Made by a program: the position numbers and the translations under genes
Part shown: positions 1-64,000 of the stretch, in pieces
How positions within the stretch are numbered: the first letter of the stretch is position 1
How the letters are laid out: every line of letters begins with the position of its first letter
NCBI RefSeq assembly: GCF_002214365.1
Contig: NZ_CP014854.1
Coordinates: 930,001-994,000 of the forward strand
Origin: Thermococcus celer Vu 13 = JCM 8558
GTDB lineage: Archaea; Methanobacteriota_B; Thermococci; Thermococcales; Thermococcaceae
Direction: 5' to 3'
DNA: 64,000 nucleotides
Notes under the pieces: model-generated
What the model was told of the DNA's origin: nothing
The model's database searches: none
What the model saw: the letters and a program-made list of their open reading frames with translations, nothing else

Positions 1-131
1 AGATCCCCGTGGGCGAAGTTTATCCTCGCGACGCTCATGCCGGCCTTTACCATGGCCTCAAGGGTCTTGCGCTTCTTCGACGCCGGGCCTACGGTGGCGA
101 CTATCTTCGTCTTGTGCGGCGGTAGCCTCAT
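1..131 (-). CDS. pyk: Pyruvate kinase, N-terminal part (runs off the left edge)
   Basis: Only the first 43 codons are in the window. They begin [18 protein letters not shown], the typical opening strand of pyruvate kinase, and reach a segment reading [13 protein letters not shown], which matches the conserved region with the substrate-binding Arg and Asn. The enzyme makes pyruvate and ATP from phosphoenolpyruvate and ADP in the cytoplasm. The ATG at 131 is preceded by GGTGATGG. An earlier ATG at 136 runs into a stop after two codons, so 131 is the start. It is divergent from the peroxiredoxin gene at 228 and shares a short promoter region that holds a perfect ATAACGTTAT palindrome at 167-176. 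Confidence 0.9.
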
Positions 132-197
132 GCCATCACCTTGAAGAATAATCTTGCTCAACCTAAATAACGTTATCCCATCCGAAACGTTTATGAG

Positions 198-211
198 TTA
201 GGCCACCCTAA
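198..211. promoter_or_regulatory. TTAGG-N4-CCTAA inverted repeat at the bcp promoter
   Basis: The sequence TTAGGCCACCCTAA has perfect 5-bp arms. It sits just downstream of a TATA-like GTTTATGA (189-196) and 16 bases ahead of the bcp ATG, where a bound repressor would block transcription. The same architecture occurs at the promoter of the AhpC-type peroxiredoxin (43023-43036). The half-sites resemble those of DtxR-family metal-dependent repressors; the identity of the regulator is inference. Confidence 0.5.
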
Positions 212-227
212 TAATCCCGGTGATACT

Positions 228-701
228 ATGAACCCTCTGGATGTAAGGGTGTTCGATGAGGACGGGAACGAGGTAAGCCTCGGGGACGTCATCCTGGGGA
301 AGTGGACGGTGCTCTACGTCTATCCAAAGGACAACACACCCGGGTGCACCACGGAGGCGAAGGAGTTCACGGAGCTCCTCCCGGAGTTCGAAAAGCTCGG
401 CTTTCAGGTCATCGGCGTTTCGAAGGACTCCGTGAAGAGCCACGCCCGCTTTAAGGAGAAGCACGGGCTGAAGGTCAAACTGCTCAGCGACCCCGGTGCG
501 GAGCTCATCAAAGCCCTCGGCGCCTGGGGGAAGAAGAAACGCTATGGAAGGGAGTACGAGGGAGTGATGAGGAGCACGTTCATATTCAATCCCGAGGGAG
601 AACTCGTCTGGAAGAAGATCAATGTCCGCGCAAAGGGGCACGCGGCTAAGGTTCTTGAGGAGGCCAAAAAACTGGTGGAGGGGCCCAAAAGCCCTAACTA
701 A
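228..701 (+). CDS. bcp: BCP/PrxQ-type peroxiredoxin
   Basis: A 157-residue thiol peroxidase of the bacterioferritin-comigratory-protein family, which reduces hydrogen peroxide and organic peroxides in the cytoplasm. The peroxidatic cysteine is Cys40 in the motif DNTPGCTTEAKEF, followed by VIGVSKDS and LLSDP, all family hallmarks. Many BCPs have a resolving cysteine five residues later; here that position (45) is Lys and no other cysteine is visible, so the protein should work as a 1-Cys enzyme with an outside thiol donor. The ATG follows GGTGATACT, a good ribosome binding site. The promoter carries an inverted repeat that recurs at a second peroxiredoxin gene. Confidence 0.92.
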   Translation: MNPLDVRVFDEDGNEVSLGDVILGKWTVLYVYPKDNTPGCTTEAKEFTELLPEFEKLGFQVIGVSKDSVKSHARFKEKHGLKVKLLSDPGAELIKALGAWGKKKRYGREYEGVMRSTFIFNPEGELVWKKINVRAKGHAAKVLEEAKKLVEGPKSPN

Positions 702-754
702 CGCTCCAGCTTTTTTGATCTGGATGCCACGTGAACTTTAGGGCAACGTTGTCA

Positions 755-1456
755 CTACTCCCTCCGGTTGCGTTCGGACCATTCGAGCGCCCTTTTCAGG
801 TTGATGAAGCAGGAATCGCAGTAACCGAGCATCCTGGAGTCCCATTCCCCCATGCTCGACGGTGGGTTCATGACGCAGTCGTTGGTGCAGTGGCCAAGGT
901 CGAAGCCGTGCCCGACCTCGTGGAGGACACCCTTGAGGAGGCGGTTCTTGAACAGCTCAAGCTTTTCCCTCAGGAGGGCCCTCTCCGCGGGGGATGCGCT
1001 CCCCCTTTGAACAGTTTTTATGAGTTCGGAGAGTTCCGGTGGCTCAAAGGGCTTCATCGACAGGAGCATGACCCTCAACCCTACCAGGGTCTCCTGTACC
1101 CCCAGGAACTTCTCGTAGAAGTCAAAGTATGGGTTGCGGGAGACGAGGGGAAAGGTGGTGAGTGCGAATATCCTGTTCATCCTGATGTCCGGTTTCTCCT
1201 CTATCTCGCCCAGGAGCTTGGCGTGGAGGACCTCAACGAGTACCTCCACAGGATAGGCCTTGATCTTCTCTTCCCCGGAGTATATGTTTATCAGGTAGCC
1301 GGGCTCGAGCTTTAGCTTTCCGATGTAGAGGAACCTCAGGGGAAGGTTGTTCTCCTCGAAGAACCTATTCGCTCCGTCGAACACGTCAAAAACGACCTCT
1401 TTCATCACCCCATCGTTCACGAAGTTTCCGACGTACGTGAAGGCTATGAACTCCAT
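755..1456 (-). CDS. amzA: Archaemetzincin-type zinc metalloprotease
   Basis: A 233-residue protein with the archaemetzincin active site HEVGHGFDLGHC at about residues 179-190: two zinc-binding histidines and the catalytic Glu in HExxH, with the third histidine after the Gly. A downstream CVMNPPSSM supplies the Met-turn, and a CxxC (CDSC) with neighbouring cysteines gives the second, structural zinc site seen in the family. It is a cytoplasmic predicted metallopeptidase of unknown substrate. Its end faces that of bcp. It is divergent from the fluoride-riboswitch operon, with an AT-rich shared promoter region at 1457-1550. Confidence 0.88.
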   Translation of the reverse strand: MEFIAFTYVGNFVNDGVMKEVVFDVFDGANRFFEENNLPLRFLYIGKLKLEPGYLINIYSGEEKIKAYPVEVLVEVLHAKLLGEIEEKPDIRMNRIFALTTFPLVSRNPYFDFYEKFLGVQETLVGLRVMLLSMKPFEPPELSELIKTVQRGSASPAERALLREKLELFKNRLLKGVLHEVGHGFDLGHCTNDCVMNPPSSMGEWDSRMLGYCDSCFINLKRALEWSERNRRE

Positions 1457-1525
1457 GATTTCATCCCGCCTTAAGTTGCCCTTTCCCTAATTAAATTTTT
1501 AGGTACACTACCTTTCACCAAAAAC

Positions 1526-1535
1526 GTTTTAAAAC
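1526..1535 (+). promoter_or_regulatory. TATA-like box of the fluoride-responsive cluster
   Basis: GTTTTAAAAC lies 25-30 bases upstream of the first base of the riboswitch stem at 1554, the spacing expected between an archaeal TATA box and a transcription start. The aptamer would therefore form the extreme 5' end of the mRNA. Confidence 0.5.
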
Positions 1536-1552
1536 GCCTTTCGGATGTTCCA

Positions 1553-1616
1553 CCGGGCGATGGCGTCCGCCCGGGCTTCGAGCCGAACCGCCCTCCAGGG
1601 CTGATGACGCCTGTTC
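1553..1616 (+). promoter_or_regulatory. Fluoride riboswitch (crcB-motif RNA)
   Basis: The sequence carries the key parts of the fluoride aptamer in order. Stem CGGGCG/CGCCCG (1554-1559 with 1568-1573) encloses the conserved AUG and a GCGUC loop (1563-1567), which can form the pseudoknot with GACGC at 1606-1610. Stem GCCCU/AGGGC (1590-1594 with 1597-1601) is followed by the conserved UGAUG (1602-1606). An extra small hairpin GGCU-UCG-AGCC (1574-1584) sits in the variable linker. The layout agrees with what I recall of the Thermotoga petrophila aptamer. Downstream, GGCGGU (1635-1640) within the ribosome binding site is complementary to ACCGCC (1587-1592) of the aptamer, so translation could be masked without fluoride. 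Confidence 0.87.
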
Positions 1617-1643
1617 TCCGCAAAACCATGAGGAGGCGGTGGA

Positions 1644-2510
1644 ATGGGCTCGAAGCTTTACGAGATGGGGAGATTCATCAACGCCGATTCCCTCGTCAGG
1701 TACATCGAGGAGAGGCGCCACGAGGACGGCGGTTACTGCTTCGTCAGCGTCCTCAGCGATACCAACGTCAACGACACCTACTACGCCATCAAAATCTACG
1801 ACCTCCTTGGACTGGATTTCCCGGAGCCGGAGAGGACTGTAGAGTTCCTTGAGAAGACCATACAACCCCAGACGGCGGTCGTTGCGATAGCGATGGCCAT
1901 GGAGGGTTTGGCCCTGCTCGGGGCCGGGGACGTGGCGAGGGAGCACCTCGACATCGTATTCACCAAGTACAACCCGCTCGAGGGTAAGTTCGCGGTGGGC
2001 CTCGGCGGAAGCGAGGAGTTCGGGACGGCGACACCGCTTGAGGCAACCTACTGGGTAACCAAGGCCTTCAAGGCCATCGGCCACGATTTCAGCACCGATG
2101 AGAGGGAGGCCATAAGGGCCTTCGTCATGAAGTTCAGGAACGGAAACGGCTTCGGCGTTAAGGGCCCGACGACGACCATGACCTACCAGGCCCTTTACGT
2201 TCTCCACGCCCTCGGCTACAGGCCGCCGAAAACCCCCCACTTCCGGAACTGCGAGCTCTGCGGCGACTGGGGCGGCTTCACCGAGGTCCCCTACAGTCTT
2301 CCGCCCTACATCGAGCCGACCTTTTACGGGACGAGGGGGCTTGGGCTCCAGGATGAAACTCCTAACTGCCCCCGGAGACACGTCTGGTTCATACGCCAGC
2401 TTCAGAACGCCAACGGCGGCTTCAGGAGGAGCCTCGAGCTCGGCATCTCGAACTTCCAGAACACATACAGGGCGCTTGCGGTGCTCGACTTCATGATGCG
2501 GTTCCTCTGA
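1644..2510 (+). CDS. Prenyltransferase/squalene-cyclase-like alpha-toroid protein
   Basis: A 288-residue protein with repeated helical-toroid features seen in prenyltransferase beta subunits and terpene cyclases: EDGGYCF near residue 28, NVNDTYYAIKIYDLLG, a central TPLEATYWVTKAF, GNGFGVKG, and a C-terminal NANGGFRRS followed by NTYRALAVLDF. I see no complete zinc or DxDD catalytic set, so the reaction is unknown. A CELCGDWGGF segment near residue 208 offers two cysteines. The ATG follows AGGAGGCGGTGGA directly. It is the first gene behind a fluoride riboswitch and starts a four-gene run that leads to crcB, so a role in the fluoride response is inferred from context. Confidence 0.72.
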   Translation: MGSKLYEMGRFINADSLVRYIEERRHEDGGYCFVSVLSDTNVNDTYYAIKIYDLLGLDFPEPERTVEFLEKTIQPQTAVVAIAMAMEGLALLGAGDVAREHLDIVFTKYNPLEGKFAVGLGGSEEFGTATPLEATYWVTKAFKAIGHDFSTDEREAIRAFVMKFRNGNGFGVKGPTTTMTYQALYVLHALGYRPPKTPHFRNCELCGDWGGFTEVPYSLPPYIEPTFYGTRGLGLQDETPNCPRRHVWFIRQLQNANGGFRRSLELGISNFQNTYRALAVLDFMMRFL

Positions 2511-2519
2511 GTGGTGGGC

Positions 2520-3209
2520 ATGGACCTGATAGGGATTTACCTGATGGACGCCCTCGGAGAGGGCTGTCCCGTCTGCAGGATACTTCGCAAGTACGAGGAT
2601 TCGGAGATAGAGATCATCCTTTACGAGCACGTGAACGACCCCGATGTGAGGGAGAAGTTCAGGGAGAGCCTCGGCCTCTGCACCCACCACGCATGGAAGA
2701 CCCTTGAAAAAGCTTACTCGGAGCCACTGCTGGGACCGCTGGGCGTGGCCATGATCTACGAGCACATGCTGGGGGTTTACGCAGACCTGCTGGAAAACGG
2801 CACGGCCCCCGAGGAGGGCGAGTGCTTCCTCTGCAAGCTGATGGAGGATAAGGAGAGGAGCACCGTGGAGGCGTTCGCCGATAGGATCGGGGAGCTCCTG
2901 CCCGAATACGAGCGCTCAGGGTCGATACTGTGCAAACGCCACTACGAGATGGTCCTCGAACTTCTCGAGAGGAAGAATCCAGAGGCGGCAGAAAAGCTGA
3001 GGGAGCTCCAGATTAGAAAGCTGAAGGGCCTCGGGGAGAGGCTCGGCTCTTTCATCGATAGGTTCGATTACCGCGCGAAGGAAGCGCCGAAGAAGGAGGA
3101 AGTATCCGCACTCCCGCTGGCGATAGAAGCATTGAAAGGTCTTGAAACGGGCGTAACGGTAAGAAAAAGGAGGAGCAAAAAACAAAGGGGGATACTCCCG
3201 TGGAAATAG
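2520..3209 (+). CDS. DUF6062-like cysteine-rich protein
   Basis: About 229 residues, cytoplasmic, with three cysteine clusters: CPVCRIL near the N-terminus, CTHHAW near residue 60, and CFLCKL around residue 102, then a CKRHYE. The repeated CxxC and CxxH pattern suggests metal or thiol binding. The middle is helical and the tail is very basic (KRRSKKQRG). This matches what I remember of the DUF6062 family, whose function is not known. A GTG at 2511 is also possible, but the ATG at 2520 has GGTGGG just ahead. It lies 9 bases after the toroid gene and overlaps the next gene by 10 bases, so it is translationally coupled in the fluoride-switched cluster. Confidence 0.6.
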   Translation: MDLIGIYLMDALGEGCPVCRILRKYEDSEIEIILYEHVNDPDVREKFRESLGLCTHHAWKTLEKAYSEPLLGPLGVAMIYEHMLGVYADLLENGTAPEEGECFLCKLMEDKERSTVEAFADRIGELLPEYERSGSILCKRHYEMVLELLERKNPEAAEKLRELQIRKLKGLGERLGSFIDRFDYRAKEAPKKEEVSALPLAIEALKGLETGVTVRKRRSKKQRGILPWK

Positions 3210-3499
3210 AGGTCACTGACGAGGAGCTCAAGACCATACGCGAGAACAGGCGGGAAATAGAGGGGAGATTCCAGGATCTGGAGGGACTTGAGAGGACGCT
3301 CCGGGTCCTAAAGCTTCGTCTCCTCCGTGAAGAGGAAGAGAGGCTGGAGAGGAAGCTGGAAGAGATGGAGTACGGCTATAAGGAACTCCTCGAGTTCGAG
3401 GAGATGGCAAAGCGGGACAAGGAGTTCCTGATGGAGTTCAGGAAGGAGCTCAGCGAGGAGAACAGGAAACTGAGGGAGAGGCTCGGGTGGAAGGGATGA
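3200..3499 (+). CDS. Small coiled-coil protein
   Basis: A 99-residue protein that is almost entirely charged heptad-like helix (LERTLRVLKLRLLREEEERL and on to ENRKLRERLG). It starts with GTG inside the end of the previous gene and ends in a 4-base overlap with the next, so it belongs to the same operon. I recognise no family. The C-terminal ENRKLRERLG closely resembles the ENKRLRERLG near the end of the next protein, so the two may pair through coiled coils. A structural or adaptor role is inference. Confidence 0.6.
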   Translation: MEIEVTDEELKTIRENRREIEGRFQDLEGLERTLRVLKLRLLREEEERLERKLEEMEYGYKELLEFEEMAKRDKEFLMEFRKELSEENRKLRERLGWKG

Positions 3500-3921
3500 A
3501 GATAACGGTGAGGCCGAAGAGGGGCTGGAGAAGGGTAACCTTCCGGATCCCCGACGAGACCTTCGAGAAAATCGGGGAACTCTGCGAACGCTACGGTTTC
3601 CGGGTGGATGAGGCGCTCAGGATAATCCTCCTCCACGGCTACCTCGACGACGACCCCGAGGCCAACGAAACCACGTTTAAAAAGCTCCAGGAGGATATAG
3701 GGCGGCTCAGCGCGGAGCTCTACGAGCTCGAAGGGAAGTGGTCCCCCCTGAAGTTCAGCTCGTACTACCTTGCCATGGACGACCAGAACCTGGCGATACA
3801 GCTTTCGGCGATGATAGCGGAGAACAAGCGCCTCAGGGAACGTCTCGGCCTTCCGCAGAAGGACTACGGTGAGGTCGAGGAGAAGATACACTACTACCTG
3901 AACTTCGGGCGGGGAAAGTAG
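3496..3921 (+). CDS. Predicted ribbon-helix-helix-like plus coiled-coil protein
   Basis: A 141-residue protein beginning MKITVRPKRGWRRVTFRIPDE. The pattern of a short strand (RRVTFRIPDETFEKIGELCERYG) followed by helices resembles the ribbon-helix-helix DNA-binding fold (VTFRIPDE, then EALRIILLHGYL). The rest is coiled coil ending ENKRLRERLGLP. The ATG overlaps the previous stop (ATGA), which beats the GTG at 3487. It may be a regulator or an adaptor; no family was recognised. It is the last of the four genes behind the fluoride riboswitch, with crcB starting 93 bases later. Confidence 0.55.
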   Translation: MKITVRPKRGWRRVTFRIPDETFEKIGELCERYGFRVDEALRIILLHGYLDDDPEANETTFKKLQEDIGRLSAELYELEGKWSPLKFSSYYLAMDDQNLAIQLSAMIAENKRLRERLGLPQKDYGEVEEKIHYYLNFGRGK

Positions 3922-4014
3922 TCGCATCCCTTCCTGAATCTCTGTATACATTCGCACCAAAACCTTAAATAGCCGGGTCCAAACGCCCCCCGGATAAAGG
4001 AAAGGGTGAAGACC

Positions 4015-4771
<757 letters not shown>

Positions 4772-4779
4772 GTTACTAT

Positions 4780-4789
4780 TATATAATGA
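4780..4789 (+). promoter_or_regulatory. TATA box of coaBC
   Basis: TTATATAATG lies 29-38 bases before the coaBC ATG and just after the DUF190 stop. It marks a new transcription unit. Confidence 0.5.
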
Positions 4790-4817
4790 ATTAACCAATC
4801 CCTTCCGGGGATCCATC

Positions 4818-6032
4818 ATGCTTCACCACGTCAAACTCATCCACGCTACGAAGAGTAAGAAGCTCCTCGGAAAGAAGATCGTCCTCGCCATCCCGGGGAG
4901 CATAGCCGCGGTGGAGTGCGTCAAGCTCGCGCGCGAGCTGATAAGGCACGGCGCCGAGGTTCACGCCGTCATGAGCGAGAACGCCCGGAAGATAATCCAC
5001 CCCTATGCAATGGAGTTCGCCACGGGAAACCCGGTCGTTACGGAGATAACGGGCTTCATAGAGCACGTTGAGCTGGCCGGAGAGCACGAGAACAAAGCCG
5101 ACCTCGTCCTGGTCTGCCCCGCGACGGCCAACACGATAGGGAAAATCGCCTGCGGTATCGACGACACGCCCGTTACGACCGTTGTGACGACGGCCTTCGC
5201 CCACACGCCGATAATGATAGCCCCTGCGATGCACTCGACGATGTACGACCATCCCGTAGTCAAGGATAACATCGAGAAGCTGAAAAAACTCGGCGTTGAG
5301 TTCGTAGGACCGAGGTTCGAGGAGGGCAAGGCGAAGGTCGCGAGCACGGAGGAAATAGTCTATCGCGTCATCAAAAAGCTCCACCCGAAGACCCTCGAGG
5401 GAAGGCGCGTCCTCGTCACTGCCGGCGCAACGCGGGAGTACATAGACCCGATACGCTACATCACTAACGCGAGCTCCGGGAGGATGGGCGTGGCCATAGC
5501 GGAAGAGGCCGATTTCAGAGGTGCTGACGTTACCCTAATCCGGACGAGGGGGAGCGTTTCAAGCTTCGTGGAAAACCAGATCGAGGTCGAGACCGTCGAG
5601 GAGATGCTCGCGGCCATAGAGAGCGAGCTAAAGGCGAGAAGATACGACGTCGTCGTCCTCGCGGCGGCCGTGAGCGACTTCTGCGTTAAGGAGAAAGCCC
5701 AGAGGAAGATAAAGAGCGGGAAATCGTTAACCCTCGAGCTCGAACCAACGCCGAAGATAATAGACCGGGTGAAGGAGCTCCAGCCCGACGCTTTTCTGGT
5801 CGGATTCAAGGCGGAGACGGCCCGGAGCGAGGAGGAGCTCGTAAGCGCCGCCAGAAAGCAGATCGAGAGGGCCGGAAGCGACCTCGTCGTGGCCAACACC
5901 CTCAACGCCTTCGGGAGCGAGGAGAACGAGGTCGTCCTCGTGGGAGAAGATTTCGTTAAGAAGCTGCCGAGGATGGGCAAGCGCGAGCTGGCGGAGAGGC
6001 TCTGGGACGAGATAATTTCTATACTTGGCTGA
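4818..6032 (+). CDS. coaBC: Bifunctional phosphopantothenoylcysteine decarboxylase / phosphopantothenate-cysteine ligase
   Basis: A 404-residue fusion enzyme for two steps of coenzyme A synthesis. The N-terminal flavoprotein (CoaC) half has IVLAIPGSIAAVE, the active-site His in EHVELA and the PAMHSTMY loop. The C-terminal ligase (CoaB) half starts about residue 195 with RRVLVTAGATREYIDPIRYI and TNASSGRMG, then AAAVSDF and GFKAET. The length is normal for archaeal CoaBC. It has its own TATA box. Confidence 0.95.
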   Translation: MLHHVKLIHATKSKKLLGKKIVLAIPGSIAAVECVKLARELIRHGAEVHAVMSENARKIIHPYAMEFATGNPVVTEITGFIEHVELAGEHENKADLVLVCPATANTIGKIACGIDDTPVTTVVTTAFAHTPIMIAPAMHSTMYDHPVVKDNIEKLKKLGVEFVGPRFEEGKAKVASTEEIVYRVIKKLHPKTLEGRRVLVTAGATREYIDPIRYITNASSGRMGVAIAEEADFRGADVTLIRTRGSVSSFVENQIEVETVEEMLAAIESELKARRYDVVVLAAAVSDFCVKEKAQRKIKSGKSLTLELEPTPKIIDRVKELQPDAFLVGFKAETARSEEELVSAARKQIERAGSDLVVANTLNAFGSEENEVVLVGEDFVKKLPRMGKRELAERLWDEIISILG

Positions 6033-6042
6033 GAAGGGAAAC

Positions 6043-6052
6043 CTTTTATATT
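6043..6052 (+). promoter_or_regulatory. TATA box of the MscS-family gene
   Basis: CTTTTATATT lies about 45 bases upstream of the ATG at 6094, just after the coaBC stop. Confidence 0.45.
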
Positions 6053-6093
6053 CTAATAACCAATTTTTCCTAAAAACTCTCCGAGGTGATACT

Positions 6094-6900
6094 ATGGTGG
6101 CCTTCGATGAACCCCTACCGTACATAGGGGTCACGCCGTTCCAATTGGTCTCAGCACTGATAATCCTGATAGTTGGCTACGTCGTGGCAAAGATACTCGT
6201 AGGCATCTTCAAGAGGGGCCTCAGGAAAACGAAGCTTCCACCGCTCGTCATTGAGTTCCTCGGGCGGTTCCTGGCGGTGCTGCTCTACGTAACCGTGATA
6301 ATAGTCGCCCTCGGTGCGGTGGGGGTCTCCGTTTCCTCCCTAATCCTCGGCCTCTCGGCGGTAATCGGCCTGATACTGGGCTTCGGCCTGCAGGACACCC
6401 TCACGAACCTCGCCGCGGGCGTCTGGATCGCAGCGCTCAGGCCGATAGACGTCGACGAAGTCGTTGAAGTCGGCGGAAAGACGGGGAAGGTCAAAGCCGT
6501 CGGAATAATGAGCACCGAACTCCTAACTCCCGACAACAAACTCATAACCATACCCAACAAGCTCGTCTGGGGAAGCGTGATCACGAACTACACGAGGATG
6601 CCCACAAGGAGGGTTGACGTTGACGTCGGCGTTGCCTACGGAACGGACTTGGACAGGGCAATAAAGCTGGCGATTGACCTAATGAAGAACCACCCCAAGG
6701 TTCTCGATGATCCGGAGCCGGGGGTCGTGATAACCGCCCTGGCCGATTCGTCGATAAACCTCCAGCTGAGGGCCTGGGCAAAGACCGAGGACTACTGGGC
6801 GGTCAAGGGTGACCTGACCAAGGGTATCTACGAGCTCTACACCCGGGAGGGAATAGAGATCCCGTTCCCGCAGCTCGATGTCCATCTGAAGGAAAAGTGA
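6094..6900 (+). CDS. MscS-family mechanosensitive ion channel
   Basis: A 268-residue membrane protein with three N-terminal helices, the third being the Gly/Ala-rich pore helix (LGLSAVIGLILGFGLQDTLTNLAAGVW), then the beta domain (DVDEVVEVGGKTGKV, PNKLVWGSVITNYT) and an alpha-beta C-terminal domain (VDVDVGVAYGTD). It opens when membrane tension rises and releases solutes during osmotic downshock. The start at 6094 follows GAGGTGATACT; upstream codons in the same frame precede the ribosome binding site. Confidence 0.92.
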   Translation: MVAFDEPLPYIGVTPFQLVSALIILIVGYVVAKILVGIFKRGLRKTKLPPLVIEFLGRFLAVLLYVTVIIVALGAVGVSVSSLILGLSAVIGLILGFGLQDTLTNLAAGVWIAALRPIDVDEVVEVGGKTGKVKAVGIMSTELLTPDNKLITIPNKLVWGSVITNYTRMPTRRVDVDVGVAYGTDLDRAIKLAIDLMKNHPKVLDDPEPGVVITALADSSINLQLRAWAKTEDYWAVKGDLTKGIYELYTREGIEIPFPQLDVHLKEK

Positions 6901-7120
6901 ACCCTTCTATCTTTTTTAGCTTTCAATTTAACTTTCAAGGAAAGATTTTTGGACTCAGCTTTGTGGCCATTCTATCCTTGGGGGACTTAATAGCGTCCTG
7001 ATGTGTGTCTGGGGGGCGAACTTGGAGTTATAACCAGACCTTCCCATATGTTTGAGAAATCTTCTTCTAACACCCAAAAACTGATAAAGATTGTTTTCCA
7101 GGGGGTTCCCGGTGATGGTT

Positions 7121-7804
7121 ATGAAGAGGATAGGGATAATCGGCGGGACGACGCCCGAATCAACGTGTTATTACTACCGGAAATACATCGAGATAAGCAG
7201 GGAGAGGTTCGGCCCCTTCACCTTCCCGGAGCTCATAGTCTACTCCATAAACTTCGCGGAGTTCAAGGACAATCCCAAAGGCTGGGAGGGGAGGAAGGAG
7301 ATACTCATAAAGGCCGCGAGGGCCCTCGAGCGCGCCGGGGCCGAGGTCATCTCCTTCTCCGCCAATACCCCGCACATAGTCTTCCCGGAGGTTCAGGCCG
7401 CCGTGAACGTCCCCATGGTGAGCATAATAGACGCCCTCATCGAGGAGATGAAAAGGCGGGGCGTTGAGAGGGTCCTTCTCCTCGGAACCAAAACCACGAT
7501 GACGGCCGGTTTCTACAGGAACGCCCTGAAAGAGGCTGGCTTTGAGGTGGTGGTGCCCGCGGAGAAAGAGATAGACGAAATCAACAGGATAATCTTTGAG
7601 GAGCTGGCCTTCGAGAACCTGAGGAGCAAGCCCTACCTCGTGGACCTAATCGAGAGGTACGCGAGGGAGGAGGGCGTTGAGGGCGTCATCCTCGGTTGCA
7701 CCGAGCTCCCGCTGGCGATAAAGCCCGGCGACGTCTCCATCGAGGTCTTCGACACGGCCGAGATCCACGTGAGGAAACTCATCGACGTGGCGAGCGGTTT
7801 TTAA
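7121..7804 (+). CDS. Aspartate/glutamate racemase-family protein lacking the first catalytic cysteine
   Basis: About 227 residues with the two-domain racemase fold. The opening is IGIIGGTTPESTCYYYRKYIE, and the second catalytic motif GVILGCTELPLA is intact. The first motif, normally CNT, reads SANTPH here, so the first of the two catalytic cysteines is alanine. True racemization needs both, so the protein may instead be an isomerase, a hydrolase or a one-directional enzyme. I recall a similar loss in a Pyrococcus homologue. The start is chosen at the ATG at 7121 (GGTGAT four bases upstream); the ATG at 7115 is an alternative. Confidence 0.8.
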   Translation: MKRIGIIGGTTPESTCYYYRKYIEISRERFGPFTFPELIVYSINFAEFKDNPKGWEGRKEILIKAARALERAGAEVISFSANTPHIVFPEVQAAVNVPMVSIIDALIEEMKRRGVERVLLLGTKTTMTAGFYRNALKEAGFEVVVPAEKEIDEINRIIFEELAFENLRSKPYLVDLIERYAREEGVEGVILGCTELPLAIKPGDVSIEVFDTAEIHVRKLIDVASGF

Positions 7805-7837
7805 GCCCTTCCCCTCTCCCTCTTCAGGGTGGTGAGG

Positions 7838-8131
7838 GTGGAGATAAGCGAGTTCCAGGAGATGATAAAGGAGATTTACTTCCACAAGGACTCGAAGCGA
7901 GGGGTTGAGAGAACCTTTCTCTGGTTCGTCGAGGAGGTCGGGGAGCTGAGCGAGGCGATAAGGAAGCGGGATCGGGAGGGAATGGAGGAGGAGTTCGCCG
8001 ACGTCCTGGCCTGGCTCGCGAGCCTCGCCAATCTCCTCGGGGTGGACCTCGAGGAGGCGGCTAAGAAGAAGTACCCGGGCGTCTGCCCCTACTGCGGCAA
8101 GAAGCCGTGCGAGTGCGAGGAGAAGTTTTGA
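7838..8131 (+). CDS. MazG-like nucleotide pyrophosphohydrolase
   Basis: About 97 residues. The all-alpha MazG core is clear: FLWFVEEVGELSEAIRK carries the EExxE metal-binding set and EEFADVLAWLASL the ExxD set. It ends with CPYCGKKPCEC, a possible zinc knuckle not found in most MazG proteins. The family hydrolyses non-canonical or excess NTPs to NMP and pyrophosphate. GTG at 7838 follows GGTGGTGAG; in-frame GTGs at 7829 and 7832 overlap that site. It follows the racemase-like gene by 33 bases, probably in one unit. Confidence 0.85.
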   Translation: MEISEFQEMIKEIYFHKDSKRGVERTFLWFVEEVGELSEAIRKRDREGMEEEFADVLAWLASLANLLGVDLEEAAKKKYPGVCPYCGKKPCECEEKF

Positions 8132-8162
8132 GTGGAAGATTCTTTGTCCATGGCCTGATCCT

Positions 8163-8430
8163 TTAATTAGTCGTACACATTCTCCCGTTTTCCAATTTGA
8201 TGATAAGAATAAGCAGTTCTTTCCGTCGAAGTTCATAAATGACCCTGTACTCGCCGAGACGAACCCTAAACGTGTTTTTCTTCCCCTTGATCTTTTTGAC
8301 GTCAAACTTCCCGGATGGCACAGGATTGAATTTGAGTTCTTCGATTAACTCCTCAAACTTTTCTTCAAGTTTTCTGGAGCCTTTTCTAATTTTTTAGAAC
8401 GTTCCTGTGAAGAAGAACCTCATAGGTCAT
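8163..8430 (-). pseudogene. RelE-family toxin, broken by two frameshifts
   Basis: The reading begins MTYEVLLHRNVLK at 8430, six bases after the antitoxin's ribosome-binding context, then hits a stop. A one-base loss in the A-run (T-run 8390-8395 on the plus strand) and another near 8370 are needed to join it to the frames that read EKAPENL and then EELIEELKFNPVP, KGKKNTFRVRLGEYRVIYE and LLILIIKLE. This is the RelE pattern, including the central Arg-rich RVRLGEYRVIYE. Both lesions look like simple indels, so the toxin is inactive unless these are sequencing errors. Confidence 0.75.
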
Positions 8431-8440
8431 TCATGGCACC

Positions 8441-8659
8441 TCAAAGACCGAGCCTCTTCTTTGCCTCTTCCCAAGGCACCCCGTTTTCCATCGTTTCCCG
8501 TGAAAGCCGCTCCAGCTCCGCGAGTTCCCCTTCGCTGAGCTCCTCTTCCTCAAGGTTCTGAATCTTCAGCTTGAGAAGCTCTTCCTCTATCTCGTCCAGT
8601 TTTTTCTGCATAAGCTGTATATCCCTGAGTATGAGGGCAACGTTGATGTTCTCGCCCAT
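8441..8659 (-). CDS. RelB-type antitoxin (partner toxin broken)
   Basis: A 72-residue acidic helical protein, MGENINVALILRDIQLMQ, rich in Glu and ending WEEAKKRLGL. The final segment resembles the C-termini of archaeal RelB-like antitoxins, and the gene lies directly upstream of a RelE-like toxin gene in the normal antitoxin-first order. The toxin ATG follows its stop by 10 bases. The antitoxin frame is intact although the toxin is not, consistent with the toxin being lost first. Confidence 0.65.
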   Translation of the reverse strand: MGENINVALILRDIQLMQKKLDEIEEELLKLKIQNLEEEELSEGELAELERLSRETMENGVPWEEAKKRLGL

Positions 8660-8743
8660 CCCTCACCCACCTTTGGTTCACCGTCCTGATAGATAAACCT
8701 TACGAACCGCCCGACCCTTTTCGATATCCATCTTAGCGAAAAG

Positions 8744-8753
8744 ACTTTTATAC
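8744..8753 (+). promoter_or_regulatory. TATA box of tldDE
   Basis: CTTTTATACT lies 43-52 bases upstream of the tldD ATG at 8796. Confidence 0.4.
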
Positions 8754-8795
8754 TCCAAGGTGCACTATTCTATGCAGTAAACCGAGGTGATGTGC

Positions 8796-10214
8796 ATGGA
8801 GCTTTTGGAGTTCGCCGTCGAGAAGGCCCTCGAGCTGGGGGCCAGCTACGCCGAGGCGAGGTTCGAGGAGAAGAAGGGCACTTCTTTGGCCATGAAGAAC
8901 GGCAACCCCGAGGGGTTGAGCGTAATATCCGACAGGGGCATGGGCGTAAGGGTTCTGGCCGATGGGGGAATGGGCTTCGCAAGCACGAACGTCCTGACGA
9001 AGGAGAGCGTGGGCGAAGCGGTCAAGAAGGCCGTCAAGCTGGCCAAGGCGGCCGCCAAAGTCAGGAAGGAACCGATAGTCTTCTCGGAGGAGGACTTTCA
9101 CTCCGTCGAGTACAAGGTGAAGATGCGCAAGGACTTCCGCGACTTCTCGCCCGAGGAGAAGCTCGAGCTCCTCAGGAAGATCGAGGAGGAGGTAAAGGCA
9201 ACCGGGGTAAACGTGCCGATGCGCTACCTCAACTACTCCGACCAGGTCTGGAAGAAGAAGATACTCCACAGCGACGGCGCGTACATCGAGAGCAAGATCC
9301 CGAGGGTCTCCGTAACCTACAACCTCGTGGTCTTCGAGAACGGCCAGATGGAGCAGGCGCCCTTCGTCCAGAGGGCCTTTTCCGGCGGACTTGAGCTCAT
9401 CGAGAAGGACGAGCCTTGGAAGTGGGCGGTGAAGGACGTCCAGGCCTTAAAGAGGCTCATCTACGAGGGCAGGAAACCGCCTGAAGGCAGGGTCGACCTC
9501 GTCATCAGCCCGGAGGTCGCTGGCATAGCCGTCCACGAGAGCGTCGGGCACCCCTACGAGAGCGACAGGATATTCGGAAGGGAGGCCGCCCAGGCCGGAG
9601 AGAGCTTCGTCAAGCCAGACATGCTCGGCGAGAGGATAGGGAGCGAGGCGGTGACGGTTATCGAGGACCCGACGATACCGAACAGCTGGGGCTTCTACCT
9701 CTACGACGACGAGGGAGTGAAGGCCCGCCCGAGGTACCTCATCAGGAACGGAATCATCAACGAGTTCCTCATGAACAGGGAGTACGCGGCGAAGCTCGGG
9801 CAACGCTCCAACGCCGCGGCGAGGGCCATCAACTACAACCGCGAGCCCATAGTCAGGATGGCCAACACCTACCTGGCTCCTGGCGATCACTCCTTCGAGG
9901 AGCTCATCGAGGACGTCAAACTCGGCGTCTACATGGTCTCCTTCAACGAGTGGAACATCGACGACCGCAGGTATCAGCAGAGGTACATCGGCAGGGAGGC
10001 CTACCTCATCGAGAACGGCGAGATAAAGCACCCGGTTAGGAGGCCCATCCTCGAGATAACGACGAGGGCGCTGTGGAGCAGCGTCGATGCCGTCGGCAGG
10101 GAGGTGGAGTTCTACCCCGGAACCTGCGGCAAGGGCGAGCCGGGCCAAGGAGTTCCGGTCTGGATGGGCGGAGCGCACGCAAGGCTCAGGGACATACCTT
10201 TGAGGAGGCCGTGA
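8796..10214 (+). CDS. tldD: TldD-family metalloprotease subunit
   Basis: About 472 residues. The zinc-protease motif is IAVHESVGHPYESDR near residue 247 (HExxxH), followed by the late cysteine and Gly-rich motif EFYPGTCGKGEPGQ typical of active TldD. TldD forms a heterodimer with TldE and degrades unfolded or modified peptides in the cytoplasm. The ATG at 8796 has GAGGTGAT four bases upstream. tldE starts 11 bases after its stop, so the two subunits are co-translated. Confidence 0.93.
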   Translation: MELLEFAVEKALELGASYAEARFEEKKGTSLAMKNGNPEGLSVISDRGMGVRVLADGGMGFASTNVLTKESVGEAVKKAVKLAKAAAKVRKEPIVFSEEDFHSVEYKVKMRKDFRDFSPEEKLELLRKIEEEVKATGVNVPMRYLNYSDQVWKKKILHSDGAYIESKIPRVSVTYNLVVFENGQMEQAPFVQRAFSGGLELIEKDEPWKWAVKDVQALKRLIYEGRKPPEGRVDLVISPEVAGIAVHESVGHPYESDRIFGREAAQAGESFVKPDMLGERIGSEAVTVIEDPTIPNSWGFYLYDDEGVKARPRYLIRNGIINEFLMNREYAAKLGQRSNAAARAINYNREPIVRMANTYLAPGDHSFEELIEDVKLGVYMVSFNEWNIDDRRYQQRYIGREAYLIENGEIKHPVRRPILEITTRALWSSVDAVGREVEFYPGTCGKGEPGQGVPVWMGGAHARLRDIPLRRP

Positions 10215-10224
10215 GGTGGTGGAG

Positions 10225-11547
10225 ATGTTCGACGTTAACGATTTCATCCTCAAGAAGGCTAAGGAGCTGGGCTTCGGCGACGTCGTCGTCCTCTCCCACG
10301 AGACGGAGCGGAGGCAGGTCCGCTTCGCCAACAACGAGATAACCGTGGCGAAGAACTGGCACGAAAGGAAGGTGGAGCTCTTCGTCGAGCTCGAGAAGCG
10401 CGTCGCCGGGACGAGCATCACGGAGCTGAGCGAGGAGAACATAGAGAAGACCCTGAAGACGCTCCTGAGCAACCTGAAGGGCATGTCCCCCAAGGAGGAC
10501 TACTACGGCATCGCGGAGGGCCCCTTCGAGTACAGGGATATCCCGGAGACCTTCGATAAAGCCATAGTCGAGCTGGACGAGCCGAACGAGTACGTTGAAA
10601 CCGCGATAAACTCGGCCCTCGAGGAGGGGGCCAAGAGAGTTGCGGGAGTTCTCTACACTGACCACGATAAAATTTACTTGACCACGAGCAACGGCGTCGA
10701 GGGGTTCGACGAGGGGACGGGGATAGAGATAAGCGTCCGCGCCTTCATCGGCGACCTCGAGAGCGGCCACGGGACGAACTCCTCAAGGGTTCTGAAGAAG
10801 TTCGACCCCGAGTGGGCCGGCAGGAAGGCGGGGGAGATAGCTAACCTCGCCCGGAACCCGGAGCAGGGGCCCGAGGGGAAGTTCGACGTCATCTTCGACC
10901 CGCTGGCCTTCGCGAACCTGCTCAGCTACATGAGCTTCATGACCTCAGCCTACGCCGCCGAGGCAGGTTTCAGCTTCCTCGTGAACAAGCTCAACGAGAA
11001 GGTCGCGAGCGACATCGTCACGATAAAGGACATTGGAAACCTGCCCAACGGCTACGGGACGCGGAAGTTCGACGACGAGGGCGTCCCGACGAGGGAGACG
11101 ACCATCATCGAAAACGGAACCTTCAGGACCTTCCTCCTCAACCACAGCCTGGCCAGGAAGTACGGGGCGAGCACGACCGCCAACGCCGGTCTGGTAATGC
11201 CCCACGCGTGGAACATCGTCCTCGAGCCCGGCGATTACACCAGAGAGGAGCTCTTCGACGAGGTTAAGAAGGGCATCTACATCACAAACGTCTGGTACAC
11301 CCGCTTCCAGAACTACGTCGCCGGTGATTTCTCGACCATCCCGAGGGACGGGATTTTCCTCGTCGAGAACGGCGAGCTGAGGCCGATAAGGAACATAAGG
11401 GTGAGCGACAACCTTCAGAGGATCCTGGGCGGAATAAAGGGCCTGACTAAGGAGAGCCACCACGTCCACTGGTGGGAGGTCAACACCCCTGTAACGACGC
11501 CCTACGTTCTCGTCGGGGACGTCGGAATAACGAGGGCGATGAAGTGA
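10225..11547 (+). CDS. tldE: TldE/PmbA-family partner subunit
   Basis: A 440-residue homologue of TldD without the HExxxH motif: the equivalent region reads FDPLAFANLLSYMSF. It keeps the C-terminal beta domain (TRETTIIENGTFRTFLLNHSLARKYG and a final PYVLVGDVGITRAMK). This is the inactive partner that completes the substrate chamber of the TldD/TldE protease. The start at 10225 follows GAGGTGGTGGAG. Confidence 0.92.
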   Translation: MFDVNDFILKKAKELGFGDVVVLSHETERRQVRFANNEITVAKNWHERKVELFVELEKRVAGTSITELSEENIEKTLKTLLSNLKGMSPKEDYYGIAEGPFEYRDIPETFDKAIVELDEPNEYVETAINSALEEGAKRVAGVLYTDHDKIYLTTSNGVEGFDEGTGIEISVRAFIGDLESGHGTNSSRVLKKFDPEWAGRKAGEIANLARNPEQGPEGKFDVIFDPLAFANLLSYMSFMTSAYAAEAGFSFLVNKLNEKVASDIVTIKDIGNLPNGYGTRKFDDEGVPTRETTIIENGTFRTFLLNHSLARKYGASTTANAGLVMPHAWNIVLEPGDYTREELFDEVKKGIYITNVWYTRFQNYVAGDFSTIPRDGIFLVENGELRPIRNIRVSDNLQRILGGIKGLTKESHHVHWWEVNTPVTTPYVLVGDVGITRAMK

Positions 11548-11694
11548 CGCCTCTTTTCTTTCTTCATTCCATCCCCTTTCGGGACCCATCTTTGAACTCA
11601 GCCGATTATTAATAAGCACAGCCCATTTGAGTTAGCTAAACAACTTGGATTAAAGTTTTTAAAGGGGCTGAAGAAGCTCAAAGCATCAGGGGCG

Positions 11695-12777
11695 ATGGGA
11701 GTGCTGGAGGTAATCAACGTCGTGATGAGGTTTTTGACATGGGGGTTTGCCCTCTACAGGTGGGCAAAGAGGCGCGAGGAGTTCATGCTCTTTCTGACGC
11801 TGGCGCTGTAGATAGATTCCCTCGCGGCCCTCGCGCAGAAGCGGATACTCGTGGAAATTGGGGCGTCCCCCAACGGAGAGGCTTTGGTACCGCTACTGGC
11901 CCTTCTTGCAACGATTGAGGGGATGCTCCTCCTGCTGATGGCCCTCCACCTGCTCGGACGCCTCAGGACCACGGGTGGCCAGGTACTGCTCATCTCGGTG
12001 ACGGTTGGAGGTTCCACGTACGTCCTCCTCGCGACCATCCTCGGTGCGTCCCCACTCGTGCTGATGGCGTTTCCCATACCCTTCATGGGGCTGATGTTGA
12101 TAGTCGCCGGCTACGCGCTCATTAAAGAGGAGATGGGCCTGAGGAGCATCGCGACCCTGCTTCCCATCGGCGCGTTTCTTTTGGGCGCCATAAACCTGAC
12201 GTACCCCGTAACCGTGACTACAAACCTTGCTCCCTATCTTTACGGCGCGGGCGCTGTGTTCAGGGCCATGATTTTCATTGGAATGATAAAGTACGCCTTC
12301 TTCCAGATCATGCCTCCTCAGACCTCGAACATCAACGTACCCACCGGGGCATTCTACACGGACGATGAAAAGCAGCTGGCGAGGATCGTCGAGAAGATGA
12401 AGTCCTCTGGCAACGGGGTTCTCATAACCCGGAGTCCCCCTGGGGAGGGCCCGCTGTCAATCCCGGTTTTCTGGGTCACACGGGTCGCTTCAAGCTCGCC
12501 TGAGCAGAACGTTATTACGGTGCGGCCAACCGATATGGGGATACTCATAGACCTCGTTAAGAGGCACATCGAGAAGGGTCACTCCCTCGTCGTGCTCGAC
12601 TGTTTTGAGTACCTCGTCCTTGAGAACGGTTTTGAGAGGGCCATTAAGTTCCTGCTCTCGTTGAAGGACTACGTTACCAAGTACGGTGGCACCCTGATAG
12701 TTGCAACAAGCCCGCCCGCGTACAAGGAGAGGGAGTGGAAGATCCTGAGCAGAGAGCTGGACAGGCTGGAATTGTAG
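11695..12777 (+). pseudogene. DUF835 membrane protein interrupted by an in-frame TAG
   Basis: An ATG at 11695 opens MGVLEVINVVMRFLTWGFA and runs to a TAG at 11809-11811. The frame continues without shift through IDSLAALAQKRILVE, several membrane segments, and a DUF835 domain (VLITRSPPGEG, then SLVVLDCFEYLVLENGFERAI and GGTLIVATSPPAY). The family's usual layout, N-terminal membrane helices plus C-terminal DUF835, is complete apart from the single stop at codon 39, which could come from a TGG Trp. Translation might restart at GTG 11851. After the terminal TAG the same frame stays open for another 24 codons. Confidence 0.75.
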
Positions 12778-12930
12778 GTGAAGGGTCAGGCGGCCCTCAC
12801 CCCCGACTACGGATGGGTCATAAGGGACAAGGAGTTAGTTCCATCAGTATGAAGGCCACACGCCATTTTCGGATCCGACCTATTGGAAAACGCTTAAAAA
12901 TTTCCGATCCAGATGTACTGGGTGGTGGAA

Positions 12931-14211
12931 GTGGAGGTCATCGAGGACTCCCGGTTGAATAGGTTCCACTACACGCTTCTGGCCATCCTCGGGACGGTGT
13001 GGGCATTCATAGCGGTTAACACCATCTCCGCGGGCTTTGTAATAGCGCTCCTCAAGAACGACCCCGCCTTCCAGGGGAGTCTCACAAGGCTCGGCTCCCT
13101 CGGTTCTGCGGCACTCTTCGGCATGCTCTTCGGGGCTCCGCTCTTCGGCTACCTCGCCGACAGAATCGGGAGAAGAACAACGCTCGCACTCGCTGTTTCC
13201 ACCTTCTCCATCGCCTCTGTAGTGAGTGCCTTCGCAGGAAACCTCGAAACGCTCATAGCCCTCCGCTTCATCGTGGGGCTGGGCCTGGGCGGCTCGCTAC
13301 CCGTCGCGAGCTCTTACTTCGCCGAGTTCATGCCGAAATCGGTGAGGGGGGCTATGATTTCAATCCTCGAGAGCTTCTGGGCCGTGGGGACGATAATCGT
13401 GGGTGTCGTCGCCATACTCGTGGGGGCCGACTGGCGGAGCGTACTCCTCTTCGGCGGGGCTGTGGTACTCGTTCTTCCCCTCATCCTCGCGCTTCCGGAA
13501 TCGCCCCGGTACCTGCTAACGAGGGGCAGGATAGAGGAAGCAGAGAAGACCGTCGAAAGGATCCTTGGGGTGAGGGCTAAACTCAGCGTCCCCGGAGAAA
13601 GGAAGAGGGCCTCGGTGGGCGATCTCTGGAGGCGGTACGGCAGGAGGACCCTGATGCTGAGCGTGGCCTGGTTCAGCATAGCCTTCGCATACTACGGCTT
13701 CTTCATCTGGCTCCCGAGGTTTTTAGCCTCGACCCTCGGAATCACCGTCTTCAGGAGCTTCCAGTACTTCGTTATCACGGCTGTGGCCCAGCTGCCGGGT
13801 TACTGGAGCGCCGCCTACCTTCTGGAGAGAATCGGCCGGAAGAAGACGCTCTCCTACTACCTCCTCCTCTCGGGAATCGCCGGGCTGGGGTTCTACTTCG
13901 CGGCCCGTTCTGGAAGCGAGGCGGCGATAATATCGAGCGCCATAGCCTTCAGCTTCTTCAACCTCGGAGCCTGGGGTGCCATCTACGCCTACACGCCCGA
14001 GCTCTACCCGACGGAGGTCAGGGGCACAGGCACGGGATGGGCTGGCGCCATGGCGAGGATAGGAGGGGGAATAGCGCCGATTTTAGCCGGAAGAATAATG
14101 GAGTTGAGCGGGAGCGCCTTGGCCGTTCTGGTGATTGCAGTCGTTGCCATAGTCGGCGCCCTTGATGTTCTAACCCTCGGGGAGGAGACGATGGGAAGGA
14201 GCATCGGGTGA
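12931..14211 (+). CDS. MFS transporter
   Basis: About 426 residues with twelve membrane segments. Signatures include the first-half loop GYLADRIGRRTTLAL, the RFIVGLGLGGSLPVASSYFAEF segment and the second-half LLERIGRKKTLSYY, which place it in the sugar/metabolite:proton symporter branch of MFS. The substrate cannot be read from sequence. The GTG at 12931 follows GGTGGT. The ATG at 12913 lies only some 20 bases after the TATA-like CTTAAAAA (12892-12899), at or before the expected transcription start, so 12931 is preferred. Confidence 0.88.
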   Translation: MEVIEDSRLNRFHYTLLAILGTVWAFIAVNTISAGFVIALLKNDPAFQGSLTRLGSLGSAALFGMLFGAPLFGYLADRIGRRTTLALAVSTFSIASVVSAFAGNLETLIALRFIVGLGLGGSLPVASSYFAEFMPKSVRGAMISILESFWAVGTIIVGVVAILVGADWRSVLLFGGAVVLVLPLILALPESPRYLLTRGRIEEAEKTVERILGVRAKLSVPGERKRASVGDLWRRYGRRTLMLSVAWFSIAFAYYGFFIWLPRFLASTLGITVFRSFQYFVITAVAQLPGYWSAAYLLERIGRKKTLSYYLLLSGIAGLGFYFAARSGSEAAIISSAIAFSFFNLGAWGAIYAYTPELYPTEVRGTGTGWAGAMARIGGGIAPILAGRIMELSGSALAVLVIAVVAIVGALDVLTLGEETMGRSIG

Positions 14212-14297
14212 TTCCATTTTTTCTTATTACCTTGATTACTCCTTAAAGAAAAATTTATAAAATTACATATTTTGAATAACTACACGGAGGTGGCTAT

Positions 14298-14711
14298 GTG
14301 AGGAGATTTATAAGTATTATATTGGTTTTGGGTTTTCTTGGATATATAGTCGGAAGCTTTGTGGTAGCAACCTCTCAGGGTAGTAGCCCAACTGGATGCT
14401 GGAGGATGTACAAACACGATGTTGATGACCATGTATGGGACAATGGAGAGTGGTACTGGGCAGGGGTCAGGGGATACGTCAGGATCTGTGATGGAAGGGC
14501 CACCATCGAAGTCAACACGGTAGAGCATGTTGCTGCAGTGTCTACCGATAAAGGAACACGTATCATCAGGGGCCCTTACGAGGAGCAGACATCAAGGATT
14601 GCGTACACAACATTCGAATATCAAAGGGCTAACGGGGAAACTGGATGGGCGAATGCAGTTATCTATGCAACCCCTGCACCAACCCCAACCAATACCGGTG
14701 AAAACCCATGA
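14298..14711 (+). CDS. Small secreted or membrane-anchored protein, unknown
   Basis: A 137-residue protein with an N-terminal signal or anchor helix (ISIILVLGFLGYIVGSFVVA) and an extracellular domain rich in Trp and Tyr (CWRMYKHDVDDHVWDN, WYWAGVRGYVRICDG). It ends in a Pro/Thr linker. The GTG start follows GGAGGTGG. The stop overlaps the next ATG by 4 bases, so it is the first gene of the surface/ABC module. Its codons are more AT-rich than its neighbours. Two cysteines could form a disulfide. No family was recognised. Confidence 0.6.
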   Translation: MRRFISIILVLGFLGYIVGSFVVATSQGSSPTGCWRMYKHDVDDHVWDNGEWYWAGVRGYVRICDGRATIEVNTVEHVAAVSTDKGTRIIRGPYEEQTSRIAYTTFEYQRANGETGWANAVIYATPAPTPTNTGENP

Positions 14712-15712
14712 AAAGATTAAAACAATTAGTGCCTTCTCTTCTTTTTATTTTTCTATTGCTGGTTCCCGCAGTCGGCGCCACCCTGCCGTGGCTTAAGGAG
14801 GGAACCTACGCCAGGTACGCGCTCCTTGAACCCCCCGGCGGGCCGAGCCATGTGAAGGACCTTTACTTCTTTGACCTATATCCAGAGCGGCTTTCCCCCG
14901 CGGTTCGGGAGGGGGTCCTGGACTACCTGAGCAACGATTCGCCCTGGAGAAAGGACGGCTTCCCCTTCGTGACGGGGGACTGCACGGAGGTCTTCTTCGG
15001 GTTCCGGATCTTAGAGGTCGAGGGCGGGACGGCGCTCCTAAACGTCAGCTTGACCTTCGTGAACGCCACTATAGAGGGCGATTACCACCACATAATCCCA
15101 AACCTGACCGTGTGGAAGGTGTTAAAGCTGAACCTCACGGACATGACCTACTACGAGAACGGAACTCCCGTCGGGAAGGCCACCCTCTTCGTGGACCCGT
15201 CGAACCCGCCGGAGCCGGGGGAGTTTCTGTTCAGGCTGGAGGGTCTCTCCGATGAGGTCAACGTCACCGTCGGGAACGTCACCTACAGCGCCTACGGCAA
15301 CGACACGGTTCTGACCTATTACCGACCCTTCGGGCCACCGCGGATAGGTGTAAAGACGGGGGAGTTCTACTTCAGCGACGCCGGCAGGAACTGGTCCATA
15401 TCGGGCGGCGGGAGCGAGGAGTACACCTACGACTTCCTCACGGGGGTTATGATAGCGGGGTCCTTCATGCATTCCACGGAGCTGATGGCCATCGGGATCT
15501 TCCGCGTCGACGACTTCGACAGGAGGATCCGTGGGAGATCGGAGGATGGGGTCTGGCCCGACGGCATCAAGCTGTACGATACCAACATCCGGTTTCCGGA
15601 CAAAAACGGAGGCTCGTTCCCGGACAGCCCCTGGAGGTACTACCTCTACTCGGGAACACTGGCGCTCCTTGTCTCCGCTGGATTGAGGTGGTGGAAGAAT
15701 GGGCACGCTTAA
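14708..15712 (+). CDS. Membrane-anchored surface glycoprotein of an ABC module, unknown family
   Basis: A 334-residue protein with a signal peptide (LLFIFLLLVPAVGA), a long extracellular domain with many N-glycosylation sequons (NVSL, NATI, NLTV, NLTD, NVTV, NWSI) and a C-terminal membrane helix (YSGTLALLVSAGL) before a short basic tail. It shares 4 bases with the gene before and 14 bases with the permease after, so it belongs to the operon. It may be an extracellular receptor or a scaffold for the ABC system; that is inference. Confidence 0.6.
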   Translation: MKRLKQLVPSLLFIFLLLVPAVGATLPWLKEGTYARYALLEPPGGPSHVKDLYFFDLYPERLSPAVREGVLDYLSNDSPWRKDGFPFVTGDCTEVFFGFRILEVEGGTALLNVSLTFVNATIEGDYHHIIPNLTVWKVLKLNLTDMTYYENGTPVGKATLFVDPSNPPEPGEFLFRLEGLSDEVNVTVGNVTYSAYGNDTVLTYYRPFGPPRIGVKTGEFYFSDAGRNWSISGGGSEEYTYDFLTGVMIAGSFMHSTELMAIGIFRVDDFDRRIRGRSEDGVWPDGIKLYDTNIRFPDKNGGSFPDSPWRYYLYSGTLALLVSAGLRWWKNGHA

Positions 15713-16478
15713 AACCCAGCTGAAATGGGAACTGAACGATCCGCTGACGCTCACCGTTTTCCTGTTCGGGTTTCTGATGACCGGAATCGCGTTCGTGAGG
15801 GACGCCCTCAGGATGGGCGCGGTGGGGATGCTCAACCCCTTCAATCCAGAATCGGCGGTTCATTACGCCACCATGATCCCAAAGCTTGCCCTTCCCGGCG
15901 TCTCACAGGAGGCCTACAGCGTCCTGGTCTTCGTCGCGGTGATGCTCTCAAGCCTCTCCATAAGGGGCGATATCGATTCCCTCGCCGCCCTCACCGTTTA
16001 CTCCCTTCCCATTAGGAAGTGGAAGCTCTTCACCGTTAAGTTCACCTCGACCTTCCTGCTGACGCTCCTGTCCTTCGTGCTGCCCTATTTCCTCGCCCTC
16101 GGATACGTTCTCTCGGGCTCCCCAGCCCTCTTAACCGGGATTCTCGGGGACGGTGTCTGGATCAACGTCCTCGCCTTCCTTCTGATGACGGTCTTCTACA
16201 CCATCTCGGTCTCGCTTTTCGTGGCGGTGCTCTCACCAAATTCCTTCGCCGCGATACTGGGCGGTCTGACCGTGCTCTACGTTCCGGTTATCCTCGGAGT
16301 ATCGAGTCTCCCACCCTTCAACATCTCGGGGGCAATGTCCTCGTACCTGACGGCGGTCGCCTACGGAATGGAGCACGCGGGCAGTCCCTACGCGGGCGTC
16401 GTCAGGGTTGGGTTCTTCGTCCCGTCGATACTGCTGGCCGCCTCGATGATCATCAGCGAAGGGAGGGACGCCAGATGA
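15699..16478 (+). CDS. ABC-2-type transporter permease
   Basis: A 259-residue protein with six predicted membrane helices and the ABC-2 pattern: an N-terminal cytoplasmic LKTQLKWELNDPLTLTVF, a DSLAALTVYSLPIRKWKLFTVKF coupling region after the second helix, and later paired helices. It would form the channel of an exporter together with the ATPase at 16921. It overlaps the genes on both sides (14 and 4 bases). Confidence 0.8.
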   Translation: MGTLKTQLKWELNDPLTLTVFLFGFLMTGIAFVRDALRMGAVGMLNPFNPESAVHYATMIPKLALPGVSQEAYSVLVFVAVMLSSLSIRGDIDSLAALTVYSLPIRKWKLFTVKFTSTFLLTLLSFVLPYFLALGYVLSGSPALLTGILGDGVWINVLAFLLMTVFYTISVSLFVAVLSPNSFAAILGGLTVLYVPVILGVSSLPPFNISGAMSSYLTAVAYGMEHAGSPYAGVVRVGFFVPSILLAASMIISEGRDAR

Positions 16479-16924
16479 AGCGGTTCACCCTCTTTTTCCT
16501 GCTCGGCCTGTTCCTCTTCACCCTCGGCACCATCTTCGTTCCATACCATCAGGGAACGAATTCAACCGCCTCGGGCTTCCTCAGCGGAAACGGCTCTTCC
16601 ACATCCCTCTTCGTTCCCACCGCAAGGAGGGTGGCGGTGAGCATCGTGACGGCCAACAGCGGGAAGTACAGCGTCCTCGTCTTCGATGGAACGAGGGGGA
16701 GGTTCATAGCCAACCTCACCGCGATGGGGAACATGTACCGGGAGGTTGAGCTTCCGGATTCCGGGACTTACTACTTCGTCTACCGCGGGAACGGCACGGC
16801 CAGGATAGCGATAAGAACGATATCCACCTATCCATCGGAGCGGGTGCTCAGCGTAGAGTACGTAAGCGGCGGGACCCTGGCCTTTCTCCTCGCCGCCCTG
16901 ATATGGCGGGGGGTGAGACGGTGA
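16475..16924 (+). CDS. Two-helix membrane protein with an extracellular beta domain
   Basis: A 149-residue protein with an N-terminal helix (TLFFLLGLFLFTLGTIFV), an extracellular segment with NSTAS, NGSS and NLTA sequons, and a C-terminal helix (GTLAFLLAALIW). The middle part (ARRVAVSIVTANSGKYSVLVF, then DSGTYYFVYRGNGTARI) looks like a beta sandwich. It sits between the permease and ATPase genes with 4-base overlaps, so it is probably an accessory subunit. Unknown family. Confidence 0.6.
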   Translation: MKRFTLFFLLGLFLFTLGTIFVPYHQGTNSTASGFLSGNGSSTSLFVPTARRVAVSIVTANSGKYSVLVFDGTRGRFIANLTAMGNMYREVELPDSGTYYFVYRGNGTARIAIRTISTYPSERVLSVEYVSGGTLAFLLAALIWRGVRR

Positions 16925-17595
16925 TAGTGAGGGCAAAGAAACTGACCAAGCGCTTCGGCAGCGTCGTCGCCCTCGATTCCGTTGACCTTGAGATCCCGGG
17001 GGGTCTCACAGTGGTGGTGGGCCCCAACGGGGGAGGGAAATCGACGTTCATGAAGATTGCAACCGGCGCTTACAGGCCCAGCGGCGGGTGCATAGAGGTC
17101 CTGGGGAAGGATCCCTGGCGGGACGAGGGAGTAAAGAAGCGTCTGGGGGCCTCCTTCGATCCGCCTGCGCTACCCCCGTTAAGAACCGGGAGGGAGTGGC
17201 TGGAGTACGTATCCGAGGCGAGGGGCGGGAACGGACGGGACGTCACGGAGGCCGCGGAGACCTTCGGGATCGAGGGGTTCGTGGACAAGAGGGTGAGGGA
17301 TTACTCCGCCGGGATGAGGAAGAGGGTCAGCCTTGCCCAGGCTTTCGTCGGAGACCCGGAGCTGGTTTTCCTGGACGAGCCGCTGGCGAACCTCGACCTC
17401 GAGGGCATGAAGAACGTCGTTGGGGTTATTCAAAGAAAGCACGAGGAGGGCCTTAACCTCGTCGTTATCTCCCACATCTGGCGACCCTTCCTGGAGATGG
17501 CGGATTACGCCGTCTTCATAGCCGCGGGAAGGGTTCAGGCTTCGGGCGATCCGGACGAGGTTCTTCCGCTGATCGAGGGAGCCTTCCCGCTGTGA
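16921..17595 (+). CDS. ABC transporter ATP-binding protein
   Basis: A 224-residue nucleotide-binding domain. Walker A is GPNGGGKST, with Gly in place of the more usual Ala. The signature is YSAGMRKRVSLAQAF, Walker B is ELVFLDEPLANLD and the H-loop is VVISHI. The start is the GTG at 16921, which overlaps the previous stop (GTGA) and has GGGGTGA upstream; the ATG at 16903 is less likely. It pairs with the permease at 15699 to power export or gliding of an unknown substrate. Confidence 0.88.
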   Translation: MIVRAKKLTKRFGSVVALDSVDLEIPGGLTVVVGPNGGGKSTFMKIATGAYRPSGGCIEVLGKDPWRDEGVKKRLGASFDPPALPPLRTGREWLEYVSEARGGNGRDVTEAAETFGIEGFVDKRVRDYSAGMRKRVSLAQAFVGDPELVFLDEPLANLDLEGMKNVVGVIQRKHEEGLNLVVISHIWRPFLEMADYAVFIAAGRVQASGDPDEVLPLIEGAFPL

Positions 17596-17605
17596 GGTGG
17601 TGGAG

Positions 17606-19249
17606 ATGAAAGGGGGTGCGATCCTCATCGGGGCGATGCTCCTGCTGTCCATAGTGGCCGGTGCCGCTGGTGCGGTTTCGGGGGGCGGTTACGGAATACT
17701 CATCGTGGACTCCAGCTCGAGCGTCCTCATCCCTGAGAAGGGACTGAACTTCACGGCGCCGGCGTGGGTGAAGCTTCCGGCCTTAAAGGACGGTGAGAGT
17801 TACACCGTTATAACGAGGGTAAACGGCATGGAGGTAAAGATCCCGGTTAGGGTAAAAGAAGGGCTGACCACGATAGTCAAGCTGGACGAAAAGGGGATTA
17901 TGAAGGCCATCATATCAGAGGGCGCCGACCCCTCTGAACTGGAGTTCGGGGAACCCGTTACCCTCCCACCGAAACTCCCGGATTCGGGCTGGGTACCGAA
18001 ATGCGGTGTGTCAACCTACGGCCCCGTTGAGGGCAATGGACCACCGTTTGAGGTCGTGAAGGTTTACGGTGAACCCGACTACGTACTGCTGTTCAACGGC
18101 ACCCCCATCAGGGTGTGCGATGAGTACGAGATGGACGAGATCAGGGCTCACGACGACGGCTGGGCGATGGTGGGACACCGGCTCAACTGGACCAGCTACG
18201 TCCCGGATTACATGAGGGTCGAATTGAACTCGGAGCCCCGGGATTCCGCGGTTTTGATCTTCGGGGCGAGCCTCATAGTGCTTAGAACTCCCCTGACCCT
18301 CTCGTTACCCGTAATCAACGAGAGCGTCCACGGATACGGCTTCGATTTCACAGGGGACCGGGTGGATTTCGAGGTAAAACCAATAAAAGAGTACCCCATA
18401 ACCGTCGCCTCGAACATCACCTCTTCCAATGGCCTCGCTCCCCGCGTGAGCTTCATCGTGAACCCCGCCCCGGGAAGGAGGGCCAGGATAAGCGTCAACT
18501 TCACCGGGATTCTCAATGCCGTAAGCCTAAGGGCCGTGTACGGGATACCACCGGAGTACAGGAACCTTCCCAGCGGGATGGAAGAAACCCCCGGAGGAAC
18601 CCCGCAGAGTAACGGGAAGGCAGAGGGGGACACCGAAAACGAAACCGTCGTAACCCCAACACCCGAGAACGCGACGCTCGTGATCGAGACTCACCCGGAA
18701 GAAGTGGAGGTTTACGTGGATGGAGAGCCAGTTTGCAGGGGCGGTTGTACTTTGAACCTCACCCCCGGAGAGCACGGGGTCGAGGGGCGGGCCAAGGGTT
18801 TCGTGAAGTGGAGCAAAAGAGTGGTGCTCTCACCGGGCGAGCGTGTAAACCTGAACATAACCCTGTTGCCCTATCCGAGGTTCCGCGTGGTTTCGGTGCC
18901 CGAGGGGGCGGAACTTTTCGTCGATGGAAAACCCTCTAACTGCACCACCCCCTGCAACCTCACCCTCACCCCGGGAACTCACGAGCTGGTCTTCAAGAAG
19001 GAGGGTTTCAGGGATTACAGAACCGAGGTTGAGGTTCACGCGGGGGACGGCGGGGTCATAACCGTGTCGCTGACCGACCTGAGCGGCAGAAAATACTCTC
19101 TGGACCCCAGGCTAAGGGGAGGAAACCGGGGCGAAGAGGCCTGGGAGGAAAGAACTACGGGAAGGCTCCCGTTATCTTCCACAACAGCCTACGTGCTCGG
19201 GGGAGTCCTGATCCTCGGAGCCGCTCTGCTGGTCGCCCGAAAACTTTGA
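17606..19249 (+). CDS. PEGA-domain surface protein with C-terminal membrane anchor
   Basis: A 547-residue exported protein. It has an N-terminal signal (ILIGAMLLLSIVAGAAGAV), a large beta-rich extracellular region with many Asn sequons, a Pro/Thr linker near residue 350, and two tandem PEGA domains: VYVDGEPVCRGGCTLNLTPG and LFVDGKPSNCTTPCNLTLTPG, each with a Cys pair. It closes with a membrane helix and a short basic tail (AYVLGGVLILGAALLVARKL). PEGA domains are found in surface proteins and may bind cell-wall or S-layer material. It ends the ABC operon, with its start 10 bases after the ATPase stop. Confidence 0.78.
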   Translation: MKGGAILIGAMLLLSIVAGAAGAVSGGGYGILIVDSSSSVLIPEKGLNFTAPAWVKLPALKDGESYTVITRVNGMEVKIPVRVKEGLTTIVKLDEKGIMKAIISEGADPSELEFGEPVTLPPKLPDSGWVPKCGVSTYGPVEGNGPPFEVVKVYGEPDYVLLFNGTPIRVCDEYEMDEIRAHDDGWAMVGHRLNWTSYVPDYMRVELNSEPRDSAVLIFGASLIVLRTPLTLSLPVINESVHGYGFDFTGDRVDFEVKPIKEYPITVASNITSSNGLAPRVSFIVNPAPGRRARISVNFTGILNAVSLRAVYGIPPEYRNLPSGMEETPGGTPQSNGKAEGDTENETVVTPTPENATLVIETHPEEVEVYVDGEPVCRGGCTLNLTPGEHGVEGRAKGFVKWSKRVVLSPGERVNLNITLLPYPRFRVVSVPEGAELFVDGKPSNCTTPCNLTLTPGTHELVFKKEGFRDYRTEVEVHAGDGGVITVSLTDLSGRKYSLDPRLRGGNRGEEAWEERTTGRLPLSSTTAYVLGGVLILGAALLVARKL

Positions 19250-19258
19250 GCTCTCTTT

Positions 19259-19729
19259 TTATCCCATTCCCCCGAACACCCCCAGCGCCGGGAGCACCGT
19301 TATCCCCATGCTGAGCACTCCGCCGAGGATCAGCGCCGGAATCGTCTGCCCCTTCTCGATGCCGAGGAGGTAGGCCGCCAGAGCCCCCGTCCAGACGCCG
19401 GTTCCGGGGAGGGGAACCGCCACGAAGAGCGTCAGCCCGATGAACCCCCACCTCTCAACGTAGGGATGGGCTTTCCTCCTCACGCGCTCGACGTAGTGGA
19501 GGTAAAGCCCCGCAACCCGGTCCAGGGGGGTCCCCTCGAGCCAGAGCATGAGCCTGTCTATGTAGGGCAGAACAGCCGGAAGGAGGAGCGAGAGGAGCAG
19601 GACGCCGAGGGAGGCAACCGCGAGGGTCCCCCAGAGTGGATAGCCCCTGCCTATGCCGTAGACGATGGCGTAGCGTCCCTCGAACGTGGGAACCAGCGAC
19701 AGGACGAAGACCTCGAGGAGGTTATTCAA
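19259..19729 (-). CDS. Small multidrug-export-like membrane protein (COG2426)
   Basis: A 156-residue integral membrane protein. The pattern LSLVPTFEGRYAIVYGIGRG at the start and GFIGLTLFVAVPLPGTGVWTGALAAYLLG in the middle is diagnostic of the COG2426 family, once called small multi-drug export proteins. These have two re-entrant PxPG-like motifs, and transport activity is not established. It overlaps the end of the PAP2 gene by 8 bases on the same strand, so the two are co-transcribed. Confidence 0.82.
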   Translation of the reverse strand: MNNLLEVFVLSLVPTFEGRYAIVYGIGRGYPLWGTLAVASLGVLLLSLLLPAVLPYIDRLMLWLEGTPLDRVAGLYLHYVERVRRKAHPYVERWGFIGLTLFVAVPLPGTGVWTGALAAYLLGIEKGQTIPALILGGVLSMGITVLPALGVFGGMG

Positions 19730-20372
19730 CGTCCAGCACCCCCAGTCTGAGCTTTTTGATTACGGCTCTATACCACGGAAGCCACGCGCTCTCCGTGTAC
19801 TCGACCAGCATGAAGACCCACGGCCCGAGGAGCAGGCCGAAGAGGACGTCGCTGAACCAGTGAACGTGGAGGAGGAGCCTTGAGAAGGCTATCCCTATCG
19901 CCCAGCCCCACCAGAGTGGCCAGAGCCTTCTCCAGCGCCGGCTCAGGAAGTAAGCGAGCACCGCGGCCCTCGTCGTGTGGCCCGAGGGAAAGGCGAAGTA
20001 GTCGGCGTTCTTCAGCGATTCGAGGAGGCCCCAGTGAACCCCGGCCTCTCCGGGGCGGGGAACGCCGGTTAGAACCTTCAGCAGGCCGACCACCAGCATG
20101 GCGACGATGAGACTGAGGATTAACTCGAGGGTGGGCCTGCTCAGCTTGCCCCCTTTTACAACGTCCCACAGGAGGAAGGCGAGGACGTAGAGGGCAACCG
20201 CGACAAAACTCGCCGTATCGGTGAGGAGATGGACAAAAGAGCCTCCTGAGGGAAGAACCAAGTCTACCCAAGTATCAATGCCATTGAAACGCCTAACCCA
20301 TTCAGCAAGAAGCAGGAAAATTATAAGAGCCGTGAATGCCAGTATAGCCCGATATTTGGCGCTTTTACTCAT
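19722..20372 (-). CDS. PAP2-family lipid phosphatase (hybrid gene with a replaced 5' end)
   Basis: A 216-residue membrane phosphatase. The three PAP2 motifs are present: KVLTGVPRP, PSGHTTRAAV and SRLLLHVHWFSD. The family dephosphorylates phosphatidate or polyprenyl pyrophosphate at the membrane. The first 40 codons (MSKSAKYRAIL...WVRRFNG) are AT-rich and differ from the orphan 5' end at 24208-24314, while 86 bases beginning at the PSGGSFVHLL region are identical to that fragment. The gene therefore appears to be a chimera made by insertion of a 4-kb island. The ATG at 20372 overlaps the upstream gene's stop. Confidence 0.85.
   Translation of the reverse strand: MSKSAKYRAILAFTALIIFLLLAEWVRRFNGIDTWVDLVLPSGGSFVHLLTDTASFVAVALYVLAFLLWDVVKGGKLSRPTLELILSLIVAMLVVGLLKVLTGVPRPGEAGVHWGLLESLKNADYFAFPSGHTTRAAVLAYFLSRRWRRLWPLWWGWAIGIAFSRLLLHVHWFSDVLFGLLLGPWVFMLVEYTESAWLPWYRAVIKKLRLGVLDVE
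20171..20256. repeat. 86-bp direct repeat, left copy (within PAP2 gene)
   Basis: This block, from GGAGGAAGGCGAGGACG to GAGGGAAGA, recurs exactly at 24122-24207 in the same orientation, 3951 bases away. It codes for part of PAP2 on the minus strand. Beyond 20256 the two copies diverge but still encode homologous PAP2 N-terminal residues. Confidence 0.95.
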
Positions 20373-20649
20373 TCTTTCTGCCCCCCTTAGTGACCACTGC
20401 GACAAAGAACAGGGCTATCACCAAGAACTCCATGAACTTTGTAATGAGATCCAAGGTGGTGTTTTCTATATTCGGCAGGACTATGTCCATGTGCTCCACG
20501 AGCTCCTTTACCGCATAAAGCAGAAACGCGAACGACACTATAAGGAACTTTCTAAGTCTTGTATTCTGGTATGCGATTAGTGAGGCGCCAGTAAGAATAA
20601 GTGAGAATGCAACAATGCCAAGGCTCAAGAGTTGTTCTATATCCAGCAC
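20365..20649 (-). CDS. Small three-helix membrane protein
   Basis: A 94-residue protein with three hydrophobic segments (LGIVAFSLILTGASLIAY, FLIVSFAFLLYAVKEL and FMEFLVIALFFVAVV) and a short Lys/Arg-rich tail. The start is the GTG at 20649, because GGAGGGGGTGAT sits four bases ahead. It is translationally linked to the regulator upstream (stop to start 1 base) and to PAP2 downstream (8-base overlap). Such three-helix proteins often accompany archaeal winged-helix regulators. Function unknown. Confidence 0.65.
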   Translation of the reverse strand: MLDIEQLLSLGIVAFSLILTGASLIAYQNTRLRKFLIVSFAFLLYAVKELVEHMDIVLPNIENTTLDLITKFMEFLVIALFFVAVVTKGGRKNE

Positions 20650-20650
20650 T

Positions 20651-21184
20651 TTAATCACCCCCTCCAAACTCCATAAATATGTCCACGATCCTATCCGCCC
20701 ACCTCTCGAGCAGACTCGGATAATAGTTCTGAATCAGCTTGATAAAGAGCTCAGCATCCCCCGTAAAGTAGTATTTCACAAATTTTCCATCCTTTATGGA
20801 TCGAACGAGGTGCAACTTCTCTAGCTTATCGACATAATAATTGACTGTGGGCGCAGAAAGATCCAGCTCATCACACAGCTCCTTCTGGGTAACCCCTGGC
20901 TTTGTTATCATAAACATTACTATCCCCCTTAAGTTCTCACTGGACAATAGTGTCAAGACGTCCTTTTCACTTTCATCGAAGATACCAACCGGAAAGTAGT
21001 GCCGCTTTAACCCACTTCTCCTTGAGGTGATCAATCCGAGCTTCTCCAGCCTGTGGACGTGATACTGAAGATCGCCTTTGGCCAGACCAAGTCTTCGAGA
21101 TAGCTCGTTGAAGTTTAAGCCAGGATTTTCTTTGATGAATTCGAGCACGAGCTTGGTACGTTCATTGAGTCTTCCGCTACTCAT
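20651..21184 (-). CDS. Tandem winged-helix transcriptional regulator
   Basis: A 177-residue cytoplasmic protein with two winged-helix domains. The first is residues 8-65 (GLNFNELSRRLGLAKGDLQYHVHRLEKLGLI) and the second about 75-150 (GVTQKELCDELDLSAPTVNYYVDKLEKLHLV). This resembles archaeal regulators of membrane and surface genes. ATG at 21184 follows AAGGAGA. It heads the minus-strand operon with a membrane protein and PAP2 and is divergent from the PepSY gene, so it probably controls one or both sides of the island. Confidence 0.82.
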   Translation of the reverse strand: MSSGRLNERTKLVLEFIKENPGLNFNELSRRLGLAKGDLQYHVHRLEKLGLITSRRSGLKRHYFPVGIFDESEKDVLTLLSSENLRGIVMFMITKPGVTQKELCDELDLSAPTVNYYVDKLEKLHLVRSIKDGKFVKYYFTGDAELFIKLIQNYYPSLLERWADRIVDIFMEFGGGD

Positions 21185-21591
21185 AGTTCTCCTTGGATAC
21201 GTATGCCCTGACTCTTAATTAAGGTTTTGTGGTTCAGTTTTAGAAGTGTTCTTAGGGTGGTATTGGCTTTATTACCTTTTGAAAGCCTCGTCCTTTGGGG
21301 CGGGGATTCATTAAACTACCCCGATAACCATCGAACAATCAAAACTAAACTCTTGTGAGTCTTGCCAACATAATAACACTTCAAAGAGGCCACCCGACGA
21401 GACGACCACCGGCTGTTAAGCCCATCGTTAAGCGATTGAAAACTCTGCCTCGAACCGCAAAGGAGAGGAGTAAGGTAGATTAAGACCCGACATTTCAAAA
21501 AGTGAACCAATACTTCGAGAATTGAGCCAGAAGGGATATATAATAGCTTACTCACGTATTAAACTGAAGAACTTGAAGGGGGTGATAAACC
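21185..21591. other. 407-bp gap between divergent genes
   Basis: No credible gene is visible. The minus-strand promoter area is CTTAATTAAG near 21215-21225. The plus-strand gene has the TATA-like GGATATATAATAG (21534-21546). Between them is low-quality coding-like sequence in several frames with stops, and a GC-rich hairpin at 21287-21306 that looks like the right end of an IS200/IS605-type element. A degenerate insertion-sequence remnant is the likeliest content. Confidence 0.4.
21287..21306. mobile_element. Possible IS200/IS605-type right-end hairpin remnant
   Basis: CCTCGTCC-TTTG-GGGCGGGG forms an 8-bp stem (two G-U pairs) with a 4-base loop, followed by ATTC. Similar hairpins ending GCGGGGATTC close TnpB-carrying elements in archaea. 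No intact transposase is present and I cannot define a left end, so this is a relic at best. Confidence 0.3.
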
Positions 21592-22104
21592 ATGAGGATA
21601 TGGAAATTCAGCATTGGTCTGAAAACTGCTGCAGTAATAGCGGCACTGATAATGGCAGTGAGCATTGGAGCGTTTGCAACGGCGGCATCAAACACAACCA
21701 CTAGTCCTGTACAAGGTGACTATCAGTCACCCAACTACATTGGCAGCATAAAGGTTACCGATAGGGGATTGAACGAAACCCAGGAGGCAAAAACCCTCCA
21801 GAGTCTGGCAGGTATAACCCCACAGCAGGCCAAGAGCGCCGCACTTTCAAAGGTAAAAGGAAGCGTAATCAAGGTTGAGCTGGACAACGAGAATGGATAC
21901 CTTGTCTACTCCGTGGAGGTCAAGGCAAGCAATGGAATTATCAAGGATGTAAAGGTCGATGCAGGCGACGGAAAGGTGCTCTACATAGACAGCGGAAATG
22001 ACAGAGAAGGAGAGGATAGCAAAGAGATAGAAACCGGCACCTCTACAGACTTGACCGACTCCGATAGCATAAATGAGGAGGTTTCACAGGGGAGTGAGGA
22101 CTGA
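21592..22104 (+). CDS. Secreted PepSY-domain protein
   Basis: A 170-residue exported protein: an N-terminal signal (IGLKTAAVIAALIMAVSIGAFA), then a PepSY domain (ITPQQAKSAALSKVKGSVIKVELDNENGYLVYSVEVKASNG, ending in KVDAGDGKVLYI) and a highly acidic Ser/Thr/Asp/Glu tail without a second anchor. PepSY domains inhibit proteases or sense outside signals. The ATG follows GGGGGTGATAAACC and a clear TATA box. It is divergent from the winged-helix regulator, and its codons are more AT-rich than the flanking chromosome. Confidence 0.8.
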   Translation: MRIWKFSIGLKTAAVIAALIMAVSIGAFATAASNTTTSPVQGDYQSPNYIGSIKVTDRGLNETQEAKTLQSLAGITPQQAKSAALSKVKGSVIKVELDNENGYLVYSVEVKASNGIIKDVKVDAGDGKVLYIDSGNDREGEDSKEIETGTSTDLTDSDSINEEVSQGSED

Positions 22105-22184
22105 ATTCTCCTTTCATTTTTTATATCGAGTTAACGGTTTGAGAAGTATGAACTTTCGAGGAGACAAAAGTGAGATGAAGGAAC

Positions 22185-23057
22185 ATGATGGATATCAGCA
22201 CATACACTGCAATCATCCGCTCCCTGGATAACAAGAGTCTGGAGCTTTTGGGGATAGCGCTGGCTTTGTATTATACAAGCACCCTCATATATGCTCTCCG
22301 CTGGAAAATAGTGCTCGCAGGGATGGGGAGAGACCTTCCCCTGCTGGACCTTCTGAAGGTAACCCTCTCATCGATTTTTGTAAACAACGTGACCCCCATG
22401 AGCAGGGGAGGCGGGGAGATACTTAGGGTTACATGGGTCTCAAAGAAGCACCAGATACCCATAGCACTATCAACCATAAGCATTGTTTATGAGAGGATTG
22501 TGGAGATAGTTCCCGTGATGTTTTTGCTCCTGCTGGGTATCACATACTTTGCAGCCCAGGTACTGTCAATCGCGGCTCTATTCATGCTTTTCATCCTTCT
22601 CATATGGCTCAAGTGGGAGGAGTTCATAAGGATATCCGTGAAGATCCTGAAGATACAGCTCACACAGGAGGAGCTGCTTAAAATAAGTGAACTAAAGAGA
22701 AAACCTTCTCTGAACATCCTGGCGGTGGGTTTAAGCTCGATGGTGTGGATTCTGGACATTGCACGCCTCAAGCTCATAGCCCTTGCATTTGGATGGGATC
22801 CCAACATCGGGCTCCTTGCATTGATATCCCTGGCCAACCTGCTCTTCGGGTTGATGGCATTTACACCCGGGGGGGTGGGCATAGTGGAGGGAGGACTCTT
22901 CGGCACGCTCACATATTTTGGGATCCCCTCCACACTCGCCATCTCAGTGACCCTGATAGAGCGCTTTATTTCCTATGTCCTGAGCACCATAGTGGGTTTT
23001 CTCGTGTTAATAGGTTCGGGAGGGGTTGAGTTATGGAAAGCTTTAAAATCGCATTAG
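22185..23057 (+). CDS. Flippase-like membrane protein (UPF0104 / LPG-synthase membrane-domain family)
   Basis: A 290-residue protein with seven or eight membrane helices. The pattern YYTSTLIYALRWKIVLAGMG at the start, then NNVTPMSRGGGEILR and FTPGGVGIVEGG, matches the UPF0104 family related to the membrane part of lysylphosphatidylglycerol synthase and AglD partners. Such proteins are thought to move or present glycosylated lipids. ATG at 22185 or 22188. It overlaps the start of a glycosyltransferase by 24 bases, which supports a joint role in a surface glycolipid. Confidence 0.8.
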   Translation: MMDISTYTAIIRSLDNKSLELLGIALALYYTSTLIYALRWKIVLAGMGRDLPLLDLLKVTLSSIFVNNVTPMSRGGGEILRVTWVSKKHQIPIALSTISIVYERIVEIVPVMFLLLLGITYFAAQVLSIAALFMLFILLIWLKWEEFIRISVKILKIQLTQEELLKISELKRKPSLNILAVGLSSMVWILDIARLKLIALAFGWDPNIGLLALISLANLLFGLMAFTPGGVGIVEGGLFGTLTYFGIPSTLAISVTLIERFISYVLSTIVGFLVLIGSGGVELWKALKSH

Positions 23058-24200
23058 CTTCGGATTGGTTCTTTCCGAGTGTTGGAGGTATAGAATATCA
23101 CATCCATGATCTGGCCACGCATCTGGCCATGAGGGGGTCATGAAGTTCATGTGATAACGAGATTCGGGGATTTCCCCGATGAGGAGCTCCCCTATGAAGT
23201 TCACCGGTTCAGGGGGAGAATAACCATAAACAGCTTCCATGTGAGCGTCGGTACCGGCATGTTGAGAGAGGTGAATGAACTCTACAAGAAGGAGCATTTT
23301 GACATAACCCACGGACACAGCATATATTCACCCATAGCGGTGGGCGTCTCAAATCTTTCGAGCGGAATAAGGGGGACTCCAAGTCTGATAACGAACCACT
23401 CCCTCCTCGGGAGCTCCATGCTGAATCCCGCATACACCGCAATACTGAGGCTGTCCCTCCGCAAGGTTAACTCTTTCATAGCTGTTAGCGAAGCTGTCGA
23501 GAGGGATTTACGCTCCATTCTTGGAAAAAGTTTGAAGGGCAGGGCCACTTATGTCATCCCCAATGGCATAGATACGGAGTTCTGGAAGCCCGCAGAGGAC
23601 GGGGAGACGTGGAAGGAGAGGATGGGCATGAAGGGTCTGGTTGTAACGACCACTTCGAGGCTGACGAAGAGGAAGAGGATACACGTTATCCCAAAGATTG
23701 CAAGGATCATGAAGAGGGAGTACGGAGGGGATGTGACCTTTTTGATAATTGGAGACGGTCCCGAAAGGAGAAACATAGAGAACCTGATCAGGAGTTACGG
23801 TGTTGGGGATGTCGTTAAGCTCGTTGGGAGGCAGCCAAGGGAAAAGGTGAGGGATTATCTGCAGGCAAGTGACCTCTATCTTTCACCCACCATATACGAG
23901 GCATTCGGGATAGCTGCCCTTGAGGCTTTGGCTTGCGGTGTCCCCGTTGTCGCCAACAACCACGGGGGCATAAGTGAAATTGTCGAGCACAGCAGAACAG
24001 GGCTGGTTTCCCAGGATGATTCCGGGCTGGTGCAGAATTTAATATCTCTGATTTCCGATGAAGAGAAGAGAGAAGAAATGAGCAGAAATGCAAGGGAAAG
24101 CGTGAAAAATCGTTTTAACTGGGAGGAAGGCGAGGACGTAGAGGGCAACCGCGACAAAACTCGCCGTATCGGTGAGGAGATGGACAAAAGAGCCTCCTGA
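23034..24200 (+). pseudogene. Glycosyltransferase family 4 gene, frameshifted and cut at its 3' end
   Basis: ATG at 23034 opens MESFKIALASDWFFPSVGGIEYH, the GT4 N-terminal motif, and stops after MRGS. One G too many in the run 23133-23137 shifts the frame; the next frame gives GHEVHVITRFGDFPDEE and a normal GT4 body with VIPNGIDTEFW, VGRQPREKVRDYL and SPTIYEAFGIAALEALACGVPVV. After FNWEE (about 24129) homology stops, where the 86-bp repeat begins, so the final 15-20 residues of a normal GT4 are replaced by antisense PAP2 sequence. Inactive or altered unless the G-run is a sequencing error. Confidence 0.8.
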
Positions 24201-24207
24201 GGGAAGA
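24122..24207. repeat. 86-bp direct repeat, right copy
   Basis: Identical to 20171-20256 in the same orientation. On the minus strand it continues an orphan PAP2 5' end (24208-24314). On the other side it abuts the truncated glycosyltransferase. It marks the right junction of the island. Confidence 0.95.
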
Positions 24208-24314
24208 GCCGAGCTCACCCATCCGTCTATTTCGGTTAACGCACCGGTGACCTCGAGGGCCAGCAGGGCGATGATAGTGAGGGTCAGGATGATGACTTTA
24301 CCTTCAAACCTCAT
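24122..24314 (-). pseudogene. Orphan 5' fragment of a PAP2 phosphatase gene
   Basis: ATG at 24314 follows AAGGTGCC and encodes MRFEGKVIILTLTIIALLAL, then EIDGWVSSALPSGGSFVHLL, TDTASFVAVALYVLAFL, which is the start of PAP2. Homology ends at 24122; the frame then reads antisense to the glycosyltransferase. Its high GC content fits the surrounding chromosome. This is most likely the original 5' end of the PAP2 gene whose remainder is now at 19722-20256. Confidence 0.85.
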
Positions 24315-24352
24315 GGCACCTTAGAGGACGAAGCCGGTAAAAAAGCTTTTCC

Positions 24353-24934
24353 TCAGATGATCCCCGCCCCGTAGAGCGCATGATACGTCTTGAGGAGCGC
24401 TTGATGAACCCTCTTCGGCCCGAAGGTCCTCACCGCCTTCCCGAGACCCTCGTTGTACACCCTCCGCAGGATGAAGTCGGTCTCGCGGCTTAGGTTGAGC
24501 CTTTCCCTGTTCTCGAGGTAGAGGCGCGCTATCTCGCCCGGCTCGCGGTAGTTCAGGCCCTTCAGCCACTTGAGGGGAATCCCGTCCTCGAGGCGCTTCA
24601 CGACCTCGAAGCCTATCACCGTAACCTCGTCGTCACCGTGGAGTTCACCGTATATTCGGTTGAGCTCCCGCAGGAGTTCCTTAACGTCTGAAAAGCCGTC
24701 TCTCCTTGCGTCTTCGTTGGTGAGTTCTCTGACCGTTTTCTTCTCGACGCGGGTTATCCGAACCTTCGCCACCGCGGTGTCGCTCGGCGTGAGGACGAAG
24801 TAGACCTCGCTCCCCGGCCTCGCCTCGTAGTCCCCGTAGCGTATCGTGGTGACCTTATCGCCACGCAGGACCCTCGACTTGTAGGTGGAGTCAATCAGCA
24901 TGAACTTCCTTATCTGAACGCTCTTCCTCCTCAA
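24353..24934 (-). CDS. ASCH-domain protein
   Basis: A 193-residue cytoplasmic protein. Residues 10-95 show the ASCH (PUA-like) pattern: [25 protein letters not shown], the strands [10 protein letters not shown] and [16 protein letters not shown], and TVIGFEVV. The C-terminal 80 residues are helical and basic. The fold suggests binding of RNA or a modified nucleotide; no specific role is known. A TTG start at 24934 is weakly supported by GGGGGG upstream; the ATG at 24901 is an alternative. It overlaps the end of the HAD gene in either case. Confidence 0.75.
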
Positions 24935-25619
24935 GGTTCAGCCCCCCGACTATGTTGAGGACGTCCTCAAGCCGCTCAACCGTGAAGTCCGCGTGGTCGA
25001 GGTACTCCAGCTCCCTGTCGGCGTACTTGCCGTACCTGAACCATATCGTGTTCATCCCTACCCTCTTGGCGCCGTAGATGTCCGAGTAGAGCCTGTCGCC
25101 GACCATCACAGCCTCCTCGGCTTTGACGTTCATCTTCCTCAGGGCCTTCTTGAATATCTTCGGATGAGGCTTCTTGACGCCGAGGTAGTCGGATATGAAG
25201 ACGCCGTCGAAGTAGTCGTCGAGGTCGAGGCGGATTATCTTCTCCCACTGCTTTATCGGGTCCCCGTCGGTGATGATACCCAGCCTGTAGTCGGCCTTCT
25301 TCAGCTCGAGGAGGAGCCTTCTCGCACCGTGAACGGTCTTCAGGTAGGCGAACTTCGTGTTGTGGTAGGCCACCACGCCCGCGGCGACCCACTTGGGGTT
25401 GTTCGGGAGGTCGAGCCGCCGGAGGAGGTAGTCGAAGTGCCTGGAGAAGTTGCTCCCGTACTCGTTTATCAGCTCGAGGAGCTCCCCGTAGGCGGTTTCA
25501 AAATCAACCGGGAGGCCGTGGCGTATCATGTTCTCCACGGCGTTCCGCCTCGCCATCTCCGCCAGTTTGCTCGTGTCGACGAGCGTATCGTCAAGGTCGA
25601 AGAAAACAGCCTTTATCAT
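24891..25619 (-). CDS. HAD-family hydrolase (haloacid-dehalogenase type)
   Basis: A 242-residue protein with all four HAD motifs: [10 protein letters not shown] (nucleophile and acid Asp), [19 protein letters not shown] (Lys) and [17 protein letters not shown] helical cap lies between motifs I and II. It probably dephosphorylates a small metabolite. It overlaps the ASCH gene downstream by up to 44 bases. Confidence 0.88.
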
Positions 25620-25653
25620 CCGCTCACCCGTGACCTATTGCCCTTTAACTTAT

Positions 25654-26064
25654 TTAACCCTTGCCGATGTCGAGGAAGGGGCCCGTTTTCTTTTTGGCCT
25701 CCTTCCGCGCCCAGCGCATGGCCTGAAAGTACTCGTCCTCCGCCATGAGCTCCTCGAGCAGATCTTTGAGCTTCCAGCCGAGGGAGTTCTCGGTCGTCGT
25801 CGCGAATATCACCCTCCCGAGCCGAAGCGACTTAACGGAGCTGATGACGTGCTTTATCGTCTCGTTGTCGACCCCGTCCATTATCACGAACTTCCTCTGA
25901 TGCCAGTCACTCGGGCCGTTCAGCGTTTCGGCCCTTTCGAATATCTCGCTCACCAAGCACTCCTTGCAGTCCTCCGGAACCCCAAAGGCAGGTATCCTGA
26001 GGGCTTCACGGAGCATCTCCATTTCCCCGGGCGTGAACCCGATCACTATGGCCTTTCCATTCAT
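25654..26064 (-). CDS. DUF3783-like protein
   Basis: A 136-residue cytoplasmic protein, [20 protein letters not shown], with a [11 protein letters not shown] segment and a central [18 protein letters not shown]. It resembles DUF3783 proteins of unknown function; the C-terminal [15 protein letters not shown] and the basic tail fit. Its ATG overlaps the end of the Sir2 gene by 4 bases, so it is co-translated with Sir2. Confidence 0.65.
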
Positions 26065-26816
26065 TCTACCATCCTCCCGATCCTTTCCATCAACCTCTCC
26101 ATGGCCTCCCCGGCGGGATAACGGAGGAAGACGTCGGCAATAGGGGTGATTCCACTCTCCTCCGGGTTTATCTCGATAACCCTTCCGCCGGTTTCCTTGA
26201 CTATCTGGGGAATGTAAGCGGCCGGGTAGACCACCCCGCTCGTCCCGATGACGAGGACAACGTCCGCCCTCTCGGCGAGCCTGAAGGCCTCCTCAAGGGC
26301 TTCCCGCGGTAAAGGCTCCCCGAACCACACCACGTCGGGTCTCAGGAGGGAGCCGCATTCTGGACACCTCGGGAGGCCTTTCTCTTTCAAAAACTCGTTC
26401 AGGCGTCCGCTCCTTTTCAGGTCTTCCGTATAACCGCAGGAGGTGCACCTCACCCTGAAGATGTTGCCGTGGAGCTCGATGACGTTTTGGCTTCCCGCCT
26501 CGCGGTGGAGGTCGTCAACGTTCTGGGTTATCACGGCTTTAACGATGCCCATCCTCTCGAGCTCCGCCAGGGCTCTGTGGGCCCTGTTGGGCCTGGCCCT
26601 CATTATCAGCTTCATGCGCCACCTGTAAAACTCCCAGACGAGATTTGGATCTTTCCTAAAGGCCTCCGGGGTTGCGAGCTCCTCAGGACGGTACTTCTTC
26701 CAGAGCCCACTGCCTCCCCGAAAGGTCGGGACGCCGCTCTCGGCGCTTATCCCCGCACCGGTGAAGGCTATGGCGAACCTCGAACGGGCCAGCAGTTTGG
26801 CGGCCTCCTCCATCAT
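26061..26816 (-). CDS. cobB: Sir2-family NAD-dependent protein deacylase
   Basis: A 251-residue sirtuin. Signatures are [18 protein letters not shown], the NAD-binding [13 protein letters not shown] with the catalytic His in IELHGN, a zinc-binding CTSCGY...CPECGS set, and [12 protein letters not shown] with INPEESG. The Ala/Tyr/Arg set ([13 protein letters not shown]) of class III sirtuins is consistent with desuccinylase as well as deacetylase activity. Start at 26816 or the next ATG at 26813. It heads an operon with DUF3783. Confidence 0.93.
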
Positions 26817-26963
26817 GCTTTCGGCTACTCGGCGTTCCTTAAAAATTCTTCCCGGGGTTGAGGTCTCAAAGGGGTTACACCGAAGGATCTTTGGGTGGGC
26901 CTTCGCGTTTCCGTGCGAGGGTTTAAATTGTGTTCATGAATACATCCTATCGGAGGTGAGAGC

Positions 26964-28148
26964 ATGCCCGTTTCGGAGGGGGTTAGGAGGGAGAGGGTTG
27001 CAACCTCACACGGGAGGTACTACCAGGCGAGACTCTCAGCTCAGAGGCGCAAGAAGCTCACCGTCATCCAGAACATCAGGAAGAGGAAAGGGGTCAGGGG
27101 CATACGCACGAACATAATAACCGTGGAGAAGCCGCGCATAACGAAGGGAGAGGCGCTCGCCATACTCGTGGGGACTCAAATAGGTGCAGGCGTCCTGGGA
27201 CTGCCGTACGCGGCGAGCAAAGTCGGCTTAATCCCGGCTCTGGGGGTCCTCACCGGAGTAATGCTCCTAATGCTCGGGACGGCCTTCATAGTGCTCAGGT
27301 TCAGCGCCGGGATGGGCGGTGCCCAGATGAGCACAATCGCAGGAAAAACGCTCGGAAGGGCCGGCGGCTGGCTGATGTACCTCAGCGTGAGCCTGATGAG
27401 CTTCGGGGCGATACTCGCCTACATAGCAGGTATGGGCAACGTCTTCGCGAGCCTCTTCGGCGTCAGCGAGACGGTGGGGGCGGCGATATTCTGGGTTCTC
27501 GCTTCCATCGTCGTTTACAGGGGACTCGAGGCGAGCGGAAAGACCGAGCTGGTGCTGAGCTACATTATGCTGTTCCTCTTCGTGGCGGTCACGGCCATGC
27601 TCCTTCCCCATGCGGAACCCGAGAGGGCCCTCTACGTGAGGTGGAGCGGGCTCCTCAGCATAACCGGCGTCTCAATCTTCGCCCTCGGTTGCCACACCAT
27701 AATCCCCGACGTCTACAAGGGGCTCGGTAGCTATAAGGAGGCAAAGAGGGTGCTCGTGCTGGCTTTCCTCATACCAACGGCGCTCTACGCGGTTTTCATG
27801 GCCTCCTTCCTGCTGGTCTTCGGAACGGAGACGCCCCAGGTGGCCACGCAGGCCCTCGAGCTGATATACGGGAAACCCGGCTGGCTCGTTGGCAACCTCA
27901 TACCCCTGCTCGCCATCACGACGAGCTTCATAGGGATCGCACTGGCCCAGCAGAGCAACAACGAGGAGTTCGCGAAATTGGGCAGAGAATGGGCGTGGGC
28001 CCTGACGGTCATCCCGCCGGCGGCGCTCTACTTCGCTGGAGTCAAGAACTTCGCCGACGTCTTGGCTTTCGCCGGCGACACGGGTGACATGATGGCGTTC
28101 ATAGTGCTCCCGGTGCTGATGTGGCTGGCCTCGAGGCTCAGGAGGTGA
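26964..28148 (+). CDS. Aromatic amino acid permease-family transporter
   Basis: A 394-residue membrane protein. After a long basic cytoplasmic N-terminus (about 50 residues) come eleven helices, the first with VGTQIGAGVLGLPYAASKVG, typical of the amino acid/polyamine/organocation superfamily and close to the Mtr/TyrP branch. SIFALGCHTIIPDV and QQSNNEEF fit the branch. It brings an amino acid into the cell with a cation. ATG at 26964 follows GGAGGTGAGAGC; a TATA-like GTTTAAATTG lies at 26921-26930. Confidence 0.82.
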   Translation: MPVSEGVRRERVATSHGRYYQARLSAQRRKKLTVIQNIRKRKGVRGIRTNIITVEKPRITKGEALAILVGTQIGAGVLGLPYAASKVGLIPALGVLTGVMLLMLGTAFIVLRFSAGMGGAQMSTIAGKTLGRAGGWLMYLSVSLMSFGAILAYIAGMGNVFASLFGVSETVGAAIFWVLASIVVYRGLEASGKTELVLSYIMLFLFVAVTAMLLPHAEPERALYVRWSGLLSITGVSIFALGCHTIIPDVYKGLGSYKEAKRVLVLAFLIPTALYAVFMASFLLVFGTETPQVATQALELIYGKPGWLVGNLIPLLAITTSFIGIALAQQSNNEEFAKLGREWAWALTVIPPAALYFAGVKNFADVLAFAGDTGDMMAFIVLPVLMWLASRLRR

Positions 28149-28220
28149 ACCCTCCCGTCTTTTTCTTTTATTGCCCTACTACGATGCACGTTTCTGAACG
28201 CGTGCACAGATGAGGTAAGG

Positions 28221-28228
28221 TTTATATC
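28221..28228 (+). promoter_or_regulatory. TATA box of glyA
   Basis: TTTATATC lies 34-41 bases ahead of the ATG at 28262, with GAGGTG in between. Confidence 0.5.
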
Positions 28229-28261
28229 CTCCCCGTTCAAATCCTCATCGAGGTGTTTCCC

Positions 28262-29551
28262 ATGGCTGAAGGATACAGGGACTATCGCGACAGGGTTCTG
28301 AACTTTATAGAGGAGCACGAGAACTGGAGGAGCCACACCATAAACCTCATAGCGAGCGAAAACGTCACCTCGCCGAGCGTTAACCGCGCCGTGAGGAGCG
28401 GCTTCATGCACAAGTACGCCGAGGGCTGGCCGAAGCAGAGGTACTACCAGGGCTGCAAGTACGTCGACGAGGTCGAGCTCATAGGCGTCGAGCTCTTCAC
28501 CAAGCTCTTCAAGAGCGATTTCGCCGACCTAAGGCCGATCTCAGGAACCAACGCCAACCAAGCGGCGTTCTTCGGGCTCACCCAGGCCGGCGATAAGGCC
28601 ATAGTCCTCCACACCAGCCACGGCGGGCACATAAGCCACATGCCCTTCGGCGCCGCCGGGATGCGCGGTCTGGAAGTCCACACCTGGCCCTTCGACAACG
28701 AGGAGTTCAACATCGACGTTGACAAGGCCGAGAAGCTCATCCGTGAGCTCGAGCCAAAGGTAGTCGTCTTCGGCGGCTCGCTCTTCCCGTTCCCGCACCC
28801 GGTCAAGGAGCTCGCCCCCGTAGCCAAGGAGGTCGGGGCCTACGTCATGTACGACGCCGCCCACGTCCTCGGTCTCATCGCCGGAAAGCAGTTCCAGGAC
28901 CCGCTCCGCGAGGGAGCGGACGTAATCACCGCCTCGACCCACAAGACCTTCCCCGGGCCACAGGGCGGTGTTATCATCTACAAGCGCTTCGGCGAGACCG
29001 AGGAGATAGCCAGGCTCCAGTGGGCCATCTTCCCGGGGGTGCTCAGCAACCACCACCTCCACCACATGGCGGGGAAGGTTATCACCGCCGCGGAGATGCT
29101 CGAGTACGGTGAGAGGTACGCGGCCCAGATAGTGAAGAACGCGAAGGCCCTCGCCGAGGCTTTAGCGGAGGAGGGGTTCAAGGTCATCGGCGAGGACAAG
29201 GGCTACACCGAGAGCCACCAGGTCATCGTGGACGTCTCGGACCTTCACCCGGCCGCGGGTGGCTGGGCGGCTCCCCTGCTCGAGGAGGCCGGCATAATCC
29301 TCAACAAGAACCTGCTCCCGTGGGACCCGCTCGAGAAGGTCAACGAGCCGAGCGGCCTGCGCATAGGCGTCCAGGAGATGACCCGCGTCGGTATGCTTGA
29401 GGACGACATGAAGGAGATCGCTAAATTCATCCGTCGCGTCCTCATCGACAAGGAGGACCCGAAAAAGGTCGAGCGCGACGTCTTCTACTTCAGGCAGAAC
29501 TTCCAGAGGGTCTACTACTCCTTCGACTACGGCCTTCCGATGAAGGAGTGA
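28262..29551 (+). CDS. glyA: Serine hydroxymethyltransferase
   Basis: A 429-residue PLP enzyme that interconverts serine and glycine with a pterin cofactor. Landmarks are HTINLIASENVTSPSV, YAEGWPKQRYYQGCKYVDEVE, LRPISGTNANQAAF, YDAAHVLGLIAG and the PLP-lysine motif ADVITASTHKTFPGPQGG. The length is normal for the archaeal form, which uses a modified folate. The ATG at 28262 is favoured over the in-frame GTG at 28253 because GAGGTG covers that codon. Confidence 0.96.
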   Translation: MAEGYRDYRDRVLNFIEEHENWRSHTINLIASENVTSPSVNRAVRSGFMHKYAEGWPKQRYYQGCKYVDEVELIGVELFTKLFKSDFADLRPISGTNANQAAFFGLTQAGDKAIVLHTSHGGHISHMPFGAAGMRGLEVHTWPFDNEEFNIDVDKAEKLIRELEPKVVVFGGSLFPFPHPVKELAPVAKEVGAYVMYDAAHVLGLIAGKQFQDPLREGADVITASTHKTFPGPQGGVIIYKRFGETEEIARLQWAIFPGVLSNHHLHHMAGKVITAAEMLEYGERYAAQIVKNAKALAEALAEEGFKVIGEDKGYTESHQVIVDVSDLHPAAGGWAAPLLEEAGIILNKNLLPWDPLEKVNEPSGLRIGVQEMTRVGMLEDDMKEIAKFIRRVLIDKEDPKKVERDVFYFRQNFQRVYYSFDYGLPMKE

Positions 29552-29724
29552 CGATTTCCGTTCTTTTTTCAATTTTGGCACATAGTAATTGAGATTTTTC
29601 CAGCGTTCATTGGGGATTTTTCCAAAAACCGGGTTATAAACTGGGCCGTTTCCATTTTTTAAAGTCGCGTATCGGATTCTATTTCAGAAAGAGTTATAAA
29701 AGAGCTCATCCATGCTCATAAGAC

Positions 29725-29789
29725 GGTGTTTGGCCGCCTTAGTCATACATCACTGTGCCATTAACGGCCGGACACCGCGGTGGGTGTCC
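29725..29789 (+). ncRNA. Candidate structured RNA or 5' leader with two competing hairpins
   Basis: GGTGTTTGGCCG (29725-29736) pairs over 12 bp, with two G-U pairs, with CGGCCGGACACC (29765-29776). The last seven bases of the second arm, GGACACC, pair perfectly with GGTGTCC (29783-29789) around a 6-base loop. The two stems cannot exist together. A TATA box at 29694-29701 puts transcription start at about 29721-29726. No known class (C/D box, H/ACA, known riboswitch) was recognised. Confidence 0.45.
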
Positions 29790-29851
29790 ATGGAATAAGG
29801 GACTCAAATCAGGGGATTAAATAAGCGGCTAAACTCACTTCAACCATTTTA

Positions 29852-29879
29852 CTTCAATCCCTTTTGAAGTTTTGGCAAC
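29852..29879. repeat. Solitary CRISPR-repeat-like sequence
   Basis: CTTCAATCCCTTTTGAAG followed by TTTTGGCAAC resembles the reverse orientation of Thermococcales CRISPR repeats (CTTTCAATTC...TTGCAAC). There is only one copy and no cas gene nearby. ACTTCAA and TTGAAGT within it also form a 7-bp hairpin, so it could simply be a regulatory hairpin. Confidence 0.25.
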
Positions 29880-29920
29880 CGTTAAGAAGGTTGAAACCAA
29901 TTTTCCATCGGGGAACCGCC

Positions 29921-30370
29921 ATGAGGAGGATAATTCCGGTCCTGCTGATAGTTCTGCTGGTTCCGCTTGGATACTACATGGCATCGAGCGGTGGAAACGG
30001 AAGCAAAGGGTCCCAGAACCTTCAGGATAGCGAGGGAATCGTCCTGGAGCTCGGAAAGAGCGTCTACTCCACCAAAGACGTGATGACCCTCACGGTCGTC
30101 AACAACGCCAAGACCAACGTCACCACCGGCTACCACTTCAGGCTCTACAAACTGGAGAACGGAGAGTGGAAGGAGCTCAAGCTCGACCTCATGTTCGTGG
30201 AAATAGCGGTCGTAATTAAACCCGGTGGGAGCTGGGAACAGAGGATAGACCTCTCCAGGCTCAACCTTGAACCCGGACACTACAGGATAACGAAGAGGGT
30301 CTCCCTGGACTCACCGGCCGGGAACGCCATCAGCAAGGAGGTTGGGGCGGAGTTCGACGTGAGGGCTTAG
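29921..30370 (+). CDS. Exported Ig-like-domain protein
   Basis: A 149-residue protein with an N-terminal hydrophobic anchor (IIPVLLIVLLVPLGYYMASS) and an extracellular beta sandwich: IVLELGKSVYSTKDVMTLTVVNN, then TTGYHFRLYKLENGEWKEL, PGGSWEQRIDLSRLNLEPGHYRITK. This resembles Ig-like domains found in small bacterial and archaeal surface proteins that may bind other proteins. It lies downstream of the structured RNA segment, which may be its 5' leader. No lipobox cysteine is visible. Confidence 0.68.
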   Translation: MRRIIPVLLIVLLVPLGYYMASSGGNGSKGSQNLQDSEGIVLELGKSVYSTKDVMTLTVVNNAKTNVTTGYHFRLYKLENGEWKELKLDLMFVEIAVVIKPGGSWEQRIDLSRLNLEPGHYRITKRVSLDSPAGNAISKEVGAEFDVRA

Positions 30371-30530
30371 AGGAGATCTTTTAATCCGCTGTTTTCACTT
30401 TCTCATCTTCTCTCCGACAGGGTAATGGGCGGGCCGGTTCTCGAGCGGGATTCGAGGTAACCGCTAAACCATGGCAAACTTTTTATCCTCCTCCGACATA
30501 CCCGACCCCCGGCTAAAAGGGGTGGGAGAA

Positions 30531-30863
30531 ATGAAGTTCTGTCCCAAGTGCGGTAACCTGATGCTTCCGGACAGGAAACGAAAGGTGTGGGTCTGCCGCT
30601 CATGTGGCTACGAGGAGCCCTTTGACGAGGAGAAGGACAGGGAGAAGACCGTCATCAAGCAGGAGGTCAAGCACAAACCTGATGAGGGCATAGTGGTCAT
30701 CGAGCAGGATCTCAAGACCCTGCCGACCACGAAGATAACCTGTCCGAAGTGCGGCAACGACACCGCCTACTGGTGGGAGATGCAGACGAGGGCCGGTGAC
30801 GAGCCGAGCACGATATTCTACAAGTGCACCAAGTGCGGCCACACCTGGAGGTCCTACGAGTGA
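30531..30863 (+). CDS. tfs: Transcription factor S (TFIIS-like cleavage factor)
   Basis: A 110-residue protein with two zinc ribbons: CPKCGN...CRSCGY at the N-terminus and CPKCGN...CTKCGH at the C-terminus. The catalytic hairpin reads QTRAGDEPSTIFYKC, with the acidic DE pair that reaches the RNA polymerase active site and stimulates transcript cleavage. ATG at 30531 follows GGGTGGGAGAA. A TATA-like CTTTTTATCC lies at 30479-30488. It leads an operon with a small protein, PCNA and GINS. Confidence 0.94.
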   Translation: MKFCPKCGNLMLPDRKRKVWVCRSCGYEEPFDEEKDREKTVIKQEVKHKPDEGIVVIEQDLKTLPTTKITCPKCGNDTAYWWEMQTRAGDEPSTIFYKCTKCGHTWRSYE

Positions 30864-31048
30864 GCGACCTGGAGCGGGAGACCCTGAGGAGGCTCGCGGA
30901 GAAGGCCCTGAAGGAGCTTGAGGAGGCCTACAAAAGGATACCCGACACCGACAACGGAAAAGCTTATTTATTCCGGGGCAAAGAGAGGGTTAGGCTGATG
31001 CTCGATATACTAAGGAGGGATAAAGATGCCGTTCGAGATAGTCTTTGA
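30860..31048 (+). CDS. Small conserved helical protein between tfs and pcna
   Basis: A 62-residue charged helical protein: VSDLERETLRRLAEKALKELE, then RIPDTDNGKAYLFRGKERVRLMLDILRR. It starts with GTG overlapping the tfs stop (GTGA) and ends 23 bases inside pcna, so it is tightly coupled to both. It is not recognised as a known family, but its position suggests a link to transcription elongation or the replication fork. Confidence 0.7.
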   Translation: MSDLERETLRRLAEKALKELEEAYKRIPDTDNGKAYLFRGKERVRLMLDILRRDKDAVRDSL

Positions 31049-31775
31049 CGGTGCCAAGGATTTTGCGGACCTCATCGCGACTGCAAGCAACCTGATAGAC
31101 GAGGCCGCCTTCAAGGTAACCGAGGAAGGAATAAGCATGCGCGCCATGGACCCGAGCAGGGTCGTCCTCATCGATTTAAACCTGCCTGAGAGCATCTTCT
31201 CCAAGTACGAGGTGGAGGAAGAGGAGACCGTCGGGGTGAACATGGACCACTTCAAGAAGGTTCTCAAGCGCGGCAAGAACAAGGACACGCTCATCCTAAG
31301 AAAGGGCGACGAGAACTTCCTCGAGGTTACCTTCGAGGGAACCGCGAAGAGAACCTTCAGGCTACCGCTCATAGAGGTCGAGGAGCTCGAACTCGACCTG
31401 CCTGAGCTTCCCTTCACCGCCAAGGTGGTCGTCCTCGGCGAGGTCCTCAAGGAGGCCGTTAAGGACGCCTCCCTCGTCAGCGACGCCATGAAGTTCATAG
31501 CAAGGGAGAACGAGTTCACGATGAGGGCCGAGGGAGAGACGAACGAGGTGGAGATAAAGCTCACGCTCGAGGACGAGGGTTTACTTGACCTCGAGGTCGA
31601 GGAAGAGACCAGAAGCGCCTACGGAATCAGCTACCTCGCGGACATGATAAAGGGCATAGGCAAGGCCGACGAGGTCATAATCCGCTTCGGCAACGAGATG
31701 CCCCTCCAGATGGAGTACCCGATAAGGGACGAAGGCAAGCTGGTGTTCCTCCTCGCTCCTCGCGTTGAGGACTGA
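31026..31775 (+). CDS. pcn: DNA polymerase sliding clamp PCNA
   Basis: A 249-residue clamp. The opening PFEIVFDGAKDFADLIATASNLIDEAAF, the RAMDPSRVVLIDLNLPESIF segment, the interdomain linker and the C-terminal FGNEMPLQMEYPIRDEGKLVFLLAPRVE are typical of archaeal PCNA. It forms a homotrimeric ring that tethers DNA polymerase, ligase and FEN1. ATG follows GGAGGGATAAAG. It lies in an operon with GINS. Confidence 0.97.
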   Translation: MPFEIVFDGAKDFADLIATASNLIDEAAFKVTEEGISMRAMDPSRVVLIDLNLPESIFSKYEVEEEETVGVNMDHFKKVLKRGKNKDTLILRKGDENFLEVTFEGTAKRTFRLPLIEVEELELDLPELPFTAKVVVLGEVLKEAVKDASLVSDAMKFIARENEFTMRAEGETNEVEIKLTLEDEGLLDLEVEEETRSAYGISYLADMIKGIGKADEVIIRFGNEMPLQMEYPIRDEGKLVFLLAPRVED

Positions 31776-31803
31776 TCTTTTCCATTTCTTGGCTGGTGGG
31801 AGC

Positions 31804-32370
31804 GTGGACATCGTAAAGCTCAGGGAGTTGCTCGAGGCGGAGCTTTCCTCGAATGAGCTGACGGAGCTGGACGGTGAGTTCTACCGCGAGTTCGATAGCC
31901 TCATCAAGGCCCTTAAGCTAAGCGCCGAGAGCTCCCGCGAGAGGGGGGAGAGCGTGGAGGAGCGCCTCTACCTGGCCCAGCTGGGCATAGCGGAAAGGTT
32001 AATGCGCGAGATCATCAAGATAAGGCTCCACAAGATCGTTGACCTCGCAGTCGAAGGGGCCCCCTACGGCATGACGGAGGAGGAGAAGAGGATCTTCCGG
32101 GTGCTCAGGGCTTTCATGGAGCGGGAGGAGTTACCGGAGGTCCCGGGGGAAGCCGTCGAAGTTCAGGAAGAGGTGGAAACGGAAGAAACCGTTAGAAAGA
32201 GCGTCCCGAGGGAGGCTTACATAATCAAGGTTGACCTGCCAAAGGTACTCGATACTGAACTTAGGGAGTACGGGCCCTTCAGGGCTGGAGACCTCGTCGT
32301 CATCCCCCGCAGCATCGGGGACGTTCTCGTTAAGAGGGACGCCGCGGAGAGGGTCAGGATCTCTCCGTGA
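31804..32370 (+). CDS. gins51: GINS complex subunit Gins51
   Basis: A 188-residue replication factor. The helical A domain (IVKLRELLEAELSSNELTEL, FYREFDSLIKALK, LAQLGIAERLMREIIKIRLHKI) is followed by an acidic linker and a small beta-rich B domain (REYGPFRAGDLVVIPRSIGDVLVKRDAAERV). The A-then-B order is that of Gins51. With Gins23 it forms the tetramer that activates MCM helicase. GTG at 31804 has GGTGGGA upstream. It is next to pcna as in other Thermococcales. Confidence 0.92.
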   Translation: MDIVKLRELLEAELSSNELTELDGEFYREFDSLIKALKLSAESSRERGESVEERLYLAQLGIAERLMREIIKIRLHKIVDLAVEGAPYGMTEEEKRIFRVLRAFMEREELPEVPGEAVEVQEEVETEETVRKSVPREAYIIKVDLPKVLDTELREYGPFRAGDLVVIPRSIGDVLVKRDAAERVRISP

Positions 32371-32470
32371 ACCGTCGGGTTGCTTTTCTCACCGTGGTTC
32401 CCGCGTACGGCCCCCATAGACTTCCGGAGGAGTTTTATATCCTCCCGACCATCTAACCCCGGGGGTTGCC

Positions 32471-34378
32471 ATGCCGTTCTCGGTCTGCATGCGCGACTGC
32501 TACGACACGTGCTCGATGGTGAGCGAAATAGACGGGAGGCTCAGGGTCAGGGGAACCCCGGAACATCCGATAACCGCCGGTTTCCTCTGTCCGAAGGGGG
32601 CCTTACTGCCGAAGTGGTTCCATGCCAAGGACAGGCTCAAGAATCCCCTCGTCAGAACCGGCGAGAGGGGAAGCGGGGAGTTCAGGGAGGTTGGCTGGGA
32701 GGAAGCGATAGGGCTGACAGCCCGGAAGCTGAAGGAGGTCATCGAAGATTACGGAAGCGAGAGCGTTTTGGTTTACCAGTACGCCGGGGACAGGGGTGTG
32801 GTCAACTACGCCTTCCCGCTGAGGCTCTTTCACTACCTGAACGCCGCGGTTCTCGACTACGGTATCTGCGACAGGGCCGGGCAGGAGGCTTTAAGGGACG
32901 TCTACGGAACCGCGGTTGGAATGGACCCCGAAGAGCTCAGGAACCAGAGGCTCATCGTCTACTGGGGCATCAACGCATTCTGGACGAACCTCCACGGCTT
33001 CACCCTTGCCAGAAGGCACAACCTTGAGATCTGGACGGTAGACGTCGTTAGAACGGAAACCGCCAGGAGAAGCCACCGCTTCTTCCGAATAAGGCCCGAC
33101 ACCGACGTCCTCTTCGCCCTGGGCGTTGCGAAGGTCATGATAGAGGAGGGGCTCTACGAGAGGGACTTCGTCCGGGAGAACGTTTACGGTTTTGAGGAAT
33201 TCAGGAGATACGTAGAAAAGCTCCAGCTCGATTACGTGAGCAGGGAAACCGGGATAGGGGTCGAGGAGATAGAGGAGTTCGCGAGGGGGTTCGCGGAAAA
33301 GCGGGGGGTGATCCACATCGGCTACGGCCTCCAGCGCTCCCTCGCGGGGGGAGAAGCGGTCAGGGCGATAGCGCTTTTACCCGCCCTCGTCGGCCACCGC
33401 TTCGGCTTCATCTACGACATGAAGGTCATCGATAAAAGTTATGCGGAAGGGACCTTTCTTCGAACGAAGCCCTCTAAAAAAATCCCCCAGATGAAGCTAA
33501 CCGAGTACATCGAGCGGGGAGAGGTCAGGTTCCTCTACGTCTACAACTCCAACCCCCTCGCGAGCCTTCCCAACCAGAACAGGCTGAGAAGGGCCCTGCG
33601 CGAAAAGGAGATCTTCGTGGTCACGCACGACATCTTCCTCACCGACACCGCCCTGTACTCGGACGTCGTCCTGCCGGCGAACACCTTCTTCGAGCGCCTT
33701 GACGTGGCGGACAGCTACTATCACCGCTACGTTGCCCTGAACGAGCCCGTTGCGAGGCTCCACGGGAAGAGCAACAGCGAGGTAACGAGACTGCTCGCCA
33801 GGGCCATGGGCATCGAGAACCCCTACCTCTACGAGAGCGATGAGGAGGTTATACGCAGGGTCCTCGAGCTGAACGGCCTCAGCTGGGACGAGCTCAGAGA
33901 GAGGGGCTTCGTTAAGGTCCCGGAGAAGCCGAGGAGATGGGAGACGCCGAGCGGAAAGATCGAGTTCTTCTCACAGCGCGCCGTTGAGCGCGGTCTGAGA
34001 CCCTTCCCATGGTACAGAAAGGTGGAAGGAAGGCACCCGCTGAGGCTCCTGACGCCGACCCACAGGATGACGATAACGAGCCAGTACCACAACACGTACG
34101 GGATGATAGACCCGAACCTCTACATTAACCCCGTGGACGCGGGGGAGCGGGGAATCGAGGACGGGGACAACGTCGAGGTCTTCAACGAGCGCGGGAGGAT
34201 AAGGACGGTGGCCAGACTCACCGAGGACGTTCCCCCGGGTGTCGTCCTGCTCTACAAGGCCTTCTGGGTTAGGCTCCTCGGATGGAACGCCAACTTCCTG
34301 ACGACGGATGAAACCGTTGAAAAATACGGCAACGGTTCCGCCTACCATTCAACGTGGGTCGATGTAAAGCGGGTTTAA
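32471..34378 (+). CDS. Molybdopterin-dependent oxidoreductase (DMSO reductase/formate dehydrogenase-like)
   Basis: A 635-residue enzyme. The N-terminal CMRDCYDTCSM with a later FLCPKG gives a [4Fe-4S] binding set, then come molybdopterin domains (YQYAGDRGVVNY, VIHIGYGLQRS, VYNSNPLASLPNQ, DIFLTDTALYSDVVLPANTFFER) and the C-terminal aspartate-decarboxylase-like barrel (TSQYHNTYGMIDPNLYINP). The substrate is not evident. No iron-sulfur partner subunit lies next to it, so it is a stand-alone member, possibly tungsten-binding as is common in Thermococcales. Confidence 0.85.
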   Translation: MPFSVCMRDCYDTCSMVSEIDGRLRVRGTPEHPITAGFLCPKGALLPKWFHAKDRLKNPLVRTGERGSGEFREVGWEEAIGLTARKLKEVIEDYGSESVLVYQYAGDRGVVNYAFPLRLFHYLNAAVLDYGICDRAGQEALRDVYGTAVGMDPEELRNQRLIVYWGINAFWTNLHGFTLARRHNLEIWTVDVVRTETARRSHRFFRIRPDTDVLFALGVAKVMIEEGLYERDFVRENVYGFEEFRRYVEKLQLDYVSRETGIGVEEIEEFARGFAEKRGVIHIGYGLQRSLAGGEAVRAIALLPALVGHRFGFIYDMKVIDKSYAEGTFLRTKPSKKIPQMKLTEYIERGEVRFLYVYNSNPLASLPNQNRLRRALREKEIFVVTHDIFLTDTALYSDVVLPANTFFERLDVADSYYHRYVALNEPVARLHGKSNSEVTRLLARAMGIENPYLYESDEEVIRRVLELNGLSWDELRERGFVKVPEKPRRWETPSGKIEFFSQRAVERGLRPFPWYRKVEGRHPLRLLTPTHRMTITSQYHNTYGMIDPNLYINPVDAGERGIEDGDNVEVFNERGRIRTVARLTEDVPPGVVLLYKAFWVRLLGWNANFLTTDETVEKYGNGSAYHSTWVDVKRV

Positions 34379-34532
34379 GGCGAAAATGACTTTCTCGTAA
34401 TTTATTTTTGACGACAAAAATTTGGCTCTTTTTCCACCTTGACGAGCGGTTAAGGCCGGTCCCTGTACAACCAGCCTTCTCCCTCTTAAATCGTTTGGAT
34501 ATTCGACAAAACTAATCCGTTAGCCGAACCGA

Positions 34533-34544
34533 AAGATTTATATA
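34533..34544 (+). promoter_or_regulatory. TATA box of the peroxiredoxin at 34599
   Basis: An AT-rich TTTATATA run near 34537-34544 lies about 55 bases before the ATG. No copy of the TTAGG-N4-CCTAA repeat is found here. Confidence 0.45.
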
Positions 34545-34598
34545 TTCGAACCCTACAGGTTTATAGTGAAGAAACCATAGAAAAATGAGGTGATGGAA

Positions 34599-35249
34599 AT
34601 GGTCGTGATAGGAGAAAAGTTTCCGGAAGTTGAGGTCAAGACCACCCACGGGGTCATAAAGCTGCCGGACTACTTCAAAGAGAAGGGCAAGTGGTTCATA
34701 CTGTTCAGCCACCCGGCCGACTTCACCCCGGTCTGCACGACGGAGTTCTACGGAATGCAGAAGCGCGTTGAGCAGTTCAGGGAGCTCGGCGTCGAGCCGA
34801 TTGGACTGAGCGTCGACCAGGTCTTCAGCCACATCAAGTGGATGGAGTGGATAAAGGACAACCTCGGTGAGGAGATAACCTTCCCGATAATAGCCGACGA
34901 CCGCGGCGACCTCGCCGAGAAGCTCGGGATGATACCCAGCGGCGCCACTATAACCGCCAGGGCGGTCTTCGTCGTCGACGATAAGGGCGTCATCAGGGCC
35001 ATCGTCTACTATCCGGCCGAGGTCGGCAGGGACTGGGACGAGATACTCCGCCTCGTCAAGGCCCTCAAGATCAGCACCGAGAAGGGCGTCGCCCTGCCGC
35101 ACAAGTGGCCCAACAACGAGCTCATCGGCGACCACGTCATAGTCCCGCCGGCAGCCAGCGTCGAGGAGAAGAAGGCCAGGGAGGAGGCCAAGGCCAAGGG
35201 CGAGATTGAGTGCTACGACTGGTGGTTCTGCCACAAGAAGCTCGAGTGA
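34599..35249 (+). CDS. Archaeal Prx6-type peroxiredoxin
   Basis: A 216-residue thioredoxin-dependent peroxidase. The peroxidatic Cys46 is in FTPVCTTEF. Cys205 and Cys211 form the C-terminal CYDWWFC, exactly the positions I remember for the Pyrococcus/Aeropyrum enzymes that assemble into decamers. The ATG at 34599 follows GAGGTGAT. It is the third peroxiredoxin in the window besides the BCP and AhpC types. Confidence 0.94.
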
Positions 35250-35292
35250 GCTTCTTTCTTTTCTCATCTGTTCTTCCTGGAAAATTAAAGGT

Positions 35293-35997
35293 TTAAAGCA
35301 CCCTCCTCCTGAACATCCAGACCAGCGGAGCGAGCCAGAGCAGGTGAACCGCCAAAGCCATTGGAAGGTCGCCGTAATCGTTTTTCGGGATGCCTTCGAA
35401 CACTCTGTAAAGCCAGTAGGTCGGTAAAAACGCTGTGAACCTGCTCCAGTCGGTTGAGAGGTTCCTCCACACCACCACGAGCCTTATCAGCGGCGGTAGC
35501 ATCAGGAACCACCCAATGACCTTAGAGACCGTCAAAGCCTGCATCCTGGACTCCGAGAACACCGTGATCAGCAGCCCGTAAATCCAGACCTCAAGGACGA
35601 AGAGGGCCCCCAGGACCAAAAGCCCCCTTCCCGATAGCTCCACATCGAGGATTTTCGGGGATACCGCCGTCAGCAGGGCGGTGGCGATGGATGCCCACGT
35701 GAGCCTGTAGGCCAGAAACGCCTCACTCGATATCGGAATCACCCGCAGGGCCTGTATGGTCCTGTCCTCCTTCTCGTCCGCCATCATGAACCCCGGCACC
35801 ATCCCAAGTATCATGGGGATGAATATCAGTGCCAGCAGTGCCAGAAGCGGGTAATAAACTCCAACGCGCTCCTTGAAGTAGCGGACGATTAAGAGGAGTA
35901 CGAATACCATGGCAACGCTGTAGAGGAGCATCGGGTCCCTCCGCAACAGCTTGAGGTCGGTTCTGTAGACGGCCCCGAATCTCTTCACGAAACTCAT
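35293..35997 (-). CDS. ABC-2-type exporter permease, second subunit
   Basis: A 234-residue membrane protein with six helices. The N-terminal FVKRFGAVYRTDLKLLRRDPML is a coupling segment, and MADEKEDRTIQALRVIPISSEAFLAYRL after the second helix is a hallmark of ABC-2 permeases. Together with the next two genes it forms a complete ABC exporter (two different permeases and one ATPase). It overlaps the first permease by 4 bases. Confidence 0.82.
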   Translation of the reverse strand: MSFVKRFGAVYRTDLKLLRRDPMLLYSVAMVFVLLLIVRYFKERVGVYYPLLALLALIFIPMILGMVPGFMMADEKEDRTIQALRVIPISSEAFLAYRLTWASIATALLTAVSPKILDVELSGRGLLVLGALFVLEVWIYGLLITVFSESRMQALTVSKVIGWFLMLPPLIRLVVVWRNLSTDWSRFTAFLPTYWLYRVFEGIPKNDYGDLPMALAVHLLWLAPLVWMFRRRVL

Positions 35998-36695
35998 CTC
36001 AATCCCTCCACGGCGTATCTGTAAAACCTGATTTTAGCGATGTAATATGCCACTCCCGCCCAGAGGAGCAGAGCCACGGCGGACCACATCAATGCGTTCG
36101 TTGATACCTCCTCGAAGGGCGCCGTGAAGAAGTAGATCCCGGGGTAGCTCGGGATCAGGTAGAGGACCTTCCAGATCTCACCCCTCAGGTAACCGTGGTA
36201 GTGGGCAAAGGGCAGGAGCGAGACTATCAAAACCCCCATTATCGGGACGAAGTAATCGTCCAGGTCGTGGTATTTTGCGGAGATCCCTATGCCGAGGAGC
36301 GTGTAAACGACCGAGACGAGGAACGCGCCGGTTATCACGTAGGAGATACCTTCGAGAGACCTCGTTCCGACGGCCATTATCAGCACCGCACCGATGACCG
36401 ACAGAAGACTCATTATGAGGGTTTTGGCAGCGATGTAGCCCCTCCAGTCTATCGGCGTAACGGACAGGGCCCCTATCGCACCGTCTTTCTTCTCGGCGAA
36501 TATCTCGGTGCCCACGAACATGAAGCCCACGAGTCCCGGCTCAAAGAGGATGAAAATCGGCACCAGTGTGGGAAGGTACCGCTCGGGGAACATCATCAGC
36601 ATCAGGCCGTAAGCCAGGCCTATCAGAATGTATATCGGGTAAACGTAGCTCCTCACACCGAGGACGATGTTTGTCCTGATTATGTTCCCCATCAT
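35994..36695 (-). CDS. ABC-2-type exporter permease, first subunit
   Basis: A 233-residue membrane protein with six helices. FAEKKDGAIGALSVTPIDWRGYIAAK is the coupling loop. The start overlaps the ATPase stop. It forms the exporter channel with the permease at 35293. The substrate is unknown: the family includes antibiotic and lipid exporters. Confidence 0.82.
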   Translation of the reverse strand: MMGNIIRTNIVLGVRSYVYPIYILIGLAYGLMLMMFPERYLPTLVPIFILFEPGLVGFMFVGTEIFAEKKDGAIGALSVTPIDWRGYIAAKTLIMSLLSVIGAVLIMAVGTRSLEGISYVITGAFLVSVVYTLLGIGISAKYHDLDDYFVPIMGVLIVSLLPFAHYHGYLRGEIWKVLYLIPSYPGIYFFTAPFEEVSTNALMWSAVALLLWAGVAYYIAKIRFYRYAVEGLR

Positions 36696-37543
36696 ACAAG
36701 TCTCCTCCCCGTCACCTTGAGGAAGATCTCTTCGAGGGTGGGTTCTTCGGTGTTGATTCTGCGTACTTCATGGTTCCTGAGGATGTCCAGAAACTCCTCG
36801 TTCCGGCCGATTCCCTCAATCGAAAATTCCTTGACGCTAACATCGCCGGCGGCAACGTATTCCACCCTGACAAGTCTCTTCCCCATCCTGATCTTGAGCT
36901 CGCCCGGATTGTCCACGAGCCTTACGGCGCCGTCAACTATGAAGGCCACCCTGTCGCACAGCTCATCGGCGACGTACATGTTGTGGGTCGTGAGGAATAT
37001 CGTCTTGCCCGCATCCCTGAGCTCGAGGAAGAGGTCCTTTGCCCGCCTCGCACTCGCGGGGTCGAGACCCTCCAGCGGCTCGTCGAGGAAGAGTATCTCA
37101 GGATCGGGAAGCAGGGCCCTCGCAAGGTCGAGCTTCTTTTTCATACCCTTGGAAAACCCGGACACGAGCTTATCGGATTCCTTATCGAGCCCGACGAGCT
37201 TCAGGGCCTCCATCGGATCGAGGTGTTTGCTGTAAAAGCTCGCAAAGAACTCAAGGTTCTCCAGGGCCGTAAGCCTCGAGTAAACGGCCGGAAACTCAAA
37301 TGAGACACCGATTTTGTTGTAGTAGTCCTTACCCCACTCCTCCAGTTTCTTTCCAAAAACCTTCACGTCCCCTGTGTAGTCCTTGATAATCTTGACCAGT
37401 ATCTTCACCGTGGTCGTTTTTCCGGCGCCGTTCGGCCCGAGAAACCCGTAGATTTCCCCTTTCTCAACCTCAAAGCTTAAATTCTCCACGCCCCGCGATT
37501 CCCCGTAATACTTCCTAACGTCCCTAACCTCAATTACCGGCAT
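36692..37543 (-). CDS. ABC exporter ATP-binding protein
   Basis: A 283-residue ATPase. Walker A is FLGPNGAGKTTTVK, the signature VSGFSKGMKKKLDLARAL, Walker B EILFLDEPLEGLD and the H-loop TTHNMY. A C-terminal extension (ELKIRMGKRLVRVEY...TLEEIFLKVTGRRLV) is typical of ABC-2 exporters. It heads the operon, whose promoter carries a perfect palindrome at 37590-37603. Confidence 0.92.
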   Translation of the reverse strand: MPVIEVRDVRKYYGESRGVENLSFEVEKGEIYGFLGPNGAGKTTTVKILVKIIKDYTGDVKVFGKKLEEWGKDYYNKIGVSFEFPAVYSRLTALENLEFFASFYSKHLDPMEALKLVGLDKESDKLVSGFSKGMKKKLDLARALLPDPEILFLDEPLEGLDPASARRAKDLFLELRDAGKTIFLTTHNMYVADELCDRVAFIVDGAVRLVDNPGELKIRMGKRLVRVEYVAAGDVSVKEFSIEGIGRNEEFLDILRNHEVRRINTEEPTLEEIFLKVTGRRLV

Positions 37544-37864
37544 GCTTTCACCTGTTTAAAATAGGGCGTCAATGTACTTATACATAGTCCCGCACATGTG
37601 CGGTAGTAAGGAGACCCCGAAAATTATAGTGCCAGTTGAAGAGGGGGTTAGGGGGTACACATGAAAGAAGAAAATGCCCTAAACCCTGAAAGAAAGTGGG
37701 CAGGGGATTATGGAAGGGCCCGGTATAACAATCGACTCAAACGTCGTTTTTGCAGTACTTGTCGGGATCGGGTGATTCTTGAACCTATGAGGCCTGTGAG
37801 TCGGGAAGCATTAACGGGGCATCTTCCCATCGCGATAAAACATACAGAAAACATACAGAAGGAA
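37544..37864. other. 321-bp gap between convergent/divergent units
   Basis: No intact gene is visible. It holds the ABC operon promoter (TATA on the minus strand at about 37577-37585), a perfect palindrome and, on the plus strand, a fragment around 37710-37772 that reads GPGITIDSNVVFAVLVG, reminiscent of a PIN-domain start but stopped by TGA. Confidence 0.5.
37590..37603. promoter_or_regulatory. Perfect 14-bp palindrome at the ABC exporter promoter
   Basis: CCGCACATGTGCGG is its own reverse complement. It lies just upstream of the BRE/TATA region (rc TATAAGTA, about 37577-37584) of the ABC exporter operon, where an activator or repressor dimer could bind. The HTH-10 regulator encoded next door is a candidate partner. 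Confidence 0.45.
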
Positions 37865-38515
37865 CTATCCGATGACCTCCTCGAGCACCTTCCTCTGGGC
37901 CTTCCTCAGGTGCTCCTTCACCGTCGAGGGGCTCAGGTTGAGCATCTCCGCAAGCTCCCTGAGCGTCACCTTGCGTGGATTATCGAAGTACCCGCTCTTG
38001 TAGGCGAGGAGAAGAACCTCCGCCTGCCGCTTTGTGAGCTTCAGGATGGGGCTCTTCCTGGCTTCGGCGTCATCAACACTGATCACCCTTGCACCGTAGT
38101 CCGCCGCGAGGGTTTTAATCACGTCCCCAACGAGTTCATCCTCGCAGAGGACCGAAAGAAGGCTCTCGCCACCGGTAAAGGTTCCGCTCTCAAAAACCAC
38201 CAACCCTTTTCTCTGGAGCTCAAAGAGCCTCTCAACCAGCTCCCGCTGTTGCTCGAGGGACACCCTCAAATACAGGAGATAATGCCCGTCACGCGGGAAG
38301 GCCTTTACATCCTTAACCTGGGGGAGGGATTCCAGCCGCTCGAGCATCCCCTGAGGGTCTACATCATCCCTGAACTTGATCTCGACCAGTTTTACAACGT
38401 CAGCACCCATGATAAAGTAGGTATCCCCGTAGGCCCATTCTATCGCCTCAAAGAACCACTCAAAACCGGCGGAAAGTTCTCCGGTGCTGGGTATCCTGAC
38501 CTTCAGGCGCTTCAT
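37865..38515 (-). CDS. HTH-10 (bacterio-opsin activator-like) transcriptional regulator
   Basis: A 216-residue protein with a C-terminal helix-turn-helix of the HTH-10 family: LTKRQAEVLLLAYKSGYFDNPRKVTLRELAEMLNLSPSTVKEHLRKAQRKVLEE. The N-terminal part (RLKVRIPSTGELSAGFEWFFE...) would be a sensor. ATG at 38515 starts MKRLKVRIP; a TTG or ATG further upstream (to 38590) cannot be excluded. It faces away from the ABC exporter operon and may control it. Confidence 0.85.
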   Translation of the reverse strand: MKRLKVRIPSTGELSAGFEWFFEAIEWAYGDTYFIMGADVVKLVEIKFRDDVDPQGMLERLESLPQVKDVKAFPRDGHYLLYLRVSLEQQRELVERLFELQRKGLVVFESGTFTGGESLLSVLCEDELVGDVIKTLAADYGARVISVDDAEARKSPILKLTKRQAEVLLLAYKSGYFDNPRKVTLRELAEMLNLSPSTVKEHLRKAQRKVLEEVIG

Positions 38516-38827
38516 GTTCAGATTATCGTTCCCATGAATTATTAGCCTTCCGGTTAAAAAAGAAAAATATTGATGTTTATCAAGAAGCAAGGTGTCTCTT
38601 TAACCGTTCCTACCAAAATCTTAATGTATGAAAAAAGCCCCAGAAATCTTGGTAGCATCTTTCCGGTTGGGGTGTCCGCAAAGGGGCTATAACCTTTTGA
38701 GCTCTTTGAACTTTATGAGAATATCTTCCTTCTTATGAGATTTTGCCTGGCCACCTCCTTTCTATCCTTGAGATAGACCAAAGCCTGGATGCGAAGTGGT
38801 TCACGAGGGCGGATCCTTGAGTTCGGC
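38516..38827. other. 312-bp low-coding region with a gene remnant
   Basis: The minus strand holds a relic at 38699-38790 that reads LRIQALVYLKDRKEVARQNLIRRK and, one frame over, EDILIKFKELKRL followed by a stop, so it is a frameshifted end of a small gene of unknown family. The rest is AT-rich and probably holds the promoter of the HTH-10 gene. Nothing else is seen. Confidence 0.4.
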
Positions 38828-39442
38828 TTACATGCCCCTCCCCGGTTTTTCAGCAACCATCCCGGCCAGGTTCGCCGACGAGTGGGCGAGAAACGCTGGA
38901 AAAATACCTCCAAGGGCGTAGAAATAACCCGCCAGCGAGCCGAGGAGAAAGGCACCTATAACTATAAACCCTCTTTCGCCCTTCTTACCTTCGAAGGCCA
39001 TCCAGTGGGGCAGGGAAAAGAGCAGGGCGGAGAAGAATATTGCGCTCCAGAAGTGGCCGTAACTCAGGAGATAGCCCTCGATTAGTGCTCTGTTCAGGGT
39101 TTCTTCACTCAGCGGGGCGAGGAAGAGCAGAATAAAGACCCTTTCCACTCCCCTTGGAAAGAAACTCGGCATTGAAGGGGAGGAGTTCCGCCCTATGATG
39201 TTTAGAGAGAAGGAAAGGATAAAACCGCTTAGAATTGCCAGGGTTACAATCTTTATGTCCACCTGAAGTTTTAGAAGTCCCGGATTTATCAGCGCGATTA
39301 GGAGGAAGGAAAGCAGGAACATCGTGGTTTGCATCGTTAGAACTCCCATCTTCTCCTTCCATTTTACTGTAAGGGACGTTGCAAAGGCCGAGCTCGAGAA
39401 CACGATAAACCACATCAGGAAGGCTTTGAGGAATTCAATCAT
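38828..39442 (-). CDS. CPBP-family intramembrane metalloprotease
   Basis: A 204-residue protein with about seven membrane helices. The CAAX/CPBP motifs are seen: EETLNRALIEGYLL (EExxxR), FSLPHW (FxxxH) and HSSANLAG (HxxxN). Such proteases process lipid-modified or small membrane peptides. It lies in an AT-richer patch between decayed genes. Confidence 0.82.
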   Translation of the reverse strand: MIEFLKAFLMWFIVFSSSAFATSLTVKWKEKMGVLTMQTTMFLLSFLLIALINPGLLKLQVDIKIVTLAILSGFILSFSLNIIGRNSSPSMPSFFPRGVERVFILLFLAPLSEETLNRALIEGYLLSYGHFWSAIFFSALLFSLPHWMAFEGKKGERGFIVIGAFLLGSLAGYFYALGGIFPAFLAHSSANLAGMVAEKPGRGM

Positions 39443-39606
39443 CCGACTACCTCCTTCGGGACTTTAAAATCAATGGAAAAGTTTGTTAATCCTTAAATAC
39501 CTTACTGGAATTTTCATGTGCATCAATTGGTTAAAGAGTTATTATGATTTTCTTTTGTGGTTAAACATAAGAAAAATTGCTCGCATGATCGGGGCTTTAC
39601 TTTTAA

Positions 39607-39789
39607 TTAGTGCTTCCTGTCTTCCTTTACTCTTATGCCCGTATTGATGTAAATTAGAATGAGGGCTACGATAAACAGTATGGAGGCTCTTCCCACGTAC
39701 ATTGTCACGAGGGTCATAATGAGGAACCGAATAAGCATGAAAACCGCTGCCCTTGGGGTATTATCGTATTTAACTCCTTTCCGTGACAT
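39607..39789 (-). pseudogene. Small two-helix membrane protein, probably decayed
   Basis: The 60-codon reading MSRKGVKYDNTPRAAVFMLIR, with FLIMTLVTMYVGRASILFIVALILIYI, has two membrane helices. No ribosome binding site precedes the ATG at 39789. The same frame is open upstream (TLIALLLLAITNAY) to a TAA near 39848, while another frame there gives EEIRERMLSGELAL. This suggests a longer gene, beginning near 39890, damaged by a frameshift. No function can be given. Confidence 0.4.
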
Positions 39790-39906
39790 GTAGGCATTTG
39801 TAATCGCAAGCAGTAAAAGGGCTATTAATGTAGAGCGCCAATTCCCCGCTTAACATTCTTTCCCTAATTTCCTCTGGTGATCTTCGAGCCAATCCAGCCC
39901 AGTAAA

Positions 39907-40710
39907 TTACGAAGAGGAATAAATACCAAAAGAGAAAACGGGGGAGATGCTCAAAGAATTTTTCCTCTTCAGCAGGAGCGAGTTACTCACAACGCTAACA
40001 CTGCTCATGGCCATTGCTCCGGCCGCCCACTCGGGCCTGAAGACTATCCCGAACGTCGGGTAGAGGACACCCGCCGCCACCGGTATCAGGATGGTGTTGT
40101 ACACCATCGCCCAGAAGAAGTTCTGCTTTATCTTGGAGAGGGTCTTCTGGCTGAGCTTTATAGCCCGGACGACGTCCCTTACGTCATCCCTCATGAGGAC
40201 TATCTCACCGCTCTCCATGGCTACGTCCGTCCCCGAGCCCACGGCTATACCCACGTCCGCCTGGGCCAGGGCCGGGGCGTCGTTTATGCCGTCGCCGACG
40301 AAGATGATGACCTCTCCCCTCTCCTGGAGCTTCCTGACCTCGCTGGCCTTGTCCCCCGGGAGCACCTCTGCCAGAACGTAGTCTATCTTGAGCTGTTTCG
40401 CTATGGCGTTAGCCGTTCTCCTGTTATCGCCCGTTATCATGCCGACCTTCTTGCCCATCCTGTGGAGCTCCTCTATCGCTTCCCTTGCGTTCTCCTTTAT
40501 CGTGTCGGCTATGCCCATCACACCAACTATCTTTCCGTCTATGGCTACAATTACGGCCGTCTTCGCCTCATCTTCGAGTTTGTGGAGAACCTCTTCAACG
40601 TCCTCAATAGGATAGCCCGCCTCTTCCATGAGTTTTCTGTTTCCCGCGAGGATTTCCCTTCCTCCAACCTTAGCTTTGAGCCCCTTGCCCCCGATGATCG
40701 CAAGGGCTCG
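39907..40710 (-). pseudogene. copA: 5'-truncated copper P-type ATPase
   Basis: The reading holds only the end of a copper/heavy-metal ATPase: the nucleotide-binding part (KGLKAKVGGREILAGNRKLM), the hinge MITGDNRRTANAIAKQL, VGDGINDAPALAQADVGIAVGSGTDVA and the last membrane helices (NFFWAMVYN...WAAGAMAMSSVSVVSNSLLL). The metal-binding domain, membrane helices 1-6 and the phosphorylation motif DKTGT are missing. Homology starts abruptly near 40700, so the gene is a fragment of about one third. It cannot pump ions. Confidence 0.85.
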
Positions 40711-40778
40711 CCGACATGGAAGCGAGCATATGCACAAACTTTATATTTGAATAACAGTTCATATTTTTGGTGGTCACG

Positions 40779-41186
40779 ATGAGGGTAGCGGTTCCTGCTG
40801 AAGATAAGGAAGGATTGGAGAGCAACGTTAGCGGTCACTTCGGGAGGGCGAAGTACTTCGTCTTCGCGGACGTTGAGGAAGGAGAAATAAAGAACGCGGA
40901 AGTCGTTGAGGTGCCCTTCGACGAACACGGCCCCGGAGACCTTCCAAACTTCATAAGGGAGCACGGCGGGGATGTCGTCCTGGCCTACGGCATGGGAAGG
41001 AGGGCGGCCGAGTACTTCAGGGAATTCGGCGTTGAGGTTGTCACGGGAGCGTACGGACGGGTTAGAGACGTCGTCGAGGCCTTCATCCACCAGGCTCTCG
41101 AAGTGGACCCCCACTGGAAGGAAAGGATAGAGGAGGGAAAGGAAGAACATGACTGTCACCGGGAGGGACACAACCACCTGCACTGA
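40779..41186 (+). CDS. NifX/NafY-like iron-molybdenum cofactor-binding-family protein
   Basis: A 135-residue protein with the RNase-H-like NifX fold: MRVAVPAEDKEGLESNVSGHFGRAKYF, VEVPFDEHGPGDLPNFIREHGGDVVLAYGMGRRAAEYF, and EVVTGAYGRVRDVVEAF. A His-rich end (EEHDCHREGHNHLH) may bind metals. Family members bind Fe-S or Mo/W-Fe clusters. The ATG at 40779 follows GGTGGTCACG; TATA AACTTTATATT is at 40737-40747. Confidence 0.85.
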   Translation: MRVAVPAEDKEGLESNVSGHFGRAKYFVFADVEEGEIKNAEVVEVPFDEHGPGDLPNFIREHGGDVVLAYGMGRRAAEYFREFGVEVVTGAYGRVRDVVEAFIHQALEVDPHWKERIEEGKEEHDCHREGHNHLH

Positions 41187-41339
41187 GTGCATGACCGCGC
41201 GGAACTCTGCGTTCCCCCTCGGTACACCACGGACAGGAGCCACAGAGTTGGCAAAGTGTTATACGGGTCAGGAACCGCCCTGCCACGTTACCCTGACAAC
41301 GGACATCAAAGAACGAATCATGTAGATTAAGGGAACTTC

Positions 41340-42257
41340 TTACACCCGGCTATGTTCCGTTCGCCTTTCGGAGCCGCATATTATACCCTTCTCCTGGCAC
41401 CTGTCCACTTCCAGCTGAACCGTCACGTGCGTTACCCCGTAATTCTTCAGGAGTTCCTCGATCTCGTCTATGATCCCCTGAGCCTCGCTTATGAGCATGT
41501 CCCGGACCTCGACGTGGCACTCGAAGTGAACCTCGTGCTCGCCGATGCGCCAGGCGTGAAAGTGGTGGGCGTTCCTGACCCCTGGGATGGACTCTATCTC
41601 GCGCTTTATCTCCGCGAGGTCGAGCCTGGGGGCGGCTTCCATTAGAATCTCAACGGTCTCCTTGAGGATGTCGTAGCCTTCCTTCAGGATGTAGATGGAG
41701 ATAGCAACCGTTATAACGGGGTCGAGCCAGAGGGTGTCCCAGAGGATTATGGCGAGTCCACCGAGCACGACCGCGACCGACGAGAGGGTGTCGCTGAGGA
41801 GGTGGAGGTAAGCGGAGCGGACGTTTATGTTCTCGTGGGCGTGCCCGTGGAGGAGGAAGACCGAGATTAAGTTTGCAAAAAGCCCCACCAGGGCAACTCC
41901 GAGCATCAAAGAACCGTGAATCGGGTGTGGATTTCTAAAACGTCTGTAGGCCTCCACGAGCAGAAAAACCACAACTCCAAAGAGAACGGCGGAATTGGCG
42001 AAGGCCACCAGAATCTCGGCCCTCTTGTACCCAAAGGTGTACTTCTCGTTCCTTTCCTTTTCGCCTATTCTTATTGCAACGTAGCTCGCCAAAATGCTCA
42101 TGGCGTCGCTGAAGTTGTGGAGGGAATCCCCGAGGAGGGCGAGACTCCCCGAGAGAATTCCGCCGACGACCTCCGCCACCGTTATGGTGAAATTGAGAAT
42201 AACCGAGAGAAGCATCCTGCCCTTGAGCCCTTCCCCGTGGGAATGGTGGTGATGCAT
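41340..42257 (-). CDS. CDF-family divalent cation efflux transporter
   Basis: A 305-residue membrane protein with a His-rich N-terminus (HHHHSHGEG), six helices and the CDF signature LALLGDSLHNFSDAMSILAS. A second HLLSDTLSSVAVV carries the metal-binding H-x3-D in helix five. The cytoplasmic ferredoxin-like domain (SIPGVRNAHHFHAWRIGEHEVHFECHVEV) is complete. It exports Zn, Co, Cd or a related ion by proton exchange; the ion cannot be assigned. Confidence 0.92.
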   Translation of the reverse strand: MHHHHSHGEGLKGRMLLSVILNFTITVAEVVGGILSGSLALLGDSLHNFSDAMSILASYVAIRIGEKERNEKYTFGYKRAEILVAFANSAVLFGVVVFLLVEAYRRFRNPHPIHGSLMLGVALVGLFANLISVFLLHGHAHENINVRSAYLHLLSDTLSSVAVVLGGLAIILWDTLWLDPVITVAISIYILKEGYDILKETVEILMEAAPRLDLAEIKREIESIPGVRNAHHFHAWRIGEHEVHFECHVEVRDMLISEAQGIIDEIEELLKNYGVTHVTVQLEVDRCQEKGIICGSERRTEHSRV

Positions 42258-42432
42258 TTAACATCCCTGATGGACTTTTTTCACGGCTTTAAAAGAGTTT
42301 CCCGGAAATATCGGCCCGGAAGACGAGGACTACCGGCCGCATGGGAGGAACATTGAACTCCCCTCTGGCCCAAACCGGGAAAGGTCAACGATCCATGAGA
42401 TTTGATTTAAAGATAAAAGAAGCCGGATGGGC

Positions 42433-43002
42433 TCAGAGCTTCCCAACCAGATCAAGGCTGACCTCGAGGGTCTCCTTGCCGGGCTCCCAGCTCGCCGGGC
42501 AGACCTGGCCGGGGTGTTCCCTCACGTACTTCGACGCCTGGAGCCGCCTGAGTATCTCCTTCGCGCTCCTCCCTATGCTCAGGTCGTGCATCTCCATGTG
42601 GACGACCTTCCCGTCGGGGTCGATTATGAAGGTGGCCCTCCACGAGACGCCCTCGTCCTCCTTGTAGGTGCCGAAGAGCCTGCAGAGCTTCCCGGCAGGG
42701 TCGGCGAGCATCGGGTACCTTATCTTCTTTATCCCCGGCGAAGTGTCGTGCCAGGCCTTGTGGACGTAGGCCGTATCGGTCGAGACGCTCATGATCTCGG
42801 CGCCCTCGGCCTTGAACTTCTCGTAGTAGTCCGCGAGCTCCTCAAGCTCCGTGGGGCAGACGAACGTGAAGTCGGCGGGGTAAAAGGCTAAAACGACCCA
42901 CTTACCCCTGTAATCCGAGAACTTAACCTTTCCGATCTCGTCCTTCTCCGGGAAGTACGCGTCGGCCTCAAAGTCCGGTACGGTTTCTCCAACCTTCACC
43001 AT
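42433..43002 (-). CDS. ahpC: AhpC-type two-cysteine peroxiredoxin
   Basis: A 189-residue typical 2-Cys peroxiredoxin: peroxidatic Cys49 in FYPADFTFVCPTE, and the resolving cysteine in GQVCPASWEPG. It reduces peroxides. ATG at 43002 has GAGGTG six bases upstream. The promoter holds two copies of a TTAGG-N4-CCTAA-type repeat, also found at the bcp gene. It is divergent from the FMN reductase gene. Confidence 0.94.
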   Translation of the reverse strand: MVKVGETVPDFEADAYFPEKDEIGKVKFSDYRGKWVVLAFYPADFTFVCPTELEELADYYEKFKAEGAEIMSVSTDTAYVHKAWHDTSPGIKKIRYPMLADPAGKLCRLFGTYKEDEGVSWRATFIIDPDGKVVHMEMHDLSIGRSAKEILRRLQASKYVREHPGQVCPASWEPGKETLEVSLDLVGKL

Positions 43003-43022
43003 TTGATTCACCTCGTCTGTTA

Positions 43023-43036
43023 TTAGGTAATCCTAA
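43023..43036. promoter_or_regulatory. TTAGG-N4-CCTAA inverted repeat at the ahpC promoter, site 1
   Basis: TTAGGTAATCCTAA, a perfect repeat in the same arrangement as 198-211 at bcp. It abuts the TATA box of ahpC (rc TTTTTAAATT, about 43035-43044) on its downstream side, so a bound repressor would block initiation. Confidence 0.6.
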
Positions 43037-43041
43037 TTTAA

Positions 43042-43055
43042 AAAGGTTTGCCTAA
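43042..43055. promoter_or_regulatory. Second, imperfect copy of the ahpC operator
   Basis: AAAGGTTTGCCTAA keeps AGG-N4-CCTAA with one arm weakened. Its centre is 19 bp from site 1, so two dimers could bind near the same face of the helix. It covers the BRE side of the ahpC TATA box. Confidence 0.45.
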
Positions 43056-43141
43056 CAGAATGGTAAGTTCCAAAATCAAAAAAATTCTATTTTGAAGGTC
43101 AAATTTAAATATTGCCGGATCGAACCCGATACGGTGATAGT

Positions 43142-43708
43142 GTGAAGGTTAAGATAATTCTCGGAACGGCAAGGGAGGGAAGGAAGAGCGAGAGGGTGGC
43201 CGGGTACGTCCTTAAAAAAGCCCGGGAACTGGGCTGGGAGGCCGAGCTCATAGACGTGAGGGACTACCTACTGGGCTACACCCACCGCTGGAAGGTAACG
43301 CCGGAGATGGAGAAGTACAGGGGCAGGATCCTCGAGGCGGACGCCCTCGTCATAGTGGCCCCCGAGTACAACGGGAGCTACCCGGGAGAGCTGAAGATAC
43401 TCCTCGACACGATATTCGACGAGTACGAAGGACTGCCCGTCGGCATCGTCACGGTCTCGGTCGTTACCGGGGGAACGAGGCTTTTGCAGGAGCTCAGATT
43501 GGCTTCGGTTAACTACCGCATGCTCCCCGTGGCCCAAGTGCTCTTCCACAACGTCGATGACCTCTTTGATGGCGAAGAGCTGAAGGATGAAAAATACACG
43601 GAGAGGGTCGAGCGGCTTTTCAGGACGCTTGAGAGGTACGCGAAGGCGCTGAAGCCGATAAGGGATGAAGTAAGAAGAAACCTGATAGAGAAAGCGGAGA
43701 GGCTTTAA
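43142..43708 (+). CDS. NADPH-dependent FMN reductase-family flavoprotein
   Basis: A 188-residue flavodoxin-like protein: KIILGTAREGRKSERVAGYV (phosphate loop), ADALVIVAPEYNGSYPGELKILLD (flavin ring contact) and a GGTRLLQELRLASV region. It reduces flavin or quinones with NAD(P)H, or serves as an electron donor. The GTG at 43142 follows GGTGATAGT, and a TATA box ATTTAAATATT is at 43100-43112. The last 4 bases overlap the stop of the convergent Lrp gene. Confidence 0.87.
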   Translation: MKVKIILGTAREGRKSERVAGYVLKKARELGWEAELIDVRDYLLGYTHRWKVTPEMEKYRGRILEADALVIVAPEYNGSYPGELKILLDTIFDEYEGLPVGIVTVSVVTGGTRLLQELRLASVNYRMLPVAQVLFHNVDDLFDGEELKDEKYTERVERLFRTLERYAKALKPIRDEVRRNLIEKAERL

Positions 43709-44271
43709 TGTTCGGCCTCTCCCTTCAGTCCCTTAAAATGAACCGTCGCGGGACAGCCCGAGCACTTTTTTCCGTAGAGATAGCAGTCGGTGCACACCTT
43801 ACCGCAGGGGGCCACTTCCCTCACCGGATCAAGCTTGAAGTCCACGAACTCCGGGTAGGCGGGAGCCGAGCCGAGGGATACGTCCATCTCCCTTACGCTC
43901 TCCATCGGCCGTATGGTGTTCTCTATGGTAGCCTCGAGGGCGGAGTAGTCCTCAGCTATTAGCGCCAGGTTGAGGTTGTACTTGCCGGTCGTCGTGGCAA
44001 CGAAGACCGTCCTCGGACACTTCGCAAAAACGTCCGCTAATTTTTCGGCCTCGTCCATGCTCCTCACGCGCAGATTCACGACCGCCGATACGAAGTTTCT
44101 CTTCCTGATGTTGAGAAGGGCCTGTATTTTCACATCTCCCCTCTCTTCCAGCTTTCCCAGTCTCTCCCTCGCGGAGGCGTGGCTTATGCCGAGCTCCCTC
44201 GCTATCCCGGAAACCTTCATCCTGCCGTTCTTCCTCAGCAGGCGGTATATTATCATGTCGCGCTCGTCCAT
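43705..44271 (-). CDS. Lrp/AsnC-family regulator with a cysteine-rich C-terminal extension
   Basis: A 188-residue regulator. Residues 1-60 form the helix-turn-helix (GRMKVSGIARELGISHASARERLGKLEERGDV) and 60-140 the ligand-binding RAM-like fold (FVATTTGKYNLNLALIAED). Beyond this, about 35 extra residues hold CGKVCTDCYLYGKKCSGC, five cysteines that look like a metal, Fe-S or redox switch, which standard Lrp proteins lack. It converges on the FMN reductase gene and is divergent from DUF2892/cytochrome b5, so it may sense redox state. Confidence 0.85.
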   Translation of the reverse strand: MDERDMIIYRLLRKNGRMKVSGIARELGISHASARERLGKLEERGDVKIQALLNIRKRNFVSAVVNLRVRSMDEAEKLADVFAKCPRTVFVATTTGKYNLNLALIAEDYSALEATIENTIRPMESVREMDVSLGSAPAYPEFVDFKLDPVREVAPCGKVCTDCYLYGKKCSGCPATVHFKGLKGEAEH

Positions 44272-44363
44272 AAAATCACCTTCATTTTAAAGGCTTTTAT
44301 CTTCATTTTCCTGGGAAATCAATATAAACGTTTCCGAGTATCTAAAAAATCGAGGTGATTTCG

Positions 44364-44561
44364 ATGGAGACGAACGAGGGAACCGTGGATAGGCTCCTCA
44401 GGGTGGTTATAGGCATAGTCCTTCTCGGCGTCTGGGCCGGCATGAACGTGCCCTACAGGACCGTGCTTCTGATAATTGGACTGATAGCACTGGTGACCGG
44501 GCTGACAGGGTTCTGTGCAATTTATAAACTCCTGGGCGTAAGTACCTGCAAGGGATGCTGA
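44364..44561 (+). CDS. DUF2892-family small membrane protein
   Basis: A 65-residue protein with two membrane helices: GTVDRLLRVVIGIVLLGVWAG and ...LLIIGLIALVTGLTGFCAIYKLLGVSTCKGC. The end matches the CPxYxxLGxxT-type pattern of DUF2892 (YgaP-like), with cysteines at FCAIY and TCKGC. ATG at 44364 follows GAGGTGATTTCG; TATA AATATAAACG is near 44322-44331. It lies 9 bases before the cytochrome b5-like gene, probably in one unit. Confidence 0.85.
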   Translation: METNEGTVDRLLRVVIGIVLLGVWAGMNVPYRTVLLIIGLIALVTGLTGFCAIYKLLGVSTCKGC

Positions 44562-44570
44562 GGTGAAAGG

Positions 44571-45179
44571 GTGAAGCGCACAACCAAATTGCTGGTAATA
44601 TCGGGTGAACTGCTGATAGCGGCAAGTTTAGCGCTGATGCTAAGCGGCCTCGCGATGAACTACCCGAGCTCACTCCTTGGCTCCATCATGAGCGGCGAAA
44701 CCGCGAGGAAGGTTCACCTCGTCTCCGCCTACCTCTTCATCGGCCTGTTCTACGTCCATGCAACGGCTGGAATATACCTGATCCTCGAGAGATTTGAGCG
44801 CCTGAGGGAAGCGAAGACCAGAAAAGCCGTGCTATCGGCCTGGACGCTCGGGATAGCTGTGTTACTGCTCCTCTCGCTGGTTCCTCACGGAAACGGCCCG
44901 ATGCCATCGAGCGTCTCCGCGGGCACGCTTTTGACCGTTCAGGAGGTCGCGAGGCACAACACGGAAAACGACTGCTGGATAATCGTCGGAAACGACGTTT
45001 ACAACGTCACGTCGCTGATAGATGTTCACTCCGGCGGGAGAGAGGCTATAATAAGGTACTGCGGCACGAACGCCACGGGGGTCTTCTTCGAGAAACATGA
45101 CCAGAACGACTACTACGTTCTTGGAACCTACTACATCGGCACCATCGGTGAGCCCATGATAAAGCCGAAAAAAATGTAA
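44571..45179 (+). CDS. Membrane protein with a cytochrome b5-like heme-binding domain
   Basis: A 202-residue protein. The N-terminal half has about three membrane helices with a possible b-type heme pair: HLVSAYLFIGLFYVHA puts two histidines on one helix, plus a His near SLVPHGNG. After a linker, residues 115-195 form a cytochrome b5 fold: LLTVQEVARHNTENDCWIIVGNDVYNVTSLIDVHSGG, with HSGG for the common HPGG, and FEKHDQNDYYVLGTYYIG with the second axial His. GTG start follows GAGGTGAAAGG. Heme proteins are unusual in Thermococcus. Confidence 0.8.
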   Translation: MKRTTKLLVISGELLIAASLALMLSGLAMNYPSSLLGSIMSGETARKVHLVSAYLFIGLFYVHATAGIYLILERFERLREAKTRKAVLSAWTLGIAVLLLLSLVPHGNGPMPSSVSAGTLLTVQEVARHNTENDCWIIVGNDVYNVTSLIDVHSGGREAIIRYCGTNATGVFFEKHDQNDYYVLGTYYIGTIGEPMIKPKKM

Positions 45180-45224
45180 GAAAAGCCCGGAAATAGCCAA
45201 ATTCGGCTCAAATCCCTTTTATTT

Positions 45225-45856
45225 TTATGGTATGTATTTAAATTCTGAAGTTAGAATATCCCATTCCCCATTTTCCAAGATATCTTTGTTCACCGATAGT
45301 ACCAGATAGTGCTTTTTTTGAATTGAAAGGTCTCTTAGTTTGGTTAGCTTTAAGTAAAAGCTCTTAAAGTCTTTAGCAACCAAATACAATGCCTCAAGGT
45401 TTTCAATTAGAATGACCTCCAATTCTTCTTCTGCTAGTTCTTCCAGAGATTCCAGAAGGGTTCTTGGAGGTATGCAGTGCTTGCAAATTGTATTACTTAT
45501 CCAAAAGGACTTTAAATCTTTTTTCATCCAGAGTTTCACTTCTTCGGGGGATCTCTTGAGAATACAACCCTTTTGGGATCTTCCGCCGGGAGATCCAGAA
45601 AGAAATAACGCGCTTTGGTTTTATCTTCAAAAATGTAACCTCCGGGTTTCAGGTCTTTTGCCGTTTCTACCTTGTCTTCCTTTAGCTTTAGGACAAGTTC
45701 ATACGCTTTTTTAATCCTCTCATAGTGATTTTTTTCAAAGAGTGCAAGCTGAGTTGCTATCTCTCTTGATTCTTCATTTTCAGATTTTCTGGATAGTATT
45801 TCGTAGGTTCTCTCTGCAAACAGCTCACTTAGAGATGTAAGAAAACCCAAGGCCAC
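45225..45856 (-). pseudogene. Ferritin-like/DUF835 protein, frameshifted
   Basis: The first part reads FLTSLSELFAERTYEILSRKS, ...LFEKNHYERIKKAYELVL, a ferritin-like helical pair, then GGYIFEDKTKARYFFLDLPA...VFSRDPP. A lost base in the G-run 45546-45550 shifts the frame; the next frame continues EEVKLWMKKDLKSFWISN and then a DUF835 end (LEVILIENLEALYLVAKDFKSFYLKLTKLRDLS). Joined, it is about 210 residues. Its start overlaps a truncated radical SAM gene. Confidence 0.65.
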
Positions 45857-46437
45857 TCCTTCGGCGGGAATGGCTTCATTTTGTTGTTCAGGTACATCTC
45901 CATTAACCTTGGTGAAGCTGTCTCAAATCCAACCTGTATCCCAATCCAATGGTTATCGCTTGCCCCCAATATGTGAGAAATCGCCTCAACCATCCTCGGA
46001 TTTGCCAGTACTCCTGCCACTGATCCGTGAGTGGGATTGACATTTCTTGTGTATCCTCTTGCCATCTCAAAGAGCTCAACAACTGCCTCAGCATTTGGAT
46101 AAAAGTTCCTCTTATCCTCAACTTTGTACAGAAAGATATCCTCACTGTGGAGCCATGCATGGTTTATACTCGCTTTGATGTTTAACATTATCTCCTCTTC
46201 GATTTTTTTCTAGAGGTATGTAACGAGCAACCCTTAAATTAGGATCACAGAACCTACAACCCCTTCCGCAACCCCTCATTACCTCAACGAGTCCCTTGTA
46301 AGATGGTGCAACTATGGTAGGGATCTCCTCAACCCTTGGTCCTTCATCAACGCGAGCGATGAAAACGCGGGGACGCTGATGACGGTCTATGGCTGGAAAT
46401 ACCGATACTGGCGACGTGTAAGGTGGTGACGCCATCT
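45829..46437 (-). pseudogene. Radical SAM protein fragment with a frameshift
   Basis: The reading opens MASPPYTSPVSVFPAIDRH and includes the cluster motif RGCGRGCRFCDPNLR (CxxxCxxC). An extra A in a 7-A run (46203-46209 on the plus strand) shifts the frame; the next frame continues EEIMLNIKASINHAWLHSEDIFLY...HWIGIQVGFETASPRLMEMYLN. The gene ends abruptly near 45850. Both the N-terminal domain and the C-terminal third of the family are missing. It is inactive. Confidence 0.7.
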
Positions 46438-46662
46438 CCCACAACTTTTTTTATCAGGTGGGGCTACAAGGGCCCGGCTGTCATGCTATACCACATAATG
46501 GAGGACGAGCAACCCATCCGCATACGCGCATGCTAATCCCACCCAAGCCCTCCAGTGCTGGGTGAGAGAGTGAGAAAAGTGAGGCGATACCCGCCCCCAC
46601 GTCTTATATTTGGCGCGTGGGAAACTCTTTAGGGCGCGGGCCGTTTCTAACATAAACGCATT
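46438..46662. other. Non-coding remnant region
   Basis: No complete gene. A short plus-strand reading WGYKGPAVMLYHIMEDEQPI at about 46460-46520 is coding-like but ends in a stop; its family is not recognised. The rest is GC-rich sequence with no clear features. Confidence 0.4.
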
Positions 46663-47130
46663 TTATCTGTTTAAGATATAAATATTATAGTTGAGAAAGC
46701 TTGCAAAAGTAACCCACAGGAGATATGGGATTAGCAGTAAACCTGCTGTCCTTGAGATCCTATAGAAAACAATGATATTGCCTAAAATAACAAACCATAA
46801 AATTACTATTTCTATGAGTGCCAGATATGGGTTTCTCAGCCCAAAGAACAACAAAGACCACAACAGGTTGAGGGCAAGGTTTGCACCATAAATTAGCAGC
46901 ACCCATGATCTAATGTCTCCAAAATCTTTATTCCACACCAAGTAAAAAGAGATTCCTATTAATATGAAAAGCAAAGTCCATACAGGTGCAAATAACCAGT
47001 TTGGTGGATTAAACGAAGGTTTGTTTATGGTGCTATACCAGCTATTAATAGAACTTGAAGTAAAAAAGGAGCCAGCAAATCCAACAATTAAAGGAATCAA
47101 TATGGAAACAATAAGTTTCATGTAATCCAT
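46663..47130 (-). CDS. tspO: TspO/MBR-family membrane protein
   Basis: A 155-residue protein with five membrane helices. The pattern STINKPSFNPPNWLFAPVWTLLFILIGISFYLVW, then NLLWSLLFFGLRNPYLALIEI and PYLLWVTFASFLNYNIYILN, is diagnostic of TspO, the tryptophan-rich sensory protein that binds porphyrins and heme and takes part in stress signalling. The DNA is notably AT-rich next to the GC-rich chromosome, which suggests transfer. The ATG at 47130 or 47121 starts the gene. It is the only intact gene in a graveyard region. Confidence 0.88.
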   Translation of the reverse strand: MDYMKLIVSILIPLIVGFAGSFFTSSSINSWYSTINKPSFNPPNWLFAPVWTLLFILIGISFYLVWNKDFGDIRSWVLLIYGANLALNLLWSLLFFGLRNPYLALIEIVILWFVILGNIIVFYRISRTAGLLLIPYLLWVTFASFLNYNIYILNR

Positions 47131-47300
47131 ACTATCATCTCACCTTTATTGTGTTTTTTATAGGTCCCACCAATAATTAAAATTTAACCTTTATATATTT
47201 TACCATTCTAATGCCAGCAGTCGATAATACCATATAAAAATTTTATATTTTCATTGCTCTTAAAGGCAGATTTGGGAGGTTAAATAAGCTATCCTTATGT

Positions 47301-47498
47301 TTATTCATCCTCATCAATTATAAACAACTCCTCTATACTTGTGTTTAGGGGCTTTTGCTACCTTGTATGCTAACTTGAGAGAAGGGTTGTATTTTCCTTT
47401 TTCAAGAAACACTATTGTTTCCCTTCTAACTCCCACTTTTTTTGCAAGTTCTTCCTATGTCATGTCATACTTTGCAATTCTTTTATTCTTGTCTTCAT
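47301..47498 (-). pseudogene. XRE-family helix-turn-helix regulator, decayed
   Basis: The reading MKTRIKEL is followed, one frame over, by AKYDMT, an in-frame TAG where Gln is expected, then [35 protein letters not shown] and, in another frame, [15 protein letters not shown]. Three lesions are needed to restore a full Cro/CI-type protein of about 66 residues. The gene cannot make a working regulator. Confidence 0.75.
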
Positions 47499-47511
47499 CT
47501 ACATCACTTAA

Positions 47512-48084
47512 TCAAGGCTTCTTGAGAGGATCACCAAAGCCTTCAACATAAGCGTCGTTGCCTACGCCAACCAGAGCGCAGGTGAGATAGCCGGGCTCGC
47601 GGAGGGCAAGGACAAGGTGGTCCTCGTTGACGTTCCGCAGGAACTTCAGACGGAGCTCGAGGGAATGAACCTGACCGTTAAGTATGTTAAGGGGAAGCCA
47701 GAAGAGAGTGACTATGGGCTTATAGCCCAGGTTCTTGGCCTGTACGGTCCATACTCCCTCGGTGAGGCTCTAACGGTTGGAAATCCAATTCAGTATGGGG
47801 AGATATCGAGAAGATCGCCCGATAAGCTTACTGCTGAGCAGGAGGCGAGCAAGGTTTACACCGTTCTCAAGAGCGGTTCACTCCCCGTCAAGCTCACGGT
47901 CGTTAAAATAGAAACCGTGTCCACGGAGCCTGGTGAGACAGCCACAACAAACCCATCAACGAGCAATCCGAATAATATCCCCAAATCACGCACCAACTCG
48001 GGCGGTGGAATCTGCGGGCCGGGAACTATGATCGCTCTCGCCATTATGCCTCTCCTCACAGAAAGAAAAAGGAAAAACAATTGA
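47512..48084 (+). pseudogene. C-terminal fragment of a CGP-CTERM surface protein
   Basis: The open frame from 47512 reads LLERITKAFNISVVAYANQSAGEIAGLAEGKDKVVLVDVPQEL and ends with a Thr/Asn/Pro linker and GGGICGPGTMIALAIMPLLTERKRK. CGP followed by a membrane helix and basic tail is the CGP-CTERM signal, found on surface proteins of Thermococcales. No start codon or promoter is present and the open frame begins just after the XRE relic, so the front of a larger protein has been lost. Confidence 0.7.
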
Positions 48085-48096
48085 TTCTTTTCCCCT

Positions 48097-49779
48097 TCAC
48101 TTCTCCGTGTCCGTTGACAGGGGCACGGCCGCCATAACGACCCTTCCACGCCTGAGGAGGGCGGTGGTCCTAAACCCAACCGTCCCGTCGGGGTTGAGTA
48201 TCTTGAAGGCGACCACATTTATCTCCTCTCCAGCCGCGTTTCTGCCCGTGAAGACCTCGATGTAGGTCCTGTCGAGGTAGTTGCTGGCCAGTCTGTTCGT
48301 CGAGGGCTTTTTCGTTCCCTGTTTGACACCGGGGTCGCCGATGGCTATCAGCGTGTTACCGCTGGAGTCGGTGATGGCGTAGACCACAACGATGGAGCTC
48401 TGGTTCTCGAGCTTATCCCAGGCGATGGGGATGTAGGGCCCGTTTCCGAAGGTGATGTTGAGGGCCTTTGGCTCGGGAACCTCACCGAAGGGCCCGCCGA
48501 AAGCCCTGCCAAAGACGTCCTTGAGCAGGGGGCTAACCGTGCAGGAGCACGCCTCTGCCGGGGTTCCCATCTCCGCCGAATAGCCCTTGGTTTGGGCGTC
48601 CTGAAAGGCGTCGAGGGCCTTCTTGGGGGTCTCGACTCCAATTGACCCGCCGCCAACCCTCATGTTGACGTTGACGAGCTGTTCGGCGAGCTCCTTGAGG
48701 TCGGCCTTCATGACGAGGGTCGTTACCGTGTACTTGCCAGGGAGAAGGTAGAGGTCCTCAACCGGGACGGGCGTGACGCCATCGTCGGTGGGCTCAAAGA
48801 TGAAGGGCGCTATCTGCGGCGAGGGGCATATCAGAGGCTCATCGGGACCCTCGGGTATGGTGTTCAGCGTGTGACTGTCGAGGGGGAGCTTCTTGTAACA
48901 GAAACCCTCATCGTCGGCCATTCCAACGAGCGTGGTGTTGAGCGGGGGAACGGAGTAAACGCCGTTTTTGTCGGGGGCGATCCTCATGACGGTTTCTCCC
49001 GTGTTGGGGTCAATTAGCAAAAGCTCGGAGCCCGTACCGTTCACCGCCTCCATCCTGAAGCCGTTCTTTGCACCCACGCGGATGGAGACCACCTGGCCGG
49101 CTCCCACGGTCCTCCCGCCCTCGCGGATGGCCCTTAGGGTGCTCCCGGTTCCGAAGTGGTATATCTCGAGGCTCTCCATTTTGTAGCCCCTAACCGTCTT
49201 CATCCTCTCCACTATTCCGGCCCTGTCCAGCTCTTCTATCCCCTTCCCCGAGACGTAGAAGAAGGTTCCCCTCATGCTGTAGAATGGCTCAATAGGCTCG
49301 CCGGTGGTGGCGTTCTCCCAGTAGGCGCGCTCGAGGGCACCGATTCCCGCAAGGGCCCTCACGTTAGTTAGCTCGTGGTACCTGAGCATGGCGAGGCCGT
49401 TGAGAATAAGGACTTTGGTCTTCGGGTCCTTCTCCTCTCTGGCCATCTTGAGGAGTTCCGTCGAGGTTCTGTCCCACTTCATGATTTCCTCGCTCTGGAG
49501 TTCAAAGCCCGTTTTGGCGAGCTTTTCTCCAGTGTCCACTATTTCTTTATCATATTCATCTACGAGCGCCGTCAGCTCCTTTTCCTTCGGCTCCCACTCG
49601 TTTCCCGGAGCGGGACTTTGGGTTTTGGTAGACGTCCCAACGGAAGTTCCCGAGGGACTTGGACTTGGCGAACTCACGGTTCTCGTAACGGTTCCCTGGC
49701 CGATACAGCCCGAAATAAAGGCCCCGACCATCACAATTCCTAAAAGCAGGGCAAAGCCCGCTATGGTTTTTCCTTTCAT
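48097..49779 (-). CDS. Secreted lipoprotein, unknown family
   Basis: A 560-residue protein. The signal ends in a lipobox, FISGCIGQ near residue 25, followed by a Ser/Pro/Thr linker, so it should be lipid-anchored to the outer face of the membrane. The mature part has a helical region (EKELTALVDEYDKEIVDTGEKL) and beta-rich sections with glycosylation sequons. It has CSCTV and CYKK cysteines. The ATG at 49779 is preferred over the GTG at 49788. No family was recognised. Confidence 0.75.
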   Translation of the reverse strand: MKGKTIAGFALLLGIVMVGAFISGCIGQGTVTRTVSSPSPSPSGTSVGTSTKTQSPAPGNEWEPKEKELTALVDEYDKEIVDTGEKLAKTGFELQSEEIMKWDRTSTELLKMAREEKDPKTKVLILNGLAMLRYHELTNVRALAGIGALERAYWENATTGEPIEPFYSMRGTFFYVSGKGIEELDRAGIVERMKTVRGYKMESLEIYHFGTGSTLRAIREGGRTVGAGQVVSIRVGAKNGFRMEAVNGTGSELLLIDPNTGETVMRIAPDKNGVYSVPPLNTTLVGMADDEGFCYKKLPLDSHTLNTIPEGPDEPLICPSPQIAPFIFEPTDDGVTPVPVEDLYLLPGKYTVTTLVMKADLKELAEQLVNVNMRVGGGSIGVETPKKALDAFQDAQTKGYSAEMGTPAEACSCTVSPLLKDVFGRAFGGPFGEVPEPKALNITFGNGPYIPIAWDKLENQSSIVVVYAITDSSGNTLIAIGDPGVKQGTKKPSTNRLASNYLDRTYIEVFTGRNAAGEEINVVAFKILNPDGTVGFRTTALLRRGRVVMAAVPLSTDTEK

Positions 49780-49911
49780 CTTAACCACTTTCTTGCAGTC
49801 ACGAGACGGTAAAAAACGTAGAAGAACTTCAAGTGACTTATAGATGAAGTTAGTCGTCGAAGTTTATAACGGTTGTGTTTTCAAAATGAAAATAATTAAA
49901 CAGAAACACTT

Positions 49912-50445
49912 TCAGTGCTTAACCGCAACCAGCATGGTGAAGATCGCTATCAACGCTATTTCGTAGGTCTCTATCAGCGCCGCCGAGGGCCAGCTTACGG
50001 GCGTCCCCAGCACCGCGAGCGCGAAGAGGGCAACGGAACCGTAGCGAATGGCCCTATCCCTCGAAGCCACCCCGTAGAGCAACATCCCCAGGAAGAACTG
50101 AACGAAGAAGTAGGTCGAGACGAAGGTGTGGGGCCTCGTGCCTGCATGAAAGACCCCGATGAGGGCCAGAAAGAGCGAGGATACGCTGACGTAGGCTCCC
50201 CCGACGGTCTGGAGCTTGTTTTCAGCGGAGAGTACCAAACAGACCGAAAAGGCCAGCACGAAGAGGGACGTAATAATGAGGCCGTAGTTGTAGATCCACG
50301 GGGCGCTGGCCTTTTCGGGCGAACCGAGGTCGCTGAGGGCGTTTTTGGTGAAGCTGAACCAGGGATTCTCCCTTATGCTCCAGGCAACGAAGAGCCAGTA
50401 AGTCAAAACACCGGTTATTCCGGAGTACCTGAGACCTCGCATCAT
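49912..50445 (-). CDS. DUF998-family membrane protein
   Basis: A 177-residue integral membrane protein with about six helices. SIRENPWFSFTKNALSDLGSPEKASAPWIYNYGLI is the DUF998 hallmark, followed by GVFHAGTRPHTFVSTYFF. Function unknown. It is divergent from gapN, with a 240-bp gap. Confidence 0.85.
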   Translation of the reverse strand: MMRGLRYSGITGVLTYWLFVAWSIRENPWFSFTKNALSDLGSPEKASAPWIYNYGLIITSLFVLAFSVCLVLSAENKLQTVGGAYVSVSSLFLALIGVFHAGTRPHTFVSTYFFVQFFLGMLLYGVASRDRAIRYGSVALFALAVLGTPVSWPSAALIETYEIALIAIFTMLVAVKH

Positions 50446-50645
50446 GACAATAACTGGACTTCAGAGAAGATAAAGGTTCCGAAACCGGCCTTTGAGGATA
50501 TTCAAAGAGCCATTCACACGGCCGTCATCCCGTCGCTTTGCCATATACTTGGGGGTCGTTGGTTTCCATTTTGTAAAACCTAACTCCGAAACGGAATACC
50601 CTCAACGGATGAGACCCGCGGGGGCTTCACTTTGACGGGAAAAGG

Positions 50646-50657
50646 TTTTTATATTTT
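50646..50657 (+). promoter_or_regulatory. TATA box of gapN and possible operator
   Basis: TTTTTATATTTT lies 30-41 bases ahead of the ATG at 50687. Between them, TATTAC-N6-GTGAATA (50665-50683) loosely resembles the TATCAC-N5-GTGATA element bound by the sugar-responsive regulator Tgr in Thermococcus. The match is imperfect, so regulation is a suggestion only. Confidence 0.4.
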
Positions 50658-50686
50658 TGAGGACTATTACTCTCTGGTGAATAAAA

Positions 50687-52207
50687 ATGAACAGATTTGT
50701 GCTACACGAGATGTTCCGGGACATACACCGGCCGGGTGAGGATGGAATCCCGGAGTTCAAGACCTACGTGGCGGGGAAGTGGGTCTTTGGGGAGCGCCTC
50801 TCGGACGTCGTGAGCCCGATAGACGGAAGGGTGATAGCGAGGGTTTCCATCCTCGGCAAAGAGCAGGTGGAGGAGGCCATCGCGGCGGTTTACGAGAAAG
50901 GACGGGAGGAGATAAGGAACTACCCCGGCGAGAAGAGGGTGAAGAGCTTTCTGAAGGCCGCGGAACTGATGAGGGAGGCGTTCGATGACTTCGTGAACGT
51001 TCTGATACTGGACGCCGGGAAACCAAAGGGCAACGCGACGGGGGAGACGAAGGCGACGATAGAGAGACTGGAGAAGAGCACCTTCGAGTCAAGGAGACTT
51101 CTGGGCGACTACGTCCCCGGCGACTGGAGCGAGGAAACCCTCGAGAGCGAGGGCATAGTCAAGCGGGAACCCTACGGGGTCGTCCTCGCGATAAGCCCCT
51201 TCAACTACCCGCTGTTCATCTCTGCGGCAAAGGTTATTCCAGCGCTCCTCAGCGGAAACGCGGTCATCCTGAAGCCCGCATCGGCCGATCCCCTCGCGGC
51301 GGTGCTGTTCACGAGGGTCCTCGAGCTCGCGGGCTTTCCGAAGGAGAGTTTATCCCTCATGACGATACCCGGTCGCATGATGGACGGCGTGGTGAGCGAT
51401 AAGCGTATACGGGCGATAACCTTCACGGGGAGCACGGAGGTCGGCGAGCACATAATAAAAACGGGCGGCATAAAGTCCTATAACCTGGAGCTGGGCGGAA
51501 AGGACCCGGCGATAGTGCTGGACGACGCGGATCCAGAGCTCGCGAGCGAGAAGATAGTCAAGGGGATGGTGAGCTACTCGGGACAGCGCTGCGACGCGAT
51601 AAGGCTCGTGCTCGCCCAGGAGGGCATCTACGACGAACTCAGGGAGAGGTTGCTCAAAAAGCTCGAAGGAATAGAGCCGAGGAACCCGCTGGAGGACGAG
51701 AAAGCCATCATGGGGCCGCTCATCGACGGTAAATCCGCGGAGTACATCGAGGAAATTTACAGGGACGCAATAGCGAAGGGTGCAAAGGCCCTCACCCCAT
51801 TCAGGAGGGAGGGGAACTACGTGTGGCCAATTCTCCTGGAAGTGGACAGAGAGAAGGTCGGGGAGCTGAGGGCGTTTCGGGAGGACGTCTTCGGCCCGCT
51901 GACGCTCCTGATTAAGGTCAGGGACGAGGACGAGGCCGTTAGAATCGCCAACTCATCCCGCTTCGGCCTGGACGCGGCGGTGTTCAGCGAGTGCGAGAGG
52001 AGGGCGAGGAAGGTCGCGAGGAAGCTCGAGGTCGGAAGCGTCTTCATAAACGAGTACCCGCGCCACGGGATAGGCTACTACCCCTTCGGCGGCGTGAAGG
52101 ACAGCGGAGTTGGCAGGGAAGGGATAGGCTACTCGATAGAACAGCTGACCACCACGAAGACGATAGTCCACAACTTCAAGGGCTACGGCGTCTGGGAGTA
52201 CCTTTAG
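50687..52207 (+). CDS. gapN: Non-phosphorylating glyceraldehyde-3-phosphate dehydrogenase
   Basis: A 506-residue aldehyde dehydrogenase-family enzyme. The catalytic glutamate is in NLELGGKDPA and the cysteine in YSGQRCDAIR; the NAD(P)-binding SPFNYPL and AITFTGSTEVG are present. The N-terminus and ENDs (IGYYPFGGVKDSGVGREG, VWEYL) match the Thermococcus GapN that oxidises glyceraldehyde-3-phosphate directly to 3-phosphoglycerate with NADP. It has a strong TATA box and starts at ATG 50687 in a short leader. Confidence 0.93.
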   Translation: MNRFVLHEMFRDIHRPGEDGIPEFKTYVAGKWVFGERLSDVVSPIDGRVIARVSILGKEQVEEAIAAVYEKGREEIRNYPGEKRVKSFLKAAELMREAFDDFVNVLILDAGKPKGNATGETKATIERLEKSTFESRRLLGDYVPGDWSEETLESEGIVKREPYGVVLAISPFNYPLFISAAKVIPALLSGNAVILKPASADPLAAVLFTRVLELAGFPKESLSLMTIPGRMMDGVVSDKRIRAITFTGSTEVGEHIIKTGGIKSYNLELGGKDPAIVLDDADPELASEKIVKGMVSYSGQRCDAIRLVLAQEGIYDELRERLLKKLEGIEPRNPLEDEKAIMGPLIDGKSAEYIEEIYRDAIAKGAKALTPFRREGNYVWPILLEVDREKVGELRAFREDVFGPLTLLIKVRDEDEAVRIANSSRFGLDAAVFSECERRARKVARKLEVGSVFINEYPRHGIGYYPFGGVKDSGVGREGIGYSIEQLTTTKTIVHNFKGYGVWEYL

Positions 52208-52294
52208 ATCCGTTACCGGCCAAAACCTGCCTTTTTGCCTTTAACTTTTTGATGGAACGGATTCGGGGAACAAGCCGGAAAAAGAAAATATGGG

Positions 52295-52897
52295 TCAGAG
52301 GAGTTTCTTCATTGCCTCATAGCCCAGCTCGAATGCCCTGACGTTCGCATCCACGGCCTTCTCGGGCACGCTGGCCTTGACGGCCTCGAGCATGGTATCC
52401 CTATCTATCGGAAACTCAGGAAGGGCGCTTAAGGCCCCGACGAGGACGACGTTCTGGGCCAGGGCGGTTCCCGCTTCCTCGGCGAGTTTAAGGGCGTCTA
52501 TCTCGTAGAGCTCCGCGCCGGACTCCTTTATCTTGCCGATTATCTCATCGTAGGTCACGTAGCGGTCGAGCTTGCCCTTCACGAAGCTCTCCGTCTCGTA
52601 GGGGTGGTGGATGAGGCGGGTGTTCGTTATGACCTTTCCGCCGGGCCGGAGGAAGTAGATGTAGCGCAGCGCTTCCATGGGCTCGAGGGCGAGGATGACG
52701 TCCGCCTCGCCGTAGGGGATGAGGGGTGAGACGCCCTTACCTATGCGCTGGTGGACTATCACCGAGCCGCTCCTCTGGGAGAGGCCGTGGAGCTCGCCGC
52801 TGACGACGTGAATTCCCTTCCGGGCACAGGCCTCCCCGACGATGTTGGACATCAGCACTATCCCCTGACCGCCGACGCCGCAGTAAATCACGTTCAT
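52295..52897 (-). CDS. iorB: Indolepyruvate ferredoxin oxidoreductase, beta subunit
   Basis: A 200-residue gamma-type domain subunit: YCGVGGQGIVLMSNIVGEACARKG, SGELHGLSQRSGSVIVHQRIG and VLALEPMEALR. With IorA it turns aryl pyruvates, made from aromatic amino acids, into aryl-acetyl-CoA with reduced ferredoxin. The ATG at 52897 overlaps the iorA stop by 4 bases, so the two subunits are made together. Any longer reading to 53101 would lie inside iorA. Confidence 0.94.
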   Translation of the reverse strand: MNVIYCGVGGQGIVLMSNIVGEACARKGIHVVSGELHGLSQRSGSVIVHQRIGKGVSPLIPYGEADVILALEPMEALRYIYFLRPGGKVITNTRLIHHPYETESFVKGKLDRYVTYDEIIGKIKESGAELYEIDALKLAEEAGTALAQNVVLVGALSALPEFPIDRDTMLEAVKASVPEKAVDANVRAFELGYEAMKKLL

Positions 52898-54897
52898 TGC
52901 CTTCCCCTCCTCAGCATTATCTCCTCGAGCTCCCGGTAATCCTCGATGGTCACGTAGGGTTTGTCCTCGCCGCCATAGAGGATGGCCGTCGAGTGTATCG
53001 CGTTGTGAGGGCAGAGCTGGGCGCAGACGCCGCAGCCGACGCAGACCTCCGGGAGTATCTTGGCCTTCTTGTCCTCCTCGTCTATGACTATCGCCGGACA
53101 CCCGAAGTCGCGGATGCAGTTGTAGGCCCGCTCGCAGGCGTCCTTATCGATGAAGTAGGGGACTATCTTGCCGCCGGCGCGACGGTACTCCCGGAAGTGA
53201 TAGAGGGCGCATTCGCCGCGGGATATTATCACCGAGAGGCCGTCGTGCTTCAAAGCCTCCCTGAACTTCCCGATGTTCTTCCTCGCCTGGAAGGAGTCCA
53301 CCACGACTATCTTCTCGACCCCGAGGCCCCGGAGAACGGACTCTATGTCGAGCCTCTTCTCGTAGGGGTTGACCTTCTTCGGGCTGCCCGGGTGGGCCTG
53401 CTGGCCGGTCATTGCCGTCACCGCGTTGTCGAGGATAACCAGCGTCATCCGGGAGTTGTTGCGTATGGCGTTGACTATCCCCGGCAGGGCGGCGTGGAAG
53501 AACGTCGAGTCGCCGACCACCGCCACCACCCGCTCCTTGGCCGAGTGCTGGACCCCGTGGGCTATGCCGAGCGAGGCCCCCATGGCGAGCAGGGAGTCGG
53601 TCCAGCCGATGTGTTCGAGGGCGAGCATGGAGTAGCAACCGATGTCGTTGGCGAGGTAGTAGTTCTCAATTCTTCCCATGGCCCTCCTGAGGGCCCAGAA
53701 GGTGGCCCTGTGGGGACAGCCCGCGCAGAAGGTTGGCATCCTCGGCGGGGCGAACCTGGCGAGCTCCCACATTTTCTTGAAGTGGCCCTCGTAATCGAAT
53801 GGCATCTCCTTCCCGAGGGCCTCCGCGAGAACCTTTATAACTACCGGCACGTTGTACTCCAGCATCTCGAGGAAGTGGCCGCTCCTCTTACCGATTACCT
53901 CAAGCTCCGGGTTCCTCTCCTTGGCAACCTCCCTCACGAAGCCCTCGATGTAGGGCGAGAGTTCCTCGACGACGACCACCTTCTCGAGCCCCTCTATGAA
54001 GTCTCCGAGGAGCTTCTCGGAGATGGGGTTCAGGACACCGAGCTTTAGGATGTAGGCTTTCCCGCCGAGCTTCTCAAGGCTCTCGAGGACGTAGGAGTAC
54101 GGGACACCCGAGGTTACGATACCGACGCCCTTAGCATCTTCCGGCTTCGCCTCCCTGAGCTCCCTCCCATCGAAGAACTCAACGCGGTTTAAGGCCAGGA
54201 GCTCCGGGTCCTCCCTCATCCGCGCGATCTTCTCAAGGAGCTCCGCCTTGAACTTCCTCGCGAGGGAGCCGACCGTGGCGTAGCTCCTCCTGTTCTCCTT
54301 CCACGAAAGTCTCTCGAAGGGCGTCCTCTCGAGTTTTCCAACGGTTACGAGGCCGCTCTGGTGGTTAACCCTCGTCGTCGTCCTGACGAGAACGACGCTT
54401 CCGTACCTCTCGCTTATCTCGAAGGCCTTCTTCACCATCTCGTAGGCTTCCTGGGGGTTGGATGGCTCGAGCATCGGCAGGTAGGCGGTGTAGCCGAACC
54501 ACCGGCCGTCCTGCTCCGACTGGGAGGAGTGGGCGTAGGGGTCGTCCGCTATTACCACGACGAGACCGCCCCTAACGCCGGTGTAGGCGAGGGAGTAGAG
54601 GGTGTCCGAGGCCACGTTTCCTCCAACGCTCTTCATTGAGGTAAATCCCCTGAGGCCGACGAAGGCCGCTCCCGCAACCGTCTCGAGGGCCACCTTCTCG
54701 TTTGCGGCTATCTCGACCGCGATATCGTCGCGGTGGTGGGAGACCCTGTCGAAGGTGTCCAGAATCTCGGTCTGGGGCGAGCCGGGGTAGAAGGCCGTGA
54801 CCTTGACATCGGCTTCCAGCGCGGCCCTGACGATGGCTTCGTTGGTCAGCATATACCCCGTGTGGGGTTCCTCCTTCAGAACTTCCTTCAGGGACAT
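52894..54897 (-). CDS. iorA: Indolepyruvate ferredoxin oxidoreductase, alpha subunit
   Basis: A 667-residue TPP-dependent enzyme. The N-terminal pyrimidine-binding domain (FYPGSPQTEILDTFDRVSHH), transketolase-like central part, TPP-binding GDSTFFHAALPGIVNAIRNN, and a C-terminal ferredoxin domain with two [4Fe-4S] sets (CERAYNCIRDFGCPAIVID and CVGCGVCAQLCPHNA) are all visible. The start at 54897 (MSLKEVLKEEPHTGY) follows GGTGTTGTC. The TATA box CTATATAG is at 54928-54935. Confidence 0.95.
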   Translation of the reverse strand: MSLKEVLKEEPHTGYMLTNEAIVRAALEADVKVTAFYPGSPQTEILDTFDRVSHHRDDIAVEIAANEKVALETVAGAAFVGLRGFTSMKSVGGNVASDTLYSLAYTGVRGGLVVVIADDPYAHSSQSEQDGRWFGYTAYLPMLEPSNPQEAYEMVKKAFEISERYGSVVLVRTTTRVNHQSGLVTVGKLERTPFERLSWKENRRSYATVGSLARKFKAELLEKIARMREDPELLALNRVEFFDGRELREAKPEDAKGVGIVTSGVPYSYVLESLEKLGGKAYILKLGVLNPISEKLLGDFIEGLEKVVVVEELSPYIEGFVREVAKERNPELEVIGKRSGHFLEMLEYNVPVVIKVLAEALGKEMPFDYEGHFKKMWELARFAPPRMPTFCAGCPHRATFWALRRAMGRIENYYLANDIGCYSMLALEHIGWTDSLLAMGASLGIAHGVQHSAKERVVAVVGDSTFFHAALPGIVNAIRNNSRMTLVILDNAVTAMTGQQAHPGSPKKVNPYEKRLDIESVLRGLGVEKIVVVDSFQARKNIGKFREALKHDGLSVIISRGECALYHFREYRRAGGKIVPYFIDKDACERAYNCIRDFGCPAIVIDEEDKKAKILPEVCVGCGVCAQLCPHNAIHSTAILYGGEDKPYVTIEDYRELEEIMLRRGRQ

Positions 54898-55035
54898 GAC
54901 AACACCATGGAGTTTTGGAAGCGAACCTATATAGCGTTTTTCTGAACAGAAGATGGCAACGTTAAACAACTGTGGGAGAAAAGTGGGAAGTTGACGTTCC
55001 GAACAACCCATGAACAAACTTAAACCCGCGTAATG

Positions 55036-55434
55036 TCACCGTTTAACGCATTCCATCTCCTCCTCTTCCATCTCGATTATCCTGCGGATAATGCACTCCA
55101 GTGCCTTCAAACCCGAGAGCACCTCCCGGAGCTTTGCCCTGTGCTCCTCCGATTTCGTGTCATCCAAGATTATCCCGATGAGTTTTTCCAGCGGTTCGAC
55201 GTCCTTCTCAAGTATCTCCTTCGGCTGTAGCAGGAACTTCTCGAGGAAGGCCGGAACCGGGGAGAAAAGCTTCGTCTTTCCATCCTTCCTTACGGTCACC
55301 AGATAGTCCCTTTCGAGCCTTCCGAGGGGATTCATGGTCCCGAAGATTACGTAACCACCGTCAGATGCCCGCAGAATCTCCGAGGGCGCATCATCCCCGG
55401 AACCGATCATGGCCGAGAGCGTGACCGCCACCAA
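55036..55434 (-). CDS. Unknown conserved-looking protein
   Basis: A 132-residue cytoplasmic protein, with a beta start (GYVIFGTMNPLGRLERDYLVTVRKDGKTKL) and a helical end (EKDVEPLEKLIGIILDD...EHRAKLREVLSGLKALECIIRRIIEMEEEE). The start may be the ATG at 55410 rather than 55434. It lies between iorA and the HD gene on the same strand. I do not recognise a family. Confidence 0.6.
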   Translation of the reverse strand: MVAVTLSAMIGSGDDAPSEILRASDGGYVIFGTMNPLGRLERDYLVTVRKDGKTKLFSPVPAFLEKFLLQPKEILEKDVEPLEKLIGIILDDTKSEEHRAKLREVLSGLKALECIIRRIIEMEEEEMECVKR

Positions 55435-55452
55435 AAAGCAAAATGCGGCCGG

Positions 55453-56010
55453 TTAGCGCCTTCCCCCGCGCAGGGCGGCGAGCTCCTCGACCAGGTCCCT
55501 AAAATACCCGTAGAACTCGCTCTCCCTCAGCTCCTCGAGCGTCCCCCAAAAATCGTCGAGGTTCCTAAAGCCCGCTTTCTCGTACTCGAGAGCCTGGACG
55601 AGCATCTCCAGTTTGTCCGCGAACCTCACGAGCTTTCCCTCCCGGCTGAGGCCATCCTCGTACTCGCGCCATAGCTGAAAGTACTCCCCGGGCTTCGAGG
55701 TCCCCGCGAAGAGCTCCATCGCGGCCTTCCTCTCGGCCTCGGCTTTGTTGAGGTAGCGCTGAGCCGTCAGCGGGACGTCGGTTATCCTCGCCTCGGCGAG
55801 GTCGTGAAGGAGGGCTATTTTGACGGCCCGCCCGACGTCCACGTCGATACCATTTTCCCCGAGCTCGTCCGCTAAAAAGAGCGTGATGAGGGCGACGCGG
55901 TAGCCGTGCTCGGCCACGCTCTCGGGGTTGGGGACCCCAGCAAGCAACCAGCCCGTCCTTGGAAGTCTCTTCAGGTTACCCGCCTCGATGAAAAGGTCTA
56001 AAAGGGACAT
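55453..56010 (-). CDS. HD-domain nucleotidase/hydrolase (YfbR-like)
   Basis: A 185-residue HD-superfamily protein. Metal-binding residues are H and HD in SVAEHGYRVALITLFLADE and IALLHDLAEARITDV, with the final Asp in VRFADKLEML. Related enzymes remove phosphate from deoxyribonucleoside monophosphates. The ATG at 56010 lies 2 bases after the previous stop, so it is coupled to the OB-like gene. Earlier in-frame codons would lie in that gene. Confidence 0.85.
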   Translation of the reverse strand: MSLLDLFIEAGNLKRLPRTGWLLAGVPNPESVAEHGYRVALITLFLADELGENGIDVDVGRAVKIALLHDLAEARITDVPLTAQRYLNKAEAERKAAMELFAGTSKPGEYFQLWREYEDGLSREGKLVRFADKLEMLVQALEYEKAGFRNLDDFWGTLEELRESEFYGYFRDLVEELAALRGGRR

Positions 56011-56012
56011 CC

Positions 56013-56327
56013 TCACTCCTCCGTCGTGTAGACCGCCCGTTCGGTCTCGATGGCGCTCGCCATTATGCAGTCGCCGAGGAACCTTCCGTAGACCCTGACG
56101 CGGTCGCCCTTGCCTATGCACGGACTCCCCGAGAACTCGACCCTAAAGCCGGAGACTTGGAAGGTCGTCCTGTAACCGGGCAGTTCCATGGGGAGAAACT
56201 CCACGAGGGGTTTATCCTCCACAACACCCTCTATGACGACGTTCTTACCGCGAAAACCCCCGGAGTTCAGCTCATCGACCGTAACGATGTAGTAGTAATG
56301 ATGACCGAGTTTGACCCGCCTGGTCAT
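56013..56327 (-). CDS. Predicted OB-fold protein
   Basis: A 104-residue protein of alternating beta strands: LGHHYYYIVTVDELNSGGFRGKNVVIEGVVEDKPL, ...YRTTFQVSGFRVEFSG...KGDRVRVYGRFLGDCIMASAIE. This is the pattern of an OB fold that may bind nucleic acid or proteins. The start is ATG 56327, with GGTGAT four bases ahead. It is divergent from a GTPase gene with only 50 bases between, and co-transcribed with the HD hydrolase. Confidence 0.65.
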   Translation of the reverse strand: MTRRVKLGHHYYYIVTVDELNSGGFRGKNVVIEGVVEDKPLVEFLPMELPGYRTTFQVSGFRVEFSGSPCIGKGDRVRVYGRFLGDCIMASAIETERAVYTTEE

Positions 56328-56377
56328 GCTCATCACCTTTATTAGGCCTGTCCCTGAATATCCCTGGGGGTGATGAG

Positions 56378-56935
56378 GTGATAAAGGTTGCGATCATCGG
56401 GGCCGAGAACGTCGGCAAGTCAACGCTCATGAACGCCCTCGTTGGCGGTAAGGTCTCAGAGGTTGAGAACCTCCCGGGGACGACGAAGGGAACCATCAGG
56501 AAACGCTTCGGAAAGCTCAGGATACCTAAGGGCATGAAGAGCCCCCTCGGAGGGGCCGACGAGTTCGTACTAATCGACACCGCCGGCCTCTTCGACCCGG
56601 AGCGGGAGCTCAGAGGAAAGGTCCTAAGCGAGGAGCGATTTAAGGAGATAATCCGTGAAATAGTCTCCTCTGACATAGTCATCCACATGGTCGACGCCAC
56701 GGTCGGCCTGCACAGGGGCATGGAGAAGCTCCATCACCTCCTCAAGTTCCGCTACGAGAAGCCGATAATAGTCGTCATCAACAAGGTGGACCTCGTTTCG
56801 CCCGAGAGGGTCGAGGAGGTAAGGGAAACGATAAGGAAGAGGCTGGAGCAGGACGCGGTACCGCTCTCGCTGGTGACCTACGAGGGGTTCAACGAGCTGA
56901 TAGAGAGGCTGGCCTATTACGCGCAGTACGTCTAA
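56378..56935 (+). CDS. Era/Der-like small GTPase
   Basis: A 185-residue GTPase domain. G1 is GAENVGKSTLMNAL, G2 is PGTTKGTI, G3 is LIDTAGLFD and G4 is VVINKVDLV. It lacks the KH domain of Era and the doubled domains of Der, so it is a stand-alone TRAFAC GTPase; its partner is unknown. GTG at 56378 follows GGGGGTGATGAG. The stop overlaps the end of the convergent yjbQ gene by 4 bases. Confidence 0.85.
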   Translation: MIKVAIIGAENVGKSTLMNALVGGKVSEVENLPGTTKGTIRKRFGKLRIPKGMKSPLGGADEFVLIDTAGLFDPERELRGKVLSEERFKEIIREIVSSDIVIHMVDATVGLHRGMEKLHHLLKFRYEKPIIVVINKVDLVSPERVEEVRETIRKRLEQDAVPLSLVTYEGFNELIERLAYYAQYV

Positions 56936-57345
56936 CAGCCGCAGACCTTCACCAGAACCTTCCTGTGCCTCGGACCGTCCAGCTCGATGAAGAGGATCCT
57001 CTGCCAGGCCCCGAGGAGCAGTTCACCGTTCTCTATCGGAACGACGACCTCCGGGTTCAGAAGGAGGGTCGCCCTCAGATGGGAGTGGGCGTTGCTGTCC
57101 ACCCTGTCGTGGGCGTAACCGGCTCCCTTCGGAACGAGCTCCTTCATCTTGGCCTTCATGTCCTCTATCAGGCCCGCCTCCTTCTCGTTTATGGCCAGCC
57201 CGGTCGTGGTGTGGGTCGTGAAGACGACCACGATCCCGCTGGTAACGTCGCTCTTCCAGACGAGGTGCTGAACCTCGTCGGTTACGTCCACCACCTGAAA
57301 CCTCTCCTCCGTGGAGACCTCCATCTCAAAGAGCACCGTCATCAC
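56932..57345 (-). CDS. YjbQ-family protein (UPF0047)
   Basis: A 137-residue protein with the UPF0047 pattern: GIVVVFTTHTTTGLAINE, then HDRVDSNAHSHLRATLLLNPEVVVPIENGELLLGAWQRILFIELDGPRHRKVLV. The family forms trimers and can carry a weak thiamine-phosphate synthase activity. It ends CGC. The start is the ATG at 57345 or 57342; it overlaps the upstream gene by 4 bases. Confidence 0.9.
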   Translation of the reverse strand: MMTVLFEMEVSTEERFQVVDVTDEVQHLVWKSDVTSGIVVVFTTHTTTGLAINEKEAGLIEDMKAKMKELVPKGAGYAHDRVDSNAHSHLRATLLLNPEVVVPIENGELLLGAWQRILFIELDGPRHRKVLVKVCGC

Positions 57346-57629
57346 CGGGCGAGGTCTTTCTTTATCTCGGTTAAAAGCTTATCCGGAGGCTCAATGGCGC
57401 CCGAGAGACTCGCTCTAAGGAGAACGGCATCCTCGTACGCGTCCGCGAGTTCTTTCCGGCCCTTTTCCACTACCTCGGAGCGGAGGGTCCGGTATATCTC
57501 CTCAACGGCGTCCCTGAAGAGAACCTCATCGGAGTATAGTTCCTTGTTCGTCAGGAGGACTGTTATGAGGTAACTAACGAAATCGATCTTATCCTCTTTT
57601 TTTCCTATCAGCGCTTTGAGCCGTTCCAT
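57342..57629 (-). CDS. Small helical protein
   Basis: A 95-residue helical protein: MERLKALIGKKEDKIDFVSYL, then DEVLFRDAVEEIYRTLRSEVVEKGRKELADAYEDAVLLRASL. Its start overlaps the end of the upstream repeat protein by 22 bases and its end overlaps yjbQ by 4, so the three are translated together. I do not recognise a family. Confidence 0.6.
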   Translation of the reverse strand: MERLKALIGKKEDKIDFVSYLITVLLTNKELYSDEVLFRDAVEEIYRTLRSEVVEKGRKELADAYEDAVLLRASLSGAIEPPDKLLTEIKKDLAR

Positions 57630-58906
57630 GACTTAACCCTCCCGCGAAGTCCCTCCCCCAGGGCCTTAATGAGGATCTCCGAGACGAGGATGGAGGAGAA
57701 CCTCGGATCCCTGACCTCCAGCGCGGCATCGATTGCCTTCTCGACCTCCCCCTCCTTGAGGAGGTGGTGGGCCACGTCAGTCATTATGATCGAGCGTAGC
57801 CTACCGTCCCTGATAAGGTTCGCTATCCTCACGGCGCCCTCGAGCTCACCCCGGATAACGTAGTAGCGGGCTATCTTGGTCCAGACCTCCTCACTGGTCG
57901 TGCCGTTCCCGATCGCCTTTATAATCGCCGGATCCCCCTTCTCGGGCCGTTCAAGGATCCTGTTCATCACGGCCTTTCCTACAACGGTCGCCTCCTCCTC
58001 GTTCATGGCCGAGATAAAGTTCGGAAGAACGTCGTGGTCCCGCTCAAGGAGCTCCAGGGCCATATCGACCAGTACCTTCTCCCCATCCTTAAGGCTCCTG
58101 ATCAGTTCAATTGCGGGAACCCCTTCACCGCTGAGGGCGAAGACGAAGGCAAGCTCCACCCTGAAGTCGTTTCCGAACTTCTCTATAAGGGCGTTGGCCG
58201 CCGCCTCCAGCGTGTCTACGTAGTGGCCGAGTGTTCCCTTATCCTTCAGGTAGAAGGCGACCTCCTTGAAGGCCTGCCTCGCCCAGTCCTTGGTGTTTAT
58301 CTCCTTGAGGAGTGAGATGGCATTCTCGTAGCTCTCCATGAGGAGATAGGCCTTTATGAGCTCCAGCATCGCCTTGGAACGCTGGGGTTCAGAATCTATG
58401 GAATCCACGATGAGCTTGCTCTTCCTGAGCCGGTAGGCCACCTTCAGGCGTTCCTTCTCGATCATGCGGGTGTTGACGCGGAGGGCTTCGAGGAGCGTCT
58501 CGTTTCTGACTTCGGGATTCGCTATCTCGAGGGCGTAGGTCACCGCCTCGTTCACATCCCCCAGCGCAAGCAGGTAAGTCGCGGCGCTCTGCATAAGCAG
58601 GTCCCTCTGGGGGGCCGGCAGCATTCGGGAGTCTTCCAGCACACTACGGTATATCCTCTTGCCCGACTTGAGCCCCGCTTTCTCCATGGAGTAACCCACG
58701 GAGAGAAGGGCACGGAACATCGTTACGGGGTCCTCTATCTCATTCGCCGTCTCGACGGCACGGAGAAAGGCGGTTTTGTAAAGGTTGTTCTTTGCCCTGG
58801 CCAGTCTCTCGCCGATTTTAGCGTAGGTTGCGGATTTTATGTAGGGATCGGGAATCACATCAACGGACGCGAGCACCTCTTTGACGAGCATAAACGGATC
58901 CCCCAT
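57608..58906 (-). CDS. Alpha-helical repeat protein
   Basis: A 432-residue all-helical protein with loose repeats of 30-40 residues of the form ...A...YAL.IANPEVRNETLLEALR..., SEPQRSKAMLELIKAYLLMESYENAISLLKEI, RFSSILVSEILIKALGEG, similar to TPR/HEAT-type solenoids of Thermococcales. Such proteins act as scaffolds. Start at 58906 or the ATG at 58891. It is divergent from the methyltransferase gene. Confidence 0.65.
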   Translation of the reverse strand: MGDPFMLVKEVLASVDVIPDPYIKSATYAKIGERLARAKNNLYKTAFLRAVETANEIEDPVTMFRALLSVGYSMEKAGLKSGKRIYRSVLEDSRMLPAPQRDLLMQSAATYLLALGDVNEAVTYALEIANPEVRNETLLEALRVNTRMIEKERLKVAYRLRKSKLIVDSIDSEPQRSKAMLELIKAYLLMESYENAISLLKEINTKDWARQAFKEVAFYLKDKGTLGHYVDTLEAAANALIEKFGNDFRVELAFVFALSGEGVPAIELIRSLKDGEKVLVDMALELLERDHDVLPNFISAMNEEEATVVGKAVMNRILERPEKGDPAIIKAIGNGTTSEEVWTKIARYYVIRGELEGAVRIANLIRDGRLRSIIMTDVAHHLLKEGEVEKAIDAALEVRDPRFSSILVSEILIKALGEGLRGRVKSWNGSKR

Positions 58907-59009
58907 AGTTTATGGATTTTACCTAACGCTTCGTGTATTGTATTACGCCCACCATCTTATTAACCTAACCCTCGGAACTTTTTTAAGGGCCGTACCGGAG
59001 TGGACGACC

Positions 59010-60110
59010 ATGTACGCCGTGATATTCGGGAAAAATCCCCGGCTGAGCGAGGCGGAGTTTAACGCGTTCTCGAGAAGGTTCGACCTGAAGGTAAGGGTCA
59101 TCGAGAAAAATCGTAACTGGCTGTTATTTGACTCGAGCCCCGAGGTGGAGAGGTACTTCCACTGGCTCGGCGGTTCCCTCAAGCTGGTGAGGGTAATGGG
59201 AGAGGGCGAGAACGCCATCCGCGACCTCGAGTACGCGAGGCTCTTCACCGTCAGCCTCTACGGCGGGGACGACTGGAGGCTCTGGCGGAAGCTGGGGAGC
59301 GCGATAAAGCGGGAGTTCAAGGCCGAGGGGCCGGCGAAGTTCTTCAAGCCCGCCAAAACTTATTCCATGCCGGCGGAGCTCATCCTGAAGGGCTTTCCGG
59401 AGATTAAGGACTTCGTCTTCCTCTTCCGGGAGGACGGGAGCTTTTCCGTTGGGGAGACGGTTAAGGTTACCGACCCCTTCGAGCTGAAGAAGCTGGACGT
59501 TGGGAGACCCGTTCAGAGGCCCGTACTCTCGATCCCCCCAAGGCTCGCGAGGATAATGGTGAACCTGACCGAGGTGCGGAAGGGAAGCTTTTTGGATCCG
59601 TTCTGTGGGATAGGGACGATAACTCAGGAGTTCGTCCTCCAGGGACTGGACGCCCACGGGAGCGACCGCGACCCCGCGCGGATAAAGGAAGCGAAAAGGA
59701 ATCTCGCGTGGCTCAGGAGGGAGTTCCGCCTGAAGAACTCGGCCCACCTCGAGGTCTGCGACGCGAGGAAACTGGGAAGATGCTTCCGCCGGCGCTTCGA
59801 CGCGGTGGTTACCGAGCCATACCTCGGAAAGCCCCTAAAACGAAACCCGAGCAAGGGCGAGGCGATAAGGCTGAGCAACGAACTGGACCGATTCTACTAC
59901 TCCGTCTTCGAGAGCTTCGCCGATGTCCTCAGGAGGAACGGGAGGGCCGTCTTCGTCTTCCCGGCGTATAAACTAAGCGGTGGCGGGCTTTACAGAAAGG
60001 AACGGAAGTGGCTAAGAAAACTCGGCTTCGAAGTCCTCGGAAGGTACACCGACTACGAGGAGCGCCACAGACTCGTCAGGGACATCCACGTGCTGAGGTA
60101 CAGGGGTTAA
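59010..60110 (+). CDS. RNA methyltransferase of the Trm-G10/UPF0020 type
   Basis: A 366-residue protein. The N-terminal 160 residues (YAVIFGKNPRLSEAEFNAFSRRF) look like the ferredoxin/THUMP-like RNA-binding part. The C-terminal Rossmann-fold domain has the S-adenosylmethionine site FLDPFCGIGTITQEFVLQG, HGSDRDPARIKEAKRNL and the catalytic motif TEPYLGKPL, in place of the more usual DPPY. It likely methylates a guanine in tRNA. ATG at 59010 is the start; in-frame codons from 58881 precede the promoter. Confidence 0.82.
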   Translation: MYAVIFGKNPRLSEAEFNAFSRRFDLKVRVIEKNRNWLLFDSSPEVERYFHWLGGSLKLVRVMGEGENAIRDLEYARLFTVSLYGGDDWRLWRKLGSAIKREFKAEGPAKFFKPAKTYSMPAELILKGFPEIKDFVFLFREDGSFSVGETVKVTDPFELKKLDVGRPVQRPVLSIPPRLARIMVNLTEVRKGSFLDPFCGIGTITQEFVLQGLDAHGSDRDPARIKEAKRNLAWLRREFRLKNSAHLEVCDARKLGRCFRRRFDAVVTEPYLGKPLKRNPSKGEAIRLSNELDRFYYSVFESFADVLRRNGRAVFVFPAYKLSGGGLYRKERKWLRKLGFEVLGRYTDYEERHRLVRDIHVLRYRG

Positions 60111-60161
60111 AAAAGAAACCACAACGGAGAAGGGATACTGAGAAAAAGGGTGGTTCAATCC

Positions 60162-60590
60162 CTAACCCATCAGCCTCTCATGCTCCTGCTTCATGCACCT
60201 GTGGGCAACCGCGGTTAGGCCGGCCTCCTTCGCCTTCCTGAAGGCCTCCCGGTTGTACGTGTTGAACTGGAACCAGACGACCTTCGCACCCTTCTCTATT
60301 GCCTGCTCGACGTAGTCCATCGTGAACTCCGGCCTGACGAAGAGGTCAACGATCTCCACCTCGTCGGGGATGTCGAGGACGCTCGGGTAGCACTTCCTCC
60401 CGAGGACCTCATCGTAGCGGGGGTTGACGGGGTAGACCTCGTAGCCCTTCTCGAGGAGGTAGCGCATCACGTCGTTCGAGGCCCGCTCGGGTTTCGGTGA
60501 TGCCCCGACGAGGGCTATCTTCCTGTACCTCGTGAGGATCTCCTTAACATCGTCGTCGCTCAGCCTGTCAACGGGCATTATCCTGACCAT
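60162..60590 (-). CDS. CoA-binding-domain protein (YccU family)
   Basis: A 142-residue Rossmann-fold protein: KIALVGASPKPERASNDVMRYLLEKGYEVYPVNPRYDEVLGRKCYPSV, DEVEIVDLFVRPEF and KVVWFQFNTYNREAFRKAKEAGL...RCMKQEH. This matches the CoA-binding YccU family, of unknown role. It is a single gene facing an intergenic region and the methyltransferase. Confidence 0.9.
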   Translation of the reverse strand: MVRIMPVDRLSDDDVKEILTRYRKIALVGASPKPERASNDVMRYLLEKGYEVYPVNPRYDEVLGRKCYPSVLDIPDEVEIVDLFVRPEFTMDYVEQAIEKGAKVVWFQFNTYNREAFRKAKEAGLTAVAHRCMKQEHERLMG

Positions 60591-60656
60591 CGTACCACCG
60601 GGGGGTTTTGGACCCAGACTTTAAAAACTCTGCCGCGAAGTTCCTCCGGTGGTACC

Positions 60657-61091
60657 TTGCTCTACGAGGAGAGGGTTGAGAGCAGGCCGTTCCAGGCGAT
60701 TATGTTGTTCTCGATCCTCGCGATGCTGACGAGTCTCTACGCGACGTATCGGGCAGGCGAAGGTTTTGGGATAGCGCTCGCGATAACCGCTGGGGTTTCC
60801 CTCCTGCTTCTGGACGTCATGGCCATCAGGATCGAGATAGACGAGCGCGAGCTGAGGATACGGGGCGTTCTCGGGCTCGTGGTCAGAAAGACGGTTCCCA
60901 TCGAGAACATCGAGGGCTTCCGGGTTGGCGAGGGATGGACGTCCTGCTACGGGACGATTCACTTCAACCTGCCGGCAAGGAGTTGCGTCACGATACATCA
61001 GAAGAAGGGCTGGACGGTCTCTTTCACGACCAACAATCCGGAGGAAGTTGCGAGGGCTTTGACTACCCTCGGCGTTCCACGAGAACCTTAG
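60657..61091 (+). CDS. Two-helix membrane protein with a PH-like C-terminus
   Basis: A 144-residue protein with two helices (FQAIMLFSILAMLTSLYATY and IALAITAGVSLLLLDVMAI) and a beta-rich cytoplasmic half (IRIEIDERELRIRGVLGLVVRKTVPIENIEGFRVGEGWTSCYGTIHF) that resembles bacterial PH domains. The start is TTG at 60657 with GGTGGTACC ahead. Its end overlaps the convergent NfeD gene by 29 bases. No precise family. Confidence 0.65.
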   Translation: MLYEERVESRPFQAIMLFSILAMLTSLYATYRAGEGFGIALAITAGVSLLLLDVMAIRIEIDERELRIRGVLGLVVRKTVPIENIEGFRVGEGWTSCYGTIHFNLPARSCVTIHQKKGWTVSFTTNNPEEVARALTTLGVPREP

Positions 61092-61449
61092 CGCCCCGAA
61101 CGGAGATAACCCGGACTAACTCCCCCCTCTTCGCTTTCCCGTTCAAGCACTCGGCCCTCCAGAGCTCCCCACCGACCTTAACGACGCCCTCCGGTGAGAG
61201 GTCCTCCACAACGACGGCGGTTCTCCCCACCAATCCCTCGGAACCCACCGCCGGCCTTTTATCCACACCCCCGCCGAGGACGAAGGGGGCTATGAGAAAG
61301 TCCTTGGCCACGAGAACCGCTATCACGAGCAATCCGGCCCAGAGGGGGATTCTGAACCCCCATCCCGGGAGTATCAGAAAAAGGAAGAGGCCAACGATTA
61401 CCTCGTAGGCCATCAGCGCGAGGAATTTAAGGAGATTCCTAAGCTTCAT
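61063..61449 (-). CDS. NfeD-like protein
   Basis: A 128-residue protein with two membrane helices (LLKFLALMAYEVIVGLFLFLIL and IPLWAGLLVIAVLVAKDFLI) and the C-terminal OB domain EGLVGRTAVVVEDLSPEGVVKVGGELWRAE...LVRVISVRGAKVLVE. Such NfeD proteins partner membrane stomatins and proteases. The ATG at 61449 overlaps the stop of the YgjP-type gene by 4 bases. Confidence 0.82.
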   Translation of the reverse strand: MKLRNLLKFLALMAYEVIVGLFLFLILPGWGFRIPLWAGLLVIAVLVAKDFLIAPFVLGGGVDKRPAVGSEGLVGRTAVVVEDLSPEGVVKVGGELWRAECLNGKAKRGELVRVISVRGAKVLVERRG

Positions 61450-62096
61450 ACCGCTCCCCCGGCGAGCCACTTCCAGTACGGATTGAGCTCGATCATCGTC
61501 CACCACTTCCCGAGCTCCTTTCTGGCAGTTTTGTAGCTGGGGTAAAACCTCCCGACGAACTCCCAGAAGGCCTTCGAGTGGTTGAGATGCCTTAAGTGAG
61601 CGAGCTCGTGAACCACGACGTACTCCCTCAGCTCCCGCGGAATCGCCATCAGCCTGACGTTGAAGCTCAGGTTCCCCCTTGGAGAACAGCTCCCCCAGCG
61701 GCTCCGCTGGTGCCGGATGTAGACCTTCCCTGGCTCCACCCCCATCCGCCGGGCGTATGAATCCACGAGGGGGAGGAGATCATTCCGAAGGGTCTTCTTC
61801 AGGAGGGCAATCACCTCATCGGGGTCGGGGGAGAGGGTTATGGTCTTGAACCGCTCGTGGAGCCTTGGTTTCCTCCCGTGAAGCACCCGGTAGAACTCAC
61901 CGTTGATTGGAAAGCCGGAGCCGGCTATCTCCCTGAGACCGTCTATCTCGGTTAGCTTTCCCTCCAGCCAGCCGCGGTGCCTCTCTATGAGGCCATCGAC
62001 GTCGAAGCCCTCCGGGGCGGTAATCAGGACCGTCCCGTCCGGCCTCACCTCGAGCCTCGCGTACTTAACGGGCCGGCGGCGAACCTCAACCCGCAT
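61446..62096 (-). CDS. YgjP-type metallopeptidase (DUF45)
   Basis: A 216-residue protein with HELAHLRHLNHSKAFWEFVGRFYPSYK: the HExxH zinc site with the third His and the WxxV... pattern of the M48-related YgjP family. The N-terminal half has the RWGSCSPRGNLSFNVRLMAIPRE segment. It is a cytoplasmic predicted protease, possibly in quality control. It is co-transcribed with NfeD, a partner in membrane protein processing. Confidence 0.9.
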   Translation of the reverse strand: MRVEVRRRPVKYARLEVRPDGTVLITAPEGFDVDGLIERHRGWLEGKLTEIDGLREIAGSGFPINGEFYRVLHGRKPRLHERFKTITLSPDPDEVIALLKKTLRNDLLPLVDSYARRMGVEPGKVYIRHQRSRWGSCSPRGNLSFNVRLMAIPRELREYVVVHELAHLRHLNHSKAFWEFVGRFYPSYKTARKELGKWWTMIELNPYWKWLAGGAV

Positions 62097-62135
62097 ACCC
62101 GCTCACCTTTTAAGGGGAATGGATAAAAAGTCCTT

Positions 62136-62936
62136 ATGAAGGTTCGGGTTATAGAGAGACGGGCCAGGGGCATCTACACAAAATCGAGGATACCCGGCGT
62201 GGACTGGACCGTCAACCAGTACGTCGGCTGTGCCTTCGCATGCGAATACTGCTACGCCAAGTTTCTGACGAGGTGGAAGGGCTACGGGAGATGGGGGAGC
62301 TGGGTCGAGGTAAAGACGAACGCGCCCGACCTGGCGAGGAGGCACGTTTCGGGGAGCGTCGTCATGTCGACGGTGAGCGACGCGTACCAGCCCTTAGAGG
62401 CAGAGCTAAAGCTCACGAGGAGAGTCCTCAGGTACATGGACAAGAGAAATCAACTCTCCATTCTGACGAAATCGCCACTGGTAACCCGGGATATAGGCCT
62501 TTTCATGGAGTTCGGGAACTTGGAGGTCGGTTTGACGATAAACGGCTTCACAGGGAGGGAGAAGAGGCTCTTTGAACCGCTGACGCCGATTCAGAAGGCG
62601 AGGGTTAACGCCCTGAAGGAGCTCCACGAATCCGGCCTGAAAACTTACGTCTTCATCAGCCCGATAATCCCGGAGATAACCGACGTTTCCGCGATAGTCG
62701 AGGAAACGAGGGATTTCGCCGACCGTTACTTCTTTGAGGTTCTCAACCTCCGCGCCTCAGGAAGGGAATTCCGGGAACTCCTCCGCGAGGAATACCCCGA
62801 AAGCTACGAGGCTCTAACCGTGGAGAAGGCCTTTGGGGAGTTTCTGTGGAGGCTGAGGAAGGAGATAAAAGCCCTGGGAGTGAAAACGGAGGGCATAGAA
62901 ACCCACAGAAGGGGGTGGGAGTTCGTTGGACTTTGA
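62136..62936 (+). CDS. SPL-family radical SAM protein
   Basis: A 266-residue radical SAM enzyme. The cluster motif is VGCAFACEYCYAKFL (CxxxCxxC), followed by SGSVVMSTVSDAYQPLEAEL and LSILTKSPLVTRDIGLF, as in spore-photoproduct-lyase-like proteins. It lacks the substrate cysteine of true lyases, as far as I can see, so the reaction is unknown. It is divergent from the YgjP-type gene with 39 bases between. Confidence 0.85.
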   Translation: MKVRVIERRARGIYTKSRIPGVDWTVNQYVGCAFACEYCYAKFLTRWKGYGRWGSWVEVKTNAPDLARRHVSGSVVMSTVSDAYQPLEAELKLTRRVLRYMDKRNQLSILTKSPLVTRDIGLFMEFGNLEVGLTINGFTGREKRLFEPLTPIQKARVNALKELHESGLKTYVFISPIIPEITDVSAIVEETRDFADRYFFEVLNLRASGREFRELLREEYPESYEALTVEKAFGEFLWRLRKEIKALGVKTEGIETHRRGWEFVGL

Positions 62937-63045
62937 CTCAGACAGGATTAGGGGCACCAGAAATCGGGGGAGGGCGTGCCAGCCCTTTTAACGGGCTCCC
63001 TCCGTGGAGAAAGGTTAATGAGTTCACCTGAAAGAAAATTAAAAA

Positions 63046-64000
63046 TCAGAAGTTCTTCGGAACCACCCCTATGATAAGCGAGTTAACGTTCGTTCCGGTC
63101 GGGCCCGTTTTGAGGAGCGCGCCGGCCTTTTCGAGTGCGCGATAACTGTCATGGTTTCTCAGTGCCTTCTCCACGTCCACCCCCTCTTCCTTAAGCCTCT
63201 CGAGGGTTTCTCCATCAACGATTCCACCGGCGGCGTCCGTAGGACCGTCCGTTCCGTCGGTGTCAACGGCCAGAACCGCCGCGTTCAGTCCCGCTATCTT
63301 CCTCGCCACGCTGAGCGCGAACTCCTGGTTCGGCCCGCCGAGGCCCGCCTCCCCGCTTATCGTTACCGTCCACTCACCTCCCGCTATCAGGACCGCCGGT
63401 TTTTGAACGGGGCGGTCGTACCTGGCTATTTCCTGGACTATCGAGCCAAGGGCGAGGGCCACCTCCCGGGCCTCCCCCTCGAGGGTCGTGGTCAGAAGCA
63501 GGGGGTTGTAGCCGAGTTCTCTTGCCTTTTTCAGAGCCGATTCGCAGGCGAGGGTGTTGCTCCCGACTATGAAGTTGTGGACGTTCGGGAGATCCTCCTT
63601 GAGGGTTTCTTCTACTTCTCCCCTGAGTCCAAGCTCGATGTGTCTCCTAACGCTCTCCGGGAGCTGATCCCAGACGCCGTAGAGGTTCAGGATCCTGAAG
63701 GCGTCCTCAAATGTGGTGGGGTCCTTAACCGTCGGACCCGACGCTATTGCCTCGAGGGGGTCGCCGACCACATCGGAGAGGATGAGGCTTATGATCCTCC
63801 CCTTCACGCGCTTAGCCAGTTTGCCCCCTTTGACGGCTGAAATGTGCTTCCTCACGGTGTTTATCTCGTATATCCTCGCCCCGCTCCTGAGGAGGAGCTC
63901 GTTCGTCCGAATCTTATCATCCAAACTGATGCCCTCCTCCGGAAGGAGGAAGAGAGCGCTACCGCCGCCGGAGATGAGGACTATTAGGACGTCATCCTCC
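63046..64000 (-). CDS. gckA: Glycerate 2-kinase of the MOFRL family (runs off the right edge)
   Basis: The visible 318 codons are the main part of a MOFRL/GckA-type glycerate kinase: LIVLISGGGSALFLLPEEG near the edge, NTVRKHISAVKGGKLAKR, SDVVGDPLEAIASGPTVKDPT, and the C-terminal MOFRL domain AVLIAGGEWTVTISGEAGLGGPNQEFAL and AVDTDGTDGPTDAAGG. It phosphorylates glycerate to 2-phosphoglycerate. The N-terminus lies beyond 64000. Confidence 0.93.
   Translation of the reverse strand, partial: EDDVLIVLISGGGSALFLLPEEGISLDDKIRTNELLLRSGARIYEINTVRKHISAVKGGKLAKRVKGRIISLILSDVVGDPLEAIASGPTVKDPTTFEDAFRILNLYGVWDQLPESVRRHIELGLRGEVEETLKEDLPNVHNFIVGSNTLACESALKKARELGYNPLLLTTTLEGEAREVALALGSIVQEIARYDRPVQKPAVLIAGGEWTVTISGEAGLGGPNQEFALSVARKIAGLNAAVLAVDTDGTDGPTDAAGGIVDGETLERLKEEGVDVEKALRNHDSYRALEKAGALLKTGPTGTNVNSLIIGVVPKNF

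Follow-up and report, generated by a model that had tools for sequence, protein, structure and literature searches.

Organization of the locus

A fluoride riboswitch aptamer occupies positions 1547-1620 of the window (the whole stretch of T. celer DNA analyzed, 64,000 nt). It lies on the plus strand, as do all the window features described below. The Rfam Fluoride model RF01734 scores 48.9 bits there against a gathering cut-off of 34 (E 1.7e-10), and the match spans model positions 1-64 of 64. Among Rfam families, RF01734 gives the sole gathering-level match in the 64 kb window, and the 1.87 Mb genome holds no RF01734 match other than 1547-1620. Judged from its sequence, the element is a genuine fluoride riboswitch of the known class, and it would be expected to bind fluoride. 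The P1 stem (CGGGCG/CGCCCG, 1554-1559/1568-1573, feature 1554-1573) carries within its loop the 5′ strand of the pseudoknot GGCGUC/GACGCC (1562-1567/1606-1611), both being supported by the sequence and the Rfam alignment; P3 (1590-1593/1598-1601) was assigned from the sequence, and the conserved UGAUG is also present. In relatives, P1, P3, and the long-range pseudoknot are kept, with 98.7% of cells paired and 15 double changes where shuffles give 2.6; pseudoknot column 13:64 alone has seven double changes, from UA to CG. An earlier note, made by reading the letters of the window, had recognized the aptamer, P1, the pseudoknot, P3, and UGAUG, together with the segments ACCGCC at 1587-1592 and GGCGGT at 1635-1640; the covariance-model search bears out its identification, and every element lies where it had been placed. 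It had also put the RNA at the 5′ end of a transcript by virtue of a TATA box, and we agree: a TATA-like box, GTTTTAAAA (1526-1534), precedes P1 by ~24 nt, most of the relatives compared have such a box at much the same spacing, and transcription would begin close to where P1 begins, the riboswitch heading a transcription unit.

Four ORFs follow (1644-2510, 2511-3209, 3200-3499, and 3487-3921), each abutting or overlapping the next, which is the four-gene run that the note had described. The first, which we call preT (1644-2510), encodes an alpha-alpha toroid protein of 288 amino acids (PF00432, 2.5e-9, 37.4 bits against a cut-off of 26.5), and the second (2511-3209) a DUF6062 protein (PF19538, 8.7e-20), whose gene sits in the same place in the majority of relatives, though not in every one. 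The run had been called unknown; with these two families assigned, that description now applies only to its third and fourth genes, for which the Pfam search returned no family above the cut-off. The third (3200-3499) is predicted to encode a charged 99 amino acid protein, coiled-coil-like by eye, with orthologs at the equivalent position in most relatives; the 144 amino acid product of the fourth (3487-3921) has a weakly ribbon-helix-helix-like N-terminus (aCcr1 family, E 0.0032, below the curated cut-off). Beyond the run lies another TATA-like box, CTTAAATA (3964-3971), which probably provides a separate promoter for crcB (4015-4386). This gene encodes the Fluc fluoride channel (PF02537, 2.8e-28, 98.7 bits against 32.9; TIGR00494, 91.4 against 80.45) and is indeed situated 2.4 kb downstream of the riboswitch, as had been noted. 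It is followed by a P-II-like DUF190 gene (4391-4771; PF02641, 1.2e-38), which stands after crcB in the linked loci examined.

Placement of the riboswitch in the Thermococcales

RF01734 was found in 88 of the 94 Thermococcales genomes, with 103 matches in total, and the surroundings of all 103 were examined. In 87 of them an intact preT start follows directly, with 12-44 nt separating it from the end of the match; one precedes a frameshifted preT (G076), and the remaining 15 precede the PF00146-type membrane subunit of a hydrogenase/complex I-like operon. All 88 riboswitch-bearing genomes have one match directly before preT (87 intact plus the frameshifted copy), and placement before preT is therefore a property of the order and no oddity of T. 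celer. The gene itself is single-copy and present in 90 of the 94 genomes, including 74/74 of those of good quality.

The note had viewed the RNA as a switch placed far upstream of crcB. The distance is correct, but the conserved target is the toroid gene, and the RNA is no displaced crcB switch. It could still be argued that the run and crcB form one transcript, that the RNA serves chiefly crcB, and that the toroid gene is a passenger; crcB-DUF190 is linked within 6 kb in 70 of the 87 loci, and in 10 no more than 60 nt separate crcB from preT. In Pyrococcus (genus g3 of the survey, assigned by its snoPyro_CD RNAs), however, crcB is unlinked and without a riboswitch, whereas preT retains one. 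Because of this arrangement, the sequences identify the toroid gene, and not crcB, as the constant partner of the riboswitch in the order, and on the same loci we rejected the crcB reading. Its standing is further reduced by the TATA-like box before crcB in T. celer, by the separate start site of T. kodakarensis crcB (TK0514), which lies between TK0513 and TK0514 (PMC4247193, 2014), and by genome G012, which keeps preT but has lost both crcB and the switch; overall, we consider it very improbable. In G012 preT is intact, and what precedes it is a remnant of 3′ aptamer sequence (GATGGCGCCTATTCT; L148:4940-5000); a search for crcB gave no match in that genome. Two further genomes document decay at the locus: in G080 (L149:6004-6562) the riboswitch was lost together with the 5′ end of preT, which is now a pseudogene, and in G076 (L127) the frameshifted preT lies behind an intact riboswitch; both keep crcB.

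Predicted pairing between the leader and the start of preT

The ribosome binding site of preT, GGAGGCGGU (1632-1640), is off-consensus for the lineage. GGCGGT occurs in the Shine-Dalgarno (SD) window of 67 of the 87 orthologous leaders, whereas CGGT follows GGAGG at none of the 344 other GGAGG-bearing ORF starts of the same loci, where TGAT is the commonest sequence; the ORFs in the fetched loci served as background for codons and SD sites alike. By sequence and duplex prediction, ACCGCC (1587-1592), which comprises the 5′ strand of P3 with its flank, would act as an anti-SD arm by pairing with GGCGGU (1635-1640), and the helix is extended past a bulged C1593 by UCC (1594-1596) with GGA (1632-1634). 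Across the 72 distinct leaders, this SD helix (helix 3) is 94.4% paired and shows one compensatory change, ACUGCC with GGCAGU in G063; G046 and G052 have ACUGCC with GGCGGU, giving a G-U pair. Some Pyrococcus (G004) have lengthened the helix to ten pairs, ACCGCCUCCC:GGGAGGUGGU. The SD part is not universal, because one clade (G024, G043, G049, G057, and G062) has GGAGGTGAGAGA instead of GGCGGT. Leaders of those five genomes contain GGAGGTGAGAGAATG, and by eye the end of their aptamer could instead take part in a UUCUC/GAGAA hairpin whose loop would hold the SD.

Duplex energy was discarded as proof of the ACCGCC:GGCGGU pairing. It is unremarkable, since 7 of 27 other SDs in the window bind the aptamer equally well and 129 of the 344 background sites are equally strong, and it is weak evidence, since every GGAGG site forms a good duplex with an aptamer as GC-rich as this one. 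The translational platform that the note had built on this helix is nevertheless plausible, given the 67 leaders, the empty background, and the compensatory change, but it was incomplete: the helix amounts to about 1/3 of the pairing.

The larger part of the predicted platform is contributed by a side arm, GGGCUUCGAGCC (1573-1584), located between P1 and P3. In the ON state it would form a small hairpin (1574-1577/1581-1584), and in the OFF state it would instead pair with positions 1647-1658, that is, with codons 2-5 of preT (GGC UCG AAG CUU), as the partner strands of an anti-start helix. The reverse complement of the arm core GCUUCGAGCC (1575-1584) is GGCUCGAAGC, which is identical to preT codons 2-5 as far as 1656 (1647-1656), and 1573-1584 with 1647-1658 makes 12 contiguous pairs, 10 Watson-Crick and two G-U. 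At least 11 contiguous pairs of this arm:gene-start kind are available in 74 of the 87 leaders, and at least 10 Watson-Crick pairs in 72 of the 87, as against 1 of 470 other gene starts. The gene start reads ATGGGCTCGAAGC in 74 leaders and ATGGGCTCGGAGC in six of the 87.

The first codons of preT hardly vary in nucleotide sequence. Synonymous conservation is 1.00, 0.95, and 1.00 at codons 2-4 and drops to 0.565 at codon 5, while the other 4- and 6-fold codons of preT reach 0.713 at most, their median being 0.445. The codon counts are GGC 83/83, TCG 80/84, and AAG 80/80; at codon 5, CT is kept and the third position is free, so that the freeze ends near the end of the pairing.

The gene start might of course be conserved for some other reason, such as a required N-terminus (MGSKL), a DNA element, or a binding site, with its complementarity to the arm being incidental. 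Six armless leaders, plus that of the riboswitch-less G012, do keep the gene start GGGCTCGAAGC, and the OFF helix does not covary significantly: over the 72 distinct leaders, covariation was no better than in shuffles, and the single double change belongs to the SD part. This lack of significance arises because the helix hardly varies, the main helix being 99.9% paired across those leaders with variants that are almost all G-U compatible; covariation was dropped as support for the OFF helix, and synonymous constraint and co-loss were used instead. Protein sequence leaves the frozen third positions unexplained, and a background rate of 1/470 does not fit an incidental match. Moreover, the start is altered in none of the 74 leaders with an arm but in 7 of the 13 armless ones (Fisher 2.9e-7, uncorrected for ancestry), and a protein tree places ~8 arm changes and five start changes such that every altered start falls in an armless lineage. 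We thus judge incidental complementarity to be improbable.

Folding and the proposed switch

The predicted MFE and centroid structures alike contain the long-range helix (z -2.66), and it is retained in the MFE at 37, 65, and 85 C. Nested folding, with the pseudoknot left out, gives ~-52 kcal/mol for the OFF form and ~-23 kcal/mol for the aptamer. The OFF form being far more stable, switching would have to be kinetic, with the choice made during transcription. The predicted conserved pairing, in which covariation is not significant, covers both the SD and the start, and its overlap with P3 and the arm suggests that it and the aptamer exclude each other.

In the mechanism that we propose, the riboswitch would stand at the head of a polycistronic mRNA. 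Without fluoride, 1573-1584 would pair with codons 2-5 (1647-1658) and ACCGCC with the SD, so that the AUG would be left in a small internal loop flanked by the two helices and initiation would be blocked; the arm:codon helix would open the side arm and separate P1 from P3, and the SD helix would occupy the 5′ strand of P3. Binding of fluoride to the aptamer as it is being transcribed would have the opposite effect, in that the arm would close on itself, P3 and the pseudoknot would form, and the SD and start codon would be free. With its probable promoter, crcB would not be mainly under riboswitch control in T. celer; in the ten or so relatives where it abuts preT, it would be co-transcribed. 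We estimate a probability of about 0.7 that the riboswitch controls translation of preT through this two-helix platform, and through preT the run behind it. To our knowledge, very few natural riboswitches have been tested in archaea, and little is known of how they control genes there. A mechanism of two helices with coding sequence as one of the strands would be open to testing by synonymous mutations alone.

Alternatively, the switch could act mainly on transcription or transcript stability, factor-dependent early termination of leader RNA that is misfolded or left untranslated yielding a short crcB RNA, and the gene-start pairing being secondary or coupled. An 86-nt crcB RNA has been reported in growing T. 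kodakarensis cells (PMC4247193), and an RNA of that length starting near P1 would end close to the start codon. By inspection of the sequence, however, the leader has neither a poly-U tract nor a terminator hairpin, and the missing U-tract makes intrinsic termination unlikely; in addition, the constraint on codons 2-5 and on the SD fits a block of initiation. We consider termination as the main mode of action unlikely, but it and a block of translation can coexist, as blocked translation can expose the RNA to termination.

The toroid protein

An AlphaFold2 model of preT has a pLDDT of 91.8, and its nearest PDB folds by Foldseek are RabGGTase beta and squalene-hopene cyclase (E ~2e-5, TM ~0.6, identity ~16%); together with the PF00432 score above its cut-off, this assigns preT to the alpha-alpha toroid fold that it shares with the prenyltransferase beta subunits and squalene-hopene cyclases. 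No known catalytic motif was identified in preT. Several orthologs lack the CxxC found at residues 203-206, a motif that could hold zinc, and this speaks against a zinc prenyltransferase. A conserved loop at 119-128 (around GLGGSEEFG), predicted with low confidence, might serve as a ligand loop. That preT limits the entry of HF through a role in isoprenoid lipids is no more than a guess.

A profile search of the genome contigs with the toroid alignment gave matches in the Thermococcales only. Outside the order, 21 further genomes of the phylum were examined, and one of them (G099, from another family of the class) encodes a protein distantly related to the toroid (hhalign probability 96%, 23% identity), the sole and an independent case among the 21. 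In G099 a single fluoride riboswitch is present, and the gene for this relative lies ~2 kb downstream of it; all elements share one strand, in the order crcB-DUF190, riboswitch close behind, dynamin-like GTPase, small ORF, and toroid relative (L187:5612-9315). Another genome, G110, has a fluoride riboswitch directly before crcB. Literature searches found nothing that joined a fluoride riboswitch to a prenyltransferase, and in the literature searched TK0513, the counterpart of preT by position in T. kodakarensis, came up in a single paper.

If riboswitch control is as we suppose, a conserved, unstudied toroid protein would be a direct target of fluoride sensing in the Thermococcales, apart from the CrcB channel. 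Tentatively, and at somewhat less than even odds, preT may be a new kind of fluoride-resistance factor and the main switch target throughout the Thermococcales, with a distant relative in the riboswitch-crcB locus of a second family, and with a sensor arm controlling its mRNA by a read-out on the codons of the gene itself.

Comparison with other loci and known systems

The 15 RF01734 matches before the PF00146-type subunit represent a second, shorter fluoride riboswitch, carried by 15 Thermococcus genomes (L104:8001-8100 and 14 loci of the L032-L131 set). The genes behind it start with TTG or GTG, and all 15 leaders read GGAGGTGACGCC. Note that the GACGCC before the start repeats the 3′ pseudoknot strand of the aptamer and could pair with GGCGUC. 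The two kinds belong to a common aptamer family, and in the short class a strand of the SD region matches an aptamer strand (GACGCC); unlike the preT type, it has no side arm, targets a membrane subunit, and uses a different decoy.

A separate observation concerns three Pyrococcus loci (L077, L080, and L082), in which ATGAGCCGAAACCGGCAACGGGAGTAGG is conserved, with close variants, within ~45 nt 5′ of the aptamer, where other genera have the TATA box. An Rfam search of this region gave no match.

The T. celer RNA shares its aptamer core, pseudoknot, P1, and P3 with the RF01734 class at large; it differs in that a conserved side arm, whose sequence matches the beginning of the gene downstream, is placed between P1 and P3, and in a target that is the toroid gene and not crcB. 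Closer to hand, a working fluoride-responsive switch in T. kodakarensis was reportedly described by Speed et al. in 2018 (PMC5861836, cited in PMC8241225). In a statement that cites Speed 2018, PMC8241225 has the T. kodakarensis fluoride switch presumably acting on translation. RNA-seq placed the 86-nt crcB RNA of that species, "surprisingly", upstream of TK0513 and not of TK0514 (PMC4247193); the two species belong to the same order, the placement before the gene preceding crcB is equivalent, and crcB starts separately. The riboswitch and its placement were therefore already known. Neither the order-wide target nor the arm:codon pairing is described in the accessible T. kodakarensis accounts (PMC4247193, PMC8241225), and both are new with respect to the accessible literature, although Speed et al. 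2018 may already have described the platform.

Follow-up and report, generated by a model that had tools for sequence, protein, structure and literature searches.

A Thermococcales fluoride riboswitch whose conserved target is very probably a toroid protein gene, with the first codons of that gene as a candidate part of the switch

The fluoride riboswitch carried by Thermococcus celer and most other Thermococcales very probably has as its direct, conserved target the gene immediately behind it, which encodes an alpha/alpha-toroid protein (gene A). The usual view of fluoride riboswitches is that they control exporters. By the reading that we favor at this locus, and that we consider likely as a whole, the switch is directed at the toroid and uses the first codons of its gene as part of the expression platform, genes B to D are coupled to the toroid, crcB is a separate unit, the toroid is a fluoride-stress protein and proteins C and D form a complex.

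The window analyzed is a stretch of 64,000 nucleotides from the 1.87-Mb T. celer genome, in which a single fluoride riboswitch was found. This riboswitch, at 1547-1620, matches the full RF01734 model (1-64) with 48.9 bits against a gathering score of 34 (E 1.7e-10 for the window), and its transcript is expected from the sequence to start near 1547-1556. The features of the locus are as follows.

1525-1534, plus strand: TATA-like element CGTTTTAAAA of the riboswitch transcript, read from the sequence
1547-1620, plus strand: fluoride riboswitch aptamer RF01734 (Rfam model match)
1573-1584, plus strand: extra hairpin GGGCTTCGAGCC inserted in the aptamer and complementary to gene A codons 1-5 (Rfam alignment)
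1606-1611, plus strand: GACGCC, presumed pseudoknot strand of the aptamer and predicted partner of the Shine-Dalgarno region without fluoride (fold predictions)
1632-1640, plus strand: Shine-Dalgarno region GGAGGCGGT, conserved upstream of the toroid ATG in almost all relatives
1644-2510, plus strand: gene A, alpha/alpha-toroid protein of 288 aa (PF00432, gene-order survey, codon conservation, AlphaFold)
2520-3209, plus strand: gene B, DUF6062 protein (PF19538, invariant Cys/His)
3200-3499, plus strand: gene C, coiled-coil protein of 99 aa, probable partner of D
3496-3921, plus strand: gene D, 141 aa, ribbon-helix-helix-like N-terminus and coiled coil, with a paralogue elsewhere in the genome; by ORF reading it starts at 3487 or 3496
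3957-3974, plus strand: promoter-like sequence CCAAAACCTTAAATAGCC of crcB, with the same type of element before crcB in relatives
4015-4386, plus strand: crcB, fluoride exporter (PF02537, E 2.8e-28; TIGR00494)
4391-4771, plus strand: DUF190 (PII-like) gene, next after crcB (PF02641, E 1.2e-38)

The first-pass annotation had described a riboswitch followed by four packed genes, crcB and DUF190, and this arrangement was confirmed by the RF01734, ORF and Pfam matches. Its statement that all overlaps and gaps lie below 10 bases held for A-B (gap of 9 nt) and C-D (overlap of 4 nt from the ATG at 3496), with a B-C overlap of 10 nt. D and crcB are separated by 93 nt that include an archaeal promoter-like sequence. 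Divergent from the riboswitch promoter lies an archaemetzincin-type peptidase gene (PF07998; 755-1456, minus strand), and a gene of this family adjoins the riboswitch in most Thermococcus relatives.

The conservation of the locus was surveyed in 94 Thermococcales genomes, 74 of them of good quality, and gene order was read at 66 loci. The riboswitch was found in 88 of the 94 genomes and the toroid in 90, including 74 of the 74 good-quality genomes; 15-45 nt separate the aptamer match from the start of the toroid gene. At the loci read, the gene that immediately follows the primary riboswitch is gene A, the only one of A to D to keep this place consistently. The order A-B-C-D-crcB-DUF190 was present at 38 of the 66 loci, A-crcB-DUF190 at 12, A-C-D-crcB-DUF190 at four and A-C-D without crcB nearby at six, the remaining loci being variants; gene B occurs in 57 of the 94 genomes, and C and D are mostly gained or lost jointly. 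The earlier proposal that the four genes act as one fluoride-response set, for which a gene order not conserved in relatives had been named as a refutation, was thus supported in part, for the toroid, whose place behind the riboswitch is strongly conserved, whereas B, C and D are optional, unequally linked to the switch and only partially conserved in order. That the gene set has been kept behind the riboswitch argues that the toroid, at least, is very probably a fluoride-response protein.

Matches to the toroid profile in the named genome collection were confined to Thermococcales, and a profile search of 21 non-Thermococcales genomes of the phylum detected no orthologue, with a weak partial match in G099 only. 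The toroid gene is broken or split by stops in three genomes, G068 (C6), G076 (C1) and G080 (C1), and is therefore not indispensable.

Evidence for the level at which the switch acts was provided by the aptamer itself. The Rfam alignment places an insert of 11 nt, gggcuucgagc, in the toroid-linked aptamer outside the Rfam consensus, and this insert is complementary to the toroid start ATG GGC TCG AAG C (codons 1-5 of gene A are ATG GGC TCG AAG CTT). The full 10 of 10 pairs between insert and codons are present in 61 of 63 leaders, a count that overstates the number of independent events because the leaders are related by descent, making the codon comparison the safer test. Complementarity of comparable extent occurs at just 3 of the 1556 ATG sites of the window.

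Codon 2 is GGC and codon 3 is TCG in 63 of 63 toroids, and codon 4 is AAG in 59 of the 59 sequences that keep the lysine, the four others carrying GAG. Mean codon identity over the other conserved toroid columns is 0.57, with none of the 135 at 0.97 or more, and the other conserved Gly, Ser and Lys columns average 0.50, 0.49 and 0.60, respectively. The change from AAG to GAG, which replaces Lys by Glu and reverses the charge but keeps a G-U pair, was seen in four genomes of four genera, while the silent alternative AAA, at the cost of a G-C pair, was never seen at codon 4 in the 63 leaders. Since silent positions would vary if the peptide alone mattered, their invariance indicates that selection is not on the peptide only. 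A role of MGSKL as a lipidation or targeting signal was rejected, given that the silent sites are fixed. The conserved MGSKL very probably reflects the RNA, and the codon pattern suggests that translation of the toroid is very probably the level at which the switch acts.

A different explanation would be that the first codons serve translation efficiency, or specify an N-terminal signal MGSKL, and match the aptamer by coincidence. Start regions are often selected for weak structure or codon choice and MGSKL is invariant except for K/E, as this explanation would have it. However, silent positions are fixed here as nowhere else in the toroid gene, a charge-reversing change that keeps pairing is tolerated where a silent one that breaks it is not, and the complement sits exactly in an insert that is unique to toroid-linked aptamers; together with the second switch described below, which follows the same principle with different sequences, these observations make coincidence highly improbable. 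Two leaders show some independence of codons and aptamer: in L059 the codons are kept and the insert is changed (8 of 10 pairs), and G012 (L084) has lost the 5' part of the aptamer as well as crcB and retains the toroid with switch-type first codons. The codons are therefore not strictly tied to the aptamer.

An alternative structure that pairs the Shine-Dalgarno and start region with the aptamer is present by fold prediction and codon conservation. Folding at 85 C, in a thermodynamic calculation that ignores the pseudoknot and co-transcriptional folding, placed the codons in the insert helix with a mean probability of 0.90 and paired the Shine-Dalgarno region with the aptamer with a probability of 0.52, most Pyrococcus-type leaders reaching about 0.9 or higher for the latter. 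The predicted Shine-Dalgarno partner includes GACGCC (1606-1611), which we take to be the strand of the pseudoknot that fluoride binding requires; binding of the ligand would then compete with pairing of the ribosome site.

In the mechanism that we propose, the insert hairpin at 1573-1584 would pair with codons 1-5 of gene A when fluoride is absent and GACGCC would pair with the Shine-Dalgarno sequence, hiding the ribosome site. Binding of Mg-fluoride would fold the pseudoknot, freeing the Shine-Dalgarno sequence and the start codon and turning toroid translation on, and B, C and D, where present, would follow by translational coupling. A fluoride response and presumed translational control have been attributed to a Thermococcus riboswitch (Speed et al. 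2018, as cited in PMC8241225).

An alternative is that the helix between insert and codons forms in the translated state with fluoride bound, where it might for instance serve as a platform presenting the start codon, and not in the off state. The insert lies outside the aptamer core, and we infer that it could coexist with the folded aptamer. Yet a helix of 10-11 bp over the first codons would hinder initiation, and the paired codons of the second locus mimic the pseudoknot strand and are incompatible with a folded aptamer, which leaves this arrangement quite unlikely and an off-state helix as the preferred reading.

The second fluoride riboswitch was found in 13 genomes, 10-15 nt before a NuoH/HyfC-like gene that heads a set of NuoH/HyfC, HyfE, HyfF and HyfG-like (49-kDa type) genes.

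L097-L109: second riboswitch loci, in G021, G043, G047, G065, G041, G067, G049, G046, G048, G050, G054, G056 and G059

The aptamers at these loci are without the 11-nt insert in the Rfam alignment. Their genes begin with GTG ACG CCN TTG AAC CCG GAA, where GACGCC copies the pseudoknot strand and CCCGGAA complements the UUCCGGG at the 5' side of the aptamer. The paired codons ACG (T2), AAC (N5), CCG (P6) and GAA (E7) are invariant where the residue is kept, whereas the third position of codon 3, which is unpaired, occurs in three variants. No CxxC nickel ligands were found in the seven copies of the 49-kDa-type subunit that were read, and on this basis the complex looks like the Ehr (energy-converting hydrogenase-related) type rather than a formate hydrogen lyase. 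A fluoride riboswitch before formate hydrogen lyase genes was noted earlier (Weinberg et al. 2010, PMC2864571); the Thermococcales loci resemble that case in placing the riboswitch before a NuoH/HyfC-HyfE-HyfF-HyfG-like set, and differ from it in the seven 49-kDa-type copies that are without CxxC.

Additionally, some genomes encode, immediately before the second riboswitch, a small coiled-coil protein of 76-100 aa that is similar to the C-terminal half of D, and in others such a gene lies between D and crcB.

L101:705-941, L103 (reverse strand), L106:668-901 and L107:642-878: small D-like coiled-coil gene near the second riboswitch
L130:10398-10700 and L133:10416-10688: small D-like coiled-coil gene between D and crcB

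The exporter gene crcB passes the TIGR00494 equivalog cut-off in T. celer (91.4 bits against 80.45). The first-pass annotation had set it under the shared switch, and the survey found it to be largely uncoupled. A plain fluoride-export operon would place crcB on one riboswitch-controlled transcript, with A to D as passengers or accessory factors of the exporter, and it is true that many genomes have crcB within 100 nt of the block; in some the two overlap or almost touch, and co-transcription is therefore likely there. Against such an operon, crcB is located elsewhere in G004-G009 and G019, where riboswitch and toroid remain adjacent, and in G012 the toroid stays although crcB is missing along with the aptamer. 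In genomes of genus g3, at least tens of kilobases lie between crcB and the block, no riboswitch was detected at crcB, and riboswitch and toroid stay together; Pyrococcus-type genomes have crcB at another locus. In about eight genomes the block and crcB are split by a Na+/H+ exchanger gene (PF00999, 429 aa) on the opposite strand, an orientation for which this gene was rejected as a member of the riboswitch operon.

L032:3250-4539, minus strand, and also L035, L041, L049, L050, L052, L057 and L062: opposite-strand Na+/H+ exchanger

The exchanger gene of L041 is interrupted by an OrfB-type transposase gene. A promoter-like sequence precedes crcB in relatives (CCCAAAATCTTAAGTAGGG, corresponding to CCAAAACCTTAAATAGCC in T. 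celer), also where the exchanger gene intervenes. In T. kodakarensis, aptamer RNA was detected in growing cells upstream of TK0513, and the start site of crcB (TK0514) was mapped between TK0513 and TK0514; the authors termed the position of the aptamer before TK0513 surprising and did not analyze it further (PMC4247193). These data make an export operon unlikely as the general arrangement, and we infer that crcB is expressed mainly from its own promoter, with the toroid gene as the conserved target of the switch.

The description of gene A as a prenyltransferase/squalene-cyclase-like toroid was supported by its PF00432 match (E 2.5e-9), and the alpha/alpha fold with GGF-type repeats that defines the superfamily was recovered in the match, the model and the fold comparison. 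The AlphaFold model is a single toroid (pLDDT 90.5, pTM 0.90), and among solved folds it is closest to farnesyl and geranylgeranyl transferase beta subunits (Z about 24, 262 aligned residues, rmsd 2.6-3). Such a fold invites the view, raised earlier as membrane lipid repair, that the toroid repairs membrane lipids during fluoride stress as a protein prenyltransferase or a squalene/terpene cyclase. The VIA-align comparison with FTase/RabGGTase beta subunits (Z about 24, 262 residues) is in keeping with it, as are the squalene-hopene cyclases that Foldseek lists too. The catalytic residues, however, argue otherwise: among 66 toroids the prenyltransferase zinc motif D-x-C is not conserved, being present in six, and the class II terpene cyclase motif DxDD was found in none. 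By repeat matching, the positions of the zinc ligands D-x-C and H read E224-P-T226 and N273. No alpha subunit was recognizable among the neighboring genes read, and no evidence for lipid repair emerged, so that we regard this role as very unlikely.

In comparison with the FTase/GGTase beta subunits (PF00432), the toroid thus shares the fold over its whole length but not the D-x-C motif, at about 15% identity. We propose instead that it would be a cytosolic fluoride-stress protein with the protein-prenyltransferase beta-subunit fold and a different active site. Many polar residues are invariant among toroids, which suggests a ligand cavity. As a best guess, the protein may bind or convert a small metabolite, polar or isoprenoid, that the cell would fail to handle when fluoride blocks Mg-phosphate enzymes.

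Gene B was correctly named DUF6062-like (PF19538, E 8.9e-20); its 71.6 bits lie well above the cut-off of 27, and the family is named in no paper of the literature searched. The protein carries two CxxC plus CxxH pairs (C16, C19, C54, H57 and C102, C105, C138, H141) that are strictly conserved in relatives and look like zinc sites. The locus search for relatives of gene B was empty, and a PDB sequence search gave no significant match. Metal-fluoride sensing, which had been suggested as a role, found no evidence; gene B, like C and D, is linked to fluoride by position alone.

The coiled coils announced for C and D were found in both, but the N-terminus of D is predicted to be beta-alpha-alpha and ribbon-helix-helix-like (strand 14-17, helices 20-33 and 37-47). 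A PDB sequence search with D returned coiled-coil matches only, its match to the aCcr1 model (E 0.003) is under the cut-off of that model, and the Foldseek matches to Arc, VapB-type proteins and CdbA are not significant (E about 0.8 or above). The shared ENxxLRERLG motif is real in T. celer (ENRKLRERLG and ENKRLRERLG), but relatives share only about EN..LR, and their C proteins mostly read ENKRLRKELEE. A paralogue of D, about 33% identical, occurs in nearly every Thermococcales genome, accompanied in the loci examined by a C-like partner and near an HhH-GPD DNA glycosylase gene.

L137:4390-5955 (T. celer genome, outside the window), and also L138 and L141: D paralogue with C-like partner

Because the D paralogue has a C-like partner, C and D were probably duplicated together. 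In G090 (L133:9544-10275), C and D share a single ORF (243 aa), which may be a natural fusion or reflect a sequencing error in the metagenome assembly. The joint gain and loss, the paired paralogues and this single ORF bear out the earlier suggestion that C and D belong together, and support the view that they probably form a complex. This complex would be an optional accessory in which D may provide a ribbon-helix-helix dimer.

Altogether, these observations can be extended, as a tentative reading that we consider possible, to at least two separate first-codon fluoride switches in Thermococcales, one with the order-specific toroid as the primary effector and one on an Ehr-type complex, with export mostly outside riboswitch control. 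The conserved target of the switch is an unstudied protein that was limited to Thermococcales in the genomes searched, and fluoride toxicity in hyperthermophiles may strike an unexamined process. This is among the few natural riboswitches that have been tested in archaea, and the pairing of codons and aptamer would give it a concrete mechanism accessible to mutation. The group is genetically tractable and this type of switch is already an expression tool, for which constructs should retain the first codons. More generally, a conserved N-terminal peptide can be the signature of an RNA.

Already known are the class of the riboswitch, its position upstream of TK0513 and, at second hand, the fluoride response in T. 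kodakarensis. The locus in T. celer resembles that of the TK0513 crcB-motif riboswitch in having the same aptamer class before a crcB-adjacent gene, and a separate start site for crcB (PMC4247193). The literature searched describes neither the order-wide link to the toroid nor the insert nor the codon pairing, although Speed et al. 2018 may discuss the platform. The switch proposed here would share with the bacterial fluoride riboswitches, which use terminator or ribosome-site platforms, the logic of an on-switch and the competition for an aptamer strand, and would differ from them in that the coding sequence itself is part of the platform and matches an insert in the aptamer.

Follow-up and report, generated by a model that had tools for sequence, protein, structure and literature searches.

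An exact 86-bp direct repeat (positions 20171–20256 and 24122–24207) was found to bound a block of low G+C content inside a PAP2 phosphatase gene of the genome under study (Thermococcus celer, G000), within the 64,000-nucleotide stretch of DNA analyzed here (the window). This repeat-bounded block is a real and well-bounded observation, and it is mostly explained. Its likely origin is a one-sided homologous integration, in which a host PAP2–ASCH locus took up DNA of a PAP2-linked cassette, either as a trimmed circle inserted by a single crossover or through a template switch. The repeat, a hybrid PAP2 gene and a truncated right end, together with the cassette and the empty sites of relatives, were all observed directly.

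Both the exact repeat and the lower G+C content of the block had been put forward in the original prediction, made from the sequence alone, and both hold. The 86-nt identity was read by eye from printed copies of the two units, and a repeat search of positions 18000–26500 returned a single family of direct repeats of at least 20 nt, which pairs 20171–20270 with 24122–24221 at 95% over 100 nt. The G+C content is 62.3% in the 3′ part of the PAP2 gene (19725–20170) and 58.1% in the 86-bp repeat. It falls to 45.6% in 20257–20405, lies at 43–50% across the block, and rises again to 55.1% in 24208–24314 and 58.3% beyond, with the shifts coinciding with the repeat and block boundaries. The G+C content of the 86 bp was dropped as a test of its origin, as the equivalent segment of G028 is likewise GC-rich next to a GC-poor 5′ end.

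The left copy of the repeat lies in frame inside the PAP2 gene (19722–20405, minus strand; PF01569), which has a likely ATG near 20370. Its constant left neighbor is a gene for a DedA/Sm_multidrug_ex-like membrane protein (19259–19729, minus strand; PF06695), which adjoins PAP2 in carriers and at empty sites. Segment identities indicate that this PAP2 gene is a true hybrid, with a host-type 3′ part up to approximately 20256 and a donor (cassette-type) 5′ part from 20257, the switch falling near the repeat edge. In codon alignments with G074 and G079, the 5′ part (20257–20369, minus strand) is 85.0 and 85.8% identical, the 86-bp segment 74.4 and 73.3%, and the whole 3′ part 73.8 and 73.1%, respectively. 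In 25-nt bins against G074, identity is 88–96% at 20276–20350, 64% at 20226–20250 and 88% again at 20201–20225. Among 253 pairs of PAP2 genes of this type, the identity of the 5′ part minus that of the 3′ part has a mean of −19.0 (sd 8.9), the 5′ part being as a rule far less well conserved, and the pairs G000–G079 (+12.7) and G000–G074 (+11.2) rank second and third. The highest value belongs to G007–G036 (+14.0), perhaps another 5′ exchange, so that such an exchange would not be unique to the event described here. The switch near 20256 is sharp and in codon register, placing the junction in the homologous register that one-sided homologous integration requires.

The left copy had been proposed to be joined to a different but homologous PAP2 5′ end, leaving a functional hybrid gene. 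The former is borne out by a gapless identity of 36% between this 5′ end and the orphan 5′ end on the right of the block, and the hybrid nature of the gene (donor-type 5′, host-type 3′) also stands. Its function is worded more cautiously here: the hybrid may still work, since what we take to be the consensus catalytic motifs of PAP2 all lie within its 3′ part.

At the right end, the glycosyltransferase gene (23033–24121, plus strand), which encodes 407 amino acids in relatives, is cut approximately 43 codons early at 24121/24122 and fused to antisense PAP2, and the NodB gene that would lie beyond it is absent. No homology was seen at this junction, where three to five bases (GGA to GGAGG) are possibly common to donor and host, the donor's exact bases not being known. 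The junction is illegitimate, having trimmed the glycosyltransferase and dropped NodB. The right copy of the repeat (24122–24207) directly abuts it and continues into the predicted orphan PAP2 5′ end (24208–24314, minus strand; 107 nt), which proved to be host-type, with its start at 24314 and identities of 69% to G011 and 67% to G096. The spacer between this orphan and the ASCH-domain gene that it adjoins (24353–24934, minus strand; PF04266), the constant right neighbor, likewise matches G011. Joining 20256 to 24208 yields one open reading frame without stops. Within a run of G near 23140, the glycosyltransferase is also frameshifted, whereas relatives have intact copies; the shift may be real or a sequencing error. 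Neither this frameshift nor the cut at 24121 had been noticed in the original prediction.

The winged-helix regulator, three-helix protein, PepSY protein, flippase and glycosyltransferase named earlier for the block were all recovered by Pfam. The PAP2 gene is followed, in window coordinates, by a small DUF7471/DUF5985-like membrane protein gene (20365–20667, minus strand), whose Pfam match is under the curated cut-off but which is conserved in carriers, and by a tandem winged-helix regulator gene with an HVO_0163-like N domain (20651–21184, minus strand; 64–84% identity in carriers). Beyond these lie genes on the plus strand for a PepSY-domain protein with a signal-like N terminus (21592–22104; PF03413; found in 9 of 94 genomes) and a flippase-like membrane protein (22185–23057; LPG_synthase_TM by Pfam and TIGR00374 by NCBIfam), and the GT4-type glycosyltransferase. 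An intergenic relic (21276–21321, plus strand), outside the cassette proper, resembles the end of an IS200/IS605-type TnpB element and matches sequence beside TnpB-like genes in relatives. PADLOC matches of the winged helix do not speak for a defense role, being HTH-domain cross-matches (CARF/Csa3 families), and two weak snoRNA-type Rfam matches, below gathering scores in a search of 19000–25500 at E up to 1, were set aside.

With NCBIfam, the flippase was the sole protein whose assignment (TIGR00374) reached the curated cut-off. Below their cut-offs, PAP2 was nearest to undecaprenyl-diphosphatase types, the glycosyltransferase to BshA and other GT4 types, and NodB fell with polysaccharide deacetylases. 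Judging from these gene families, the cassette probably encodes a regulated pathway for the synthesis and transport of a glycolipid or surface glycan. With a broken glycosyltransferase and no NodB, this pathway is probably disabled or altered in T. celer.

Whether other genomes carry the block at PAP2 had been posed as a check, and they do. The block comprises most of a cassette of DUF7471-like membrane protein, winged helix, PepSY, flippase and glycosyltransferase genes, to which NodB is added in relatives. This cassette was found beside DedA–PAP2 or ASCH in at least 13 of 94 Thermococcaceae genomes, T. celer included, a lower bound in that weaker flippase matches were mapped only in part. 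Seven genomes hold it at the PAP2–ASCH locus (G000, G028, G029, G030, G074, G081, and G088, the last at a contig edge). A DNA search of 61 genomes with gene mapping showed that G028 and G029 have these genes, identically ordered and oriented, between PAP2 and ASCH, and that the set in G030 is eroded. Six further carriers (G074, G079, G111, G113, G095, and G081) emerged when the 94 family genomes were searched with the winged helix, and flippase and PepSY searches added G088, where the cassette adjoins ASCH. Partial cassettes lie next to DedA–PAP2 in G061 and G063. In these two genomes and in G079, G111 and G113 the cassette is away from ASCH, or ASCH was not seen; G079 retains a degraded PAP2 beside ASCH on a separate contig. 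G095 has its own DedA–PAP2–cassette–NodB approximately 3.3 kb before a second, native DedA–PAP2–ASCH.

Full copies of the cassette run on into the NodB deacetylase gene, several with a TauE-like gene before ASCH. The T. celer copy is alike in locus, orientation and gene order (DedA–PAP2–DUF7471–wHTH, then PepSY–flippase–GT–NodB). It differs from the PAP2-linked cassette of relatives in lacking NodB and the glycosyltransferase end, and in bearing the PAP2 duplication. As the cassette is colinear and at the same locus in relatives, the block represents a cassette resident in this lineage and not a free-standing island. The arrival of a separate island, as envisaged originally, therefore does not hold, and the change is better described as allelic exchange involving a local variant that is already known. 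The colinearity with resident clusters had been missed in the original prediction.

Empty sites, the other comparison proposed at the outset, are also present. Besides T. celer, the locus was examined in 46 of the 94 genomes, and in 34 of these PAP2 and ASCH are 28–235 bp apart and cassette genes are absent. The other 12 comprise five in which the cassette, entire or eroded, separates PAP2 from ASCH, G088 with its contig edge, G095 with its tandem layout, and the five in which the cassette is away from ASCH or ASCH was not seen. In a tree of flanking proteins, T. celer groups with G018 (0.989), the nearest genome in this tree, whose site is empty. Similarly, G028 groups with the empty G016 (1.000), G095 with the empty G020 (1.000), and G081 with the empty G011, G096, and G084 (0.924). 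This alternation of carriers and empty genomes points to repeated gain or loss.

For the polarity, donor and strand mechanics of the insertion, we infer the following course. A host with an uninterrupted PAP2–ASCH locus would have acquired DNA from a related Thermococcus-type archaeon bearing the PAP2-linked cassette. Pairing inside PAP2, presumably of RadA type, would have joined host PAP2 (to approximately 20256) in register with the donor PAP2 5′ end. The donor tract would then have been inserted or copied up to the glycosyltransferase 3′ end and rejoined to host PAP2 at a few common bases, 86 bp short of the first crossover, so that the host's 86 bp would be present twice. The outcome would be a doubled host 86 bp, an orphaned host PAP2 start, and the loss of the glycosyltransferase end and NodB. 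Along one route, a linear fragment would be trimmed, circularized by end joining and integrated through a single crossover; along another, a template switch, or likewise inter-chromatid integration, would yield the same product. With a trimmed circle and a plain crossover, the donor's 86 bp should differ from the host's, and later conversion would be needed given their exact identity, whereas a template switch or inter-chromatid integration would explain the identity directly. The single-crossover insertion originally proposed thus stands in part: the junction inside PAP2 is homologous, but with an illegitimate right junction and a trimmed cassette, an intact circle and a plain crossover would not suffice unless an end-joining or template-switch step is added.

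The best match of the cassette changes along its length, from G074/G079 up to approximately 22100, to G095 over 22200–23500 and to G079 after 23500. None of the sampled genomes is therefore the donor, which either lies outside the sample or is a recombinant in its own right. In the winged-helix tree, T. celer joins G074/G079 at 0.393; in the flippase tree, it joins G095 at 0.949; and the glycosyltransferase tree is not resolved. Since these single-gene trees disagree and some nodes are weak, no donor is named. On the host side, the 86-bp segment of G011 is only 41% identical to that of T. celer, despite the match of G011 to the orphan end. The host PAP2 may therefore have been mosaic beforehand, or the 86 bp may stem from a source other than the host.

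Site-specific integration of a small mobile element, with the 86 bp as attachment site and the integrase lost or acting in trans, is a most improbable source of the repeat. Archaeal attachment sites are usually 40–60 bp, and exceed 100 bp in some Thermococcales elements, according to the available part of one report (PMC8371274), so the length of the repeat would be admissible. However, no integrase was found among the Pfam matches of the block, as the original prediction had stated and as would mark an integrase-borne genomic island; a tRNA scan of 15000–30000 found no tRNA gene that could house an attachment site; no direct repeat of at least 30 nt was present at ten other carrier loci; and in relatives the cassette extends beyond the repeat position. 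Searches with PepSY and with a winged-helix alignment found no relatives in viral contigs, and one with the flippase found none in PLSDB plasmids. Of the five block proteins, only the winged helix, chiefly with HTH or regulator families, and the glycosyltransferase had PHROGs matches. Homologous recombination had been held likelier than site-specific integration, a judgment that was largely right, as it best accounts for one junction, that inside PAP2.

An assembly or chimera artifact, for example an empty-site chromosome and a separate 3.95-kb circle, might be imagined because a repeat of 86 bp is short enough for mis-resolution by short reads, but the genome is a single contig, 99.9% complete, and both junctions are internally sensible, which makes this very unlikely. 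Somewhat less improbable, though still doubtful, is that a second DedA–PAP2–cassette block was first inserted beside a native DedA–PAP2–ASCH, the layout seen in G095, and that the glycosyltransferase and the native PAP2 were later brought together by a deletion, with gene conversion making the 86 bp identical. NodB loss would follow from this, but more steps are needed, with a conversion tract ending near the deletion point, and the left PAP2 3′ part and DedA of T. celer are not of the G074 type. The polarity may also be reversed, with the cassette resident and an empty allele incoming.

One-sided homologous integration has experimental counterparts. In the part of an Escherichia coli study available here (PMC3240628), cells received DNA that was homologous at one end, and part of the homologous arm was duplicated in 56 of the 60 Lac-minus integrants, with duplications of 109–950 bp in 14 that were sequenced, explained there by trimming and recircularizing of the linear fragment followed by a single crossover; the same text cites homology-facilitated illegitimate recombination (HFIR) in Streptococcus pneumoniae, Acinetobacter, and P. 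stutzeri. The T. celer locus is alike in pairing a homologous junction with an illegitimate one that has few bases in common, in the added foreign DNA, and in the duplicated part of the homologous arm, 86 bp adjoining the illegitimate joint. It differs in being archaeal, deduced from one genome, and between alleles rather than from a plasmid. As classical HFIR deletes recipient DNA at the illegitimate side and 86 bp are duplicated here instead, the event is not filed under it. Merodiploid formation by transformation in S. pneumoniae, as outlined in the sections available of PMC3784515, can similarly leave a tandem duplication through alternative pairing and inter-chromatid integration, although there the repeat pre-exists in the chromosome and here it would have arisen in the event. 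Direct repeats also bound the Thermococcales elements with suicidal integrases (pTN3 and pT26-2, in the portion available of PMC8371274), whereas the T. celer block has no integrase or tRNA target and its repeat lies inside a protein gene. Thermococcus kodakarensis is described as naturally competent in an excerpt of PMC7137780. The listed titles and abstract openings on HFIR, on Thermococcus transfer, recombination and pangenomes, on Thermococcales islands and on the gene combination gave no account of the PAP2-linked cassette or of HFIR-like integration in archaea.

The DedA–PAP2/ASCH interval thus varies across Thermococcaceae, where carriers and genomes with empty sites can be close relatives. 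It is conceivable, though rather unlikely, that the cassette carries its own homology tag in the PAP2 segment and so travels among Thermococcaceae without a recombinase, every empty host offering a PAP2 to pair with; if so, the hybrid PAP2, remaining functional, would form a docking site that repairs itself and lets cassettes be exchanged without an integrase. As a process, the gene exchange here is clear but fairly ordinary, and its interest is as a readable scar: both joints still record an accessory cluster entering a hyperthermophilic archaeal chromosome via recombination in a shared neighbor gene and not via a mobile element.

The locus in a relative of T. celer (G095, L068:6837-17331) was found to possess a complete DedA-PAP2-cassette-NodB block followed by two genes, of which the first (673 aa) looks oxidoreductase-like on visual inspection and the second is small, and then by the native DedA-PAP2-ASCH. 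This layout is a possible merodiploid intermediate. PAP2 is also present at two places in the relative G079, where a degraded copy adjoins ASCH (L114:6975-7433) and an intact DedA-PAP2-cassette lies on a different contig. A collapsed remnant of the cassette, made up of pieces of the flippase gene and the end of NodB, adjoins PAP2 in the relative G063 (L093:1399-1907).

Within the T. celer cassette, an N-terminal glycosyltransferase fragment (23033-23143) stops at a frameshift within a run of G, which could be either real decay or a homopolymer error. Between the winged-helix and PepSY genes, DNA comparison identified a 46-nt sequence (21276-21321) matching repeated elements found in many relatives. 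It adjoins a TnpB-like gene (named by eye) in three of the seven loci examined, and looks like the relic of an IS200/IS605-type end. A search of the T. celer genome yielded no second good copy.

PAP2 5′ ends were also found to be closer than the 3′ parts in further genome pairs (G007/G036, G016/G094, and G002/G036), hinting that the PAP2 5′ end is commonly exchanged.
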